Counted from the first letter of the stretch, positions 1 to 53,795 are shown. The stretch: 53,795 nucleotides of DNA from Bacteroidia bacterium (GCA_022180565.1 BQML01000023.1:1-53795); one strand, 5' to 3'. A program made the numbers and translations. Notes: generated from the sequence alone by a model not told the origin.

Positions 1-89
1 TGTTCACGGTGACGGCCCACAAGCTCCTCCTCAAACCGCTTGAACTCCTCCTGCCCTTTTCCTACCTTCTGGTGCGCACCTGGTGCCAT
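1..89 (-). CDS. Hypothetical protein, N-terminal fragment (cut by window edge)
   Basis: An ATG at 89..87 opens a frame that runs off the left edge, giving 29 visible residues (MAPGAHQKVG..., ending ...VGRHRE) rich in Lys, Glu and Arg. The start is supported by a strong Shine-Dalgarno sequence (AAGGAGGG, about 8 bases upstream of the ATG). The ribosome binding site lies inside a long inverted repeat at 91-141. Too little of the protein is visible to assign a family. It is probably a soluble, charged protein, since no signal peptide or membrane segment is seen. Confidence 0.55.
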   Translation of the reverse strand, partial: MAPGAHQKVGKGQEEFKRFEEELVGRHRE

Positions 90-90
90 A

Positions 91-141
91 GGGTTTACCC
101 TCCTTCGATAGTTCTTCGATACTCTATCGTCGGGTAAACCC
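91..141 (-). promoter_or_regulatory. Inverted repeat spanning the leader and RBS of the left-edge gene
   Basis: GGGTTTACCC (91-100) and its exact reverse complement GGGTAAACCC (132-141) flank 31 bases. Inside them, CGATAG (105-110) pairs with CTATCG (124-129). Each 10-mer is itself a near-palindrome. On the minus strand a weak promoter-like pair (TTGAAA at 154..149, 17 bp, GACGAT at 131..126) places one 10-mer between the -35 and -10 boxes, and the other lies next to the ribosome binding site. This could be a two-site operator or an RNA hairpin that hides the RBS. The symmetry is seen; the function is inferred. Confidence 0.5.
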
Positions 142-332
142 TTCTCTTTTTCAACCCCCCCTTACCACACTTTTACGGATGCTTCTCGTGATGGGCAGTG
201 TCCCGGCTTCCAGGCCCTTCACGTTCTTCAGGGCTCTCTCTGCAGCGGCGGATCTTTGAGTAAGTGTACCCGGAGGCAGAAGAGGAGGAGGGCCACAGAG
301 AAACGATACCAAGACGCCACAGGCGAAGCGTG

Positions 333-1361
333 CTATGGTACTGATTCTGCCCGGTGTTCTCTATTTATCCGCGACTGGTACAACTGCGTCTGCGAGGCAT
401 AGGCCATCGCTCTGACCGCGAGACGCGCAGCGATGTACAACTGCTGGAGGAAAAACAAGAGAACCATCGACCAGTACCCGCTGACAGAAAAAGTACTCTG
501 GAGAAGAGCATAGAGGACCATGAAACCGAGTCCGATTCCGACGAGCAGAAGAAAGAGGCCTGCGGTTGCACCGAAGTTGGAGAACACAAAGCGCAAACCC
601 GCCCAGGTCGCAAACACAGCGCTGAACCGGTCGTCTACGACGGTGCGAATCTTGGCATAATCGAACCATAGTGTGAGAACGCCGAGGACGATCAATACCA
701 CTGCATTGCGAGTCATGTAGTGAACAAATGGAGTCCACTCCGAGGGAGAATCCTGGGTCATGGAGGGTATACTTCCCGTCCACCAATCTACAATCCCTTC
801 AAAGAATACAAGTCCGATGATCAGAAATACCAGCGAAATCCTGAAGAATTTTCCGAAGTACTTCGCTCCTTCCATGAGGAATTCCTGGAACGTCACCTGG
901 TACGGCTTCGCAAACGACCCAATGAACGAACCGGCGAGGAATGTCGAGGCGAGCAAATAGACAAACGTCAGAATGGTGAGCGGTCCCAGGGATTCCACAG
1001 CAATCCTCCAGCGAAACACAAGGTCGACCAGAAAATTGCCGATGGCTTTCAGGACGGCACCGGAGAGGAACATCTCATAGTGTGCAAAGAAAGGGGCATA
1101 TCCGGTGATCGTGTAGTCGAAGGAACGCACCAGCGAATGTTCCCGATGATCTGCTCGAAACGTATCGAACCAATTCGAATCCAGGCCATCCAGGAGCTTC
1201 TCCTCATATACGGTTCCCGCAATATATTCGTCGAGTAGATTGACGATCGGAAGCGCGACAGTGAGGGCGAGAACCAGATTGACGATCCAGGCAAAAAACA
1301 CCATTCGCTTGGCCTGCCAGGTCTGACGGAAGCCGATACGGAACGCCTGAAGAATGCTCAT
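333..1361 (-). CDS. Hypothetical integral membrane protein
   Basis: A 342-residue protein with about six hydrophobic segments: residues 20-45, 125-150, 172-195, 220-240, 260-290 and 295-320. The N-terminus (MSILQAFRIGF...) is amphipathic and basic, and the C-terminus is charged and probably cytoplasmic. I see no catalytic motif and cannot name a family. Its ATG overlaps the stop of the upstream DUF2339 gene by four bases (1358-1361), so the two are almost certainly translationally coupled and may form one membrane complex. It is the last gene of the three-gene M1 peptidase operon. No clear intrinsic terminator follows it. Confidence 0.8.
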   Translation of the reverse strand: MSILQAFRIGFRQTWQAKRMVFFAWIVNLVLALTVALPIVNLLDEYIAGTVYEEKLLDGLDSNWFDTFRADHREHSLVRSFDYTITGYAPFFAHYEMFLSGAVLKAIGNFLVDLVFRWRIAVESLGPLTILTFVYLLASTFLAGSFIGSFAKPYQVTFQEFLMEGAKYFGKFFRISLVFLIIGLVFFEGIVDWWTGSIPSMTQDSPSEWTPFVHYMTRNAVVLIVLGVLTLWFDYAKIRTVVDDRFSAVFATWAGLRFVFSNFGATAGLFLLLVGIGLGFMVLYALLQSTFSVSGYWSMVLLFFLQQLYIAARLAVRAMAYASQTQLYQSRINREHRAESVP

Positions 1362-3226
1362 GAGGAAGCCCTTTGTTCTGGTGACGGAACGGAATCAAAT
1401 AAGAGACTTTTGTATCTCTGGTACGCGTACGACACAGCCAGCAGGATGACGCCGAGTCCGAGAAAGGAGAATACGCGGTACAGTGTTTCAAGGAAGGCGA
1501 GATCCATGATGAAAATCTTGAGGATGGTAAGGCCAAACAGTCCGATGGCGAAATATCGCGGTCCCCGCACCCCCCGCCACAAACCCGCTGCCATGGCGAG
1601 GATGGAGTAAACAAGCCACAGGGCCGAGATGGCGAGCTGACGAATGTTGAGGACGGAGGTGATCTCGTCTTTGATCGTTTCGCCCTGATGGTCCCGTCGA
1701 AGGACATGGAGAGCATGTCTGAAAAAGTCGTTCGTTTCTGCCGTCAGGACGACAAACAGCGTCAGCAGGAACGTGAACCCAAGGGGCGCGCGAAACTTCT
1801 TTGCCAGAGCCGAGGTCGTTCGGGCGGAGATGAGAGTGGCTCCGCCGATCGCCGCCGCGAGAATTACCGCGGTAAGCACCCGGGGTGTTCCCAAAAGCGC
1901 AAAGTCGCCAATGGGCTCGTACGCCAGAGATCCCCCCACGGTAGAGAATCCGATCAACGCGCAGGCAAAGAATCCCAGAGATGAAATAAGAAAAACCGTT
2001 CGCCGATACTGAGCACCGGCAAGGAAAAGCAGAAGACCTTCCACAGCCCAGAGGCGAATGGTGTTCGTTTCGCTGAACTCGAATGCCGTTCCGAGGAGCA
2101 CGAGGCCTGCGGTAATGGCCTCAAGCCGTTCGGACGTGCCCCGTGCGCTGTCGCCGGGAAGAAGGCGACCAACCGGAACCGAGAGGGCATACACCAAGGC
2201 CAGGGCAAGGAAGGCTATGCCGACGCTGTCGGGATCTCTGTTTCCAACGAGAATGCCGGTTGCGATGGACGTCAGGAGTCCGTGAAATGATTGCACCGTA
2301 TGCCGAACGGCAATCAGGGAGGAAAATCCCATCTTTTGGCGCAGAAGGTCTGCGAGGTGGAAGAGAAGCCAAAAGACGGCAAGAAAGAAAAGGGTCAGTG
2401 CAAAATCCCCGTCAGTATAAAACTCCGCATACCATGCGAAATACACGATGAACAGGGCGCCGAGCGACAGAGGCTCTAGAACGTACCAGGCTTCTTTTTT
2501 GAGGGTGATGCCGAGGAGCCCAAGCGTCAGAAGCGCCGCATACGTAAACAAGGCCACCTCATTCGACTCACCGGTGCTGAGCAGAAACGGTGTGAGGAAA
2601 CCCCCGAGCCATCCGAGGATACTTACTGCAAGCGAATCATAACGAACGGCTTGAACCAGCGCGAGGATAGTTACCCCCGACATGAGAATGAACGCCATCC
2701 ATTGGGGGATCAGATGATAGAAGTTGAATGATGCGTAGAGAGACAGATAGAGAATGGCAATGCCCGCTCCCACAAGACCCTGTGCAAAGATCGCGTATCC
2801 GCGCGTTCGTGAGCGGTGACCGGTCCAAAGACAGAGGAACCCAAAGACAATTCCGATGACCACCCGCATCGTTTCGCTCAACCAGCCATGATCGAATGCA
2901 TACTTCAAAAAGAAGCCCATTCCGATCACCAACGCAACAGCGCCGATACGGTTCATGAGCCGTCCGCCGATTAAGGCTTCCAGTTCATGCTGACGGATGC
3001 CTGAACTACGCACTTTGGGCGGCTCGACCTTTGCTGTTGGCCCGGAAAGGGGAGGAGGGTGAAGCGCTCCAGGGGTTGAAGACACACGCTCAGGCCGGAT
3101 TCCCGCGTGCTCCTCAAGTCGCGAAATCCGCTGGTGGAGGGAGCTCGTGCGGACAAAGAGCACGATGAGGAGAACGATCGGGACGATCGCTATGAGCAGG
3201 GCAAATGCTGTGAACAGGACTTGCAT
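1358..3226 (-). CDS. DUF2339 family multi-pass membrane protein
   Basis: A 622-residue protein. It has an N-terminal membrane segment (about 5-26), a short coiled coil (HQRISRLEEHAG) and a Pro/Ser-rich linker. A run of some 14-16 transmembrane helices then starts at about residue 90, just after the signature ELEALIGGRLMNRIG. This arrangement (anchor, coiled coil, the GGRLMNRIGAVALVIGMGFF-type entry helix, then a long polytopic body) is that of the DUF2339 family (PF10101), whose function is unknown. It begins one base after the stop of the M1 peptidase and overlaps the next membrane gene by four bases, so it sits mid-operon. Family assignment is good; biochemical role is unknown. Confidence 0.85.
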   Translation of the reverse strand: MQVLFTAFALLIAIVPIVLLIVLFVRTSSLHQRISRLEEHAGIRPERVSSTPGALHPPPLSGPTAKVEPPKVRSSGIRQHELEALIGGRLMNRIGAVALVIGMGFFLKYAFDHGWLSETMRVVIGIVFGFLCLWTGHRSRTRGYAIFAQGLVGAGIAILYLSLYASFNFYHLIPQWMAFILMSGVTILALVQAVRYDSLAVSILGWLGGFLTPFLLSTGESNEVALFTYAALLTLGLLGITLKKEAWYVLEPLSLGALFIVYFAWYAEFYTDGDFALTLFFLAVFWLLFHLADLLRQKMGFSSLIAVRHTVQSFHGLLTSIATGILVGNRDPDSVGIAFLALALVYALSVPVGRLLPGDSARGTSERLEAITAGLVLLGTAFEFSETNTIRLWAVEGLLLFLAGAQYRRTVFLISSLGFFACALIGFSTVGGSLAYEPIGDFALLGTPRVLTAVILAAAIGGATLISARTTSALAKKFRAPLGFTFLLTLFVVLTAETNDFFRHALHVLRRDHQGETIKDEITSVLNIRQLAISALWLVYSILAMAAGLWRGVRGPRYFAIGLFGLTILKIFIMDLAFLETLYRVFSFLGLGVILLAVSYAYQRYKSLLFDSVPSPEQRASS

Positions 3227-3227
3227 G

Positions 3228-5369
3228 TTAGTGCCAAAACGACCCTACCTCCATGAAATTCTGCACCCAGAAGAGCCAACGAATGCCGAGGGCACGAGCG
3301 GCAATGGAACGAAATCCGGAGGGCCGGATAACCTTGCTGTTGTTCACGTAATTGACGTCCATGACAATCTTCATGTCCGGATCGACGACAGCATACCGAA
3401 TCGGTGAATTCGTTTTGTAGACGAATTGCCTCCAACGGTACTCGCCATCCCATTGCTCCCGGCGTTCCTCACCGTTCTCAAAGACGATAAGAACATCCAC
3501 CGGTGAAATGGCTTCTCCCTCCCGGCTGACCACAACCGTGCACTCGTACGTCGAATCGGGCGGGGCGGGAGGGTCCGCGGGCTGTCCATTGTGGGTGAAC
3601 ACGCCCGCCGGCGCGGGGAGCCTTCGGTTTACAAGAGATTCAATCTTATAATCGAAGAGGTCGCTGCTGTACCATGTGTTGCGGAAAAACCAGCTCATGT
3701 CTTTTCCGGTTACTTCGTTGACGACTGCGATGAAATCCTGAGAAGTGGGGTGTTTGAAACGGTAACGGTGGTGATACGTGCGCAAAATGCGGTACATGGT
3801 TTCCTCCCCCACCGTGTATTCCAGCTGCCAGAGCGACATTGCGGGCTTCGTGTAGGAATTCAGACCGTAGGACTGATAGTACTCCCATCCTCTTCGGGCC
3901 ATGACATCGTTCTTTCCCTGGTTGCGAAGCTGAAGGTTCCCGCTGGAGTATCGAGATTGTTCGATGTCGCTGAATACGTAAGGAATTCCCACAAACGATC
4001 CGGCTCCCGGTCCGCCGAAGAAATATCGGACAGCCTTGAACGGGGGCCAGGCAGTCTGGAGAACGCGATCCTGTGAGTACGAATTGAAACCCTCATCAAG
4101 CCAGGCCTCCTCGAACTCATTGTTGCCGATCAACCCATACCAGAACTGATGACCGAATTCATGAACGGTGACGCTCTCAGGACTCGGCGTTTCTTTCGGG
4201 GCGAACATGTTACCCCCCCCGGTGAAGAGGGTCGGATACTCCATTCCGCCTGACCTGCTGTCGTTTGCCGGGTCGACGACCGTGACGGTCTCGTAGGGAT
4301 ACTCGCCGTACCATTCTCCGTAGTATCGTAGAGCTTTGAAAGTCGCCTCAAAATAGCGCTCAATCAGGTTCCGATGATGTGGTTGGGAGAGGAGGATGAC
4401 CTGGACGGGCCTCAGCGGATGATGACGGTCCAGGCGTTCGCCCTCGTCGGGCTCTGTATGCTCGAATGTTCTGACTTCACGCACAAGGCTGGGAGATGCG
4501 ACCCACGTAAAATCGTGGACATCTTCCTGGTAGAACCGGTGTGTCGTGGTTCCGTCGCCGTTGTGCCGAACCTCCCGCGGGATTCCCCCCGTCGCACCGA
4601 TCACGTAGGTGTCCGGAAGCGTGACCTTTACATCATAGACCCCATAATCCGCGAAGAACTCGGTTGTTGCGTGAAACTGATGGCAATTCCATTCGCCCTT
4701 CCACCATACGCCGATTTTCGGAAACCATTGAGCTACGAAATGATAGTCTCTGAGGGCCCCTGTGCGGGAAATCGGAAGAGGCTGTTTTGTCTCAAACTCA
4801 ATGCGAAGCCTGAGGGTTTCTCCCTGTCTGATCGCCCGCGGAGTAGTGATTTGAAAGACCGTCTGATCGTCGACATTATCGTCGTCCGGTTGTAGGTAAC
4901 GGAACGTCCCTGTGATGTCTGTTTCACCGCGCCCGTCAAGCAGGACCACACGCGTAACGTTGGTGTAACCGTAGTCCTCCTGCTTCATGGTGGGACGGCC
5001 AAGTCTCCATCCGCTCTCTTTGGCAAACGTACTGCGATTGTTCTTCCAGGCGTTGTGATAGAGATGAAAAGGGAATTGAGACTGGGGACGGCCTGTTGTG
5101 TTCTTCCACTCAAGGATTTCCGATCCCGAGATCAGTCGGCTCTCCGGATCGAGCCGGACATCCATGGTGTAGTTAGCGATTCGTTCGCTCTGGCGCGGAA
5201 GCGTCAGCGCGCGATCCCAGGGCGCAAGAACAGAGCCCTGACTCAGGCTGGCAGGCGGCGAGGAATGGACAGCGCGATTTCCTTGCGGTGGTCCGAGAAA
5301 TGCAACGAGGATGAGCGCACCCGCAATCAACAAGACGCTTTCAAGCAGAGAAAGGAACCGACGGGGCAT
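3228..5369 (-). CDS. Exported M1 family zinc metallopeptidase
   Basis: A 713-residue gluzincin. The zinc motif HEFGH lies at about 403-407 and the third ligand Glu 19 residues after the second His (EAWLDEGFNSY), giving HEXXH-X18-E. A GGMEYPT sequence upstream corresponds to the GxMEN exopeptidase motif but ends in Tyr, as in several bacterial M1 subfamilies. Residues 1-30 form an uncleaved or cleaved signal anchor. I chose the ATG at 5369 over a TTG ten codons upstream because AGGAG stands 7 bases before it. It should act in the periplasm or at the cell surface, removing N-terminal residues from peptides. It is the first gene of the operon with the two membrane proteins at 333-3226. A TATATT -10-like box lies at 5416..5411 without a good -35. 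Confidence 0.88.
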   Translation of the reverse strand: MPRRFLSLLESVLLIAGALILVAFLGPPQGNRAVHSSPPASLSQGSVLAPWDRALTLPRQSERIANYTMDVRLDPESRLISGSEILEWKNTTGRPQSQFPFHLYHNAWKNNRSTFAKESGWRLGRPTMKQEDYGYTNVTRVVLLDGRGETDITGTFRYLQPDDDNVDDQTVFQITTPRAIRQGETLRLRIEFETKQPLPISRTGALRDYHFVAQWFPKIGVWWKGEWNCHQFHATTEFFADYGVYDVKVTLPDTYVIGATGGIPREVRHNGDGTTTHRFYQEDVHDFTWVASPSLVREVRTFEHTEPDEGERLDRHHPLRPVQVILLSQPHHRNLIERYFEATFKALRYYGEWYGEYPYETVTVVDPANDSRSGGMEYPTLFTGGGNMFAPKETPSPESVTVHEFGHQFWYGLIGNNEFEEAWLDEGFNSYSQDRVLQTAWPPFKAVRYFFGGPGAGSFVGIPYVFSDIEQSRYSSGNLQLRNQGKNDVMARRGWEYYQSYGLNSYTKPAMSLWQLEYTVGEETMYRILRTYHHRYRFKHPTSQDFIAVVNEVTGKDMSWFFRNTWYSSDLFDYKIESLVNRRLPAPAGVFTHNGQPADPPAPPDSTYECTVVVSREGEAISPVDVLIVFENGEERREQWDGEYRWRQFVYKTNSPIRYAVVDPDMKIVMDVNYVNNSKVIRPSGFRSIAARALGIRWLFWVQNFMEVGSFWH

Positions 5370-5447
5370 GGTGAGTCTCCTGGATCTGTTCTGGGCCAAG
5401 ACGGTTTCTGAATATAGGAAAAAGCGAACTTAAAAGAGACAGACCGG

Positions 5448-7487
5448 TCAACGGCCGCGAATCCGGGAGCGAAGGTCATCCAGAAGCCGGGGATCCTGTC
5501 GGTAGCCCATTGTTTCAAGCCGCTCAAAATGCTGTAAGGCAGAGGCATAATCTCCCTTCCCCATGAAGGCCAGCCCCCGGTTGCGGAATGCGTCAACATA
5601 GTTCGGATTGAGTTCAAGAGCGCGTGTGAAATCGAGGATCGCGGCGTCAAACATGCCAAGGTTGGCATAAGCACTTCCGCGATTGGTAAAAACTGCTTCT
5701 GATGCGAAGCCCAGGTTCACCGCCTGCGAATAATCCCGAATGGCCGATCGAAAGTCGCCGAGACGGAAGGAAACGTCACCCCTGCGCATGTAAGCCTCCG
5801 CAAAACCCGGTTGCAGTCGGATGGCGATCGTAAAATCACGGAGACTCTCCTCCGGCTTCCCCAGAAGATCGTATATCTGTCCCCGTTGTACCAGGGCAAG
5901 AACGCTTCCCGGCTCGATTTCCAGTGCTTTGTTGGAAAGGGCGAGTGCTTCAGGAAGATTCCGAAGCAGCATGTGCACCCGTGCCGCATTGATGGTGGCG
6001 TCCGTGTAAGCAGGATACACATCGAGCGCCTTCCGGTAATCTGCGAGGGCCATTTCAAATCGTCCCTGACGGGCATAGATGTTTCCGCGATTGTTCCATG
6101 CGACGGCAAGCGTGCTGTCGCGCTCGAGTGCGAGCGTATAGTCGTCAAGGGCCCGCTCCAGTCTCCCCCGCTCCGCTTGCGCAAGAGCACGGTGGACATA
6201 GGCCATCGGCGGTGGCGAATCGGAAGCTTCAAGAACCGAGTTCCAAAGGGTCAGGCTGTTCTCCCAAACCTTTGTGCGCTCCCGTGCGGCATATGCAAGC
6301 AGGACGACAACAATGGCCGCCGTGGAGGGAACCAACATACGGGAAAGACCGCGCGAGACGAACCACTCATGGGTCCGAACCGCACCAAGGGCCACGATCA
6401 GAAACAACCCGGTCAGGGGAATATAGGTGAACCGATCGGCAACCAAAGCGACACCGGCCGGAACGATCTGAAGCACCGGTACGAGGGCGACCAGATACCA
6501 GAGCACGCCAAAAGCCACGAGCGGGACCCGGTGTCTAAGGAGAAACGCGCCTGTGAGGATTGCGACGATGACGAACGGAAAAGCAAAGAAAATGCCCGGT
6601 ACATCACCACTGGTGAGGGGTGCCTGGTACAGAACGGAGAGATTCACCGGTGCGACAAGTTTCGATGCGTAAAAGAACGTTGCCCATGAAGCAAGAACGA
6701 CCCGTTCGAAAAACGAGAATGCAGCCTGACCGGTTTCAATCTGCTGAAGAGAACTTGTCGTCGGATCATGCGCGACCAACGCAAGAATGCCGAAGCCGAT
6801 GGCCAGCAGAAAGAAGGGAATCTTTTCTACCACAACAGGGCGGGAGAGTCTTCTGCCCGCAAAGACGTCGATGAGGAGGAGGATCACGGGGAACGACATT
6901 GCCATGGCCTTGGAAAGAAGGGAGAAAGCGAAGGCAACGCCTGAAAGGAGAAGAAGAGCCTTCCTTTGCGGTGAACGAAGGTAGGCCAGATAGATCAGAA
7001 GACCGGAAAAGTAACCGACGGCGGACAGAACATCCTTACGCTCCGTCACCCAAGCCACAGATTCCACGCGAAGGGGATGAACTGCAAAGAGCAGGGCGGT
7101 CAGGAGGGCAAGAGGGACGCTCTGCGTAAGGCGAAATGCAAGCCAGAGAACGAGGACCGCGCTGACGCAATGGAGAACAATGTTGGTCGTATGATAGAGC
7201 GCCGGCTCCAGCCCGGCAATTTGATATTCCACCGCGAACGAGAACAAAACAAGCGGGATGTAATGACGGAATTCTTGGAGAGAATTGATCGAGAACATGG
7301 CCGAGACGTTTTCGGCGCTGAGCGAACGTATCAGGCGGTTCTCGGTCACGAGAACGGGATCGTCCCAGTTGGTGAATCCGGCAGTGAAAACAGGAGAAAA
7401 CGTGATCAGGGTGACGAGGACGATAAGAACGGAGGCGCCGGTGAGTCGGTTTCGGGTCTCTCGGTTCAAACGTTCAAAGAGAGGCAT
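5448..7487 (-). CDS. TMTC-like polytopic membrane protein with C-terminal TPRs
   Basis: A 679-residue protein. The N-terminal ~420 residues form about 11 transmembrane helices carrying motifs typical of TMTC/GT-C-like proteins: FTNWDDP near residue 40 (an acidic pair in the first luminal/periplasmic loop) and HPLRVESVAWVTERKDVLS near residues 137-155. The C-terminal ~250 residues are about seven tetratricopeptide repeats (for example AVAWNNRGNIYARQGRFEMA). Eukaryotic TMTC proteins are O-mannosyltransferases using a lipid-linked sugar donor. A similar protein glycosylation role is plausible but inferred. There is no Shine-Dalgarno before the ATG. A good promoter stands at 7517-7545. It is a single-gene unit between the M1 operon and the receptor operon. 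Confidence 0.82.
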   Translation of the reverse strand: MPLFERLNRETRNRLTGASVLIVLVTLITFSPVFTAGFTNWDDPVLVTENRLIRSLSAENVSAMFSINSLQEFRHYIPLVLFSFAVEYQIAGLEPALYHTTNIVLHCVSAVLVLWLAFRLTQSVPLALLTALLFAVHPLRVESVAWVTERKDVLSAVGYFSGLLIYLAYLRSPQRKALLLLSGVAFAFSLLSKAMAMSFPVILLLIDVFAGRRLSRPVVVEKIPFFLLAIGFGILALVAHDPTTSSLQQIETGQAAFSFFERVVLASWATFFYASKLVAPVNLSVLYQAPLTSGDVPGIFFAFPFVIVAILTGAFLLRHRVPLVAFGVLWYLVALVPVLQIVPAGVALVADRFTYIPLTGLFLIVALGAVRTHEWFVSRGLSRMLVPSTAAIVVVLLAYAARERTKVWENSLTLWNSVLEASDSPPPMAYVHRALAQAERGRLERALDDYTLALERDSTLAVAWNNRGNIYARQGRFEMALADYRKALDVYPAYTDATINAARVHMLLRNLPEALALSNKALEIEPGSVLALVQRGQIYDLLGKPEESLRDFTIAIRLQPGFAEAYMRRGDVSFRLGDFRSAIRDYSQAVNLGFASEAVFTNRGSAYANLGMFDAAILDFTRALELNPNYVDAFRNRGLAFMGKGDYASALQHFERLETMGYRQDPRLLDDLRSRIRGR

Positions 7488-7516
7488 TCAAGGATCGGCG
7501 GAAGAAAGAGTGCAGA

Positions 7517-7545
7517 AGTGTACCGCACAATTCCCTTGAATGCAA
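7517..7545 (-). promoter_or_regulatory. Sigma-70-type promoter for the TMTC-like gene
   Basis: On the minus strand TTGCAT (7545..7540), a 17-bp spacer, and TACACT (7522..7517). The predicted start of transcription gives a leader of about 20-25 bases before the ATG at 7487, with no Shine-Dalgarno sequence. Confidence 0.55.
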
Positions 7546-7557
7546 GATTGCTGGTAG

Positions 7558-10500
7558 CTAGTAGGATGAGATCCTTGGTTGAATGACAGCGAGCTTGATC
7601 ACTTTCGTCTCGCCGATGTCGGGCATCTCGATGTAACAGAGATAGAGGCCGCTTGCCACCTGCCAGTTGTCTTTGTTTCGGAGATCCCATTCGAGATACT
7701 GGGATATATCGTTTTTTTCAAGAATGCGCACCAAGTGCCCGGCAAGGTTGAAGATGCGGACGGTCACACGCGGGGGGAGGTTGGTGAAGGTCACAAAATT
7801 GCGGTACAACGTGGTTTCCTGCGCGCGGCCTGCGAAATACGGGTTGGGAAACACTCCTACCCTTTTCGCCGCGATTTTCTGAATCTCGAGTCCCGTTTGG
7901 ATGGTAGGGGCCGTAAAGAGGTACGTATCGAGTGCCGAATTCCGTTTGGGGGTGACGATTCTGAAGATCGTCCCCGTCTCAGGAAGCAGTCGCGCTACGT
8001 TTGCGGGAAATGAAGGGTCAGCCACACTCCCCCCATTCCAGAGAACGAGCACCATGTTTGAGAAAACCTGCTCCCCCGGCGTGGAAGTGCCCGCGAGCCA
8101 TTCCTGATAGCCCGCATCCCCGGCGGCAAGATTCTGCGGTTGGTACCAGGAAATGGATTCGGTTTCCGGATCGTTGTCACTGCCGGAAAAAGTATGGTCG
8201 ATCGGGCGGATATTGAACTGGCCGTTGACGTCGGCATCCGTTATGACCGGAATCATACGGTAATCGTCGCTCGAATCAGCGGGCGTGCCGCGAAGATTCC
8301 AAAGCTCAAACGGTACGTCAATAGCCGGGAGTCCCGGAGAACCTTCCGCCGCCTTGCCGCCTGCCGCTGTAAACCTCAGTTCAAATTGGTTGTCAAGGAT
8401 TCTCGGCCAGTTCGCCCCATTGTTGGAAATGCGGTTCAGAAACACAGAATAGTTCATTGCCAGACTCCCTTCCTGACGCACATGGATCCCCCATCCCTGT
8501 GATGCGTTTAAGCCGAAGGTTTGCTGGCGCGTGCCGTCCGGCATTCCCCTCGTTATTGAGGGATAAGGGAACCCGTTAAAGGAGAACGCGGCATCTTCCG
8601 GTGGTACGAGAGGACCACCGCCGTTGGCGACAACCAGAAATTCTTTGAATTCCTTCGGAGCATCGGAGACTCTGACCTGAATGCCGTCGATGATAGGAAA
8701 CGACCCGTCCCCCGATTGATTGCTCCTCCCTGAAATAAGAATGTTGCCCGCGGTAGAATTCTCCAGGTCCCAGACCAGAGCATTCCCCGCCGTTCGAAAA
8801 CGCACGGCATATGATGCGCCGGTTGTCACAAGGGGATTCACGACAATCGCAGAAACCGAACCTTCGCCGGGACCGGAATGCGTTACCTGGAGACTGTCTC
8901 CGAACGCGGCACCCGGGACGACCCCAAAGGGAATCCTTGGCTTCGCGGAGATTCTAGCAGGAGCGGACTCGAATGAGCCGGGAAGAATGCCGGGTTCATG
9001 GGAATAATTGTACGCCGTGACAGCAAAATGATACTCCTGCCCGTTGTGCAATCGGGGGGGGAAAAACAAATCGAGGAGGTGATCACGGGTAACGGAAATA
9101 AACCTCTCCACTCCGCTGTCACTTCCCTCTTGCGTCAGGAAAGTTCCGATCGCTCCGGTTTCGCGATCAAATTGCAGGCTGACAATGGACTTGATTCCGT
9201 TTTTGACATCAAAGGTGGCGATCCTGACCCCTTCAGAAATATCCGCGCTGGGTGACGGGAGTTGATACACGTTGTATCCTTCAAACAAATAGCTGCGGGC
9301 AATGACCTCACTCTCCGTCAGTTCAGCCTGGCTCGAAGACCCCCATTCCAGGATGATCTGACCGTCGAGCTCCGTTGCGGTGACAAGCGGAGGGAGAGGA
9401 GCACGCGGGACAGAAAAAAGACCCTTATGGATAGTCTCCGAGAACTTCGCTGCCGCCTTCATGAGGCCTACGCTGGAAATCCGGTCTGCTCCGAGGCCGA
9501 AGACCACGGAAATGATGATTTCCTGTGTGTCTCCGGGAGAAAGCCTGAAAGGACCGGCCGAAACCAGAAATCGCTTGTCACCGGGTCCAAATGAGTACGA
9601 AGTTCCTCTTCCGTCGAGAAAACCGGTTCCAATCATCGGATCGCCCGACAACGGAAACGGAGTTGGCGATACGCCGGGTGGGTGCGCATAACGAGTGTCT
9701 TCTGTGGTGAGCGAGCCCAACGGAGCATATCCGCGAAGCAGTTTCCACCACTGCCCGGTCACGCTCGCATAACTAGGGAATTGGCCTGAGGGTGGATCCG
9801 TATACGGCGATCCGCTGGACAAGTAGGCAAAGGATGTCATCGGGAGATTCTTCGCTCCCTGAACCACGCGAAAATCCTTGTAGCCGGAATCCGACGGTGA
9901 TGGAACAAGTGGTCCCTGGAGTACACGGTATCCGACCGACGGAGGCGCAAGACCAAAATTTCTGAAGACGTCATCCTCGTTGTTGCCATTATATCCGAAA
10001 CCGAGATTGAGTTCCACGTCGCACCCGACGAGATCATCGGAGAATGCACCAATGTCTGAGTCCACCCACTGCCCCACGAACATGCTGTCGATAAAGAACG
10101 AACCCGCCTGAAGGCCGGGAGCCGGATCAATATCTACCCCACCTTTGTTGATAAGTTTGTAGCGGGTAAAATAGATATTCTCGAGAGGAAATCCGCCCTT
10201 GTACGTCCAGACAGTTTTCTGAATTTCGAGCCCGGTCGGTTTTGATTCCGCGAACGAGGCAGACTGATATTCATCGAGATCATTGAAGATCATAAAGATA
10301 ACCTGATCAGCCGGTGATGATCCATCCGAACCCCCGATTCCCGGTTCGTCATATCTTCCTGTCTTGAGGCTGTCGAGAAGATGCTCTGCCGGAAACATCG
10401 CAGCCTGATAGCCGGGGATGCCGTTACGCTCTATGTATGGAGCGCCGAGATGAACCGGCCATTCATTCCAGTCCTTTTCGTATTGGTCGTACACTGCTTG

Positions 10501-11061
10501 CATTTGCGCTTGCGTAACGTAGACTTCCGGTTGCTCAAAGATGAGCGCGGCTTCTTGCCGAAGGTCCCCTTGATTCAGCAACAGTCCGAAATCCCGTCGG
10601 ATCCGATAGATTCTCACCTCCGGAGCAAACGGATTGGCAGGAACTGCCGATGAGCCGAAGCCGATCACATGTCCCGCTGTGGTTCCGGGGTCGTACGTTC
10701 CTCCACCCACTCGCACGAGTTGCTCGGCCGCCGGTTGGGTGAACGCTGCATCAAGGTACATCTTGCCTCCCCACACAAATCCGTCCTGATATACAACATT
10801 TCCCGTCCCTTTCGGAAAATATGTCCCGTTGTCTTGCTGAGGAGAATGGCTGGAGAGTCCGTCGTTGCGGAACCACGCGGTCATGGAACCGACAGTCAGG
10901 ATGTTGTACGAAGGGGCTCCGGAGCTCTTCAGGAGCGCGGCACGACTGCCGTGAATCGATTTGCCCGGCACTTGACCTACCGCGGTCGTCAGAATTGCGG
11001 CGGATGCAAGGGCGAGGATGCTCTTACCGATCAATGGCGTCACGCGAAAATGGCCATCCAT
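7558..11061 (-). CDS. Large exported protein with C-terminal sorting-type domain
   Basis: A 1167-residue protein with a signal peptide (about residues 1-29, ending near TTAVGQ). A long soluble region is rich in Gly, Ser, Pro and aromatic residues, with a fibronectin III-like stretch around residues 565-690 (ILEWGSSS...YNVYQLPSP). The C-terminal ~95 residues read VGVFPNPYFAG...FNLAGHLVR...ASGLYLCYIE, the pattern of type A type IX secretion sorting domains / FlgD-like Ig folds. It is therefore probably secreted by T9SS and attached to or released from the surface. Its ATG lies two bases after the stop of the TonB-dependent receptor gene, and GAGG inside the receptor's last codons can serve as RBS, so the two proteins are likely functional partners. 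No catalytic motif seen. Confidence 0.8.
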   Translation of the reverse strand: MDGHFRVTPLIGKSILALASAAILTTAVGQVPGKSIHGSRAALLKSSGAPSYNILTVGSMTAWFRNDGLSSHSPQQDNGTYFPKGTGNVVYQDGFVWGGKMYLDAAFTQPAAEQLVRVGGGTYDPGTTAGHVIGFGSSAVPANPFAPEVRIYRIRRDFGLLLNQGDLRQEAALIFEQPEVYVTQAQMQAVYDQYEKDWNEWPVHLGAPYIERNGIPGYQAAMFPAEHLLDSLKTGRYDEPGIGGSDGSSPADQVIFMIFNDLDEYQSASFAESKPTGLEIQKTVWTYKGGFPLENIYFTRYKLINKGGVDIDPAPGLQAGSFFIDSMFVGQWVDSDIGAFSDDLVGCDVELNLGFGYNGNNEDDVFRNFGLAPPSVGYRVLQGPLVPSPSDSGYKDFRVVQGAKNLPMTSFAYLSSGSPYTDPPSGQFPSYASVTGQWWKLLRGYAPLGSLTTEDTRYAHPPGVSPTPFPLSGDPMIGTGFLDGRGTSYSFGPGDKRFLVSAGPFRLSPGDTQEIIISVVFGLGADRISSVGLMKAAAKFSETIHKGLFSVPRAPLPPLVTATELDGQIILEWGSSSQAELTESEVIARSYLFEGYNVYQLPSPSADISEGVRIATFDVKNGIKSIVSLQFDRETGAIGTFLTQEGSDSGVERFISVTRDHLLDLFFPPRLHNGQEYHFAVTAYNYSHEPGILPGSFESAPARISAKPRIPFGVVPGAAFGDSLQVTHSGPGEGSVSAIVVNPLVTTGASYAVRFRTAGNALVWDLENSTAGNILISGRSNQSGDGSFPIIDGIQVRVSDAPKEFKEFLVVANGGGPLVPPEDAAFSFNGFPYPSITRGMPDGTRQQTFGLNASQGWGIHVRQEGSLAMNYSVFLNRISNNGANWPRILDNQFELRFTAAGGKAAEGSPGLPAIDVPFELWNLRGTPADSSDDYRMIPVITDADVNGQFNIRPIDHTFSGSDNDPETESISWYQPQNLAAGDAGYQEWLAGTSTPGEQVFSNMVLVLWNGGSVADPSFPANVARLLPETGTIFRIVTPKRNSALDTYLFTAPTIQTGLEIQKIAAKRVGVFPNPYFAGRAQETTLYRNFVTFTNLPPRVTVRIFNLAGHLVRILEKNDISQYLEWDLRNKDNWQVASGLYLCYIEMPDIGETKVIKLAVIQPRISSY

Positions 11062-11063
11062 GG

Positions 11064-14000
11064 TTAATACCTCAGCGAAAGTCCCAACCGGATCTGCCGG
11101 GGAGTTCCGTACATATCGTTACCTGTTACATTCATGTAAGCCCAGCGGTTTTCCAAAATCGCGGTTCGGTAGAATTCTTCATAGAGAGGTATCGACTTGT
11201 AGAAATCCGCCTGTGTCTGTTGAAGCCACCCGTCATCGTTCGTATACCCGGTTGTCGGGAAGACGTTCAGAATATGCTTTCGGTTAAAGAGATTCAAAAC
11301 GTCCACTACCAGCTCAATCGTCAGTGGAGAAAAGGAAAACGATTTCTTGAATCGAACGTCAACGTTGTAGTACCATGGCGTCGTGATTTCGTTCTCGAAT
11401 GATGTGGAGAGTGTGCTTCTGTAGTCGAACAGTGTGCGGACTCCGATATTCCAGGGATTAGCCGCACCCAAAAATTCGGGCGGTGCAACTGCCGTATATC
11501 TCTGCCCGCTCCTGAAGCTGAACACCACAGAAAGCGACATGCCGGCAAAGAAGGATTCATCATTCTCCGGTACAACCACACTCCCCATCACGGTCCCGCG
11601 ATGCGTCTGATCATAGTCGGCGGGAATCAGAGATTCAGCGTATTGACTGCCGGGAGAATAATCGGACACATAGCGCCAATCGTGAGGGTCGAATATTCTT
11701 CCCTCGGTTCTTGAATACGTATACCACACACGTGTCGACGCATGTCGGCCAAGCGGAATGTCGGCCGAGAGTTCCCATCCCGACGAGAACCCCTTTGCTC
11801 CGTTCCGCAAGGCGACGAAGATCGGGGTTCCTTCCGAGTTCGTCACTCTCTCCAATTGGAGTTGATTGTCCATGGATTTTTGATAATAGACGACTCCAAC
11901 GGAAATGCCGGAACCTGTTGTATGGGCGATCCCCACCTCAACGTGTCGTGACCGCTCCGGCTCAGCCGTGAAGGAAACCGCAGGCCAGCCGAGATTGTAC
12001 GGCACCCGTAGATTCGGATGCATCAGCGCGCTTAACGTCACGTTATGTCTGAACAAATCCTCCAACTGGCGGAGTTGGACAAACGATCCGTACGCGAAAC
12101 GCGCCGTTGTCCGCTCTGTGGGAAAGAATGTCATGCCGATGCGAGGAAGAAGGTATTGATATGCCGGTGTTTTTATCAGGCGCTCTTCCATCAGCATGTT
12201 CAGGTTCAGGTTGAACGGTACTTGCTGCCAGTCCTCCACACCGGTTACGGGATTGATCGACTTCGGGACCGCCGTGAGACGCGGATCAAGGAGTTCGTAC
12301 CGAAGTCCGAGGTCGATCGTTGCAACGTCAAGATCCAGGAGGTTCCGGACGTAAAAGGAACCAAAATTCGGCCGCAGCGGCCCGTCAGGGCCGTCGTCCA
12401 CCTCAGCCGAAGGATCATCGTAGCGGTATCCGGCAGTCGAAATGCTGCCGCCGCGCATCACCCCTACACGCCGTTCCTCTTCCGAAGAGTACGCAAGCCA
12501 GGGGCTGGTCATGAATGCGCGAATGTTTTCTATATGGTACAATCGCATGGTCCAAAAGGACAGCCTTCCTCCTGCTTCCAAGCGCCAAGCATCGAACATC
12601 CGGTGCATGACATCTGCCGAGAACTCGACTGCGGATTGATTCTCTCTCGAATATGCATTGTTTGGGGTCGAGGGATGATCGAGAACAAAGTTGAAAATGA
12701 CGCTGTACGGAGGTGGAGGTTGAAATCGTGACAGGAATCCCCCATATCCCCGTTGTGCGTTCGCCAGACTGTCGGTATACGCGCGAATGTTATGACGGAA
12801 ATCGGGATCATAGATACGGTGAAAACGATCATACCATGAAACGGAGACATCTGCACGCGTTTTGGAATCAAGACTCATGCTTGCCTTGAGGGCGGCGAAG
12901 CGCGTCGTGGTCTTGTTGAGGGGATTGCGATTCTGTACGAGAACACGCCGGAGCGCCTGAGACCATTGGCCCTCGGGATGAATCTCGTTTCTGTAGCTGC
13001 CGATGAGCTTCATATCAATCCCGGCCAGAGAAAACGCCGCGTTTCCCTGAACGGTTGTACGTTCGAGCCAGTTGTTTGGAAGGTGATTTCTTGCGAACAC
13101 CATTGGCTGGGGAAGAGGCGTTCCCGGGGGATAGGGTCCCAGATTGTCCGTTACCAAATCATAGCGGAAAGGATTTAGGAACAACGGCTCCCGGTCGCGG
13201 AGAAAGGTGTGCTCGGCGGCAACAAAGAATCTCGCCGTTTCAAGAGGAAGTGGACCTTCCATAGTTCCAACAAGATTCTTGTAACCGAAGGAAGAAGTGC
13301 CGAAAAATTGTTTCCCCGGAGCGGCCAAACCGTCTCCTCGGAAATCAACGAATACCTTGAACCGCTCTCCTCCGGTTTTCATCCGGCTGATGACGGTTCC
13401 ACCGCCCCTGGAACCCAGCGAAGCGCCATAGGCGCCGGAATGCAATTCGATCGATTCGAGAGCTTCCGGAATGAGTGGAACGCCGTCTTCGTTGGTAAAA
13501 GGGTTGAGGACACTGATGCCTTCGAGCAGATAGTCCGTCTCTCTATCCCTGCTACCGCGAACGTGAAGCCCGCCATTGACGGACGAAATGCCGTTGAAAA
13601 GCGGAAGGTACTCCGCGGCTCCCCTGTACGGTACCTCCTCAAGAGAATGCGAGTGCAGAGTATACACCGTCCATGCAATCCCATCCCTGGAGGGTGGATC
13701 ATACACCGGGGGTTCAGGGTCTGGTGTCGCGCCCGCCGTCGGAATTCTGTCGGTGCTCAACGGAATTTCTTCTGTTCTTTCAGCGTCTGCCGTGAAGGCC
13801 TCGGTCCGGAGTGGAATCGCGATCGATCCTTGCATGCGAAGCTGTGCCAACAGGGAATCCGAACGCCCGTCCCCGAGAGCGACCGCCTCAGCCAGCCGAG
13901 ATGCCGCGGCCGCAATGTCTCCGGAAGCCGCCTGAGCAAGTGCAAGGTTCCGGAGGATGAGTCCGCTGATCCTGCGATGTACGCTGTCGGCTGCAAGGAT

Positions 14001-14489
14001 GGTGGCCGCAGAGCTGAAATGCTCAGCGGCGCGGGCAAAGTCTTTATTGTTGAACGCCGTCCTTCCAACGTCCGCTTCCTGTAGAGCACACTCCAGCATC
14101 AAATCGCGGCGCTTATCCGCAAAACCCACATGGTGACTAACACACTGCAAAAGCGCGACGTTCATGCTATCGTACTCCGCAAGCCGTCCGTGCGCGTAAG
14201 CAAGCCAGTAGTACGCCTCGGCGACGCGAAGCGGCAGAGTAGGGCTGTTGTCGCGTACGCTGTACTCGTCGAGGAGTCTCTGCATCAACCGCTTTGCCTG
14301 AACGAAATCTCCATCGGCGATCAACTGGTCGAACTCGGCATTTCGCACTGATGCACACCCGACGAGGAGTGCGGACAGGGTAGCGACAACTCCTCGAAGC
14401 AGAACAGGAGGGAGGATTGAATGCGTCATGAGACGTTTGGCGGAGGGAAAAGCGAAGCCGCGTGGCGGCCTGACGTGAGAAACTATCAT
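11064..14489 (-). CDS. TonB-dependent receptor with N-terminal lipoprotein/TPR-like region
   Basis: A 1141-residue protein. The N-terminus is extended and basic, followed by a hydrophobic stretch and a lipobox-like LLVGC (Cys at about 45). Residues ~50-215 are helical and TPR-like (AEAYYWLAYAHGRLAEYDSM; AFNNKDFARAAEHFSSA). A Pro-rich linker (~240-268) leads to a plug domain at ~275-380 (LHVRGSRDRETDYLLEGISV; ESIELHSGAYGASLGSRGGG). The rest is an outer-membrane beta-barrel ending in ...RLGLSLRY with the expected C-terminal aromatic residue. Standard FCB receptors carry a CarboxypepD_reg-like domain before the plug; here a TPR-like module takes its place. The ATG at 14489 has a GGGGG-type RBS; an alternative in-frame ATG (MTHSILPP) lacks one. 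The substrate is unknown. The downstream exported protein is a likely partner. Confidence 0.83.
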   Translation of the reverse strand: MIVSHVRPPRGFAFPSAKRLMTHSILPPVLLRGVVATLSALLVGCASVRNAEFDQLIADGDFVQAKRLMQRLLDEYSVRDNSPTLPLRVAEAYYWLAYAHGRLAEYDSMNVALLQCVSHHVGFADKRRDLMLECALQEADVGRTAFNNKDFARAAEHFSSAATILAADSVHRRISGLILRNLALAQAASGDIAAAASRLAEAVALGDGRSDSLLAQLRMQGSIAIPLRTEAFTADAERTEEIPLSTDRIPTAGATPDPEPPVYDPPSRDGIAWTVYTLHSHSLEEVPYRGAAEYLPLFNGISSVNGGLHVRGSRDRETDYLLEGISVLNPFTNEDGVPLIPEALESIELHSGAYGASLGSRGGGTVISRMKTGGERFKVFVDFRGDGLAAPGKQFFGTSSFGYKNLVGTMEGPLPLETARFFVAAEHTFLRDREPLFLNPFRYDLVTDNLGPYPPGTPLPQPMVFARNHLPNNWLERTTVQGNAAFSLAGIDMKLIGSYRNEIHPEGQWSQALRRVLVQNRNPLNKTTTRFAALKASMSLDSKTRADVSVSWYDRFHRIYDPDFRHNIRAYTDSLANAQRGYGGFLSRFQPPPPYSVIFNFVLDHPSTPNNAYSRENQSAVEFSADVMHRMFDAWRLEAGGRLSFWTMRLYHIENIRAFMTSPWLAYSSEEERRVGVMRGGSISTAGYRYDDPSAEVDDGPDGPLRPNFGSFYVRNLLDLDVATIDLGLRYELLDPRLTAVPKSINPVTGVEDWQQVPFNLNLNMLMEERLIKTPAYQYLLPRIGMTFFPTERTTARFAYGSFVQLRQLEDLFRHNVTLSALMHPNLRVPYNLGWPAVSFTAEPERSRHVEVGIAHTTGSGISVGVVYYQKSMDNQLQLERVTNSEGTPIFVALRNGAKGFSSGWELSADIPLGRHASTRVWYTYSRTEGRIFDPHDWRYVSDYSPGSQYAESLIPADYDQTHRGTVMGSVVVPENDESFFAGMSLSVVFSFRSGQRYTAVAPPEFLGAANPWNIGVRTLFDYRSTLSTSFENEITTPWYYNVDVRFKKSFSFSPLTIELVVDVLNLFNRKHILNVFPTTGYTNDDGWLQQTQADFYKSIPLYEEFYRTAILENRWAYMNVTGNDMYGTPRQIRLGLSLRY

Positions 14490-14550
14490 GAGCCCCCTAG
14501 TGTTTCATGAGCGTTCTGCTGGTGCCGCCTGCTTGTTGTTGGGAAAAAAA

Positions 14551-17040
14551 CTAATTCGAAAGTCGCCGGATATTGTCGATGGCTCGACGCGCGGCATGTC
14601 GAATGTCGCTGTCCCCATTGGAGGCAGCAACTTCTTCAAGGGCTGGCAACGCCTCGCGCACCCCGAGTTGTGCAAGAATCTCAATGGCTGTAAGACGTAC
14701 GGGCAAAATATCATTCTTCGCAAACGATGTCAAGCGGTTTATTAACTGCACGTCGGTGGGCGCACAGGCGGCCCAGGTGGTCAGTGCCTGTTGGCGAAGA
14801 GCGTAGTGGTACCGGGTATCGGCAAATCGGCGCGCGAGAGGGACGAATTGCGCTTTATGAGGGACAAGATGCACATCGGCCAGGATTTCCATCGCCTTCA
14901 ACGAGGCAATGCGCTTGACGTCGTACCACGAACGGCTTCCCGCGAAACGTTCGAGCAGATCCATCGGTAGCGCTCCATCGATCTTCGCGAGAGACACAAG
15001 CGCCGTCGCAGCAATGTCGTCGCTGGAATCTGTCTGCGCCGCGTGCCGAAGAGCCTCCCGTGCGCGATCCGTGTATCGCGATCCCAGCGCGATGACAGCG
15101 GATTTGCGGACGTAGTAGTCTTCGGAGTGCAATTGCGTAAGGAGAATGTCCTCGGCATCGGAGGATCGAATGGTTCGAAGCTGTGCCAGCGCTTCCGCCT
15201 TGACAATCCAGTAAGCATCACTTTCCAAAAGGTCTCTCAAAGCGCCGACGACGGCAGGATCGGTGGAATACTCCTTTGCGAGTTGCTGCAAAGCCCACAG
15301 GCGTCCCGAGATCTCATCGTTGCGGATCTGATAGAGAAGCTCCCCAAGCGGCTTCTTCTGCCGGAGGTCTGCGACGAGCGCGCCGCGTCCGTCAAAACTC
15401 ACCATGTCCGGAGGCGCAGAAACATCAAACAGATAAGTCTCTTCGGCCTCATCAATCCAAACGACCTGCCGCGTGGTCGTTCCGGCGGCATCAATCCGAA
15501 TCTCGGCTGGGAGCCGGAACACACCCTGGCCTTTCACGAAAGGCTGAATTTGCCGAACGTTCACCTCAAGTCTTTTCCTCCCGGGAATGAATCGGGATTG
15601 AACCTCGAAGATCGGATGTCCTCCCCCCCACATCCATTGTTCAAAGAAGTACTGCAGGTTGATCCCCGTTGCCTCCTCGATGGCATTCTTGAGATCCGCG
15701 CTCTCCACGTTCGCGAACTTGTGCTTGTTTTGAAAATAGGACAGGCCCCGAAAGAATGCTTCGTCACCGAGAATCCAACGCATCATGTGAAGGACGATTG
15801 CGCCCTTAAGGTATGTGGTCTCCGAATTATAGATTTCCGACCTGCTGTCGAAATAACGGTACTCAAGCGGCCGGATGACATGGGAGTCGGCGACGTATTT
15901 CAAATACGCCTGTCGGGCCAGCCACGTCGATGCTTGAAGAGCCTCGGGACCAAGCCGGTGTTCGTCCCATAGCATCATCAGATAAGACGCGAAACTCTCG
16001 TTGATCCAGATATTTGCAAGGTTGGTGCAGGTTGTGTTGTTCCCGAACCAGTGATGCGCGAGTTCATGGGAGATCAGCGTTTCGGCGGTCCAGTTCGTGG
16101 CGTAGGACTCAAAGTCAGGATTGAATTCCGGCGTTTCGCCCGGGGTTCGGAGAATTCTGTCGTTGTGTCCGGTGATGCCGGTGTTCTCCATGGCGCCAAT
16201 GGCGTAATCATAGGCAGCCACCTGATCGTACTTGTCCCACGGGTATCGGAAATTAAACTTCTCGGAAAAGAATTCCACCATCTCCGGAGTCCGCTCGAAC
16301 ACGGCGGCGGCATCGTGCTCCTGTCCGGGATGAACCCACACACTGAGGGGGATCGTTCCGAATGCGGAACGAAGCGGCACTTCCCGATAATCGCCTACAA
16401 ACAACGCCAGGAGATAATTCGAATGCGGAAGCGTCTGTAGCCAATAAAATGTTCTGGTCCCGTCGCTGTTCTCCGTGGTTTTGAGGAGCCTGCCGTTCGA
16501 GAGCGCCACATGGGGCTTGCCCACGGTTGCCGCGATTTCGGTGGAAAACTTGTCGTTGTTATCGTTGTAGATCGGAAGCCAGTTTGCGTGAATACCGCCC
16601 TCACCGTAGGTGAAAAGAGCGGGCTGGTTGTTGGTACCGGGACAGGCATCAATGAAGTACATCCCTGCCGTGGGTGTGGCACTGTAATCAACGATAAACG
16701 ACACGGTGTCCCGTGACCCGAGAGTCCTGCCAAGCTCGATGGTGAGGGAAACCGAATCCGAGGAGAATTTCAACGCAGTGCCCGAGGATGCATCGCGTAC
16801 ACGACGAACGTTCAGCCGATAAGCGTCCAGCGTTATCGATTTCGCCTGGAGAAGCGGACGCAGGGTCAGCGTGGCGTTCCCCGCAACACTCTTTGCTTTC
16901 CAGTCGATTCGAAGGTCCACTCTGTAGTGGATGAGATCAAACGAGCGCTCGCGGTTTGGATGATAGGTTCCCGTCGGCAGCTGCTGTGCCTGAAGAAACG
17001 GCGGGATGGAAATCGCAAGAGCAAGAAGAATTCTTTTCAT
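14551..17040 (-). CDS. Exported M1 family aminopeptidase with C-terminal HEAT repeats
   Basis: An 829-residue enzyme starting MKRILLALAISIPPFLQAQ (signal peptide). It has the complete M1 set: GAMEN (in AIGAMENTGITG), HELAHHWFGN and the Glu ligand in WINESFASY. Residues ~565-829 form about seven HEAT/PBS-like helical repeats (ESDAYWIVKAEALAQLRTI; SEDYYVRKSAVIALGSRY). It should cleave N-terminal residues from peptides in the periplasm. The frame extends 23 codons upstream to 17109, but that start overlaps the M61 stop and lacks a signal peptide start, so 17040 is preferred. It lies 44 bases downstream of the M61 gene, probably in one transcript. A run of seven T follows the stop but has no convincing GC stem. 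Confidence 0.9.
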   Translation of the reverse strand: MKRILLALAISIPPFLQAQQLPTGTYHPNRERSFDLIHYRVDLRIDWKAKSVAGNATLTLRPLLQAKSITLDAYRLNVRRVRDASSGTALKFSSDSVSLTIELGRTLGSRDTVSFIVDYSATPTAGMYFIDACPGTNNQPALFTYGEGGIHANWLPIYNDNNDKFSTEIAATVGKPHVALSNGRLLKTTENSDGTRTFYWLQTLPHSNYLLALFVGDYREVPLRSAFGTIPLSVWVHPGQEHDAAAVFERTPEMVEFFSEKFNFRYPWDKYDQVAAYDYAIGAMENTGITGHNDRILRTPGETPEFNPDFESYATNWTAETLISHELAHHWFGNNTTCTNLANIWINESFASYLMMLWDEHRLGPEALQASTWLARQAYLKYVADSHVIRPLEYRYFDSRSEIYNSETTYLKGAIVLHMMRWILGDEAFFRGLSYFQNKHKFANVESADLKNAIEEATGINLQYFFEQWMWGGGHPIFEVQSRFIPGRKRLEVNVRQIQPFVKGQGVFRLPAEIRIDAAGTTTRQVVWIDEAEETYLFDVSAPPDMVSFDGRGALVADLRQKKPLGELLYQIRNDEISGRLWALQQLAKEYSTDPAVVGALRDLLESDAYWIVKAEALAQLRTIRSSDAEDILLTQLHSEDYYVRKSAVIALGSRYTDRAREALRHAAQTDSSDDIAATALVSLAKIDGALPMDLLERFAGSRSWYDVKRIASLKAMEILADVHLVPHKAQFVPLARRFADTRYHYALRQQALTTWAACAPTDVQLINRLTSFAKNDILPVRLTAIEILAQLGVREALPALEEVAASNGDSDIRHAARRAIDNIRRLSN

Positions 17041-17084
17041 CGGAAGCCCGGTGAGATGTCGGAGAATACGAAGAGGAAACGTGA

Positions 17085-18878
17085 TTATTCCCAGGAGGTA
17101 CCCAGCCACGATTCATAGATCTGCTTCTGCAATGGTGTCGGTTTGTCGGTCCGCTTCACCTGGTACGAAGGAACCGCGCTTGCCGTGAGGGTAACGTCAA
17201 ATTCGCGCAGGCGGTCGTCGCGCATGACCGTTACACGCACGCGATCACCGCTCTGTCTGGAGGCAATCCTGTCCGGAAGATCACCGGAACGGACACGATA
17301 CCCATCGAGAGCAACAATCTCATCGCCGACATTGAGGCCGGCGCGGTACGCCGGTGAGCCGGCAACAAGCGAGCGAATCATGGTCCGTCCTTCTTCATCC
17401 CGGGTGGACGCGCCCAGCCACGGCGACGTTCTTTGTTCGGAGGTGACCATGAGGCCGGCGTAGGAAAGCGCCTTTTCCCAATCGAAAGATTTTGTGCCGT
17501 AGACGTAATCGTCAAAGAACGAAACAAAGCTCCCTCCTCCAAATTCCTCGCAGAGTTTTCTGAAGTCCTCGACTGTGTACCCCTTGCCGTTCCAGGGAAA
17601 TCTCTTGTAAAGGGCGCGCATGACGTCATCAAGCGATCGCTTGTTCCCGGAACGCTGGCGGATTTCCAAATCGAGGATCAGGCTAGCATCCGCCCCCCGG
17701 TCGTAGTAGTCGGATTCAGCATTGTAGGCATTCTCGTTGGATTTCCAGTACTTGACCCATGCATCGAAACTGGACTCTGTCACCGGCTGTACCCTGTTTC
17801 CAGGCCTCAGACGCTCGCTTTCGATTTCCCGCGGAAGTTGCTCGATGATCTCCCGAGCCGTGATGTACCCTGCCCTCGCGAGCAGGAGGCGTCCGTAGTA
17901 CGAAGTCGTCCCTTCGGCAATCCACAGCTCTCGCGTGTAGTTTTCCGCTGACCAGTCGTACGGACTGATCCCTGCAGGGCGGATTTGCTTCACGTTCCAT
18001 GTATGGAAATACTCGTGACTGACGAGGCCAAGAAAACCGCGATAGGATCCCGGATTGGTGAGTGCAAAGGGCCGGCCGCCCATGATCGTGGAGTTGATAT
18101 GCTCGGTACCGCCGCCTCCCCTCGCCGACAGATGAAGCATGAAGGTATAGCGTTCATAAGGCAGATCCCCCCAGAACTCACGATTGATTTTCACGATCCG
18201 CTTCAAATCCTCCAGGATGGCCTTGGCATCATACTCCCCCTTTCCAAGAACGCTGAAAACGTGCTTCTTCCCTTCCGCCTCGAATTCGTAGTCCTTCTGA
18301 TTTCCCACAAAAAGAGGACAATCCGCGAGATAATCATAGGTGGGTGCCTGGAAGGTGTTCGAAGCGCCCCGAGTCCGATCAAGTCCCGTCGTTACATGCC
18401 AATTGCCGTACGGAATGACGGTCAAGGTGAGCGGGTGCTGGCGATGGTTTGATGAATACATGAACACCGCCGCCCCGTCCAGAAATGCCCCCTCATCGTT
18501 CAATCCCTTTGTCCGCAAATGAAACTCGTTGGCGTACACCCTATAGCGCGCAGTCAGTGTGGGCGAGCTTCCCTTCTCGATCCGCCAGGTGTCCTTGTCG
18601 GTCTTCATCCATTTCAAAAACTTCCCGCTGCCGTCGACGACAGAGAAGTCTTGGATCGCTCCTGCAAAGTCGAGAATGACGTATCTTCCGGTTCGCCAGG
18701 CCGGGAGGGAAAGCTCAAACAGTGATTCAGACGCCGGAAGTCCGTCAAAAGTGACCTCGACTTCGAACAAATGAGTCCATGGCTCCGGCATGGAAAGCCG
18801 GTAAGCGATGGAAGGAGACTGTGCAATGGCCATGGTTGTCCAGAGACCGGTAATGAGAAGGAGAAGAGATTGTTTCAT
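17085..18878 (-). CDS. Exported M61 family aminopeptidase with PDZ domain
   Basis: A 597-residue protein: a signal peptide (MKQSLLLLITGLWTTMAIAQ), an N-terminal beta-rich region, the gluzincin motif HEYFH with a downstream Glu (ELWIAEGTTSYYG), and a C-terminal PDZ domain (~495-580; SPAYRAGLNVGDEIVALDG). This is the M61 glycyl aminopeptidase layout, whose known members prefer N-terminal Gly or Ala. The location is probably periplasmic. A good promoter stands upstream (18921-18949), and the M1-HEAT aminopeptidase follows 44 bases after its stop, so the two likely act together on peptides. Confidence 0.9.
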   Translation of the reverse strand: MKQSLLLLITGLWTTMAIAQSPSIAYRLSMPEPWTHLFEVEVTFDGLPASESLFELSLPAWRTGRYVILDFAGAIQDFSVVDGSGKFLKWMKTDKDTWRIEKGSSPTLTARYRVYANEFHLRTKGLNDEGAFLDGAAVFMYSSNHRQHPLTLTVIPYGNWHVTTGLDRTRGASNTFQAPTYDYLADCPLFVGNQKDYEFEAEGKKHVFSVLGKGEYDAKAILEDLKRIVKINREFWGDLPYERYTFMLHLSARGGGGTEHINSTIMGGRPFALTNPGSYRGFLGLVSHEYFHTWNVKQIRPAGISPYDWSAENYTRELWIAEGTTSYYGRLLLARAGYITAREIIEQLPREIESERLRPGNRVQPVTESSFDAWVKYWKSNENAYNAESDYYDRGADASLILDLEIRQRSGNKRSLDDVMRALYKRFPWNGKGYTVEDFRKLCEEFGGGSFVSFFDDYVYGTKSFDWEKALSYAGLMVTSEQRTSPWLGASTRDEEGRTMIRSLVAGSPAYRAGLNVGDEIVALDGYRVRSGDLPDRIASRQSGDRVRVTVMRDDRLREFDVTLTASAVPSYQVKRTDKPTPLQKQIYESWLGTSWE

Positions 18879-18920
18879 GATCCGTTTCGGGTTTTGTTCG
18901 CAGGTGCCCGCTTTTTTTGT

Positions 18921-18949
18921 ATGATAACGATATTGAATCTTCTGTTCAA
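18921..18949 (-). promoter_or_regulatory. Sigma-70-type promoter for the M61/M1 operon
   Basis: TTGAAC (18949..18944), 17-bp spacer, TATCAT (18926..18921) on the minus strand. The -10 box matches the consensus at five of six positions. Confidence 0.6.
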
Positions 18950-18966
18950 GGAGAGATTCGGAAGTA

Positions 18967-19851
18967 TCACCGTTCGGTCCCCAGCATAATCAGTCCCCGG
19001 AGAAACTTGAACCCGACTTCAGGATCGTCCGATCGAATGGAAAGCGTCTTGGCGTCAAGCCGTGTCACCCCTGGAATGACCGAGGCTTGGTCTGCCTGTG
19101 AGCTACGGAAGAACGTGAGCTCAAAGACGTAGGGAGCGCGAAGAGTATACGGTTTCATCGATTTCCTCTGGAGCACCGCTTTCTTCACTTCCTGCCGGAT
19201 GAGCTCATGGGATTTCTTCAACGGCAGGGTTCTGGCGGCCCGCTTGCCAATGCCTTCCTTCACTGCCACGGTGACAACCGCGTCGCCGAGAATCTTCTTT
19301 GCCTGGACGCAGACCGCCTTGTCGCCTGAAACGAATACGACAGGAACATTGTATCGTCCTGCGAGGAGGGCGTTGAGGCCCAATTCGGGCATTTCCACGC
19401 CGTTGACCTTCACCGAGGCGACCGTTCCGCCCGAGATCGTGTGATCCAGAACCCCATCCGTTGTGCCCTCCGCGGGGTGGTAGCCGACAAACACCGCCGC
19501 ATGGTAAGTTTCATCGATTCCCTGCATCATGCTGAGCGGCTTGGGGGATCCCGTAATGAGAGTTGCAGAGGGATGCAAGTCGGCGAGAATCAAGTTCCGC
19601 ATGCTTCCGTGGGAGTCGTTGACCACCACTTCGGTGGCGCCGGCATCAAGCGCCCCCTGCACAGCCGCATTCGCTTCTTCCGTCATCCACCGCCTTGCCA
19701 TTCCGTAATCCTTTCCATCACTTCCAACCTGATCCCCGTGCACGAGACCGGTAATTCCCTCCATATCCACGGAAATATACACCTTGAGGGATTGGGAAGA
19801 CCCTCCCGTAACGAGAAAAAGAAGAGACAAGAGCAGAGCGGTTGTTTTCAT
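18967..19851 (-). CDS. Exported M55 family D-aminopeptidase-like protein
   Basis: A 294-residue protein with the DppA/M55 signatures: VYISVDMEGITG (the Asp and Glu zinc ligands) at about 24-35, VVNDSHGSMRN (His), FVGYHPAEG (His), and a downstream Glu-bearing PELGLNALLAG segment. Bacillus DppA is a cytoplasmic self-compartmentalising zinc D-aminopeptidase. This copy instead begins with a signal peptide (MKTTALLLSLLFLVTGGSSQ), so it should work in the periplasm, perhaps on D-amino-acid peptides from peptidoglycan. It lies 16 bases after the PrsW-like gene and is the last gene of that operon. Confidence 0.88.
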   Translation of the reverse strand: MKTTALLLSLLFLVTGGSSQSLKVYISVDMEGITGLVHGDQVGSDGKDYGMARRWMTEEANAAVQGALDAGATEVVVNDSHGSMRNLILADLHPSATLITGSPKPLSMMQGIDETYHAAVFVGYHPAEGTTDGVLDHTISGGTVASVKVNGVEMPELGLNALLAGRYNVPVVFVSGDKAVCVQAKKILGDAVVTVAVKEGIGKRAARTLPLKKSHELIRQEVKKAVLQRKSMKPYTLRAPYVFELTFFRSSQADQASVIPGVTRLDAKTLSIRSDDPEVGFKFLRGLIMLGTER

Positions 19852-19867
19852 ACCATCTCCTTATGGA

Positions 19868-20890
19868 TTAGGTCTGGAGGATATTGAGTTGCCAAAGGTC
19901 GCGGCTACTCGTCCTGAGAAACGGATGAAGGGCCAGCCGGCCTGTGGCTCCGATGCTTTGCTGCAAGTACGCGAGCTCCTTGAATTTTGCCCTTACGTCG
20001 GCATCTTCAGCCGAGGGAGGAGTAAACCCCGCCTCACGAAGAAGAAGCATCCCCTTGGCACGAATGGAGAGCTCGAGGTAAATCTGAAGGTAGCAAATCA
20101 TATCGGCGATGATCTCACCGCGGAAACGGTCTTGAAGCGTTTTTAAGTATGTGCCGACGCGTGTCTGCGTCAGGTTCCCAGACGTAATCATTTCCAGCAA
20201 CTGAACGTCGGTATCAAATCCCACGCCGAGCCATTCCCTCGTCGAGCGCTCGCTGGATTGAAAAACCGCGGCGAGGAGGAGGGGCAATCCGGCGATGATG
20301 GTTAATGGCGAGAAGAGGGGGTGAAACAGAAAGTGGTTGTAGTATGAATGAATGAGCACGGCAAGAAATAGGCCTTTCCACAGGACGAGGGGGGATTCCG
20401 TGGAGCGTTCTTCGGCTTCCCTCTTGGCCACGATGGCCACGATGGCGGTTGCTCCGCCATGCATCACTGCCGTCCCAAATCCTCGGACAATCCAAAGGAA
20501 CATGTCGTCTGATACGGAAGTCGTCAGATAGTAAAGATTCTCAATGAACGCAAAGCCGGCCCCGACGGCAAATCCGTAGATTGCCGCATCCACCATAAAC
20601 CCGATACGCTGTTTTCGGAGGAGGTAAACAAAGAACAGCGCTTTGAGAATTTCTTCGTTAACCGGGGCGCCATAGCGCGTGAAGGTCACAAAGGGCAGGC
20701 CGGTGAGCTTCTGAGTCCACGAGTTGATGAAGTAGGACGCGCCGGCGGCCGCGCAGCCGAAGAGGATCGCTCCCGCAACGCCGCGAGCCCTCACAAGCTT
20801 ATAACTGTCGAGAAAAATCAGGGCAAGGAGGAACAGAAACACCGGGGCCAGGCTGATAACGACGGCCGGTACTGCAGAGAGATCGATCAT
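19868..20890 (-). CDS. PrsW-like intramembrane metalloprotease with C-terminal soluble extension
   Basis: A 340-residue protein with about seven to eight membrane helices in residues 10-215 and the PrsW family motifs: the NEEILKA pair (Glu79-Glu80), FIEN (Glu117-Asn118), FGTAVMHGG (His144) and the IHSYYNHF motif (His181). PrsW in Bacillus performs site-1 cleavage of an anti-sigma factor; other members have different or unknown substrates. Residues ~220-340 are soluble and helical, an extension not needed for catalysis. I use the ATG at 20890, which overlaps the upstream stop as ATGA (20887-20890); the frame's first start at 20929 would give a 42-base overlap. An anti-sigma-like protein is encoded about 4 kb upstream on the same strand. 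Confidence 0.82.
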   Translation of the reverse strand: MIDLSAVPAVVISLAPVFLFLLALIFLDSYKLVRARGVAGAILFGCAAAGASYFINSWTQKLTGLPFVTFTRYGAPVNEEILKALFFVYLLRKQRIGFMVDAAIYGFAVGAGFAFIENLYYLTTSVSDDMFLWIVRGFGTAVMHGGATAIVAIVAKREAEERSTESPLVLWKGLFLAVLIHSYYNHFLFHPLFSPLTIIAGLPLLLAAVFQSSERSTREWLGVGFDTDVQLLEMITSGNLTQTRVGTYLKTLQDRFRGEIIADMICYLQIYLELSIRAKGMLLLREAGFTPPSAEDADVRAKFKELAYLQQSIGATGRLALHPFLRTSSRDLWQLNILQT

Positions 20891-23826
20891 TGCAGAATCT
20901 TGAGGGACACCATGAATTCGTCTGACCATCGCTGATTCTTCTCTGCGGCTCTTGCGTAGCCGAGGGAGAAGGTGGACTCAAAGGACGAGAAGAGCACGAG
21001 GCGAAAATCGAGCTGAGCGCCCGCGCTGATTGCCGTGCTGCGCGAGATCTTGTCGACATTCGTCCCGATGGCCGCGGTGAACAGCGAGAGGCGCATCCAG
21101 TTGGAGTAGAGGGTCTGGAACCCCAGGTGACGGAACCGTATGGGCGGGAGGTTCCATTCCAGCATGCCCTTCAAATAATTGATACCGCCAATCTGGTTGA
21201 TGGCGAGACCGGGAAAGCTATGATCCTCCCGATACCGCCAGATTTCCCCCACGTCCACCCAGTTGTTTCCAAATCCTCCGAAATAGAAATTGGCGAACGG
21301 ATTGTCGCGTTGGCCGAACGAAATGCCTCCCGCCGTCCTTAGCCACAGGGACGAATGGTTCATGGGCAACAGGAACCCGTAACCGAGATTTGTGCTGACG
21401 CGCGGATACACCTCCCGCAGGACAATGTTCGCATGGGTAGCCGCGCGCCACTCAAGGCCCTTCTCATACTCCACGGCCCCCAGAGATTTCGAGAGGTTCT
21501 GATAATTGATGCGGGCATCGAAGGACCAGAACCGATCGAAGGAAGCGACAATGTTCTGAAACTCCGGCAGACGCTCCAATCCCCAGTATCCGCCGACGGT
21601 GAACCGGTAATCCATCGTTTCCGGTTCGTCAAAGATCGCGTAGTCCTTGTACTGGAGTGAGAGGGAATATCCCTTCCGGCTTGTCTTCGTCGGCCCAAAC
21701 AGGTCGTAGAAGTCCGCGCCGTTCATTGTGGCCGTCATCTTCCACTCCCAAAGCCGGTAGTTGAGAACGGCATGCACGCGTTCGTTGGATGGGAGCACAG
21801 CGTTGGGCGTGTAGGAAGCCGTCAGGTCGATCATATGCGAGTAAAGAGGATCCGCAAAACTGAGGCGCATCCCGTACCCTGCAAAGTTCTTGTATCCCTC
21901 AACCACGGGGTAGGCAGACACCAGCGAGATGTGTGTCTTGTACTCTCCGCGGTACGTGATGAGAGAATCAAGATTCACGTTTGCCGCTGAGGGGCGGCGT
22001 ACGTGCCACGATCGTACCACGGGATGGCGTTTGGCGATCTCATTCCCCAGGTAACGGATTGCGCTCACGCTTTCCACCGATGTGTTGCCGATCATCACCG
22101 GCACAAATCCCTGTCCCGTGTACAAAAAGGCGAGGATGGAATCGGGAGACACCGGAGTTGGGCGGAAGAGGCCGGTTTCGCAATTCGTTAACCAGTGCAT
22201 CTCCTTTGTTTCAAAATCGTATCGAACAATGTTCGATACCCCGCTATAGTACGACGATCCGAACAGATGCTTTCCGTCGGGTGAGAAAACAAAGTTCGCG
22301 GGTGTGCTGATGTCGAAGTCGTACAGGATGTCATAGGAGGTCTTCCCTGCGAGAAGATCGGCGGTGTTCATGGCGATAAGTTTCTGCGTGCCGTCGAGTT
22401 CCGCCAACGCGGCGGTCAGCATCGTCCCGTCCGGGGAAATATCGAGATCGAAAATGTCCTTTCCGTACGGCCACGCGTAGACAAGATTCCACTCTGTATA
22501 CGGCGCAGGGATCCTCACGAGGGAAGAGATCCCATTGTAGTGCCGGACGCCCCAGAGGCTCTGATCCGAGGGATTGACCACGAAATCCCCGGTACGGCAG
22601 TCCTTCAGAAGCATCGTTGTCCGGCCCGTTTTGAGATCGTAGGCGTTCAGGTCGCGCCACTTGTTGTTGTCGGTTGAGAAGAACAGGGTTTCTGTTGACG
22701 GATCGTGGGCGAGAGAAGTAACGTAAAACAGAGTGCCTCCGCGAACGTCATGCAATCTGCGCTTTGCTCCCGTGGCAAGGTCGATCGCAGCAAGATGGGC
22801 AACTTGGCCCGGATAGTTCACTGCCGCGTAGAGAACGTTTCGCTTTCTGTCCACAAACGGCCTCGATACCGATCCCAGGAGCGTCTGCGTGATTCTGCGG
22901 TAAGGAGTGATCGGATGTGTTCTGATCAGAGTGAGGTTCTCGCGTTGCCACTCCTGTTCCCACACGATCCAGCGAGCCCATTCCTCATCGAGAGGAGCTC
23001 CGAACACCTGCTGGAACCGTGCTGCAAAGTGATTCATGCTTTCGCGGTCGTGGTTGTTCCATGCGACGACCTTCTCGGGTCCGTACTGCAGGGCCAGATA
23101 ACTCATGAAGCGGGTGCCGTACAGGTATGAATTCGCTCCGACCTGAAAATCGGCCTTGGTTCCTTCTGCCTCCAGTCCCACGATGTCATAGAAGAGAGCG
23201 CTGTCTCTCACCATAGTGCGAAACATCATCTCATCGTAGGCGCCGAGGGCGCGCCCCAATCCACCATTCATCCAGGTTTCCATGAACACCGCCTGGCCTT
23301 CGAAGAACCAGCTCGGCGCGTAAAGCCGCGGACTCGTGAGATATCCGTAGAGAAGCGAAAGAGGGGCTTCAGGAATCGGCGCGATCTTTCCTCCGAACAG
23401 AGATCGGAAGAACCTTGCGGACGATGAAGGCTTATCCATCGTGACGATGTGGGCAAGCTCGTGATTCATCATCCAGCTCATCCGTTCCACTGCCGGCATG
23501 GTTTCATAGGAGTAGTGAAACGGCGAGATTCCCACGCTGATGAGATTTCTCGGTACTCCGGTGGCGCCTCCGTTTCCAAAATCGCCGAAATCCTGAATCA
23601 GCACCGTGACGGGTTCCGAAGGCGTGTACTCGAAGAGCCGCGAATGGAAATCGAGGGCAATCTCAAAACAGCGGGCCACATGCGGGACAAGGTACTCATG
23701 TCCCTTGGAGAAATAGACAAGTCGAAGGTGCTCGGTCTCCAGGGCGGACAACTGGGCGCGCAGGTGACCCGCCGACAGTCCGAAGAACAATCCGGCCAAA
23801 ACGAGCGATCGTGCGGACAAGGGCAT
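20887..23826 (-). CDS. Exported gluzincin-like metallopeptidase with beta-propeller and C-terminal barrel-like region
   Basis: A 979-residue protein. The signal peptide covers residues 1-24 (ending LRAQ). A peptidase MA-like domain (25-310) has HELAH at 122-126 and a candidate third ligand Glu176 (WFFEGQAVFME). A TolB/WD40-like propeller follows (~315-610; repeated blade ends such as DISPDGTMLTAAL and NFVFSPDGKHLFGS). The last ~350 residues are amphipathic beta with many aromatics (KGYSLSLQYKDYAIF; GGFGNNWVDVG), like an outer-membrane barrel. A peptidase tethered to or built into the outer membrane is the simplest reading. The gene heads an operon with the PrsW-like and M55 genes. The RBS is GAGGG, only four bases from the ATG. 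Confidence 0.8.
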   Translation of the reverse strand: MPLSARSLVLAGLFFGLSAGHLRAQLSALETEHLRLVYFSKGHEYLVPHVARCFEIALDFHSRLFEYTPSEPVTVLIQDFGDFGNGGATGVPRNLISVGISPFHYSYETMPAVERMSWMMNHELAHIVTMDKPSSSARFFRSLFGGKIAPIPEAPLSLLYGYLTSPRLYAPSWFFEGQAVFMETWMNGGLGRALGAYDEMMFRTMVRDSALFYDIVGLEAEGTKADFQVGANSYLYGTRFMSYLALQYGPEKVVAWNNHDRESMNHFAARFQQVFGAPLDEEWARWIVWEQEWQRENLTLIRTHPITPYRRITQTLLGSVSRPFVDRKRNVLYAAVNYPGQVAHLAAIDLATGAKRRLHDVRGGTLFYVTSLAHDPSTETLFFSTDNNKWRDLNAYDLKTGRTTMLLKDCRTGDFVVNPSDQSLWGVRHYNGISSLVRIPAPYTEWNLVYAWPYGKDIFDLDISPDGTMLTAALAELDGTQKLIAMNTADLLAGKTSYDILYDFDISTPANFVFSPDGKHLFGSSYYSGVSNIVRYDFETKEMHWLTNCETGLFRPTPVSPDSILAFLYTGQGFVPVMIGNTSVESVSAIRYLGNEIAKRHPVVRSWHVRRPSAANVNLDSLITYRGEYKTHISLVSAYPVVEGYKNFAGYGMRLSFADPLYSHMIDLTASYTPNAVLPSNERVHAVLNYRLWEWKMTATMNGADFYDLFGPTKTSRKGYSLSLQYKDYAIFDEPETMDYRFTVGGYWGLERLPEFQNIVASFDRFWSFDARINYQNLSKSLGAVEYEKGLEWRAATHANIVLREVYPRVSTNLGYGFLLPMNHSSLWLRTAGGISFGQRDNPFANFYFGGFGNNWVDVGEIWRYREDHSFPGLAINQIGGINYLKGMLEWNLPPIRFRHLGFQTLYSNWMRLSLFTAAIGTNVDKISRSTAISAGAQLDFRLVLFSSFESTFSLGYARAAEKNQRWSDEFMVSLKILQ

Positions 23827-23876
23827 GTGTCCCTCGCTGATCGAAGATGAAGGGGCAGACGGCGTAGTAGTCGCTA

Positions 23877-23905
23877 AGAATCGGAGATAATATGGAGAAA
23901 GGCAA
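23877..23905 (-). promoter_or_regulatory. Weak promoter candidate for the gluzincin/PrsW/M55 operon
   Basis: TTGCCT (23905..23900), 17-bp spacer, GATTCT (23882..23877). The -35 is fair and the -10 poor. It is placed just downstream of the terminator of the repeat-protein gene, where a new promoter would be expected. Confidence 0.3.
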
Positions 23906-23914
23906 GCCGGAAGG

Positions 23915-23951
23915 AAAAAAGAAGAGGGAATGACCTCGCGGCCATTCCCTC
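23915..23951 (-). terminator. Intrinsic terminator of the repeat-protein operon
   Basis: A perfect 9-bp stem, GAGGGAATG paired with CATTCCCTC (23951-23943 and 23932-23924), with a 10-base loop, followed on the minus strand by TTCTTTTTT (23923-23915). It lies about 20 bases after the stop of the nonapeptide-repeat gene. Confidence 0.85.
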
Positions 23952-23972
23952 GAAATCATCGGCAAACAGGGA

Positions 23973-25280
23973 TCAGTCCAGACGATTGACGCCTTTGACC
24001 AACTCTGCGAACCGGGCGCTCTTCAGGAGCTGGGCGAACCGTGCGTCTTTCATGAGACCCGCGAACCTGGCATCCTTGGCAAGTTCGGCGAACCGCGCAT
24101 CTTTCATGAGTTCGGCGAAGCGGGCATCTTTCATCAGCTCCGCAAAGCGGGCGTCTTTCATGAGTCCTGCGAAGCGGGCGTCCTTTGCCAATTCGGCAAA
24201 TCGTGCGTCTTTCATCAGAGCGGCGAAGCGGGCGTCCTTGGCAAGCTCGGCGAACCGCGCATCCTTCATGAGTTCAGCGAACCGGGCATCTTTGGCCAAT
24301 TCCGCAAACCGGGCGCTCTTGAGAAGCTGCGCGAACCGCGCATCCTTGGCCAGTTCGGCAAACCGCGCATCCTTGGCAAGCTCGGCGAAGCGGGCGTTGT
24401 TTGCCAGCTCGGCAAAGCGGGCATCCTTCATCAATTCCGCGAACCTGGCATCTTTCATGAGTTCGGCAAAGCGGGCGCTTTTCACAAGCTCCGCAAAGCG
24501 AGCATCTTTGGCCAGCTCGGCGAACCGCGCATCCTTGGCCAGTTCCGCAAACCGTGCATCTTTGGCCAACTCAGCAAAGCGGGCGTCCTTCATCAGCTCG
24601 GCGAAGCGCGCATCCTTCATCAACTCTGCAAAGCGAGCATCCTTTGCCAGTTCGGCAAACCGAGCATCTTTGGCAAGTTCCGCGAAGCGGGCGTTGTTTG
24701 CCAGCTCGGCAAAGCGCGCATCCTTCATCAGCTCGGCGAACCGTGCATCCTTCATGAGTTCCGCAAACCGCGCATCTTTCATGAGCTCGGCAAACCGGGC
24801 GCTTTGGAGCAATCCGGCAAACCGCGCATCCTTGGCTAATTCGGCAAACCGCGCATCTTTTGCCAGTTCAGCGAACCGCGCATCCTTTGCCAGTTCGGCA
24901 AACCGCGCATCCTGCATGAGCTCGGCAAAATATGCACCCTGCATCAATTCGGCGAACCGCGCATCCTTCGCCAGTTCGGCGAACCGGGCATCCTGCATCA
25001 GCGCTTGGAAGTTCGGGTCGCCGATCAACTTCTGAACCTGGTCGCTTTGCAACAGCAGTTGAAACTCGGGATCCTCAAGATTGACGTCCTCGGACGTCAT
25101 TTGCTCCGAGCGGTATTTCTCGGCCTTCTGGATCCCTCCAATTGTTCCCGCCGCGTCGTCTGAGCTGACGGGTGGATAGAAGAACGCAAAATAGATGATC
25201 GCCAGCGCGGCGACGACGATTCCACCGGCGGCAAACAATCTCTTGCGGCCTCCTGCTGATCCTGTGGAACTTGGTGCCAT
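23973..25280 (-). CDS. Membrane-anchored nonapeptide-repeat protein of an ECF sigma operon
   Basis: A 435-residue protein of no family I recognise. The basic start GRKRL is followed by one membrane segment (about 14-36) that orients the rest to the periplasm. An acidic linker (37-67) leads to three degenerate nine-residue units (68-94; DPEF and DPNF cores). Then come 37 nearly identical units (95-427) of consensus [AM]KDARFAEL, and a short tail (VKGVNRLD). Variant units xKSARFAEL recur at units 20, 26 and 37 (LQS at unit 8), and ANNARFAEL at units 12 and 23. Nine residues equal 2.5 helical turns, so a very long helix or helical solenoid is possible. It starts 16 bases after the anti-sigma-like gene with a strong RBS (AAGGAGGAG) and ends before a clear terminator. 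A structural or sensing role in the envelope is inferred. Confidence 0.85.
   Translation of the reverse strand: MAPSSTGSAGGRKRLFAAGGIVVAALAIIYFAFFYPPVSSDDAAGTIGGIQKAEKYRSEQMTSEDVNLEDPEFQLLLQSDQVQKLIGDPNFQALMQDARFAELAKDARFAELMQGAYFAELMQDARFAELAKDARFAELAKDARFAELAKDARFAGLLQSARFAELMKDARFAELMKDARFAELMKDARFAELANNARFAELAKDARFAELAKDARFAELMKDARFAELMKDARFAELAKDARFAELAKDARFAELAKDARFAELVKSARFAELMKDARFAELMKDARFAELANNARFAELAKDARFAELAKDARFAQLLKSARFAELAKDARFAELMKDARFAELAKDARFAALMKDARFAELAKDARFAGLMKDARFAELMKDARFAELMKDARFAELAKDARFAGLMKDARFAQLLKSARFAELVKGVNRLD
24000..25079 (-). repeat. In-frame 27-bp tandem repeat (about 40 units, 37 canonical)
   Basis: Coding repeat with a 27-bp period and no spacers. Units 1-37 of the canonical type fill 24000-24998, and three degenerate units fill 24999-25079. 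The protein is nearly invariant but codons differ between units: Arg is encoded by CGG, CGC, CGA and AGG, and Ala by GCG, GCC, GCA and GCT. A younger higher-order duplication is visible: the ANN unit and its flank share about 35 identical bases at ~24380-24410 and ~24677-24707, 297 bp (11 units) apart. Confidence 0.9.
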
Positions 25281-25296
25281 GACTCCTCCTTAAGGT

Positions 25297-26046
25297 TTAG
25301 TGTGATTGATCCGTTTGACGTTCGGGTTCAAAAACCAATCGTTGCTCGAACCGCGTCGTTCCATCGACAAGAATCTGTACGGTCATTGTCGGAGTCTGAT
25401 GATCGGAAACAAAGCTCAGCGTCGTGGTAAGGTTATTCCTGGCGGCCAGAAGTACCTGACCGGGAGAAACTTCAAGCGTGGAGGGCTGATCGGCCGTAGA
25501 GCGTACAAACCTGGCGTCGGCGGGAGGGAAGAGAACACGCAGGGTGAATTCACGGCCGCTTTGTAAAGACCCCTGAACCTGAATTGTTCCGTCAACGACC
25601 TGGCCCCGGATTGAACCGCTGACCTCGGGAAGGTCGACCCGGGCAGAGACTTCTGCTGAATGTCCGATCGTGCCCGCGAGCCCTGAGGAATCGGGGGGAG
25701 TTCCGGAGAAAGCCAGGAAGAGAACGATCCCCGCCACCGCGCCGCCGACAAAGGTATAGGCAGTTCGCAAAACAGGAATCCGGACAAAATCGGAGAGCCG
25801 ATCCCAGAAGGAGGGTGTCGCCGCGGAAGGCCGCGGAAGCGAATTGAGAATTCTGAGTTTGAGGGACCGCGGTGGATCAACCTTGGGGACGTTCCTGAGT
25901 GTTGCCGAAAGTTTCTTCAACTCCGCGTACACCTCACGCGCTGCCTTATTCCGCTCGAGAATTTCCCGCACGCGTTTGCTGTCACGGGGAGAGTTTGTCC
26001 CATCCATTTCCTGATTCAGAAGATCGTATGTTCGCTTGTCAAGCAT
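25297..26046 (-). CDS. Membrane anti-sigma-factor-like protein
   Basis: A 249-residue protein. Residues 1-70 form a helical anti-sigma-type domain (MLDKRTYDLLNQEMDG ... EVYAELKKLSATLRNVP) without the His/Cys zinc motif. A single membrane helix follows at ~95-118, then a beta-rich periplasmic domain (~130-249) with no Cys. The start overlaps the stop of the ECF sigma gene by eight bases, the usual arrangement for a cognate sigma/anti-sigma pair. Release of the sigma factor could occur by regulated proteolysis, and a PrsW-like protease is encoded nearby, but that link is inferred. Family assignment rests on position, topology and the N-terminal pattern. Confidence 0.78.
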   Translation of the reverse strand: MLDKRTYDLLNQEMDGTNSPRDSKRVREILERNKAAREVYAELKKLSATLRNVPKVDPPRSLKLRILNSLPRPSAATPSFWDRLSDFVRIPVLRTAYTFVGGAVAGIVLFLAFSGTPPDSSGLAGTIGHSAEVSARVDLPEVSGSIRGQVVDGTIQVQGSLQSGREFTLRVLFPPADARFVRSTADQPSTLEVSPGQVLLAARNNLTTTLSFVSDHQTPTMTVQILVDGTTRFEQRLVFEPERQTDQSH

Positions 26047-26581
26047 TCGTAATTCCCTTTTTCATCAAAACTCGCCTGAGAACGCGTCTGGCGGAAAAGA
26101 GGCGTGACTTGACCGTGTTCTCGTGGAGATCGAGAATGTAGGCGATTTCCCGGTAAGAGAGTTCCTGAAAATGATTCAAAATCACAAGGATGCGATAGTC
26201 GGGCTTCAATTCCAGCAGAGCATTGTTGATGGCGAGCGTCATTTCGGGATCGCCAACCGTTTCTTCTTCTCTCTTTCCTGAATGGAGCGTTTCGTCGAAC
26301 CGGTCGAAATCCCGTTTGCGATTCAGGAAGTTAATGGATTCGTTGACAGCGATCTTATAAAGCCAGCTGAAGAACTTGTACTTCGGATCGAACGTGTCCA
26401 GCTTCTCGAATGTCTTGACAAACACGGTCTGCGTGATATCCTCGGCATCTTCTCTATCCGTCGTGAAGCGAAGCGCCAGGTTAAACACCGGTTTCTGGTA
26501 CCGGTCAACAAGCTCCTCAAAGGCTTTCTGGTTCCCGTCCAGACATTGGCGAACGAGATCGGAATCCTCTTCCTGTCTCAT
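26039..26581 (-). CDS. ECF-type RNA polymerase sigma factor
   Basis: A 180-residue sigma-70 family protein with region 2 (AFEELVDRYQKPVFNLALRF; DREDAEDITQTVFVKTFEKL; FFSWLYKIAVNESINFLNRK) and region 4 (ELSYREIAYILDLHENTVKS), without regions 1.1 and 3, so group 4 (ECF). The frame extends 35 codons further upstream, but sigma region 2 homology favours the ATG at 26581 (MRQEEDSDLV). No clear Shine-Dalgarno precedes it. It is followed by an overlapping anti-sigma-like gene and then the repeat protein, presumably its operon partners or targets. The 123 bases upstream contain no obvious ECF-type promoter that I could identify. Confidence 0.92.
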   Translation of the reverse strand: MRQEEDSDLVRQCLDGNQKAFEELVDRYQKPVFNLALRFTTDREDAEDITQTVFVKTFEKLDTFDPKYKFFSWLYKIAVNESINFLNRKRDFDRFDETLHSGKREEETVGDPEMTLAINNALLELKPDYRILVILNHFQELSYREIAYILDLHENTVKSRLFSARRVLRRVLMKKGITNA

Positions 26582-26704
26582 ACTTACAAGTAATCTTTGG
26601 AAAAGTTGGCGTGTGCAGGGGGAGAAAGGTACTTCCTTTTGAGGGAGAGTTGCAACCAAAACCGAAAAAACGGCCAAAATGCGCAAAAACCGGGGTGTCG
26701 GGGG

Positions 26705-26989
26705 TTACTCGATCTCAAAAATCATATCAAATCGGGCAAAATGAAAAACATCCCTGATATGCTTGCTCATATTGATCAATTTCAGCCTCTTGCCCGATTG
26801 GCTCAGGCGCTTCTGGGTTGCCAGAAGAACTCCCAGTCCGGCGCTGGAGATATACTGAAGCTCCTTGAAGTCCACCTTGGCAGACTCGTTGATCCTGCCC
26901 AGAACTTCCATTGCTTTATCCGTTTGTGCGGCGTCCAACCTCCCGCTCAAGACTACATCGCCCTGATCGGTTATTTTGATCTCAAACAT
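26705..26989 (-). CDS. STAS-domain anti-sigma factor antagonist
   Basis: A 94-residue single STAS domain resembling SpoIIAA/RsbV. The motif LQYISSAGLGVLLATQK (about residues 44-60) carries the Ser that is phosphorylated by the partner kinase in known systems. It starts 3-4 bases after the RsbW-like kinase gene, so the two form a classic partner-switch pair. In known pairs the unphosphorylated STAS protein captures the kinase and frees its target. The target here is unknown; the ECF sigma factor encoded next is not of the class usually bound by RsbW-type kinases. Confidence 0.9.
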   Translation of the reverse strand: MFEIKITDQGDVVLSGRLDAAQTDKAMEVLGRINESAKVDFKELQYISSAGLGVLLATQKRLSQSGKRLKLINMSKHIRDVFHFARFDMIFEIE

Positions 26990-26992
26990 TGT

Positions 26993-27394
26993 TTACTCCA
27001 GCGGTAGGCGAAACGAGATGATGCTCGTTCTGTTTTGATGCTCATACTGAAGATTTTCGACAAGTTTCTGCACAAGGTAGATTCCCAGACCGCCCGGTTT
27101 CCGTTCTTCCAGAGACCGTTTCAGATCAACGCTCCTCTGCTTGCTGACGTCAAACGGATCGGAGTCCGGATCGGTGATCTGCACCAGTACCTCCTTTTTG
27201 TCAAAAGACAGATGCATGTGAATATCGCCTTTTCCGGACGGATTGTACTTCACCATGTTTGTAAAGAGTTCTTCCACCGCAAGGTCAAGCACGTATCGTA
27301 CCCTCTCGCTGATCGCATGAATCTGTGTAAACTCGTTCGTGAACTCAAACACGCTTTGGAGTTGTCCGAACGTGCGCCTGAAGGATCGGTCCAC
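26993..27394 (-). CDS. RsbW/SpoIIAB-like anti-sigma serine kinase (HATPase_c)
   Basis: A 133-residue GHKL ATPase domain with an N box (AVEELFTNMVKYN), G1 box (ITDPDSDPFD) and G2 box (KPGGLGIYLVQKLV). This is the compact single-domain kinase of partner-switching modules. The frame opens with a TTG at 27421 inside the amidohydrolase gene. A GTG at 27394, four bases after that gene's stop, fits coupling better and is used here; neither start has a good RBS. Substrate: the STAS protein encoded immediately downstream. Confidence 0.88.
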   Translation of the reverse strand: MDRSFRRTFGQLQSVFEFTNEFTQIHAISERVRYVLDLAVEELFTNMVKYNPSGKGDIHMHLSFDKKEVLVQITDPDSDPFDVSKQRSVDLKRSLEERKPGGLGIYLVQKLVENLQYEHQNRTSIISFRLPLE

Positions 27395-27398
27395 GACG

Positions 27399-28682
27399 TC
27401 AGAGTCCGTGTTTGTACACAATTCCCTCTTTCATAACGAAACCAATGTGCTCCAACGCACTGATGTCCTTCAATGGATCGCCGCGCGTCGCCACAATGTC
27501 CGCGAACGCCCCGGGCCTGATCTCGCCGATGGTTCCGCTCATCCCCAACAGATCCGCCGCCACCGTGGTTGCAGACTTGATGGCCTGCATCGGGGTCATG
27601 CCCCATTGAACCATGTAGGAAAATTCCTTGGCCTGATTCTCGGTCCACGCGAACCCTCCTGCATCAGTCCCAAAAGCGATCTTCACGCCTGCCTTCAAGG
27701 CCTTGGCAAAGGTGAGCCGAAGCCGGTCTTTGAGACTGAGAAAGACCGTATTGCCCTCGGCCGCCCTCCCCTCCGCAACCCACATATTCACATGAATCGT
27801 GGGGCACCAGAACACGCCGTTCTTTACCATAGCACGAATGCACTCGTCATCCATTGCCTGTCCGTGCTCGATGGTCTGTGCGCCCGCGGCAATGGCCGCC
27901 AGCACCCCATCCCGTGTCACCGCATGGGCAGCAAGCTTCTTGCGCAAGCGAAGAGTCTCTTCCCCGATAGCTGTGATCTCCTCCTTCGTGAAGTTCGGAA
28001 TACTCCTGAAGGTGCCGTCGGGAAGCTGATAGTAGCTTCCGTCCGCGTAGATTTTGATCCAGTCGGCCCCGTACGAGATCTGTTCGCGTACGGCCCGCCG
28101 CGCCTCGTCAACGCCGGTGATCTCCTGCACACCTTTGGGCATCTGCAATTCCCATGCATAGGAAGAATTGTTCAGGAGGTACCGGCCTGTGGTACTGATG
28201 GAACGCGTGGCAACGAACATCCGCGGGCCGATGATCACTCCGTTGTTGATCGCTTTCTTCAGATCAACATCGGCATACATGGCGCCTTCGGTTTCGAGGT
28301 CTCGGATCGCCGTGAAGCCGTTCATCAGAGCGGTCGAACAGGCGCGCGCAGCGCGGAGAGTCCGGTAGGGGATCGATTCTTTCAGGATCTGTTCGGCATA
28401 GTCCTCGGCCGTGATGTCGCCCTGAAGGAGGACATGGGTGTGACAATCGATGAGGCCGGGGAGCACCGTGGCCGAGGACAGGTCGATAAGAGCGGCCCCG
28501 GCGGGAATCTCAAGATTCTTGCCGACAGCTGTAATTCGTCCGTTTTCGATCAGGATAACAGCGTTCTCTAGGGGGGTGTCGGATCGCCCATCGATCAGCC
28601 TGCCGCATTGAAGGGCGGTGATTTGGGCGGAGAGGATTGCAGGAAGAACGGCGGTCAAAAATGTCAACGTGCGGAGCATCAA
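27399..28682 (-). CDS. Exported amidohydrolase (imidazolonepropionase-like)
   Basis: A 427-residue metal-dependent hydrolase with signal peptide (MMLRTLTFLTAVLPAILSAQ). Motifs in order: VLPGLIDCHTHV (HxH metal ligands), GADWIKIYADGSY (the Lys-bearing strand), LAAHAVTRDGV and AQTIEHG (His ligands), and FGTDAGGF (Asp). This matches exported members of the amidohydrolase superfamily often annotated as prolidase-like or imidazolonepropionase-like, probably acting on small amides or dipeptides. Start supported by GGAGG just upstream. It heads the strand run leading to the partner-switch and ECF genes and has its own promoter candidate. Confidence 0.88.
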   Translation of the reverse strand: MMLRTLTFLTAVLPAILSAQITALQCGRLIDGRSDTPLENAVILIENGRITAVGKNLEIPAGAALIDLSSATVLPGLIDCHTHVLLQGDITAEDYAEQILKESIPYRTLRAARACSTALMNGFTAIRDLETEGAMYADVDLKKAINNGVIIGPRMFVATRSISTTGRYLLNNSSYAWELQMPKGVQEITGVDEARRAVREQISYGADWIKIYADGSYYQLPDGTFRSIPNFTKEEITAIGEETLRLRKKLAAHAVTRDGVLAAIAAGAQTIEHGQAMDDECIRAMVKNGVFWCPTIHVNMWVAEGRAAEGNTVFLSLKDRLRLTFAKALKAGVKIAFGTDAGGFAWTENQAKEFSYMVQWGMTPMQAIKSATTVAADLLGMSGTIGEIRPGAFADIVATRGDPLKDISALEHIGFVMKEGIVYKHGL

Positions 28683-28723
28683 TCCTCCCTGAACGTTTGC
28701 GGTGCGGGATCGCGGCGGGAAGC

Positions 28724-28752
28724 AATATGATATATAGCCGGCTAAGAATCAA
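28724..28752 (-). promoter_or_regulatory. Promoter with palindromic spacer, upstream of the amidohydrolase gene
   Basis: TTGATT (28752..28747), 17-bp spacer, CATATT (28729..28724). The spacer holds the perfect 10-bp palindrome TAGCCGGCTA (28735-28744), a position typical for a repressor site. The -35 overlaps the end of the upstream lipoprotein gene (stop at 28742). Confidence 0.45.
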
Positions 28753-29680
28753 GGAACCGAAGGGTTTCCTGTTGACCAATGTCGAGAAGGATGATTCTGT
28801 CCGTGATGCCGGCCGAGTCCGCGAGCGCCAAAAGCTGTTCCATTGCATAGGTTGGGGAAGGATCGAAACCCTGAACGAGGGTCCGGTGATGCATCGGCAG
28901 CATCACCCTGGCGCCCACATCGTGAAATATCTCGAGGGCCTGGGCAGGATCGACATGGTAGCGCTCCATGAAATCCCGTGGCTCGATCGGTCCGATGGGC
29001 AGAATGGCAAGATCGATGCGGAACCGGCGTCCGATTTCCTTGAACAACTCCGGATGGTACCCCGTGTCGCCCGCGAAGAACACCGTGATTCCCCTGTACT
29101 CGATCACCCACCCCGTGTACCCGCGGTCACGCATCCAAAGCATGTCGAATCCGTACCGTCCGCTGAAGTGCTGAACGGGAACGGCGGTGAGGCGAACGCC
29201 CTCATGCTCGATTGCTTCCCAAGGCCGCAGCTCCTTCATTTCTTCAAAGCCCAATTCGGGGGTATACGGCAACGAGCCAAATGGCAAAAGGAGCTTCCCA
29301 TGCTTGGGAATCCTGTCCAGACTGCCGAAGCTGAAGTGATCAAAATGGATGTGTGAAATAAGCGTGAAATCGACCTGTGAGAGACGAGAAGGGTCAAGAC
29401 CGGGGGCAATCGTTCGTTTCATCACCATGCCGACAGTGTTCGTAAACAACGGATCGGTGAGGAACACTTTGTCGTGGATCTGGATCAGAACCGTGGCGTG
29501 ACCGGACCAGAGGACGGAGAACGTCCCGTCCTGCGCGTGGATCGTCTGCTCATAGCCCGGGGCCGCTTCCATGGGTCTCCCCATTTGTTCCACCGACTTC
29601 AGAAGGAACCTGTTCACCATGGAACTGCATCCTCCGAAAACCAGAAGCGCTGCGAGAGAAATGAGGAATGGTTGGATCAT
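28742..29680 (-). CDS. Metallo-beta-lactamase-fold lipoprotein (second of a tandem pair)
   Basis: A 312-residue protein with lipobox VFGGC (Cys18) and the MBL metal motif SHIHFDHFS, a later AGDTGYHPE segment (Asp ligand) and PMHHRTL (His). It belongs to the UlaG/NAPE-PLD-like branch of hydrolases. It is clearly paralogous to the next gene upstream and overlaps it by four bases (ATGA at 29677-29680), so the pair arose by tandem duplication and is co-translated. As lipoproteins they face the periplasm. Substrate unknown; phospholipid-derived or lactone substrates are possible from the family. Confidence 0.88.
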   Translation of the reverse strand: MIQPFLISLAALLVFGGCSSMVNRFLLKSVEQMGRPMEAAPGYEQTIHAQDGTFSVLWSGHATVLIQIHDKVFLTDPLFTNTVGMVMKRTIAPGLDPSRLSQVDFTLISHIHFDHFSFGSLDRIPKHGKLLLPFGSLPYTPELGFEEMKELRPWEAIEHEGVRLTAVPVQHFSGRYGFDMLWMRDRGYTGWVIEYRGITVFFAGDTGYHPELFKEIGRRFRIDLAILPIGPIEPRDFMERYHVDPAQALEIFHDVGARVMLPMHHRTLVQGFDPSPTYAMEQLLALADSAGITDRIILLDIGQQETLRFLDS

Positions 29681-30636
29681 GGGGTAACGACCGGACGTGA
29701 AGAGGGAATGATGATTCGTTGCTCACCGACATCGAGATCGACAATGCGGTCGGAGAGCCCCAGTTCGGAGGCAAGGGCGCGAAGCGTGATGATGGATTGC
29801 GCTGGATCCTCTTCAAATCCGTAAAAAAGGGTTTTGTGATGCACGGGAAGCATGTAGTCGGCACCGACATCCTGGAAGATCATCAATGCTCCCCGGGGGT
29901 GCACATGAATGCGGGATCCAACTTCCCAGGATCCTCCTGGACCGATAGGAATGACGGCCAGGTCGATTGTAAAGCGGCGGCCGATCTCCTTGAAGTACTC
30001 GGGATGGTATCCTGTGTCGCCCGCGAAAAAAACCGTGAGGTCCTTGTGTTGAACCACATAACCCGTGTAGCCGTGGTCGCGCATCCACGCTCCGTCGAAG
30101 CCGTATCGTCCGCTGAAATGCTGAACAGGAACTGCAGTGATGGTGAGTCCGGAATCTTCAACGGATGCCCAGGGTGCCAGTTCGTACACGGCGCGAAAAC
30201 CGAACTCGGGCGTGTATCGAAGAGCGCCAAGAGGGACTGCAAGGACGCCCCCGCGGGGAAGCTGTTCGAGACTTCCGTAGCTGAAGTGGTCAAAATGCGT
30301 ATGGGAAATCAGGGTTGCATCGAGTTTGGGGAGGATGGCGGGATCCATTCCGGGGGCAATGTAGCGCTTGACAACGATGCCCACCGTGCTCGTGAACAGC
30401 GGATCGGTCATGACCAGCTTGTCGTGCATCTGAATGAGCGCCGTTGCATGTCCCACCCAGGCGACGGCGAGGTCTGCCGAGGGCAGGAGGGGTTGAGTGA
30501 TCATCGATGGCGGCGATGAGATGGGTTCGTGGATGCGGCTCACGGAACGCGTGAACATCCGCGCGGCCCACGTACTACAACCGGTCAGAAGAAGAGCAAA
30601 ACCGAGAAATGCCAGAAAGAGAAGCCGGCGCGTCAT
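29677..30636 (-). CDS. Metallo-beta-lactamase-fold lipoprotein (first of a tandem pair)
   Basis: A 319-residue protein starting MTRRLLFLAFLGFALLLTGC (lipobox Cys20). It has HTHFDH, AGDTGYHPE and PVHHKTL in the same order as its downstream paralogue. The ATG shares one base with the stop of the upstream beta-barrel-like gene (TGATG at 30634-30638), which decides the start; the frame itself begins 11 codons earlier without support. The three genes 30636-31163, 29677-30636 and 28742-29680 form a tightly coupled operon. Confidence 0.87.
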   Translation of the reverse strand: MTRRLLFLAFLGFALLLTGCSTWAARMFTRSVSRIHEPISSPPSMITQPLLPSADLAVAWVGHATALIQMHDKLVMTDPLFTSTVGIVVKRYIAPGMDPAILPKLDATLISHTHFDHFSYGSLEQLPRGGVLAVPLGALRYTPEFGFRAVYELAPWASVEDSGLTITAVPVQHFSGRYGFDGAWMRDHGYTGYVVQHKDLTVFFAGDTGYHPEYFKEIGRRFTIDLAVIPIGPGGSWEVGSRIHVHPRGALMIFQDVGADYMLPVHHKTLFYGFEEDPAQSIITLRALASELGLSDRIVDLDVGEQRIIIPSSRPVVTP

Positions 30637-31163
30637 CAGAATACTCTGAATTCCAACGATCCGATCCATGCGGTGGGGTTGTCGGCATGTTTGAGATTGA
30701 GATGGAGCATTCCGAAGAGCGTGGAGATGCCGGCAATTTTAAACACGCGTGTGGTCCCGGCGACACGGTGGGCCCCCACGCCGAGGTTCAGCGTCAGATG
30801 CTCGCCGCGTTCGGACAAAGGAATGAATCCCATGATCCTGGCATAAGAGCCGAAATACGAGGAGCCGAGTTTGGACGTGTAAATCTGTCCTGCAACGCTC
30901 AGCTCGACCGACCCCGTGAAACGGGCGGTCGGTTCAACGATGAAGGAGTACCAGGGGGAGACATACCGGTTCATGCCGAAGGAGTACAGGAGCGGCGTGA
31001 CTTCCCACTCGAACCCGAAATTGGAAGTGCGGGCGTCGTTGTAGAGCGTGAGGGTGGGGAGAAGCTGAAGCGGAAGCCAGACGAGGAATTTGTCGGCGTT
31101 TTCTTGAGCGTTCGCCCTGGGAACCACACACACCAGAACAATGATGAGAAGAGATCTTTTCAT
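30636..31163 (-). CDS. Small exported outer-membrane-like protein
   Basis: A 175-residue protein with a signal peptide (MKRSLLIIVLVCVVPRANAQ). The rest is amphipathic beta with alternating aromatics and frequent Gly/Ser (FLVWLPLQLLPTLTLYND; GSSYFGSYARIMGFIPL), ending GSLEFRVF with a C-terminal Phe as in outer-membrane barrels. It may be an eight-stranded barrel. No family recognised. It is the first gene of the operon with the two MBL-fold lipoproteins, which suggests an outer-membrane or periplasmic context for them. The start at 31163 is chosen for its signal peptide; no RBS is evident. Confidence 0.65.
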   Translation of the reverse strand: MKRSLLIIVLVCVVPRANAQENADKFLVWLPLQLLPTLTLYNDARTSNFGFEWEVTPLLYSFGMNRYVSPWYSFIVEPTARFTGSVELSVAGQIYTSKLGSSYFGSYARIMGFIPLSERGEHLTLNLGVGAHRVAGTTRVFKIAGISTLFGMLHLNLKHADNPTAWIGSLEFRVF

Positions 31164-31451
31164 GGCAAGAGATACAACGCAGCGGCATATCTCAAAGTTC
31201 TGTAACGTAAGAACAAAAACGGCTGAAGCCAAGACCAAATAGGAAGCACAAACCGGGGGCCACCACGTTGCCCTTCCCCCGCAGTCCTTGGCCCGCTTGC
31301 GAGACTTCGAATCGGCATTCGCTGAGCAACAGGCAATTTTTTCCCCGCATATTGTGTCCCCCTTTCCGCGTTGGGCAAAGAAAAAGATTGAGGCCCGCGA
31401 GGGGAAACGTGAGGATTGAACAGCGACTGGAGGAGAAAGGACTACGGGATG
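31164..31451. other. 288-bp intergenic stretch without a supported gene
   Basis: Short frames on both strands are low-complexity and lack start signals. I found no convincing terminator, promoter or RNA structure, apart from a lone TTGTTC about 40 bases before the downstream gene. Confidence 0.5.
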
Positions 31452-31655
31452 CTACAGTTTCGAGAGATGGGAGCCGGCCTCCGTCCCGATATCGCTGTAG
31501 CTTATGAGTGTATTGCCATCGTTGTCCACTTCAAACTCGACCATGACCCCGGCCTGCATGAGGAGACTGAACAGGCGGGTTTCATCGTAGCCCTTCAGAT
31601 TGGGAAACTGGCCGTGGATCGTGGCAAGAAACTGATCATAGGGCACTTTCGGCAT
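31452..31655 (-). CDS. Small hypothetical protein (67 residues)
   Basis: Starts MPKVPYDQFLATIHG and ends GSHLSKL. It has a mixed helical/beta look with no signal peptide or membrane segment. A weak AGGG stands eight bases before the ATG. The frame also extends upstream to a TTG at 31724, which would add 23 residues containing four Cys (CSVSC, KC and a later VC), a possible metal site; the evidence does not decide between starts. It lies 93 bases after the ABM-domain gene on the same strand and may belong to the sodC operon. Confidence 0.5.
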   Translation of the reverse strand: MPKVPYDQFLATIHGQFPNLKGYDETRLFSLLMQAGVMVEFEVDNDGNTLISYSDIGTEAGSHLSKL

Positions 31656-31748
31656 CACACAGACCCTTTCTTCCTGATGCAACAGGCACTTTCCGCAAGA
31701 TACTGAACACGGAAAAACCTCCAATGATGCGCGTCACTCTTCGAAACG

Positions 31749-32507
31749 TTATCCGAAACTCTTCAGCGCGACGACATTGAACCCCTCGACCTTGAGACCA
31801 TCGGACGTTGTCGAACTTCCTTGCCGGGCCGGGTCCAGTTCGATCTTCCATTGCACCAGGTCGGTGAATGTATGCTTTACTTTTGCGACGAGTTCGGCAA
31901 AAAGTCCGCTCTGTTCATAGGCCGCGGCGTTTTCCCTGGAATCCCAAATCGTGACGGACAATGATTCCCTGTTGCCGCGGGAGGGCATGATCAAGTATGC
32001 ATGGAGACAGCCTTTTGCCGCCTGGAGGGCGGGAATGATCTCCTTGACATACAGGCTGTGGTATTCATCCTTCTTCTCCGGTTTTAGCATGACGGAGAGG
32101 ATACGCAAATACAGATTCATGCCCTTGAACCCGATATCTTGTTTCGTGGGAAGATCGAGAGAGACCGGGTAGGCGGAGACCGTTGGTTCCTGAGGCTGTT
32201 GGGAGTGCTCCAGTTTCATGTCGTGCGAGAGCCCCATTCGCCATTCTGTAGTCTCCTGGAGATAGGGACGCACAAGGCCCATCAGGCGCGCGAATGTTCC
32301 GCTCTCGACATATGCTTCAGCGTCCGCCACACTCTCCCAAAGGGTCAGTGACACGAAGTCCTCGGGATTCTTCGAACTTTGCATCAGCGAGGCATGCAGA
32401 CACCCCGGAACGCCCCGAAGGGCCGGAATGATTGAATCGGTGTAGGCCCTCTCGAGAGAATCGATGGCTGAGGGATGTACTTTGGCCCGGACGAGGCGGA
32501 GATACAT
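31749..32507 (-). CDS. Protein with two tandem ABM domains
   Basis: A 252-residue cytoplasmic protein with two related ferredoxin-like halves: residues ~1-85 (YLRLVRAKVHPSAIDSLERA ... FARLMGLVRPYL) and ~125-225 (NLYLRILSVMLKPEKKDEYH ... FAELVAKVKHTF). Each has the antibiotic biosynthesis monooxygenase (ABM) pattern, with a central GCLHA-x-L segment and a W-[ED]-S motif (TLWESVADAEAY; TIWDSRENAAAY). ABM folds act as small oxygenases or ligand-binding proteins. The start at 32507 is 20 bases after the sodC stop; the frame extends 23 codons into sodC without support. Co-transcription with sodC hints at an oxidative-stress context, which is inferred. Confidence 0.8.
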   Translation of the reverse strand: MYLRLVRAKVHPSAIDSLERAYTDSIIPALRGVPGCLHASLMQSSKNPEDFVSLTLWESVADAEAYVESGTFARLMGLVRPYLQETTEWRMGLSHDMKLEHSQQPQEPTVSAYPVSLDLPTKQDIGFKGMNLYLRILSVMLKPEKKDEYHSLYVKEIIPALQAAKGCLHAYLIMPSRGNRESLSVTIWDSRENAAAYEQSGLFAELVAKVKHTFTDLVQWKIELDPARQGSSTTSDGLKVEGFNVVALKSFG

Positions 32508-32526
32508 GACAAATAAAGTCCCGAAC

Positions 32527-33075
32527 CTACTGCGCCACGCCGATGACACCGCATGCAAGACGTCCGCCGGCGTCACCCGTGGGCTGGGTTTTCAGATCGT
32601 CCGCTTTCTCGTGAACAATAACGCCCCGGCCGATGATTGAATTCGGTCCGGAGAAGGAGAGCAGGTGATCAACAACTTCGAGATGAGCGTTGCCGTTCTT
32701 ATCGGCTTCAATATTTCCCAAGTCTCCGATATGACGTTTTCCGGCGGAAGGGCCGCTGTGAGGCATGTTGGTTGGATTGAAGTGGCCGCCGGCCGACGTT
32801 GCGTTGTCCGCTGTGCAGTCCCCGTACTCGTGAATGTGGAAGCCGTGGTGCCCGGGAGAAAGCCCCGAGACGTGGGCGGTGACTTTGATGCCGCCCTCCA
32901 CGGTTTCAAACCAGACAATACCTGAAGTCGTGTTCCCCTTGGTGGGGTGAAGAACGGCGACGGCTTTTTGGATCACGGCGCGGTTCGCGGGCTCGTGCTT
33001 CATGTGGTCCTGAGCCAAAAGATCGGAACCGGCTGACAATGCGGCGCACAAGAGCACAAGAAGAGATTTGTTCAT
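32527..33075 (-). CDS. sodC: Periplasmic Cu/Zn superoxide dismutase
   Basis: A 182-residue SodC: signal peptide (MNKSLLVLLCAALSAGSDLLAQ), copper/zinc ligands in HGFHIHEYGDC, GGHFNP, HIGDLGNI and VIVHEKADD, and the C-terminal GDAGGRLACGVIG with the active-site Arg and disulfide Cys. It converts superoxide to peroxide and oxygen in the periplasm. The ATG at 33075 is preceded by GAAGGAGG; the frame's earlier start at 33171 would spoil the signal peptide. A strong promoter lies at 33124-33152. The ABM-domain gene follows within 20 bases. Confidence 0.95.
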   Translation of the reverse strand: MNKSLLVLLCAALSAGSDLLAQDHMKHEPANRAVIQKAVAVLHPTKGNTTSGIVWFETVEGGIKVTAHVSGLSPGHHGFHIHEYGDCTADNATSAGGHFNPTNMPHSGPSAGKRHIGDLGNIEADKNGNAHLEVVDHLLSFSGPNSIIGRGVIVHEKADDLKTQPTGDAGGRLACGVIGVAQ

Positions 33076-33123
33076 AGCATGGCCTCCTTCACAGAATCTG
33101 TTCTCGGACAAAAAAGGAATAAA

Positions 33124-33152
33124 AATGTAACCAACGCACGCGTGAAGGTCAA
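33124..33152 (-). promoter_or_regulatory. Sigma-70-type promoter for sodC
   Basis: TTGACC (33152..33147), 17-bp spacer, TACATT (33129..33124) on the minus strand, about 50 bases before the sodC ATG. The spacer contains the palindrome CACGCGTG (33138-33145). Confidence 0.65.
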
Positions 33153-33272
33153 TACTCTCCAAATCCCACAAGAGAAAGAGGGTAGTTCTCCAAGAGGTTC
33201 CCTGTGTTCGGGCGTCTCTGGGAAGTCGTTGTCACGGGCGCAGATTGTTCGAGCGAGCCGCACCGTTTTCGT

Positions 33273-35408
33273 TCATTCTTGTCTGCCGAGAGGATATTCC
33301 TTCGGAGGTTCGGCTCCCAAGAGATGTTTGACAAAATAATCCCATCGCCGACGCATCATATAATTGTTCTGATTTCCGTATCCATGCTGTTTCAAGGGGA
33401 ACAATAACAGGTCAAAGTCCTTGTTCGCATTGATGAGGGCTTCCACAACAAGGTAGGTGCTGTAGGGAGGAACATTGTTATCCATCATGCCGTGGGCGAG
33501 GAGAAGCTTTCCTTTCAGGTACTTCGCGAAATTCTGATTTGCTTCGATTTCATAGTTGTCGGTGCCGTCGGGATTTCTGAGAAGTGCTCCCTGGTACCTC
33601 TCTCCCCAGTCATCTTCGTATAAGCGCTGATCATGATTGCCGGATTGGGAGACGCCCACCTTGAAGAAATCCGGATACCTGAACATGGCGCTGGTTGTAA
33701 TGAATCCTCCACCGGAGTGTCCCCAGATTCCTGCACGATCAATGTCGATCCAGGGATATTTCTCCGCCAGCTGTTTCATTCCGCCTACCTGATCCGGCAG
33801 GGTATTGTCACGCCCCATGGCGCCGTAGTACGTGTCGTGGAAAGACTTCGATCTGTTGGGGGTTCCCATTCCGTCAATGGTCACCACGATAAACCCAAGT
33901 TCAGCCATGGCTTGCCGGTCGCCGCGCGCGGCCAGGAATGCACGGCTGCCGACACTTCCGGATTGAGGTCCGGGATAGGCATTGTTCACAATCGGGTACT
34001 TCTTGTTCGGGTCGAAATTTGTCGGGCGGAACATCAATCCGTAAATATCAGTCTTTCCGTCCCGTCCTTTCATGGTAATGGGGATCGGGGGTTTCCATCC
34101 CATCGCGGTAAGTTTCGAAATGTCGGCTTTTTCCAAAGGCATCACAAGCCTGCCGTTCTTGTCGTACAGATTCGTCACGGGAGGAACATCCGGTTTCGAG
34201 AACGTGTCGACGAGATAGTTCCCGTCAGGGGACAGTTGAATACTGTGGTGGCCGTCTTCGGGGGTGAGAAGCACGACGTTCTTTCCGTCCAGTCCTATTC
34301 TGTAATAATGGAGAAAATACGGATCACGCCCTTGTTCCCGGCCGTAAGCGCCGAACACCATGGTCCGGTCTTTTTCATCAATCTTCACGATCTGGACCGT
34401 CATTCCGGGCCCTTTCGTGATCTGATTTTTCAATTTGCCGGTGTTCAGATCGTACAGGTAGAGCTGACCCCAGTTGTCGCGTTGCGAGTACCAGATGAAC
34501 TCCTGAGTCTCCCACAGGATCTGCCATTCGCAATTCATCTCGTAATGGGTATCGACCTGTTCATGCAGAATTGTCCTCACCTGACCTGTGGCGGCGTTGG
34601 CGATTCTGACCCAGGCGTCCTTGTGATAGCGGGAAGTCGAAATGAAGGCAAACTGCTTGCCATCGGGACTCCATTTGTAGTCGGCCGTGGTGATGTCGTC
34701 TTCCACCGTGCCGCGATGGAAATCCGGAGGCATTTGGAGACGCACAATTCGCGGACCGTCGATTTCAATGATGACACGATGAATCATTGCCACAATGCTG
34801 TCGCCGGGGAGAGGATATTTCCAGGACTTCAGTTTGGGATGCCCGACCACGGATTCCACGAGGTGCATATCTCCGACGTTGCGTTCATCCTGTTGATGCG
34901 TGGCGATCTTCTTTGAATCGGGGGACCAGAGGATGATGGGTCTGTCGCTCGTTGTCCACCCGGCATTGTCCGTTGCGTAGCCAAAGTTCTCCGTTCCATC
35001 AGTTGTCAACGGTGTTTCCTTCTTCGTGGCTCTGTCTCTGATCCAGAGGTTCCAGTTGCGGATGAAAGCCTCGAGCTTTCCGTCGGGAGAGACGACGGCT
35101 GGGCTTCCGCCGCGGAAGAAGGGCTGTCTGCTCCTTCCCGCCGTGTCTTCGGCTGACGGTGAGTAGGCGGATTTTGTTCGCCTGACGGCATCGACGAGAA
35201 CATACTCGTCCCCTTCGGCCCTCTGTGCCCTATACCAGAACGTAGAGTCTGTTTTCCACGTAACCCGGATGGATCCGTTGAGGACGAGGGGGTTCAGGTT
35301 TTGCGGAAGGAATTTTTCCGCTCGTGCGTAATCGGCCTCTGTCAGCCGTGTTTGGGACGCGGCAAGAAAAGGGAGAACGAAGAGGAGAACGAGAAGCGGC
35401 TTTTTCAT
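33273..35408 (-). CDS. Exported S9 family dipeptidyl/prolyl oligopeptidase
   Basis: A 711-residue serine peptidase: signal peptide (MKKPLLVLLFVLPFLAASQ), an N-terminal DPP IV-type propeller (~40-480) and an alpha/beta hydrolase domain (~490-711). The catalytic Ser is in GIWGHSGGGF, Asp in HGMMDNNVP and His in KQHGYGN. The length and domain order fit DPP IV-like S9B enzymes, which remove X-Pro or X-Ala dipeptides. It lies 88 bases after the S46 dipeptidyl peptidase gene on the same strand, so the two may be co-transcribed and act together on peptides in the periplasm. Confidence 0.93.
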   Translation of the reverse strand: MKKPLLVLLFVLPFLAASQTRLTEADYARAEKFLPQNLNPLVLNGSIRVTWKTDSTFWYRAQRAEGDEYVLVDAVRRTKSAYSPSAEDTAGRSRQPFFRGGSPAVVSPDGKLEAFIRNWNLWIRDRATKKETPLTTDGTENFGYATDNAGWTTSDRPIILWSPDSKKIATHQQDERNVGDMHLVESVVGHPKLKSWKYPLPGDSIVAMIHRVIIEIDGPRIVRLQMPPDFHRGTVEDDITTADYKWSPDGKQFAFISTSRYHKDAWVRIANAATGQVRTILHEQVDTHYEMNCEWQILWETQEFIWYSQRDNWGQLYLYDLNTGKLKNQITKGPGMTVQIVKIDEKDRTMVFGAYGREQGRDPYFLHYYRIGLDGKNVVLLTPEDGHHSIQLSPDGNYLVDTFSKPDVPPVTNLYDKNGRLVMPLEKADISKLTAMGWKPPIPITMKGRDGKTDIYGLMFRPTNFDPNKKYPIVNNAYPGPQSGSVGSRAFLAARGDRQAMAELGFIVVTIDGMGTPNRSKSFHDTYYGAMGRDNTLPDQVGGMKQLAEKYPWIDIDRAGIWGHSGGGFITTSAMFRYPDFFKVGVSQSGNHDQRLYEDDWGERYQGALLRNPDGTDNYEIEANQNFAKYLKGKLLLAHGMMDNNVPPYSTYLVVEALINANKDFDLLLFPLKQHGYGNQNNYMMRRRWDYFVKHLLGAEPPKEYPLGRQE

Positions 35409-35496
35409 GGCTTCCTATTCCAGGGTGTTGTGATGATGGATGTTTTCTGCATGGAAACCGGCGGGACACCGCACTGTTTCCTTCCCGGTCAATGGG

Positions 35497-37647
35497 TTAT
35501 TGGATCGACCCGGCGCGGAGTTCTTTGGCGATCCGGTCGGCTTTATAGATGTCTTCCAACGCTTCGAGGATGCCTGCAGAATGAACGGAAACACAACGGT
35601 TCCTGGTGTCATCGAAAATGAAATCGCCCGGGAGGCTCTCGATGTTGCCGTCGAACGCGATACCCACCACCTCGAGATTCCGGTTTAGCACAGGGCTTCC
35701 CGAATTTCCCCCGATGATGTCGTTCGTGGATATGAAGTTGAACCGAGTGCTCAGATCGAACGACGAAGGCGGATTCTTCCAGCGCTGAGGAATGTTCCAG
35801 GGATCGTTCTTCTGAAAAGCATAGTACCGGTCGTACAGGCCGTAGAAGGTCGTGTACACGGGAGCCAATGTTCCGTTGTATTCATAGTTCTTGACTACGC
35901 CGTCTGCGATTCGGAGAGTGAAGGTCGCATCCGGGGGAATAGAGGTGCCGTAAATGTCGAAGACGGCTTTCCCGAGCACCTGCACGCGCGCCCTCTCGCG
36001 CGCTAGGGCATCGTTGAATCGTTCGCGAACAGTGTTGGCATACGAGGCCGCACCGGTAACGTAGGCGAGAAACGGGTCGGGGAAAGCGGCAATCTCGGAC
36101 GGATGTGCAAGGAGGTTTTGCACAACGCTCGTGTCGGTGAGTCTTGTTCTTTGCATGAGCGAAGCGGCGGCCTCGGCCGGCTCCTGAGTGCCGCGGAATG
36201 CGTTCAAGGCGGCAACGCGCGTCCCGAGGTGTGCCGACGCCCACTGCAGATAAGATGCCAGAACCGCCCGGTCAAGCTCCTCGTTAATCACCATGCCGGC
36301 AATCCTGTTTTTCAGGGTCTCCAGACTCATTCCCCGCATTTCCCTCGCCCGTTCGGCTTCGGGCAAAGCGGACAGGCGGGCGTACTCCGCGAGGGAGTTT
36401 GCCAGCGTCAACACGGTCGGTCGTCCAATGCCGGAGAACGTCAGGGCCTGCACTTCTCCGAACAACGCCGCCTTTTCCTTCTGGATGCTTTCAATATTCG
36501 GCCAGACACTTTCGTAACGGGTTCTGAGATCCGGGCGGGAAGCGACGCTGTTGCGGAACTTCCGCTCGAAATCGCGCTTTCGTGCCATGATCACGGGATC
36601 CCGAAGACCCTTGGTCATGCCGACGTATACTTTCTGGCTGTTCGAAAAACTGAACAACATCGTCTGGTACTGGAGTTTCTGATCCGGATGCTTTTCGAGA
36701 AAAGCGCTGTAGACCGAGACCATGTCGTTCAGACGTTCCAGCACAAACGGATACAGGTGGTCGCGGTTGAATTCCAATTGAGCAACCGTCTGCAGGCGGC
36801 TTGTTCTGCCGGGGTTGCCGATGACGAAGACTGGTTCTCCCTCATGCGCGCCCTCAACACTCCAGCGGAAGTAGTGGTCGGTTTTCAGCGGTTGGCCGTT
36901 ATCGCCGTACACACGGAAGAAGGCAATGTCCAGGTCGTAGCGTGGATACGTGAAGTTGTCATAGTCCCCGCCGAAATAAGCGACCGCCTGTTCAGGGGCA
37001 AAAACGACACGCACATCGTTGTAGCGCTTGTAGCCGTAGACAGAATACTTGCCGCCGTTATAGAAAGTAATGACATTGCACCGCAATCCGGTTTTTTCAG
37101 AATACCGTTTTTCAATTTCTTCGATTTTGGCGGAGCGATTGGCGACGCGTTCTTCATCGGTTTTTCCGGTTTCGAACGCCGTAACAACTTCGTTGGTCAC
37201 GTCTTCCATCAAAACAAGCTGATCGACATACAGCCGGGGGACTTTGCGCTCCTCGGCCAGTGTCGGAGCATAAAAACCGTCCTCCGGCAGATTCTCGCCC
37301 TCTTTGTTGACGGCATCAAGCGCGCCGCGGGCGCAGTGATGGTTGGTGAAGACCAGACCATCGGCGGACACAAAGGAGGCCGAACAGTTCGGGAGGCGGA
37401 GAGATCCAAGGCGCGCCTTTTCGAACCATGCGGAGGATGGAGCGAAATTGTATGTCCGCTTGAAATAATCGATGGGAGGATAGTCGAAGGTCCACATCCT
37501 GCCTGTGTCGAATTCGCCGGCTCGCACCGTGTCGACGTTGAAGAATGAGGACGGGGTTTGTTGTTGCATCACCTCCTGCTGAGATGAGCAGGCGCCGAGA
37601 AGCAAAAGGGGGACGAGAAGAAGAGTGGCTACGCGTTGGGGTTGCAT
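35497..37647 (-). CDS. S46 family dipeptidyl peptidase (DPP7/DPP11 type), lipoprotein
   Basis: A 716-residue protein with a lipobox (LLLLGAC) and the S46 features: TNHHC with the catalytic His, the Asp-bearing NFTYPRYDLDIAFFRVY region, and the nucleophile in GGNSGSPVLN. S46 enzymes release dipeptides from oligopeptides and are typical of FCB bacteria. After the nucleophile the sequence is FDGNIESLPGD. From memory, a Gly in FDGN rather than Arg marks the DPP7 type (hydrophobic P1) instead of the DPP11 type (acidic P1); this needs alignment. The ATG at 37647 has AGGAG upstream and replaces a start eight codons earlier. Confidence 0.93.
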   Translation of the reverse strand: MQPQRVATLLLVPLLLLGACSSQQEVMQQQTPSSFFNVDTVRAGEFDTGRMWTFDYPPIDYFKRTYNFAPSSAWFEKARLGSLRLPNCSASFVSADGLVFTNHHCARGALDAVNKEGENLPEDGFYAPTLAEERKVPRLYVDQLVLMEDVTNEVVTAFETGKTDEERVANRSAKIEEIEKRYSEKTGLRCNVITFYNGGKYSVYGYKRYNDVRVVFAPEQAVAYFGGDYDNFTYPRYDLDIAFFRVYGDNGQPLKTDHYFRWSVEGAHEGEPVFVIGNPGRTSRLQTVAQLEFNRDHLYPFVLERLNDMVSVYSAFLEKHPDQKLQYQTMLFSFSNSQKVYVGMTKGLRDPVIMARKRDFERKFRNSVASRPDLRTRYESVWPNIESIQKEKAALFGEVQALTFSGIGRPTVLTLANSLAEYARLSALPEAERAREMRGMSLETLKNRIAGMVINEELDRAVLASYLQWASAHLGTRVAALNAFRGTQEPAEAAASLMQRTRLTDTSVVQNLLAHPSEIAAFPDPFLAYVTGAASYANTVRERFNDALARERARVQVLGKAVFDIYGTSIPPDATFTLRIADGVVKNYEYNGTLAPVYTTFYGLYDRYYAFQKNDPWNIPQRWKNPPSSFDLSTRFNFISTNDIIGGNSGSPVLNRNLEVVGIAFDGNIESLPGDFIFDDTRNRCVSVHSAGILEALEDIYKADRIAKELRAGSIQ

Positions 37648-37682
37648 TGAGGATTCTCCTGAGATGGTCATGCGGTGGGATC

Positions 37683-37711
37683 AAAGTAGGGAGAAGAAGC
37701 TGAGGATGCAA
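37683..37711 (-). promoter_or_regulatory. Promoter candidate for the S46/S9 genes
   Basis: TTGCAT (37711..37706), 17-bp spacer, TACTTT (37688..37683), about 35 bases before the S46 ATG. The -10 match is modest. Confidence 0.4.
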
Positions 37712-37767
37712 GAAGGAACAACGGCGGGACGGGAACAGGTGAATGGCGGACCTGGAAACAATGGTAA

Positions 37768-37812
37768 GGCGGGACGGCGATGTACGGAGTGTTGCCCGAG
37801 AGCCGTCCCGCC
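37768..37812 (-). terminator. GC-rich stem-loop after the small membrane protein gene
   Basis: GGCGGGACGGC (37768-37778) pairs perfectly with GCCGTCCCGCC (37802-37812) across a 23-base loop. It lies 16 bases after the stop of the gene at 37828-38238. The minus-strand tail is only weakly T-rich, so it could be a terminator or an RNA-stabilising hairpin. Confidence 0.5.
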
Positions 37813-37827
37813 CGAGAATCCGTGGTC

Positions 37828-38238
37828 TTACGCCGTGGCGGCAGCTTTCGGTTTGAACACGATGGACAACGCTATGCCGCAGAGAATGAACTCAGCAATC
37901 GTGTAAAGGAACCATTGCAGCGCCAGCGAGTACGGAATGGGCATCGATGCATACGAACCGTATCCCATCGAGATCCCAAACATCAGGCCGATGTACAGAC
38001 CGTACCGGACCCCTTCCGCGATCCCCTTGTTCTCGTATCCCTTCGAGAAGATCAGCGTGAAGAAGTACGCGACGACCGCATCGACAACGAAGATGATCCA
38101 CGATTTCATCTCCGCCTGCGGCCTCATCATTCCCTCCATCGTCGAATAGATCGGCGACAGCAGGACACCGTGAATAATCATATCGAGAATGATGAGGAGA
38201 ATGAACACGACTCCGGATCCAATCCAGACCTTGTTCAT
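37828..38238 (-). CDS. Small four-helix membrane protein of unknown function
   Basis: A 136-residue protein with four hydrophobic segments at about residues 5-27, 45-65, 80-100 and 108-128. Polar loops carry MRPQAEMKS and FSKGYENKG. No signature known to me. It has a good RBS (GGAGG, 7 bases before ATG), its own promoter (38281-38309) and a stem-loop after it, so it is probably a single-gene transcription unit. Confidence 0.82.
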   Translation of the reverse strand: MNKVWIGSGVVFILLIILDMIIHGVLLSPIYSTMEGMMRPQAEMKSWIIFVVDAVVAYFFTLIFSKGYENKGIAEGVRYGLYIGLMFGISMGYGSYASMPIPYSLALQWFLYTIAEFILCGIALSIVFKPKAAATA

Positions 38239-38280
38239 ATTTCCTCCATGATGGTGGGGGTTGTTGGAGAAAGCCGCTCC

Positions 38281-38309
38281 ATGCTACAAAATCGGCGGGC
38301 AAGAGTCAA
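38281..38309 (-). promoter_or_regulatory. Sigma-70-type promoter for the small membrane protein gene
   Basis: TTGACT (38309..38304), 17-bp spacer, TAGCAT (38286..38281), with a leader of about 35 bases to the ATG at 38238. Confidence 0.6.
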
Positions 38310-38319
38310 GCAGGGCAGA

Positions 38320-39876
38320 TCAGAGCGGGATAACGCCGAAAATGCCGTGACCGACGAGAACAAGAATTCCGACAGTCACGACCCATCCTGCCACATCGAG
38401 TAAGAACCCGCTGCGTGCCATGGAACCAATCGAAATGTAACCGGTTCCGTAGACGAGGGCGTTGGGAGGCGTCGCTACCGGGAGCATAAAGGCCATTGAA
38501 GAGGCGAGTGCGGCACCAACCGCCAGCGTGACCGGTTCCGCGCCCGACGCCGTTGCCACCGATATCACGATGGGAGTCATCATCGAGGTGACAGCCGTGT
38601 TCGAAGTGATTTCCGTCAGCATGTCGACAAGGATGACAACCAGAAAGAGAAGACCCAGGGTACTCTGTGATCCGAACATGCCGACGAACGACGATGCTAT
38701 CAAATTTGCAAGACCGGTACGAAACATGGCGTCCGAAAGCGCTATACCTCCGCCGAACAAGAGTAAGGTCCCCCACTCCACAAAACGGGAATCCTTCCAG
38801 TCGAGAAGGAACGTCCAACTCCGTGTGTCCACCGGAACGATGAAGAGAATGCATCCCGCGGCAATGCCAATCGCATACTCATCGATCCAGCTGAGCGCGC
38901 TGGCGAGAGAGGCAGGGAGAAGATCAGGCCAGAATGGATTCGTAATCCAGAGAAACACCGCGAAGACGAAAACACCGGCCGCGCGGCGTTCGCCCTTTGA
39001 AAGAGGACCAAGCGATGTCTGCTCGGCGAGCATGCGCTCCCTCCCCCCCGGAATGGCAGTGAACTCCGGCGGGTTCATGTTCACCAGGATCCACCAGGCG
39101 AGGGGAATGGAAGCGAGCACGAAAGGAATACCGAAAATCATCCAGTCAAGAAAATTGATAGCGTCGTAAGAGGGGTTGTCGTCAAACGCGGCATTCAGAA
39201 TGCCCAGAGCTATCCCATTCGGCGGCGTTCCAATGACGGTCCCTGCTCCGCCGATCGACGCCGCCCAGGCAATTCCGAGCATCAATGCGGTTCCGAAACG
39301 AGAAGATCCGGGATGAGCGCCAAGGAGAGTCAGGATTCCCAGTCCCAACGGCATCATCATCGCGGCGGCTGCGGTGTTGGAGATCCACATCGAAAGAAAA
39401 GCAGTGATTGCCATGACACCGAAGAGAAGAGTTCGTGCATCGTTGGCGATGGAACCGCGCGTCAGGAACCACAGCGTTAATCGACGATCGAGCTTCCACT
39501 TCTGCATCGCACCGGCCAGGAGAAATCCGCCCATGAAGAGAAAAATGACAGGGTTGGCATAGTGGTAAGCGACCGCGCGGAGGTCGAATTCGACAATCTC
39601 GCCGTTGTGCCATCCCACGGTGTGAAACCAGGGAAGCACCGCCAGAGGGAGAAGCGCGGTTGCCGGAAGCGGTACGGCATCGGTAACCCACCAACTGACC
39701 ATCAGCAGGAGAAGCGCGAGCACCGACTGCATGGAACGAGCAAGGATGTCGGGCGAAAACCCGGACGGTGGAAGAAGACTCCGGGCAGCCTCGAGAAACG
39801 GAGGAAATATGGGAAGCAGATGAACGGCTGCGAAGGCGGCCAATCCCCCAAAGAAGCCAATAACCTTTATCTTCAC
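38320..39876 (-). CDS. SLC13/DASS family sodium-coupled anion transporter
   Basis: A 518-residue permease with about 12 membrane segments and both DASS Ser-Asn-Thr motifs: SNTAAAAMMMPLGLGIL in the first half and TSNTAVTSMMTPIV in the second. These bind sodium and the di- or tricarboxylate or sulfate substrate. The N-terminal WWVTDAVPLPATALLPL segment is also typical. I choose the GTG at 39876, six bases after the M14 stop, with GGAT/AGGA as RBS; the frame begins 33 codons earlier inside the M14 gene. It probably imports a dicarboxylate with sodium. It is co-transcribed with the M14 peptidase. Confidence 0.9.
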   Translation of the reverse strand: MKIKVIGFFGGLAAFAAVHLLPIFPPFLEAARSLLPPSGFSPDILARSMQSVLALLLLMVSWWVTDAVPLPATALLPLAVLPWFHTVGWHNGEIVEFDLRAVAYHYANPVIFLFMGGFLLAGAMQKWKLDRRLTLWFLTRGSIANDARTLLFGVMAITAFLSMWISNTAAAAMMMPLGLGILTLLGAHPGSSRFGTALMLGIAWAASIGGAGTVIGTPPNGIALGILNAAFDDNPSYDAINFLDWMIFGIPFVLASIPLAWWILVNMNPPEFTAIPGGRERMLAEQTSLGPLSKGERRAAGVFVFAVFLWITNPFWPDLLPASLASALSWIDEYAIGIAAGCILFIVPVDTRSWTFLLDWKDSRFVEWGTLLLFGGGIALSDAMFRTGLANLIASSFVGMFGSQSTLGLLFLVVILVDMLTEITSNTAVTSMMTPIVISVATASGAEPVTLAVGAALASSMAFMLPVATPPNALVYGTGYISIGSMARSGFLLDVAGWVVTVGILVLVGHGIFGVIPL

Positions 39877-39881
39877 CGATC

Positions 39882-42470
39882 CTATCCGGTTTCCTCCGGC
39901 GGTCGGGCCGAGGCGGAGGAGATGACCGGTCCAAAAAACAGAGCGTTGAGGAACATACGGTTTGTGCCGAGCCAAAATGCTCGGAAGTTCGGATTGTCGG
40001 CGAACAGGATAACGCGCCCTGATTGAAGCGCCTGGACGACAACGCCCGCCGATCCGGCGATCTTTGTTGCGTACGTTCGATGCATGTATCCGGCCACCAA
40101 AGGGTTTTCCGCGTAACGCATCGGCGTGGCGTATGGGTTGGTCGATGGTTCCAGAATTTGTGAGGTGGTCTTCAAAACAAACAGTGGTGCATCTGCGTAC
40201 CCAAACATCAAGGGATGGGTCCTGTCATATGTCGTGCGGAAGATGGTGCCGGGGAAAGCCAAAGCACGGGTGTAAGATTCGAGAAGAGCGTACTCCTGCG
40301 GGGGTGCCATGGAATCCTTCCGAGCAGGTTCCGCGCGAAACTTTGCGTTCGTCAACTTGTTGTCAATGCACCATCGAACACCCTGCTCCATGGCCAGCAG
40401 GACGCCTCCTCGCTGTACCCATTGTCGAAGCGCCTGCTTCCCCGTGGAATCAATCCCGGCCCCGCCGGAAAGCACAAGCGCCGTATAGCGATCGAGCTTT
40501 ATCGCGCCGAGCGCCTGGGCCTCCAGCACGCTGGTTTCCATGTGCATCCTGTTGTCCAGCAAATGCCAGGCCTCACCCAGGTCGGTTGACACGGTACCCG
40601 ATCCTCCGATTAATCCGACCACAGGGAGGTTCAAGGGTGAGAAATCGGAACTTCCGAGGTCGATACCCGACGGTGTCAAAGCGGTCTCCAGAGCATGAAC
40701 GTTAACACCGTCATCACGCACCGCCAGATCGAGGAGGGCCAGAAGTGTGTCGGCTTTCTCCCTTTGCATGGAGACCGGCAACAGGATTGTTCCTGCCTCG
40801 AATGACCGAAGACCCGATGCTGTTCGGGCTTGAAAGGGCTTTGTGGCAACTCTCGCCAGGATCCCGGCCTTAAGAAACCGATACAGGGAGCGGGGAGCGT
40901 AGTATTCATCCCATTCCATGACGTACGCGTACGCATTTCTTGAACCCGACAGCGAACCTGCAAGAGACGGTGTGACTGCGAGCGGTGGGCCGAGAATGCC
41001 GCGGTTCAGCGACTGGAGCTCAGCCCACGGCAGAGCAAACGCCGCCGGTAGTGTCCACGCCGAAACATCGTAGAACAGACTGTCGGTAAACGTCGTTCTC
41101 CGTTCGAACAGCGATGTGATGAGCCGGTACTGAGGCTGAGCGGTCGGAACGACAAACGCCGATCCTGATTCAAATTGCCGGCCTTCCGCACGAACAGATT
41201 GAATGAGGGGATGGATCAGAATGTGGTGCCGGAGGAGAATGTCGACAAGATGACGCGTGCGCGCCTTATCGTGCGGGGTCCCGAAAACGTATCCTTTCAC
41301 CGGCGCATTCGCCGCCAAACGGACTGCACCCGCAAAGAATGCTCTCTGATGCTCAAGAAGTTCGGTCCGCATTTCCACGGCCGCTTCAAGAGTCGAAAGA
41401 GAAACTGCCACCTGATTGCGGATGGTAAAAGGAAACGAGAGAGGTCCGTTGGGGCTTTCCTGGAGGTGGCCCCGCGAGCTTGCCTGTTCAAAGAGAATAC
41501 CGATACCTCCGGTGATGTCGGGATAGGAAGATCCCTTCCCAATGTAGAAGTCGTCAAAACCCTCCTCCGAATAATAGAGGGATCCGATTGCATTGAGGGC
41601 ACGCTCATGATACCGGGCAATGGCGGTCGTAAGGGATCGTGTTTCGGGCGGGGTCAGGGGATTCTCCCTCGAAGCCACGCCGGGTTGAAAAAAGAACGTG
41701 CTCGATGTGCCCATTTCATGATGATCCGTCAACACGTTCGGACGCCAGCGATAGTACTGCTCAAGCCTGCCTTGTGTTTCGGGATGTTGGACCGGCATCC
41801 AATCGCGATTCAGATCGAACCAATAGTGATTGCCTCGCCCTCCGGGCCACACTTCATTGTGCTCCCGATTGGCAGGATCTCCTACCGGCTGACGACCCTT
41901 ATGCATGTTGACCCATGTTGCGAATCGATTGAGGCCGTCGGGATTGATGGAAGGATTCAGGAGGATAATACAATCGTTCAGCAAACGCTCCACCGCTTCT
42001 CCCTGCGCCGCGGCTAGATGATACGCGACGATGACCGAGGCATTGCTCCCGCTCGGCTCATTTCCGTGGACGCTGTATCCCATCCAGACAATCACAGGCA
42101 TTGAGGCGATGTTCTGTGATCCGGAGGCAGAGGGATCGCTCAAGGAAAGGTGTTGCATTCTCAAGTTTTCGAGATTGCGCTGGTTTTCAGGCGAGGTGAC
42201 GATCATCAGCATCATTTCACGGCTTTCGTACGAACGCCCAAACACTACTCCAGAAAAGCGCGGCGAAATCTCATCGAGGTGCTTCAGGTAGGCATGAATC
42301 TGTTCCGGCGTGAGATGCCATTCACCCACCTGGAACCCGAAGAATGATTCCGGGGTAGGAATCGAGGGATCGTATTTCGTCCCCGCCGGCAAATAGTATT
42401 GAAGCGTCGGTTGAGCTGATGAGGCGGTGACCAGAACGAGAAAGGAAAGAAAACTGAAGAAACGCGGCAC
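39882..42470 (-). CDS. Exported M14 family zinc carboxypeptidase-like protein
   Basis: An 862-residue protein starting with GTG (RBS AGGAG, eight bases upstream) and a signal peptide (about residues 1-19). The M14 domain (~40-350) has the zinc motif GYSVHGNEPSG (HxxE), the Arg/Asn region WFDLNRDWMP, the third ligand His in LTDHHEMG, and a candidate catalytic Glu in ILFEQASSRG. The C-terminal ~400 residues include a class I glutamine amidotransferase-like fold around 610-720 (VVGLIGGSG; ALVLSGGAGID) and a beta-rich tail. This composite architecture is known for large bacterial M14 proteins. It removes C-terminal residues from peptides outside the cytoplasm. Confidence 0.88.
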   Translation of the reverse strand: MPRFFSFLSFLVLVTASSAQPTLQYYLPAGTKYDPSIPTPESFFGFQVGEWHLTPEQIHAYLKHLDEISPRFSGVVFGRSYESREMMLMIVTSPENQRNLENLRMQHLSLSDPSASGSQNIASMPVIVWMGYSVHGNEPSGSNASVIVAYHLAAAQGEAVERLLNDCIILLNPSINPDGLNRFATWVNMHKGRQPVGDPANREHNEVWPGGRGNHYWFDLNRDWMPVQHPETQGRLEQYYRWRPNVLTDHHEMGTSSTFFFQPGVASRENPLTPPETRSLTTAIARYHERALNAIGSLYYSEEGFDDFYIGKGSSYPDITGGIGILFEQASSRGHLQESPNGPLSFPFTIRNQVAVSLSTLEAAVEMRTELLEHQRAFFAGAVRLAANAPVKGYVFGTPHDKARTRHLVDILLRHHILIHPLIQSVRAEGRQFESGSAFVVPTAQPQYRLITSLFERRTTFTDSLFYDVSAWTLPAAFALPWAELQSLNRGILGPPLAVTPSLAGSLSGSRNAYAYVMEWDEYYAPRSLYRFLKAGILARVATKPFQARTASGLRSFEAGTILLPVSMQREKADTLLALLDLAVRDDGVNVHALETALTPSGIDLGSSDFSPLNLPVVGLIGGSGTVSTDLGEAWHLLDNRMHMETSVLEAQALGAIKLDRYTALVLSGGAGIDSTGKQALRQWVQRGGVLLAMEQGVRWCIDNKLTNAKFRAEPARKDSMAPPQEYALLESYTRALAFPGTIFRTTYDRTHPLMFGYADAPLFVLKTTSQILEPSTNPYATPMRYAENPLVAGYMHRTYATKIAGSAGVVVQALQSGRVILFADNPNFRAFWLGTNRMFLNALFFGPVISSASARPPEETG

Positions 42471-42540
42471 GCTAAAGCTCCTTTCATGGTATCGAAATCG
42501 TGAACGGCATCCTCGAGCAGGAGATGCTGGAACCAGGTCT

Positions 42541-43134
42541 CTAGAGAACCCGCTTCTTCAGGAATTCCTTCATCGCCACGACGGATCGGGCGCGGTGGCT
42601 GATCTTGTTCTTTTCTTCGGACGACAACTCTGCGTAGGTTTGCCCATAGCCATCCGGGACAAAGATCGGATCGTAGCCAAATCCGTTGGTTCCCCGCGGC
42701 GCCTCGATAACCTTTCCCCGGCAAATTCCTTCGGCAACATCCTCGTATCCCGGTCCGACAAGGGCGAGAACCGACCGGAATTGTGCTCCGCGCCTTCTGG
42801 GAGGCACGCCGCGCAATTCGGCGAGAAGCTTCCGGTTGTTCATTTCATCGGTCGCGCGTTCACCGGCATACCGTGCTGAGCGAACCCCGGGTCGCATGTT
42901 CAAATAGAACACTTCAAGACCGGAATCATCTGCGAGAGCAGGAAGCTTGGTATGGTGGTAGACCGTTCTGGCTTTTTTCAGAGCGTTATCGCGGAAGGTC
43001 AGGCCGTCCTCGATGAGGGGAGGCACTCCCTGAAAATCTGCCAGCGTGAGAATCTCCAGGCCGAGATCCGCAAGCAATTCCTGAATCTCTCTGGTTTTGT
43101 GGCCATTGTTCGTGGCGAGGACGAGTTTGTTCAT
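42541..43134 (-). CDS. rdgB: XTP/dITP diphosphatase (RdgB/HAM1 family)
   Basis: A 197-residue nucleotide-sanitising pyrophosphatase: LVLATNNGHKTREI at the N-terminus (triphosphate binding), ALADDSGLEV (metal-binding Asp pair), PGVRSARYAG, and GTNGFGYDPIFVPDG followed by ISHRARS. It hydrolyses dITP and XTP to monophosphates. The start overlaps the SemiSWEET-like gene by four bases (ATGA at 43131-43134). It is the last gene of the radA operon. Confidence 0.95.
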   Translation of the reverse strand: MNKLVLATNNGHKTREIQELLADLGLEILTLADFQGVPPLIEDGLTFRDNALKKARTVYHHTKLPALADDSGLEVFYLNMRPGVRSARYAGERATDEMNNRKLLAELRGVPPRRRGAQFRSVLALVGPGYEDVAEGICRGKVIEAPRGTNGFGYDPIFVPDGYGQTYAELSSEEKNKISHRARSVVAMKEFLKKRVL

Positions 43135-43385
43135 GAGGAGCCGGTTCGAGGGAAGAGTTTATAGTAGATGTTGAGAGCCGCGCCACTCGTGGTGATGACA
43201 TTCAGAACCGAAAACACCGGATCGCCGAGGCTTACGGCATAAAGGGCGAGGCAGATACTGCCGATCGCCGAGAGGAGAAGAAACGCAAGATTGACGGTAC
43301 AGCGGCCGGACCTGATGGTTTCCACGGATTGCGGAATCCAGCACAAGACAAGGGCGGCGACGCCGATGGAGCCGATCCAAACCAT
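43131..43385 (-). CDS. SemiSWEET / PQ-loop small membrane protein
   Basis: An 84-residue protein with three helices (about 2-20, 30-50, 57-77). The PQ motif is in LCWIPQSVETI and a later Asn in FSVLNVITT, as in SemiSWEET transporters and related PQ-loop proteins. SemiSWEETs dimerise to move sugars. A lipid-A-biosynthesis N-terminal-like (LABN) relative is an alternative. It lies one base after the deaminase stop and overlaps rdgB by four bases. Confidence 0.78.
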   Translation of the reverse strand: MVWIGSIGVAALVLCWIPQSVETIRSGRCTVNLAFLLLSAIGSICLALYAVSLGDPVFSVLNVITTSGAALNIYYKLFPRTGSS

Positions 43386-43386
43386 C

Positions 43387-43872
43387 TCAGTACCTGACCT
43401 TGTCTTCCATCGATTCCCATTCTTTAAACACCTCCAGAGCCTCTGAGTTGTTCAGGTGAACCATGGGAATTGTCCGTGTGGACACCGGCCTGGAGACTTC
43501 CCGGTACATTGCATCGTCGTCGAACCCGATTGCTGCTGCGTCTGTTCTCGTGTTGGCGAAATAGACCGCCTTGAGACGCGCCCAGTAAATGGCACCAAGG
43601 CACATCGGACAAGGCTCGCAGGAAGTATAGATTTCACAATCGGAGAGGTGAAAAGTTCGAAGCGTCCGGCAAGCTTCGCGGATGGCCGTGATCTCAGCAT
43701 GAGCCGTGGGATCGTTCGTCGATGAGACGAGGTTTGTACCCCTGGCAACGATTCTGCCGTTGCGAACGATCACGGCGCCAAAAGGTCCTCCTTTTCGCTC
43801 GCGGATGTTTCGCCGGGCGAGGTCAACGGCCTCGGCCATGAAGGTTTCCGGGGCGGTGCGGGTTTCAGACAA
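43387..43872 (-). CDS. Guanine deaminase-like nucleoside/base deaminase
   Basis: A 161-residue cytidine-deaminase-fold zinc enzyme: GGPFGAVIV, the zinc/proton-shuttle motif PTAHAEITAI (HAE) and TSCEPCPMCLGAI (PCxxC). The tail AAAIGFDDDAMYREVS resembles B. subtilis GuaD rather than the tRNA deaminase TadA. I choose the TTG at 43872, which has GGAG seven bases upstream, overlaps radA by eight bases and aligns the N-terminus (ETFMAEAVDLA) with GuaD; an ATG at 43839 is the alternative. Confidence 0.85.
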   Translation of the reverse strand: MSETRTAPETFMAEAVDLARRNIRERKGGPFGAVIVRNGRIVARGTNLVSSTNDPTAHAEITAIREACRTLRTFHLSDCEIYTSCEPCPMCLGAIYWARLKAVYFANTRTDAAAIGFDDDAMYREVSRPVSTRTIPMVHLNNSEALEVFKEWESMEDKVRY

Positions 43873-45226
43873 GGAGGATCTCCATCGCTCGTTCAACGCG
43901 ATCCACCCCAATGACCTCAATGTCGTTCGTGCCTTTCAGCCCTTTGGCGTTGTTCTGCGGTACCACAATGCGCTTGAAGCCGAGCTTGGCCGCTTCCTGC
44001 ACGCGTTTTTCAATGTGGCCGATGGTCCGAATTTCCCCCCCCAACCCGATCTCCCCGACTGCCACAGCGCCCGCATCCACGGGTGCATCGCGAAGACTTG
44101 AAGTGATGGAAGTGGCGATGCCCAGGTCCACCGCCGGCTCGTCGATTCGGACTCCACCTGCAATATTGACGAAAACATCCTGGGTGCCGAGGCCAAGGCC
44201 AACCCGCTTTTCAAGCACTGCAAGGAGCAGGGAAAGCCTCCTCGTGTCCACCCCGGTTGTCGTGCGTTGCGGCATGCCGTAGCTGGTCGAGGTCACCAGC
44301 GCCTGGACTTCGACCAAAATGGGCCGCGATCCTTCAATACTGGCCACAACCGTCGATCCCGAGGTGCCCGAACGGCGTTCAGAGAGGAATACTTCGGACG
44401 GATTACGCACCTCTCTCAGGCCCGAATCGTGCATTTCGAAAATTCCGATCTCATTCGTTGATCCGAACCTGTTCTTCAGAGCACGAAGAACCCGGTACGA
44501 ATAATGGGCTTCACCTTCGAATTGGAGAACCGTATCGACCATGTGCTCGATGACCCGTGGTCCGGCAATCATTCCTTCCTTTGTGACGTGGCCGATGATC
44601 ACGATCGGAATGCCCCGTGTTTTGGCGAGCCGGAGGAGGAGTGCGGTGGATTCGCGGACTTGGCTGACACTGCCGGGTGCGCTCTCGAGTCCGGGCCGGT
44701 ACATGGTTTGAATCGAATCGACAATGATGAGGTCCGGGGTTGCCCGCTCGATAACGTCAAGGATGAGATCCAGGTTGGTCTCGGCAAGAACGAGGATGTG
44801 CTGTGTGCCAGCCGGTTCAAGTCGTTCCGCCCGGAGCTTGATTTGCCGCGAGGACTCTTCGCCGGTTACGTAAAGAACCACCGATTGGGAGAGTTTCAGG
44901 GCAAGCTGCATCATCAGGGTCGATTTCCCGATGCCCGGATCGCCGCCGAGCAGGACGAGGGAACCCGGGACAATGCCGCCTCCCAAGACGCGGTCGAATT
45001 CTCCGATGGTCGTGCTGACGCGCGGCGTTTCCTCCCGCTCGATTTCATCGAGCGGCACCGGCTCGATCCGGGAGGCCGCTCCGGCGGGTTTGCGCGAGAC
45101 TTTCAGCGGCGAAGGAGCTTCTTCGACAAATGTATTCCACTCAGAGCAATTGGGACATTTTCCCACCCAGCGTGGGGATACGTATCCGCAGGACTGACAG
45201 ACATATTTTGTGACGATCTTCGCCAT
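43865..45226 (-). CDS. radA: DNA repair protein RadA (Sms)
   Basis: A 453-residue protein with an N-terminal C4 zinc finger (YVCQSCGYVSPRWVGKCPNC), Walker A (GGDPGIGKSTLM), the RadA-specific KNRFGSTNEIG motif, and a C-terminal Lon-protease-like domain (~290-453) lacking proteolytic activity in known members. It promotes branch migration in recombination. The ATG at 45226 is selected by the conserved MAKIVTKYVCQ start. The leader from the promoter at 45243-45271 is only about ten bases, without a strong RBS. First gene of the radA / deaminase / SemiSWEET / rdgB operon. Confidence 0.96.
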   Translation of the reverse strand: MAKIVTKYVCQSCGYVSPRWVGKCPNCSEWNTFVEEAPSPLKVSRKPAGAASRIEPVPLDEIEREETPRVSTTIGEFDRVLGGGIVPGSLVLLGGDPGIGKSTLMMQLALKLSQSVVLYVTGEESSRQIKLRAERLEPAGTQHILVLAETNLDLILDVIERATPDLIIVDSIQTMYRPGLESAPGSVSQVRESTALLLRLAKTRGIPIVIIGHVTKEGMIAGPRVIEHMVDTVLQFEGEAHYSYRVLRALKNRFGSTNEIGIFEMHDSGLREVRNPSEVFLSERRSGTSGSTVVASIEGSRPILVEVQALVTSTSYGMPQRTTTGVDTRRLSLLLAVLEKRVGLGLGTQDVFVNIAGGVRIDEPAVDLGIATSITSSLRDAPVDAGAVAVGEIGLGGEIRTIGHIEKRVQEAAKLGFKRIVVPQNNAKGLKGTNDIEVIGVDRVERAMEILLV

Positions 45227-45242
45227 GAAATGCTCTGCGGGG

Positions 45243-45271
45243 AATATACCAAGGGTGGGCTTGAGATTCAA
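45243..45271 (-). promoter_or_regulatory. Sigma-70-type promoter for the radA operon
   Basis: TTGAAT (45271..45266), 17-bp spacer, TATATT (45248..45243). The ATG of radA is only 16 bases after the -10 box. Confidence 0.6.
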
Positions 45272-45289
45272 CCAAACGAGGAGGCAGTC

Positions 45290-45330
45290 AAAACAAAACC
45301 CCCGGGGGAAGACCGGGGGCTTGGATTTTT
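45290..45330. terminator. Intrinsic terminator after the YbgF-like gene (potentially bidirectional)
   Basis: CCCCCGG (45299-45305) pairs with CCGGGGG (45313-45319) around a 7-base loop. The minus-strand tail is TTTTGTTTTG (45298-45289) and the plus-strand tail is CTTGGATTTTTT. It ends the gene at 45349-46230 just before the radA promoter. Confidence 0.8.
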
Positions 45331-45348
45331 TCGGGCAGGAGGACGAGT

Positions 45349-46230
45349 TTACATTCGTCCGGATCTCTCCCTCGCGCGTGAAGCATTTGCGCTCATGGGG
45401 AAATCCTTTGCCACCGTTTCATACTCTTGCTTTGCTTTTGCTTTGTCGCCCATGCGTTCATAACATTGGGCAAGCATGAAGTGCGCGTCGGCAAGTTTTT
45501 CTGAGTCTTCATACTGAAGCACCATCTGGAAGTGTTTTGCGGCTTCAGCGTAGCTTTTTTTTCCGTACTGCGACTCTCCTATCCAGTAATGGCAGTTGTC
45601 CTCGAGCTTTGGGCCTACCCCGCTGTTCAGCAAATTCTGAAATCTCGCCACTGCGTCATCGTAGGCTTTCGTTCGGAATGCCTGAAGAGCGACTTCGTAA
45701 GCACTCTCGGCTTCACTGCCGACCACGGTTTCCGATCCGCTTCGGGCCGAGATCATGGCAGACTGGGCGGCCACCCGGGCTGCTTCTTCCGCCTTGTCAG
45801 CACGCTGCTTTTCCGCCATGTACTTTGCTTCAGAGTCGGAGAGGCGCGCACTGAGACTCCTCACGTCCTGCTCCAGCTTCACAATCTGCTGTTTCAGGCT
45901 CGTATTCTCCATTTTCAACTCTTCCATCGTGGTGGCTGGAGGCGTCACCGGTGTTTGCTGTACGGGGGGCTGGTCAACAGGAGGAGCTTCCTCTTTCTTC
46001 TCTTCCTTTTTTGGAGCCGCGCCGATGAAACTCGTCAATGCCTGCTGATCCGAATCCGCGTCTTGCGCCGTGGGTTTTTCCGTAAGCACGCCCTCATCCT
46101 CAAATCCCTCTTCCTCCATCATCGCTTCCTCACTGCTTCCGCAACTCATGATCAGCAAGGCCGATGCGAGGAGTGCACCGTAGCCGATGCGCCTCAGACC
46201 CGCCCATACATCCGAACTATTGAGAACCAT
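45349..46230 (-). CDS. YbgF/CpoB-like TPR lipoprotein with coiled coil
   Basis: A 293-residue protein: a basic N-terminus, hydrophobic stretch and Cys30 (LIMSC, lipobox-like), then an acidic, Pro-rich low-complexity linker (~33-100). A coiled coil follows (~103-150; MEELKMENTSLKQQIVKLEQ). Three TPRs fill residues ~175-285 (ESAYEVALQAFRTKAYDDAV; HYWIGESQYGKKSYAEAAKH). The layout matches YbgF/CpoB, which coordinates peptidoglycan synthesis with the Tol-Pal system in E. coli; no tol-pal genes are visible here. It has its own promoter and a strong terminator. Confidence 0.82.
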   Translation of the reverse strand: MVLNSSDVWAGLRRIGYGALLASALLIMSCGSSEEAMMEEEGFEDEGVLTEKPTAQDADSDQQALTSFIGAAPKKEEKKEEAPPVDQPPVQQTPVTPPATTMEELKMENTSLKQQIVKLEQDVRSLSARLSDSEAKYMAEKQRADKAEEAARVAAQSAMISARSGSETVVGSEAESAYEVALQAFRTKAYDDAVARFQNLLNSGVGPKLEDNCHYWIGESQYGKKSYAEAAKHFQMVLQYEDSEKLADAHFMLAQCYERMGDKAKAKQEYETVAKDFPMSANASRARERSGRM

Positions 46231-46271
46231 AAGGGCCTCCAGGGGTTCGATCTGTGAAATGAACTCCGCTT

Positions 46272-46300
46272 AATGTAGAAAACCGCCTTTTGAAAGTCAA
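46272..46300 (-). promoter_or_regulatory. Sigma-70-type promoter for the YbgF-like gene
   Basis: TTGACT (46300..46295), 17-bp spacer, TACATT (46277..46272); leader about 35 bases with GGAGG upstream of the ATG. Confidence 0.65.
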
Positions 46301-46383
46301 GCAAGCCGTTGAAGGAATTACGGCAATCGAATGAGAACCTTCGTGAAGCAAGGAGTGCAAGATGTGGATTCAGACATGGGTTG

Positions 46384-47340
46384 TCACGCTGTAGGCCCTC
46401 GGCTATGGACGAACCGGATCAGGGCTTCCGCGACGGAACGGACAATACGATCCGGCACGCCGTCGCGGTGTGCAGACTTGGGCCGCATATCGCAGATTTC
46501 GTTGACATAATCCACGACAACATAACGGTTTCCGGTCGTGTAGGCAATTTCTGTCGAGAAGAATTCAAGGTGGCAGACGTTGTGAATCGCTCGTGCAATA
46601 TCAGTGAGGACGTTAAGGCCATAGGTCTTTTCTTCTTCGGACGTTACTTCCTCGTAGACGTGTGTTTGATCATCCCACCAGCACGAGAACACATCGTCGA
46701 AGGCATAGATGACTCTGAACCAGGCCCGGTTTTCCGACAGGTAAGCCGGTCTCACGGTCTCCTGGAGCAGATATTTGTCGTCCTTGTGGTGCTTGCGCGC
46801 TTCGAGAACCTCTTCACGAGATCTGGCGCCGCGAACGACGCCGATGCCTCCCCCCGTTGTATTGGCCGGCTTGATGACGAACGGGCGGCCAATCTTCTGA
46901 AACTCTTCTTCGGAGATGCGGAGGTCCGGGACCTCAGCGTAGGGCGGAAGAATGATTGTGTACGGAACGGCGAGCCCGCGGCTGAGGAATTCGAGGTGCA
47001 TGGTGGCCTTGTCGGCGGCGTGCTGCTGGCGATCCAGGAAATTGACAACGGAGGTGCCGCCGTTCGTGGAAGGTCCCGCAAGGAAGCGGTGGAGTGGATG
47101 GAAGGATTCATCCTCATCGGACGCGCGGTCGAGCAGGACACGAATGCATAGTTTGCCGGACTGTAATCGTGGGAGTATTTCCCCGACGTTCTGTGGAGTG
47201 ATGAGGAGAGTTCGGAGTCCCGCGGTTAGCGCGACTGATTCGATGATTGCAACAAACTCCCTGTCGTACTCCCAAGTCCAGGCAACAGCGAGATCGTATT
47301 CTCCGCGGAGAACGTCCATGTCGTTTTCAAAGTACAGCAC
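46384..47340 (-). CDS. ATP-grasp domain protein
   Basis: A 318-residue protein. The N-terminal ~100 residues form an alpha/beta lid domain. The ATP-grasp fold includes RPFVIKPANTTGGGIGVV (the ATP-binding Lys and Gly loop, about 152-169), LLQETVRP, and the metal-binding acidic/Asn end VVVDYVNEICDMR (about 278-290). ATP-grasp enzymes ligate a carboxylate to an amine or thiol through an acyl phosphate; the substrate here is unknown. The first start is a GTG at 47340, with an ATG eight codons in (MDVLRGEYDLA); neither has an RBS. It is divergent from the TPR lipoprotein gene 62 bases away. Confidence 0.83.
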   Translation of the reverse strand: MLYFENDMDVLRGEYDLAVAWTWEYDREFVAIIESVALTAGLRTLLITPQNVGEILPRLQSGKLCIRVLLDRASDEDESFHPLHRFLAGPSTNGGTSVVNFLDRQQHAADKATMHLEFLSRGLAVPYTIILPPYAEVPDLRISEEEFQKIGRPFVIKPANTTGGGIGVVRGARSREEVLEARKHHKDDKYLLQETVRPAYLSENRAWFRVIYAFDDVFSCWWDDQTHVYEEVTSEEEKTYGLNVLTDIARAIHNVCHLEFFSTEIAYTTGNRYVVVDYVNEICDMRPKSAHRDGVPDRIVRSVAEALIRFVHSRGPTA

Positions 47341-47367
47341 AAAAAGGGCCCATGCAAACCGGTTTTC

Positions 47368-47396
47368 TTGTTATTCAGGACCCGTTTCAATATATT
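47368..47396 (+). promoter_or_regulatory. Promoter giving a near-leaderless transcript of the TPR lipoprotein gene
   Basis: TTGTTA (47368-47373), 17-bp spacer, TATATT (47391-47396) on the plus strand. The ATG at 47403 begins seven bases after the -10 box, which is where transcription should start, so the mRNA would have almost no leader. Confidence 0.6.
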
Positions 47397-47402
47397 GACA
47401 TT

Positions 47403-49115
47403 ATGAAAAACGTTGCTCTTGTTGCCCTTTTCGGTCTTTTTCTGGCCGGGTGTGCGTCCACGAGAACCGCGGATCAGGATCTGAAGAAAGAAACCGAAAC
47501 CCCGCTTGGGTCCGCGGAAGAAAACAAAGAGCGTGCACTGAAACATTTTATCGACGGGGCGTTGTTTGACTCCAAAGAGGATTATGCTCGTGCCGCGCTT
47601 GAGTACCAGGAGGCTCTGAGGTACGACAAGAATCCGGCGATCTATTACGCGCTTTCCAAGGACTATTCCATCCTCGGCAAGCATTCCCTTGCCGCCGAAA
47701 ACGCCCGACGCGCGATTGAGCTTGATTCAACCAACATCAGTTACCGCGAGAACCTGGCGGGCATCTACCTGAACGCATCACAGCCCGAGCTCGCCATTCG
47801 GGAGTACGAAGCCATCCTTGCCCTCGATTCCAGCTATGCCCCGGCCTGGTATACGTTGGCGCGGCTGTATCAGACCCGAAAACCGTTGAAAGCCGTCGAG
47901 ATGTTTGAGCGGCTGATTGATCGAGAGGGTGAATCAGCCGATCTGCTTGTTCAGGCGGCTCAGTTGTACCTTGCTCTGGGACGGTTCGCGGAGGCTGCCG
48001 ACCGGTTGGAGCGCGTCCTGCGGTTGGAACCCGGAAGCAGGTTAATCCAGCTTCAACTTGCAGAGGTTTATCAAAAAAGCGGGGATACGAAGAAAGCCGT
48101 GGCGATCCTTGAGAAGATGATCGAGATCGATGAGAATGATGTTCAGGCCATAGCGGCGTTGGCAGACATCGCCATGGAACAACGCAAATTTGAAAAAGCG
48201 GCCGTGCTGTTCGGAAAGCTTTTGGAGAAAGACAGCGACAATGCTGAGATCAAACTTCGGCTCGGTGCCGCCTACTTTGGACAGGCTGAACAAGACACCT
48301 TGCTCCTGGACAAAGCGCGGCAGATGTTCGAAGAAGCGGCCGAAGGCATGCCGGGAAACTGGAGACCGTACTGGTATCTTGGGGCCATTGCGGACATGCA
48401 GGGAGAGGATTCCGTTTCCACCGATTACTTCGAGCGCGTGACAAAGCTCGGCGGAGAGACATTTGACGCCTGGTGGGTCGTGGGGACGCGGGCATTCGAA
48501 GCGAACGAGCACGAGAAGGTGATGGATCTCATGGAAAAAGCCAGGAGATTGTTTCCCCAAGAGTTCCGGGTGTATCTCCTGCTCGGACTTTCCGCGTCCC
48601 GGCTCGAACGCAACGATGCGGCCGTGGAGAATCTCCGCAAGGCGCTGGAGTTGAACCCCGGGGACATCAATACGATCAGCTCGCTGGCGCTGACGCTGGA
48701 CAACATGAAGCGGTTCGAGGAGTCCGACAGCCTATATGAACAGGCTCTCCGCCTCGATCCCAACGCCCATATCATTCTGAACAACTACGGGTACAGCCTT
48801 GCTGAACGCGGCCTTAATTTGAAGCGGGCTTTGGAGATGGCCGCCCGCGCAGTGGCGGCCGATTCCCTGAATTCCTCGTATCTTGATACGATCGGATGGG
48901 TGTATTACAAGCTTGGAAACTACATCGAGGCGGAGCGGTACATCCGCAAGGCGATCGAGGCAGGCGATGCGAGCGCGGTCGTGCATGATCACCTTGGGGA
49001 TGTGTACTACAAGTTGAATGACCCCGCGAAGGCTGTGGAATATTGGAAGAAAGCCCTCGAACTGGAACCAAAGAACGACCAGATCAGGTCCAAGGTCGAA
49101 CGCGGGTCGCCGTGA
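47403..49115 (+). CDS. TPR-repeat lipoprotein
   Basis: A 570-residue protein with signal peptide and lipobox (MKNVALVALFGLFLAGC, Cys17) followed by about 14 tetratricopeptide repeats from residue ~45 to the C-terminus (for example YARAALEYQEALRYDKNPAI; AEAADRLERVLRLEPGSRLI). It has the size and layout of the TPR lipoproteins that precede DUF4292 and EnvC-like genes in many FCB genomes, probably an envelope scaffold. The frame begins far upstream, but only the ATG at 47403 gives a proper signal peptide. The stop overlaps the next start (GTGA at 49112-49115). Confidence 0.9.
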   Translation: MKNVALVALFGLFLAGCASTRTADQDLKKETETPLGSAEENKERALKHFIDGALFDSKEDYARAALEYQEALRYDKNPAIYYALSKDYSILGKHSLAAENARRAIELDSTNISYRENLAGIYLNASQPELAIREYEAILALDSSYAPAWYTLARLYQTRKPLKAVEMFERLIDREGESADLLVQAAQLYLALGRFAEAADRLERVLRLEPGSRLIQLQLAEVYQKSGDTKKAVAILEKMIEIDENDVQAIAALADIAMEQRKFEKAAVLFGKLLEKDSDNAEIKLRLGAAYFGQAEQDTLLLDKARQMFEEAAEGMPGNWRPYWYLGAIADMQGEDSVSTDYFERVTKLGGETFDAWWVVGTRAFEANEHEKVMDLMEKARRLFPQEFRVYLLLGLSASRLERNDAAVENLRKALELNPGDINTISSLALTLDNMKRFEESDSLYEQALRLDPNAHIILNNYGYSLAERGLNLKRALEMAARAVAADSLNSSYLDTIGWVYYKLGNYIEAERYIRKAIEAGDASAVVHDHLGDVYYKLNDPAKAVEYWKKALELEPKNDQIRSKVERGSP

Positions 49116-49870
49116 AGAGGATCATCCCCTTCAGCCTCGCCCTTGGCCTTGTAGCGTGCGCAACGGGTTCGCGGATAGACCGCTCTCTGACGCCGGAAGC
49201 GGTCGGCAATGCTGTGGTAGCCAACCACGACCGCGTGAATTCCTTGTTTGGAACCGGTATTCTCTCCATCGAAACGCCTGAGATCGCCCAGAGCGCTTCG
49301 TTTGAGATTTCCATACGGCGACCTGATTCTCTTTTGGTCAGGATTGAAGGCCCGTTCGGCATCGATCTCGGGCAGGCTTTGGTGACGAAGAATGAATTTT
49401 ATTTTTATAACAGCATGCAGAACCGGCTTCTGAGCGGTCCGTCCAATCCGGAAAACCTTGGGCGTTTCTTTCGCATCCGTGTAGCGTTTGACGATCTAGT
49501 GAACATGCTTACGGGAGGCTCCTTCCTGGGCGAAGATCGCGGGAGGCCCGCCGATTTCGAAATCGAAGACGATGAGTATGTCTTCACGTACCGCCATCGC
49601 GACGGTGTGCGCCGGTACTGGGTCGAACCGGAATCTTTTCAGATTGTCCGCATTCATCACCTTGATGGGCAAGGGAACCTGCTTCTGGAGCAAACGTTTG
49701 GCAGATTTGTTCGCGTCGGAGATGTGACGGTGCCCCAGCTGGTGCGGGTGACCATGCGGCAGGAACGCCGCCGCGTATCGATCTCGTATGCAGATCTCTT
49801 CCTCAATCCCTCTTCCTTGTCGTTCAGGTTCGACGTTCCTTCAGATGCGGAGCGGGCGCGGGTGCAATGA
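49112..49870 (+). CDS. DUF4292 (LolB-like) lipoprotein
   Basis: A 252-residue lipoprotein starting with GTG (VKRIIPFSLALGLVAC; lipobox Cys16). It has a half-open beta-barrel pattern: SLFGTGILSIET, DSLLVRIEGPFGIDLGQALV, FYFYNSMQNRLLSG and RYWVEPESFQIVRIHHLDGQ. The family resembles LolA/LolB lipoprotein carriers, and a role in lipoprotein or lipid handling at the outer membrane is inferred. It overlaps both neighbours by four bases (GTGA upstream, ATGA downstream), so all three genes are translationally coupled. Confidence 0.87.
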   Translation: MKRIIPFSLALGLVACATGSRIDRSLTPEAVGNAVVANHDRVNSLFGTGILSIETPEIAQSASFEISIRRPDSLLVRIEGPFGIDLGQALVTKNEFYFYNSMQNRLLSGPSNPENLGRFFRIRVAFDDLVNMLTGGSFLGEDRGRPADFEIEDDEYVFTYRHRDGVRRYWVEPESFQIVRIHHLDGQGNLLLEQTFGRFVRVGDVTVPQLVRVTMRQERRRVSISYADLFLNPSSLSFRFDVPSDAERARVQ

Positions 49871-51117
49871 TACGATTCGCCGTTTTTCCTTCGGTAATTC
49901 TTGCCATCCTCTTAGCCGTTCCTCCTCTCCACGCGCAGAAAACGCGCGAAATCACAAAACAGGAGCGTGAACTGGAGAAACTTCGGAAGGAGATTGCTGC
50001 GTTTGAGAACAAACTCAAGGAGAGCGAGAAGCGGGAACGGTCGACGTTGGAACACCTGGACGACCTGGAGCAACAATCCGCTCTGATCCGTCAACTTATT
50101 ACAAAACTCAAGGATGAGGAAAAAAGGATCACTCGTGACATTGATGATGCGAAGAACTCGATCGACGGGCTTGAGCGGCAGCTTGTGGCACTGAAGAATC
50201 ATTATGCGGGGTACGTCCGGTCGGTGTACAAGAACGGTCGCGTGTACGATATTGAGTTGCTCTTCTCTTCGAATTCCGTCAATCAGCTCCTGATCCGGAT
50301 CGAGTACCTCAAGCGTTTCTCCGCCCAGCGTGCGAAGGATCTCAGGAAGATCGTCGCGAAGAAGGAAGAGCTGGAACGGGAGAACGATCAATTGCAAGAG
50401 ACCCTCCGGAACGAACGGGCTTTGATTACGGAGAAGACGAAAGAGGAACGGAGTTTGAAGAGCAAGGCGGCCCAGCGGCAGAGAATGTTGAGCAGGATTC
50501 GAAGGGACAAGAAGACCCTGCGTGAGGAGCTTTCGCGGAAGACCGCCGCGGTGAAGAGGATTGAACAGATGATTGCGGATCTGATTGAGAAGGAGAGGAA
50601 GCGCCTGGAAGAGGAGCGCAGGAAGCGGGAGGCCGAAGCTGCAAAGGAGCGGGAAAGGCTGGCCGCCGCGGGTCAGCCCGTCCCCATTTTGACCATAGAG
50701 CCGACCGGCACGTTTGCGCGACGGCGGGGGGTTCTGCGCTGGCCGGTTTCCTCAGGCGCCATAGCATCGAAGTTTGGCAAGGTGACGCATCCGGTGCTTC
50801 GGACGGTCACGGAGAACAGCGGAATCGACATCTCCGTCAATGTGGGCACGGATGTTGTGGCGGTGGCCGAAGGCGAGGTCTCGCTGATTTCCTTCATTCC
50901 CGGATATGGGAACGTAGTGATTCTGAACCATTATGACGGCTATCGTACGGTCTATGCGCATCTTTCTGAAATCCGTGTCGTGGAGGCACAGAAAGTGCAG
51001 GAGGGGCATGTGATCGGGAAGAGCGGCGACTCGGTAGCCGGATCCTTGCTTCACTTCGAAGTCTGGCAGGAGCGTCAGAAAATGAATCCGGAAGTGTGGC
51101 TGGCGAAGAAGAAGTAA
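49867..51117 (+). CDS. EnvC-like murein hydrolase activator with degenerate M23 domain
   Basis: A 416-residue exported protein: signal peptide (~1-23), a long coiled coil (~25-270, heptads rich in Lys/Glu) and a C-terminal LytM/M23 domain (~290-416). Canonical M23 enzymes use HxxxD and HxH. Here the first His is Asn317 (NSGID, Asp321 kept), His365 (YAHLSE) is kept, and the HxH reads Leu394-Leu395-His396. Loss of one zinc ligand and one catalytic His suggests no hydrolase activity, as in E. coli EnvC, which activates amidases. It is the last gene of the TPR/DUF4292 operon. Confidence 0.92.
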   Translation: MIRFAVFPSVILAILLAVPPLHAQKTREITKQERELEKLRKEIAAFENKLKESEKRERSTLEHLDDLEQQSALIRQLITKLKDEEKRITRDIDDAKNSIDGLERQLVALKNHYAGYVRSVYKNGRVYDIELLFSSNSVNQLLIRIEYLKRFSAQRAKDLRKIVAKKEELERENDQLQETLRNERALITEKTKEERSLKSKAAQRQRMLSRIRRDKKTLREELSRKTAAVKRIEQMIADLIEKERKRLEEERRKREAEAAKERERLAAAGQPVPILTIEPTGTFARRRGVLRWPVSSGAIASKFGKVTHPVLRTVTENSGIDISVNVGTDVVAVAEGEVSLISFIPGYGNVVILNHYDGYRTVYAHLSEIRVVEAQKVQEGHVIGKSGDSVAGSLLHFEVWQERQKMNPEVWLAKKK

Positions 51118-51172
51118 AGATCATTGCTTCGTTGCCTCATCCGGTTGTTCATTCGTTGATTCGTTTCATAAC

Positions 51173-52036
51173 CTACCCTTTCTCCCGATGTATCCTCACC
51201 TCTCTCTGCGGAAACGGGATTTCGATCTTATGGAGCTTGAACGCATCGTGGATGGCGAAGTTCAGCGTGCTGACCAGATAGCCGCGTCGGTGAGTTAAGG
51301 TGTCCGTCCATGCCAAAAGATCGAACTTCAATCCATTGTCCCCGAATTCTCTGAATCTAACTGAGGGCGCGGGCTCTTTTAAAATATCCTGATTAGCTCC
51401 TGCCACTTCAAGAAGAACGCGTTCGACGAGGCGGGCATCTGTCCCGTAGGCGACCTGAACGGGGATTCTGAAGCGTACTCGGTTGTCGTTGTGACTCCAG
51501 TTAATGACGTTCTGCGAGATCAGCTGGTCGTTCGGAATCACGATCGTGATGTTGTCGTTCGTAAGGACGCGTGTACTGCGGGCTCCGATGCGAATGATGT
51601 CCCCCTCCACTTCTCCCACCACGATCCGGTCGCCCACTTTGACAGGCTGTTCAATGAGAATGATGATTCCACTGATGAAGTTGTTCGCGATGTTTTGCAG
51701 GCCGAGGCCCACGCCGATACCGACGGCGCCGGCGAGGACGTTGAGCGTCGTGAGGTCGATGCCGGCGGTCTGAATGACCACCAGAAAGCCGATGACGAGA
51801 AAGATGTAACTGGTGATCGCGCCCGCGGCCTCGCGACGCCCAATGTCCATCGATGAGCGTTTTGCCAGGATCTGGGTTGTCCATCGTTTGATCTTTCCGC
51901 TGAGGTACAGGATCAGCGCCGTGAAGATCAGCATGTACAACAATGCTCCGACGGTGAGTTCGAAGCCACCGAGCGTGAACACCGGCACCCCCAGAATTTC
52001 CTTCACCGGCTGAAAAATCTTCTCAAGCCATTCCAT
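51173..52036 (-). CDS. MscS-family small mechanosensitive channel
   Basis: A 287-residue protein with membrane helices at about 25-48, 70-95 and the pore helix ~100-125 (LAGAVGIGVGLGLQNIANNF). The MscS beta domain includes EQPVKVGDRIVVGEVEGDI and NDQLISQNVINWS, followed by an alpha/beta cytoplasmic domain. It opens under membrane tension to release solutes. I use the ATG at 52036; a TTG overlapping the upstream stop (52057) is possible. It lies 17 bases after the SLC13/RCK permease gene and converges with the EnvC-like gene, with no clear terminator between them. Confidence 0.92.
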   Translation of the reverse strand: MEWLEKIFQPVKEILGVPVFTLGGFELTVGALLYMLIFTALILYLSGKIKRWTTQILAKRSSMDIGRREAAGAITSYIFLVIGFLVVIQTAGIDLTTLNVLAGAVGIGVGLGLQNIANNFISGIIILIEQPVKVGDRIVVGEVEGDIIRIGARSTRVLTNDNITIVIPNDQLISQNVINWSHNDNRVRFRIPVQVAYGTDARLVERVLLEVAGANQDILKEPAPSVRFREFGDNGLKFDLLAWTDTLTHRRGYLVSTLNFAIHDAFKLHKIEIPFPQREVRIHREKG

Positions 52037-52053
52037 AGGCGTACGTGCGTTGT

Positions 52054-53795
52054 TCAAAAAGGCCAGATGATCGGTATCGTGAAGGTAGCGATAATCCAAA
52101 AAAGAAGATTCAGCGGGGCTCCAACTCTCAAGAAATCCGAGAATTGGTACTGGCCCACGCCGTAAATCATCGTATTGGTTTGATACCCGACCGGCGTCAT
52201 GAAGCTTGATGAGGCCGCAAAAGCGACGGCGAAGAGAAACGGTCGGGGACTGACGCCGATGGCTTCGGCGGCCGAGATGGCAATGGGCGCGATCAGCGCC
52301 GCCGTGGCGTTGTTCGACATGGCTTCTGAAAGAAGCGTCGTTATCAGATAGAAGGCCGACAAGACGGCGAGGGGGCCAAGGTCCCCCAAGAGGGAAACAA
52401 CGTTGCGCGCCAATTCATGGGCGACGCCGCTACGTTCGAGCGCAAGGCCCAGGGTGAGAACACCGGCAAGGAGGAAAATCACCTTCCATTCAATTGCTTC
52501 ATAGGCTTCTTCCAGAGTCAGGCACCGCGAGAAAATCATCACCACACATCCCGCGATCGCGGAGACAACAATGGGGAAAATGTTCAGCGCGGCGGTGGCT
52601 ACCACGCTGGTGATCGTGGCCACGGCAATGACCATCTTTCCCGTTCGAAAGCCGGGAAGGCCGACTTCGGAAACAAATACGAAGTCCTCACGGCGTTTAA
52701 GATCGTCGATGTGGTCCTTGCGGGCAGTCAACAGAAGAACATCACCGGCCTGGAGGCGGGTGGACGAGAGCTTGGTGTGTTTGACTTTCCCACGATGACG
52801 AATGGCGACCGCGAGGGCGCCGTACGTTTCCTTGAATCTCAATTCCTTCAGGGTTTTTCCCTCGAGATCGGAATCAGGAGCGATGACGGCCTCGATGAGC
52901 TTAAACTCGTCGGGATCCATCGAGAGAGCAGTCTTCCGTTTCCGCGGACGAAGGCGTATCCCCTCGCGTTCTCGAAGCTCTCTGATCTGCTGCACATCCC
53001 CCACCACCCGCAACACATCACCGGCCCTCAGGATCATTTTCGATGGTGGAAGGCTGAGCTTCTTCTTTCCCCGAATGACGTCGAGGATCTCGACCCCGAC
53101 TTCTTCAACGAGGGGTGAATCGGCAACGGTCTTCCCGACCGATTTCGCTTCCCGCAGAAGCACGATCTCCGCGACATAATCGCCCATCCCGTAATTGGCT
53201 TCGAGATCTGTTGTCTCCCGTCGCGTGGGGATCAAACGAATGCCTGCGATGAGCATGTACAATGTTCCCGCGACGAGAAACAGCGCCCCGAGCAGCGAAA
53301 ATTCAAACATCCGCATCGGGGGCTCTCCATGCCGAAGGGCAATCGAGTTGACGAGGATGTTCGTGGACGTTCCGAGAAGCGTGCACACACCTCCAAACAT
53401 TGATCCAAACGAAAGGGGTATGAGGAGTTTTGATGATTTGATTCCAGTCTCGCGGGAGAGTCCCAATATCACCGGGAGCAACATTGCCACAACGGCCGTG
53501 TTGTTGATGAACGCGGATGCGATGCCGACAATGAGCATCATAGCGGTGATGGCAAACCAGAAGTTCCCCTTGAACAGGCGCACGAAGACGTTACCAAGAG
53601 AATTGACCGCTCCGGTGCGAAAGAGGCCCGCGCTCAGGATGAACATGGCCCCAACGGTGACGGTTGCGGAGTTGCTGAACCCGGCCAGCCCTTCCTCGGG
53701 TGTGACGATGCCGCTGAGCAAGAGCACGCCCATGACCATCAGCGCTACGAGGTCGACGCGAAGCTTCTCGGTGGCAAAGAGCATCACCGCGGCGG
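52054..53795 (-). CDS. SLC13 family permease with RCK_C (TrkA_C) domains, N-terminus beyond window
   Basis: At least 577 residues; the frame is open to the right edge, so the true start probably lies just outside. Two membrane halves (about 12 helices) have the motifs INNTAVVAMLLPVI and SNNATAALIAPIAI. Between them lie two RCK_C/TrkA_C regulatory domains (~205-275 and ~285-370; SKMILRAGDVLRVVGD; TRLQAGDVLLLTARKD). This is the layout of SLC13-type anion permeases gated by a ligand-binding module. The substrate (sulfate, dicarboxylate or other anion) cannot be told. Probably co-transcribed with mscS. Confidence 0.9.
   Translation of the reverse strand, partial: AAVMLFATEKLRVDLVALMVMGVLLLSGIVTPEEGLAGFSNSATVTVGAMFILSAGLFRTGAVNSLGNVFVRLFKGNFWFAITAMMLIVGIASAFINNTAVVAMLLPVILGLSRETGIKSSKLLIPLSFGSMFGGVCTLLGTSTNILVNSIALRHGEPPMRMFEFSLLGALFLVAGTLYMLIAGIRLIPTRRETTDLEANYGMGDYVAEIVLLREAKSVGKTVADSPLVEEVGVEILDVIRGKKKLSLPPSKMILRAGDVLRVVGDVQQIRELREREGIRLRPRKRKTALSMDPDEFKLIEAVIAPDSDLEGKTLKELRFKETYGALAVAIRHRGKVKHTKLSSTRLQAGDVLLLTARKDHIDDLKRREDFVFVSEVGLPGFRTGKMVIAVATITSVVATAALNIFPIVVSAIAGCVVMIFSRCLTLEEAYEAIEWKVIFLLAGVLTLGLALERSGVAHELARNVVSLLGDLGPLAVLSAFYLITTLLSEAMSNNATAALIAPIAISAAEAIGVSPRPFLFAVAFAASSSFMTPVGYQTNTMIYGVGQYQFSDFLRVGAPLNLLFWIIATFTIPIIWPF

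Follow-up and report, generated by a model that had tools for sequence, protein, structure and literature searches.

A protein carrying about 40 nine-residue repeats, encoded in the 53,795-nucleotide stretch of Bacteroidia DNA analysed here (GCA_022180565.1, BQML01000023.1:1-53795; hereafter the window), appears from sequence comparison to be the arm of a fixed seven-gene stress-signalling cluster found across the Ignavibacteria and their relatives. Close relatives appear to keep the signalling genes of this cluster while swapping the arm together with a co-encoded outer-membrane barrel, a pattern that points to an undescribed two-part envelope sensor. The repeat system is real, conserved and undescribed in the libraries searched, and a literature search found, under the terms used, no publication on this gene cluster. 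If the proposal is true, it would add a signalling system that is spread over several classes of the phylum and has a central part without a named family, a natural single-helix nine-residue solenoid, and an unusual form of cassette exchange in which the cytoplasmic half stays and all that faces the periplasm or the outer membrane is exchanged together. Because such swaps occur in nature, the specificity of the partners can be tested directly, and the nested start described below predicts an anti-sigma gene with two measurable products.

Every gene of the cluster lies on the minus strand of the window. An RsbW-like kinase (HATPase_c_2, 26,993-27,421) and a STAS (RsbV-like) protein (26,705-26,989), both assigned by domain match and conserved position, are followed by an ECF sigma factor (26,039-26,584; Sigma70_r2, E 6e-17; r4_2, E 1e-13), an anti-sigma factor (25,297-26,046), the repeat protein (23,973-25,280), an outer-membrane partner (20,887-23,826) and a PrsW-family intramembrane protease (19,868-20,929; PF13367, 79.3 bits against a cutoff of 23.5). 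The system extends past the interval 23,973-26,581 treated in the earlier note, with kinase and STAS upstream, barrel and PrsW downstream. What that note described was confirmed, with small corrections: the sigma and anti-sigma genes overlap by 8 bp, and the start of the repeat gene follows the anti-sigma stop after 16 bp, preceded by a strong Shine-Dalgarno sequence, AAGGAGG (25,285-25,291). The anti-sigma factor has a cytoplasmic N-domain, a single transmembrane helix (TM; residues about 95-113), a GTIG motif 11 residues past it (25,663-25,674) and a periplasmic C-domain; its assignment is based on its position adjoining the sigma gene, on this topology and on weak matches to NCBIfam anti-sigma models (E 4e-5, below cutoff). 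The terminator reported after the repeat gene is also present (23,914-23,951), with a 12-pair stem starting at 23,951 and ending at 23,924, followed by the T tract TTCTTTTTT, and about 14 of 31 related loci have a similar hairpin separating the repeat gene from the barrel gene. The outer-membrane partner combines a signal peptide and an HExxH gluzincin-like domain with a TolB/PD40-like propeller and an Omp85-like barrel, the last two scoring weakly by profile (TolB-like, E 0.02; Omp85_2, E 0.002).

The repeat protein (435 aa) consists of a single transmembrane helix (residues about 12-34; 25,179-25,247), a juxtamembrane motif, GTIGGIQKAEKYRSEQMTSEDVNL, conserved in alignments (residues 45-68; 25,077-25,148), and the array (23,988-25,070). 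The conserved part that defines the family comprises the TM and the next 24 residues, GT[IM]GG..KYRSEQ..DKDV.L; no Pfam family covers it, and the statement that no named family has such a unit holds in the sense that none in the libraries searched covers the protein. The array, described earlier as about 40 nonapeptide copies behind one TM, has 39 pattern-matched 9-mers and one divergent unit in unbroken register: units are spaced by nine residues in 37 of 38 steps, the single step of 18 crosses the divergent unit, and identity at lag 9 is 0.83, against a maximum of 0.20 among 2000 shuffles. The sequence [AM]KDARFAEL is matched exactly by 22 units; the array opens with DPEFQLLLQ, SDQVQKLIG and DPNFQALMQ, which are STI1-like. 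Across lineages the unit is 9, 12, 16, 45, 26 or 6 residues long, and distant members have no repeat. Nine-residue units occur in the window, in most of family f1, in genus g40 of f6, and in f9 and f43; units of 12 residues occur in G022, G031, G065 and G067, and one of 16 in G052. Arrays of separate lineages are totally different in sequence.

The repeats themselves make poor queries, and homology searches were keyed on the TM and juxtamembrane residues; with such profiles, 28 of the 98 genomes of the order proved to carry the family, which also turned up in more families of the class and in other classes of the phylum. A contig scan returned one locus only, in an Ignavibacteriales MAG, on the same contig as G001. 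The cluster's architecture is well supported: the genes come in nearly the same order throughout (RsbW-like kinase, STAS, ECF sigma, anti-sigma, repeat protein, HExxH/propeller/Omp85-like barrel, PrsW), and readable loci have the barrel in every case, PrsW in all but one (G036) and the sigma factor in 40 of 41, which bears out the association of the repeat protein with the sigma/anti-sigma pair. The earlier note had taken homologues without such a neighbour as evidence against this association; nearly all have one, the exception being a divergent homologue without repeats (G284) whose neighbour is an alpha/beta hydrolase and not a sigma or anti-sigma gene. Kinase and STAS are missing from the distant G243 and G167. 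Each genome of the order set that has the repeat gene also has a close barrel homologue, and most barrel proteins carry HExxH with a second motif, EGxAxFxE, some of those that fail the narrow HExxH pattern reading HELMH (G058). Assemblies often break at the repeat gene (L126, L095, L169, L170, L176, L180, L181), and because so many do, its absence from draft genomes is unreliable. The cluster tree conflicts with the genome family labels f1, f3, f6 and f9, a conflict which suggests that the whole cluster may have been transferred horizontally.

Fifteen loci from the order and class searches carry an in-frame fusion of anti-sigma domain and repeat protein, as do four f43 loci of another class. 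The cytoplasmic anti-sigma domain in these proteins runs straight into the repeat protein, N-terminal to the TM, and the array must therefore lie outside the membrane, so that the periplasm-facing orientation first proposed is fixed by the 15 relatives. In a tree built from five neighbouring genes, fusion has arisen separately at least five times. All 15 fusions retain the old start ATG, preceded at -5 by GGAGG in 13 cases and by AGGAG or GAGGG in the other two; as background, 4 of 946 further in-frame ATGs inside genes of the cluster (0.4%) have GGAGG. From the retention of both start and Shine-Dalgarno sequence inside the fused genes we infer that each makes two products, an anti-sigma-fused arm and a free arm.

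As to the fold, AlphaFold2 models each unit of the window array as a 7-residue helix and a 2-residue turn (pLDDT about 88-90), and those of a 12-residue array as a 10-residue helix and a 2-residue turn (pLDDT 72-81). The array is thus predicted to be a solenoid of short amphipathic helices, resembling a giant STI1/DP-type helix array, and the steps between unit lengths of 9, 12 and 16 would each correspond to roughly one turn of helix, an extrapolation for 16 residues. The earlier note had offered two forms, of which the helical solenoid agrees with the model, and the stiff continuous helix of about 50 nm does not, as the modelled helix is interrupted every nine residues and, in relatives, proline stands at unit position 2. 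Continuous helices and coiled coils in general were rejected on the same regular proline and on the periods, which are 9, 12 and 16 and not 7 or 11. In twenty 9-mer arrays position 1 is S, D, N or T in 77% of units, positions 4, 7 and 8 are hydrophobic, and proline occupies position 2 in 27% on average, percentages that lean towards a helix pattern because the phase of each array was picked by a score favouring the N-cap/proline pattern; the confinement of proline to position 2 (at most 0.5% elsewhere) is the stronger point. Taken per unit, the pattern reads as the signature of one helix beginning in every unit. It is given more weight than pLDDT because AlphaFold2 yields confident but unrealistic solenoids for perfect repeats, as shown for beta-solenoids (PMC11795689). 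No solved-structure match was found for the array: fold searches with both models gave nothing above noise (for the window model, Foldseek best E 7e-3 and VIA-align Z 7.3, to a designed fibre), and a viral fold library gave no match. The 12-residue array of G065, modelled as a chain of 10-residue helices, matches the MgtE N domain (PF03448, E 7.5e-11), and its Foldseek list includes MgtE structures at weak E-values (0.02-0.3); that domain is, however, the cytosolic Mg2+-sensing part of a transporter, and the resemblance is likely an analogy arising from a common short-helix layout. The B-domain of coagulation factor V, an unrelated human protein, likewise has nine-residue repeats of SPDL type and a phmmer match to the G525 array; the match to a factor V PDB sequence was rejected as compositional, and the case warns that such repeats can be unstructured.

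The exchange of arm and barrel is seen directly in two sister pairs only, G029/G031 and G052/G066, in both of which regulator DNA is about 90-97% identical, PrsW DNA 81-95% identical, and the repeat types differ. Kinase, STAS and sigma factor are shared at 92-94% by G029 and G031, and the readable part of PrsW at 93-100%, but the array is built of 9-mers in one and of 12-mers in the other, and the barrels match at 53%; DNA identity drops at the end of the anti-sigma gene and recovers at PrsW. For G052/G066 it is about 94% up to the anti-sigma TM, 56-70% over the periplasmic half of that protein, 82% at the repeat-protein TM, 57-78% over most of the barrel and 81-95% in PrsW, the arrays being different and the barrels 66% identical. 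The reverse is seen in G064/G066, whose regulators are about 50-70% and barrels 79% identical and which have a 45-residue repeat in common, and in G058/G064, where regulators have diverged, barrels are similar and the array type is shared. A partial Mantel test found that repeat class tracks barrel similarity given the regulators (r 0.185, p 0.025; reverse, p 0.22), a small effect that agrees modestly with co-replacement. The inclusion of two neighbouring genes in one recombination tract may be a simpler, partial explanation of the barrel-repeat pairing. Tentatively, and with more doubt than confidence, we propose an undescribed class of envelope signalling module in which a membrane-anchored solenoid with one helix per unit (9, 12 or 16 residues, made up of a two-residue loop and a helix of about two, three or four turns) and an outer-membrane metalloprotease-barrel would pair up as interchangeable lock-and-key sets. 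These would pass between species as cassettes, the cytoplasmic signalling half staying in place, and the nested start would let one gene give both the fused and the free arm.

The reading we lean towards, with a confidence that falls a little short of even, is that the repeat protein serves a PrsW-type ECF sigma system as its periplasmic sensor arm and is matched to the outer-membrane partner. Fixed in the inner membrane with the N-terminus on the cytoplasmic side, the arm would engage the co-encoded metalloprotease-barrel, to which it would be matched in sequence; a change in this engagement, with the partner damaged, missing or occupied, would give the adjacent PrsW access, and PrsW would cut at GT[IM]G just outside the membrane, on arm and anti-sigma alike, after which a site-2 protease would finish the anti-sigma and free the sigma factor. 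Where the arm is fused to the anti-sigma domain, as in many relatives, the internal ribosome-binding site would also yield the arm alone. Binding, cleavage site and signal are the elements that we infer here. A PrsW-type RIP frame was chosen because the PrsW of the cluster is the only copy in the genome, site-2 protease homologues are present (three M50 matches over cutoff), and GT-type motifs stand past both TMs: G[TS][ILM] follows the TM shortly in 17 of 18 separate anti-sigmas, and the GT[IM]G of the repeat protein, GTIG in the window, is a candidate proteolysis site. Against this, the sensor could be a part other than the arm, since many species have a separate anti-sigma with a periplasmic domain of its own. 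Nor does the sensor-arm model account for the kinase and STAS genes, which stay upstream of the sigma gene in nearly all sigma-linked loci; partner switching with an ECF sigma factor would be unusual.

Among known systems FecA-FecR-FecI has an outer-membrane barrel, an inner-membrane anti-sigma and an ECF sigma in one locus, as is the case here; the present barrel, in contrast, is not a TonB receptor by any match, and the repeat arm and PrsW are added. The SigW-RsiW-PrsW system of Bacillus subtilis likewise has an ECF sigma, a single-TM anti-sigma and a PrsW-family protease, PrsW being the site-1 protease of RsiW (PMC3498285). The present cluster differs in that PrsW lies inside it, in having a repeat arm, an outer-membrane metalloprotease-barrel and RsbW/RsbV-like genes, and in that anti-sigma domain and arm often form one protein, with a second start nested in the gene. 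The defining features of a PrsW/RsiW system that can be read from sequence are all present, and the system would appear to work in that manner.

A second barrel subfamily, 30-35% identical with HExxH kept, has no match to sigma, PrsW or anti-sigma nearby, and in 10 of 12 readable loci it is directly preceded by a secreted signal-peptide protein with near-perfect repeats of 15-16 residues (for example SGSQLDELGSKYGWVR), ending exactly in R or K. These proteins, with the pattern S.SQL[DE]ELGSRYG[FW].R, were seen at L125:5529-6248 (minus), at the end of L124 and in L167, L172, L174, L175 and L177-L179; they have the look of peptide precursors with many copies, or of a partner array. Several other contigs of the subfamily end at the repeat position, as repeats would cause, and no secreted repeat partner was seen for a more distant barrel group (HEFTH, 24% identical). 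On this evidence the repeat-barrel pairing is not tied to the sigma link, being older than it or independent of it, and the subfamily and the sigma-less G284 show that pairing can occur without signalling. This raises an alternative, improbable but the strongest of those considered, in which the barrel processes or exports the repeat protein, the sigma system merely controls supply, and a cut at GT[IM]G would release the protein from the inner membrane. The weak resemblance of the partner to Omp85-type proteins is in keeping with such a substrate or passenger, but a protein that was only an export substrate would hardly be expected to have its array fused repeatedly to a cytoplasmic anti-sigma domain. 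Nor does an N-terminal motif unite the two kinds of repeat protein convincingly: the pattern [VIA][QER].A.[KR].R, which fits 8 of 8 secreted proteins, was chosen after looking, and the profile test was weak (best p 0.001, most not significant), so that a motif common to both kinds was rejected.

A periplasmic holdase, whose STI1-like groove would bind hydrophobic helices or unfolded outer-membrane proteins, with client load titrating the anti-sigma, is a good deal less likely. STI1 domains are short amphipathic helices that form a hydrophobic groove binding transmembrane segments (PMC8010706, PMC13083928). The STI1/HOP DP domains of Sti1, Sgt2 and ubiquilin resemble the predicted array in having short amphipathic helices opened by D/N/S-P motifs, a helix pattern that the array shows in the AlphaFold2 model and the N-cap statistics, with proline in some lineages only; DPxFxxLL-type sequence is found in the first units here and in arrays of other classes, and ECF systems, moreover, often report envelope stress. 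STI1-HOP_DP is the leading plausible Pfam match for the window and four other-class arrays. On repetitive proteins its scores of 33.5, 48.8, 74.5 and 54.9 exceed the curated cutoff of 29.1, but Pfam scores on repeats are inflated: the repeat protein "matches" Plasmodium HRP at 1e-24, and on the least repetitive part STI1 scores 19.8, below the cutoff. Matches to Plasmodium_HRP, Med31 and DUF816 (Pfam) and to TPR_END_plus (NCBIfam) were set aside as composition artefacts of the repeats. STI1 domains are also cytosolic and of about five helices, whereas here some 40 near-identical units are periplasmic; arrays built of 12 or 16 residues per unit bear no likeness to STI1, and solved STI1 structures were absent among the Foldseek and VIA-align matches listed for the window model. 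The earlier note had held that a match to a characterised repeat family would refute its reading, and the STI1 similarity is such a match in part only.

Selection on the array bears on the remaining alternatives. Between units of the window array pN is 0.13 and pS 0.82, and the G006 and G019 arrays are 98% identical over 186 residues without a gap, even though synonymous sites have reached saturation (pS 0.84), their barrels being 86% identical. The array is likewise closer than the barrel in G525/G395 (85% and 80%), and in genus g40 it falls below the barrel (G060/G071, 88% and 91%; G060/G072, 67% and 88%). Apart from replacements, these values indicate that purifying selection holds array sequence and copy number, and the identities of the g40 and other pairs suggest that arrays can be held over long periods and then replaced. 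The earlier proposal of a periplasm-spanning rod that reports or sets membrane distance, which we rate slightly below the holdase, finds some agreement in the membrane anchor, the long regular array, the outer-membrane partner and a copy number that is frozen in G006/G019. A spacer blind to sequence is nevertheless unlikely given the gapless identity of that pair, since residue identity and not length alone is under strong selection; array length varies widely among relatives (about 180-410 residues), and a solenoid is predicted instead of a single helix. That the array is a low-complexity tail of little function, remade by slippage in each lineage, is very improbable even though unit type differs between sister genomes, given pN far below pS, an array tighter than the barrel in G006/G019 and a register unbroken across 40 units, and a neutral slippage tract was rejected on the first two of these grounds.

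Two further features of the window may be mentioned. A plus-strand open frame of 349 aa (23,986-25,035), antisense to the repeat array, is expected from the in-phase 27-bp unit and codon choice, and we do not regard it as a gene. On the minus strand, two similar open frames lie next to each other (28,742-29,680 and 29,677-30,669); they have metallo-beta-lactamase-like HxHxDH motifs and are probably a tandem duplication.
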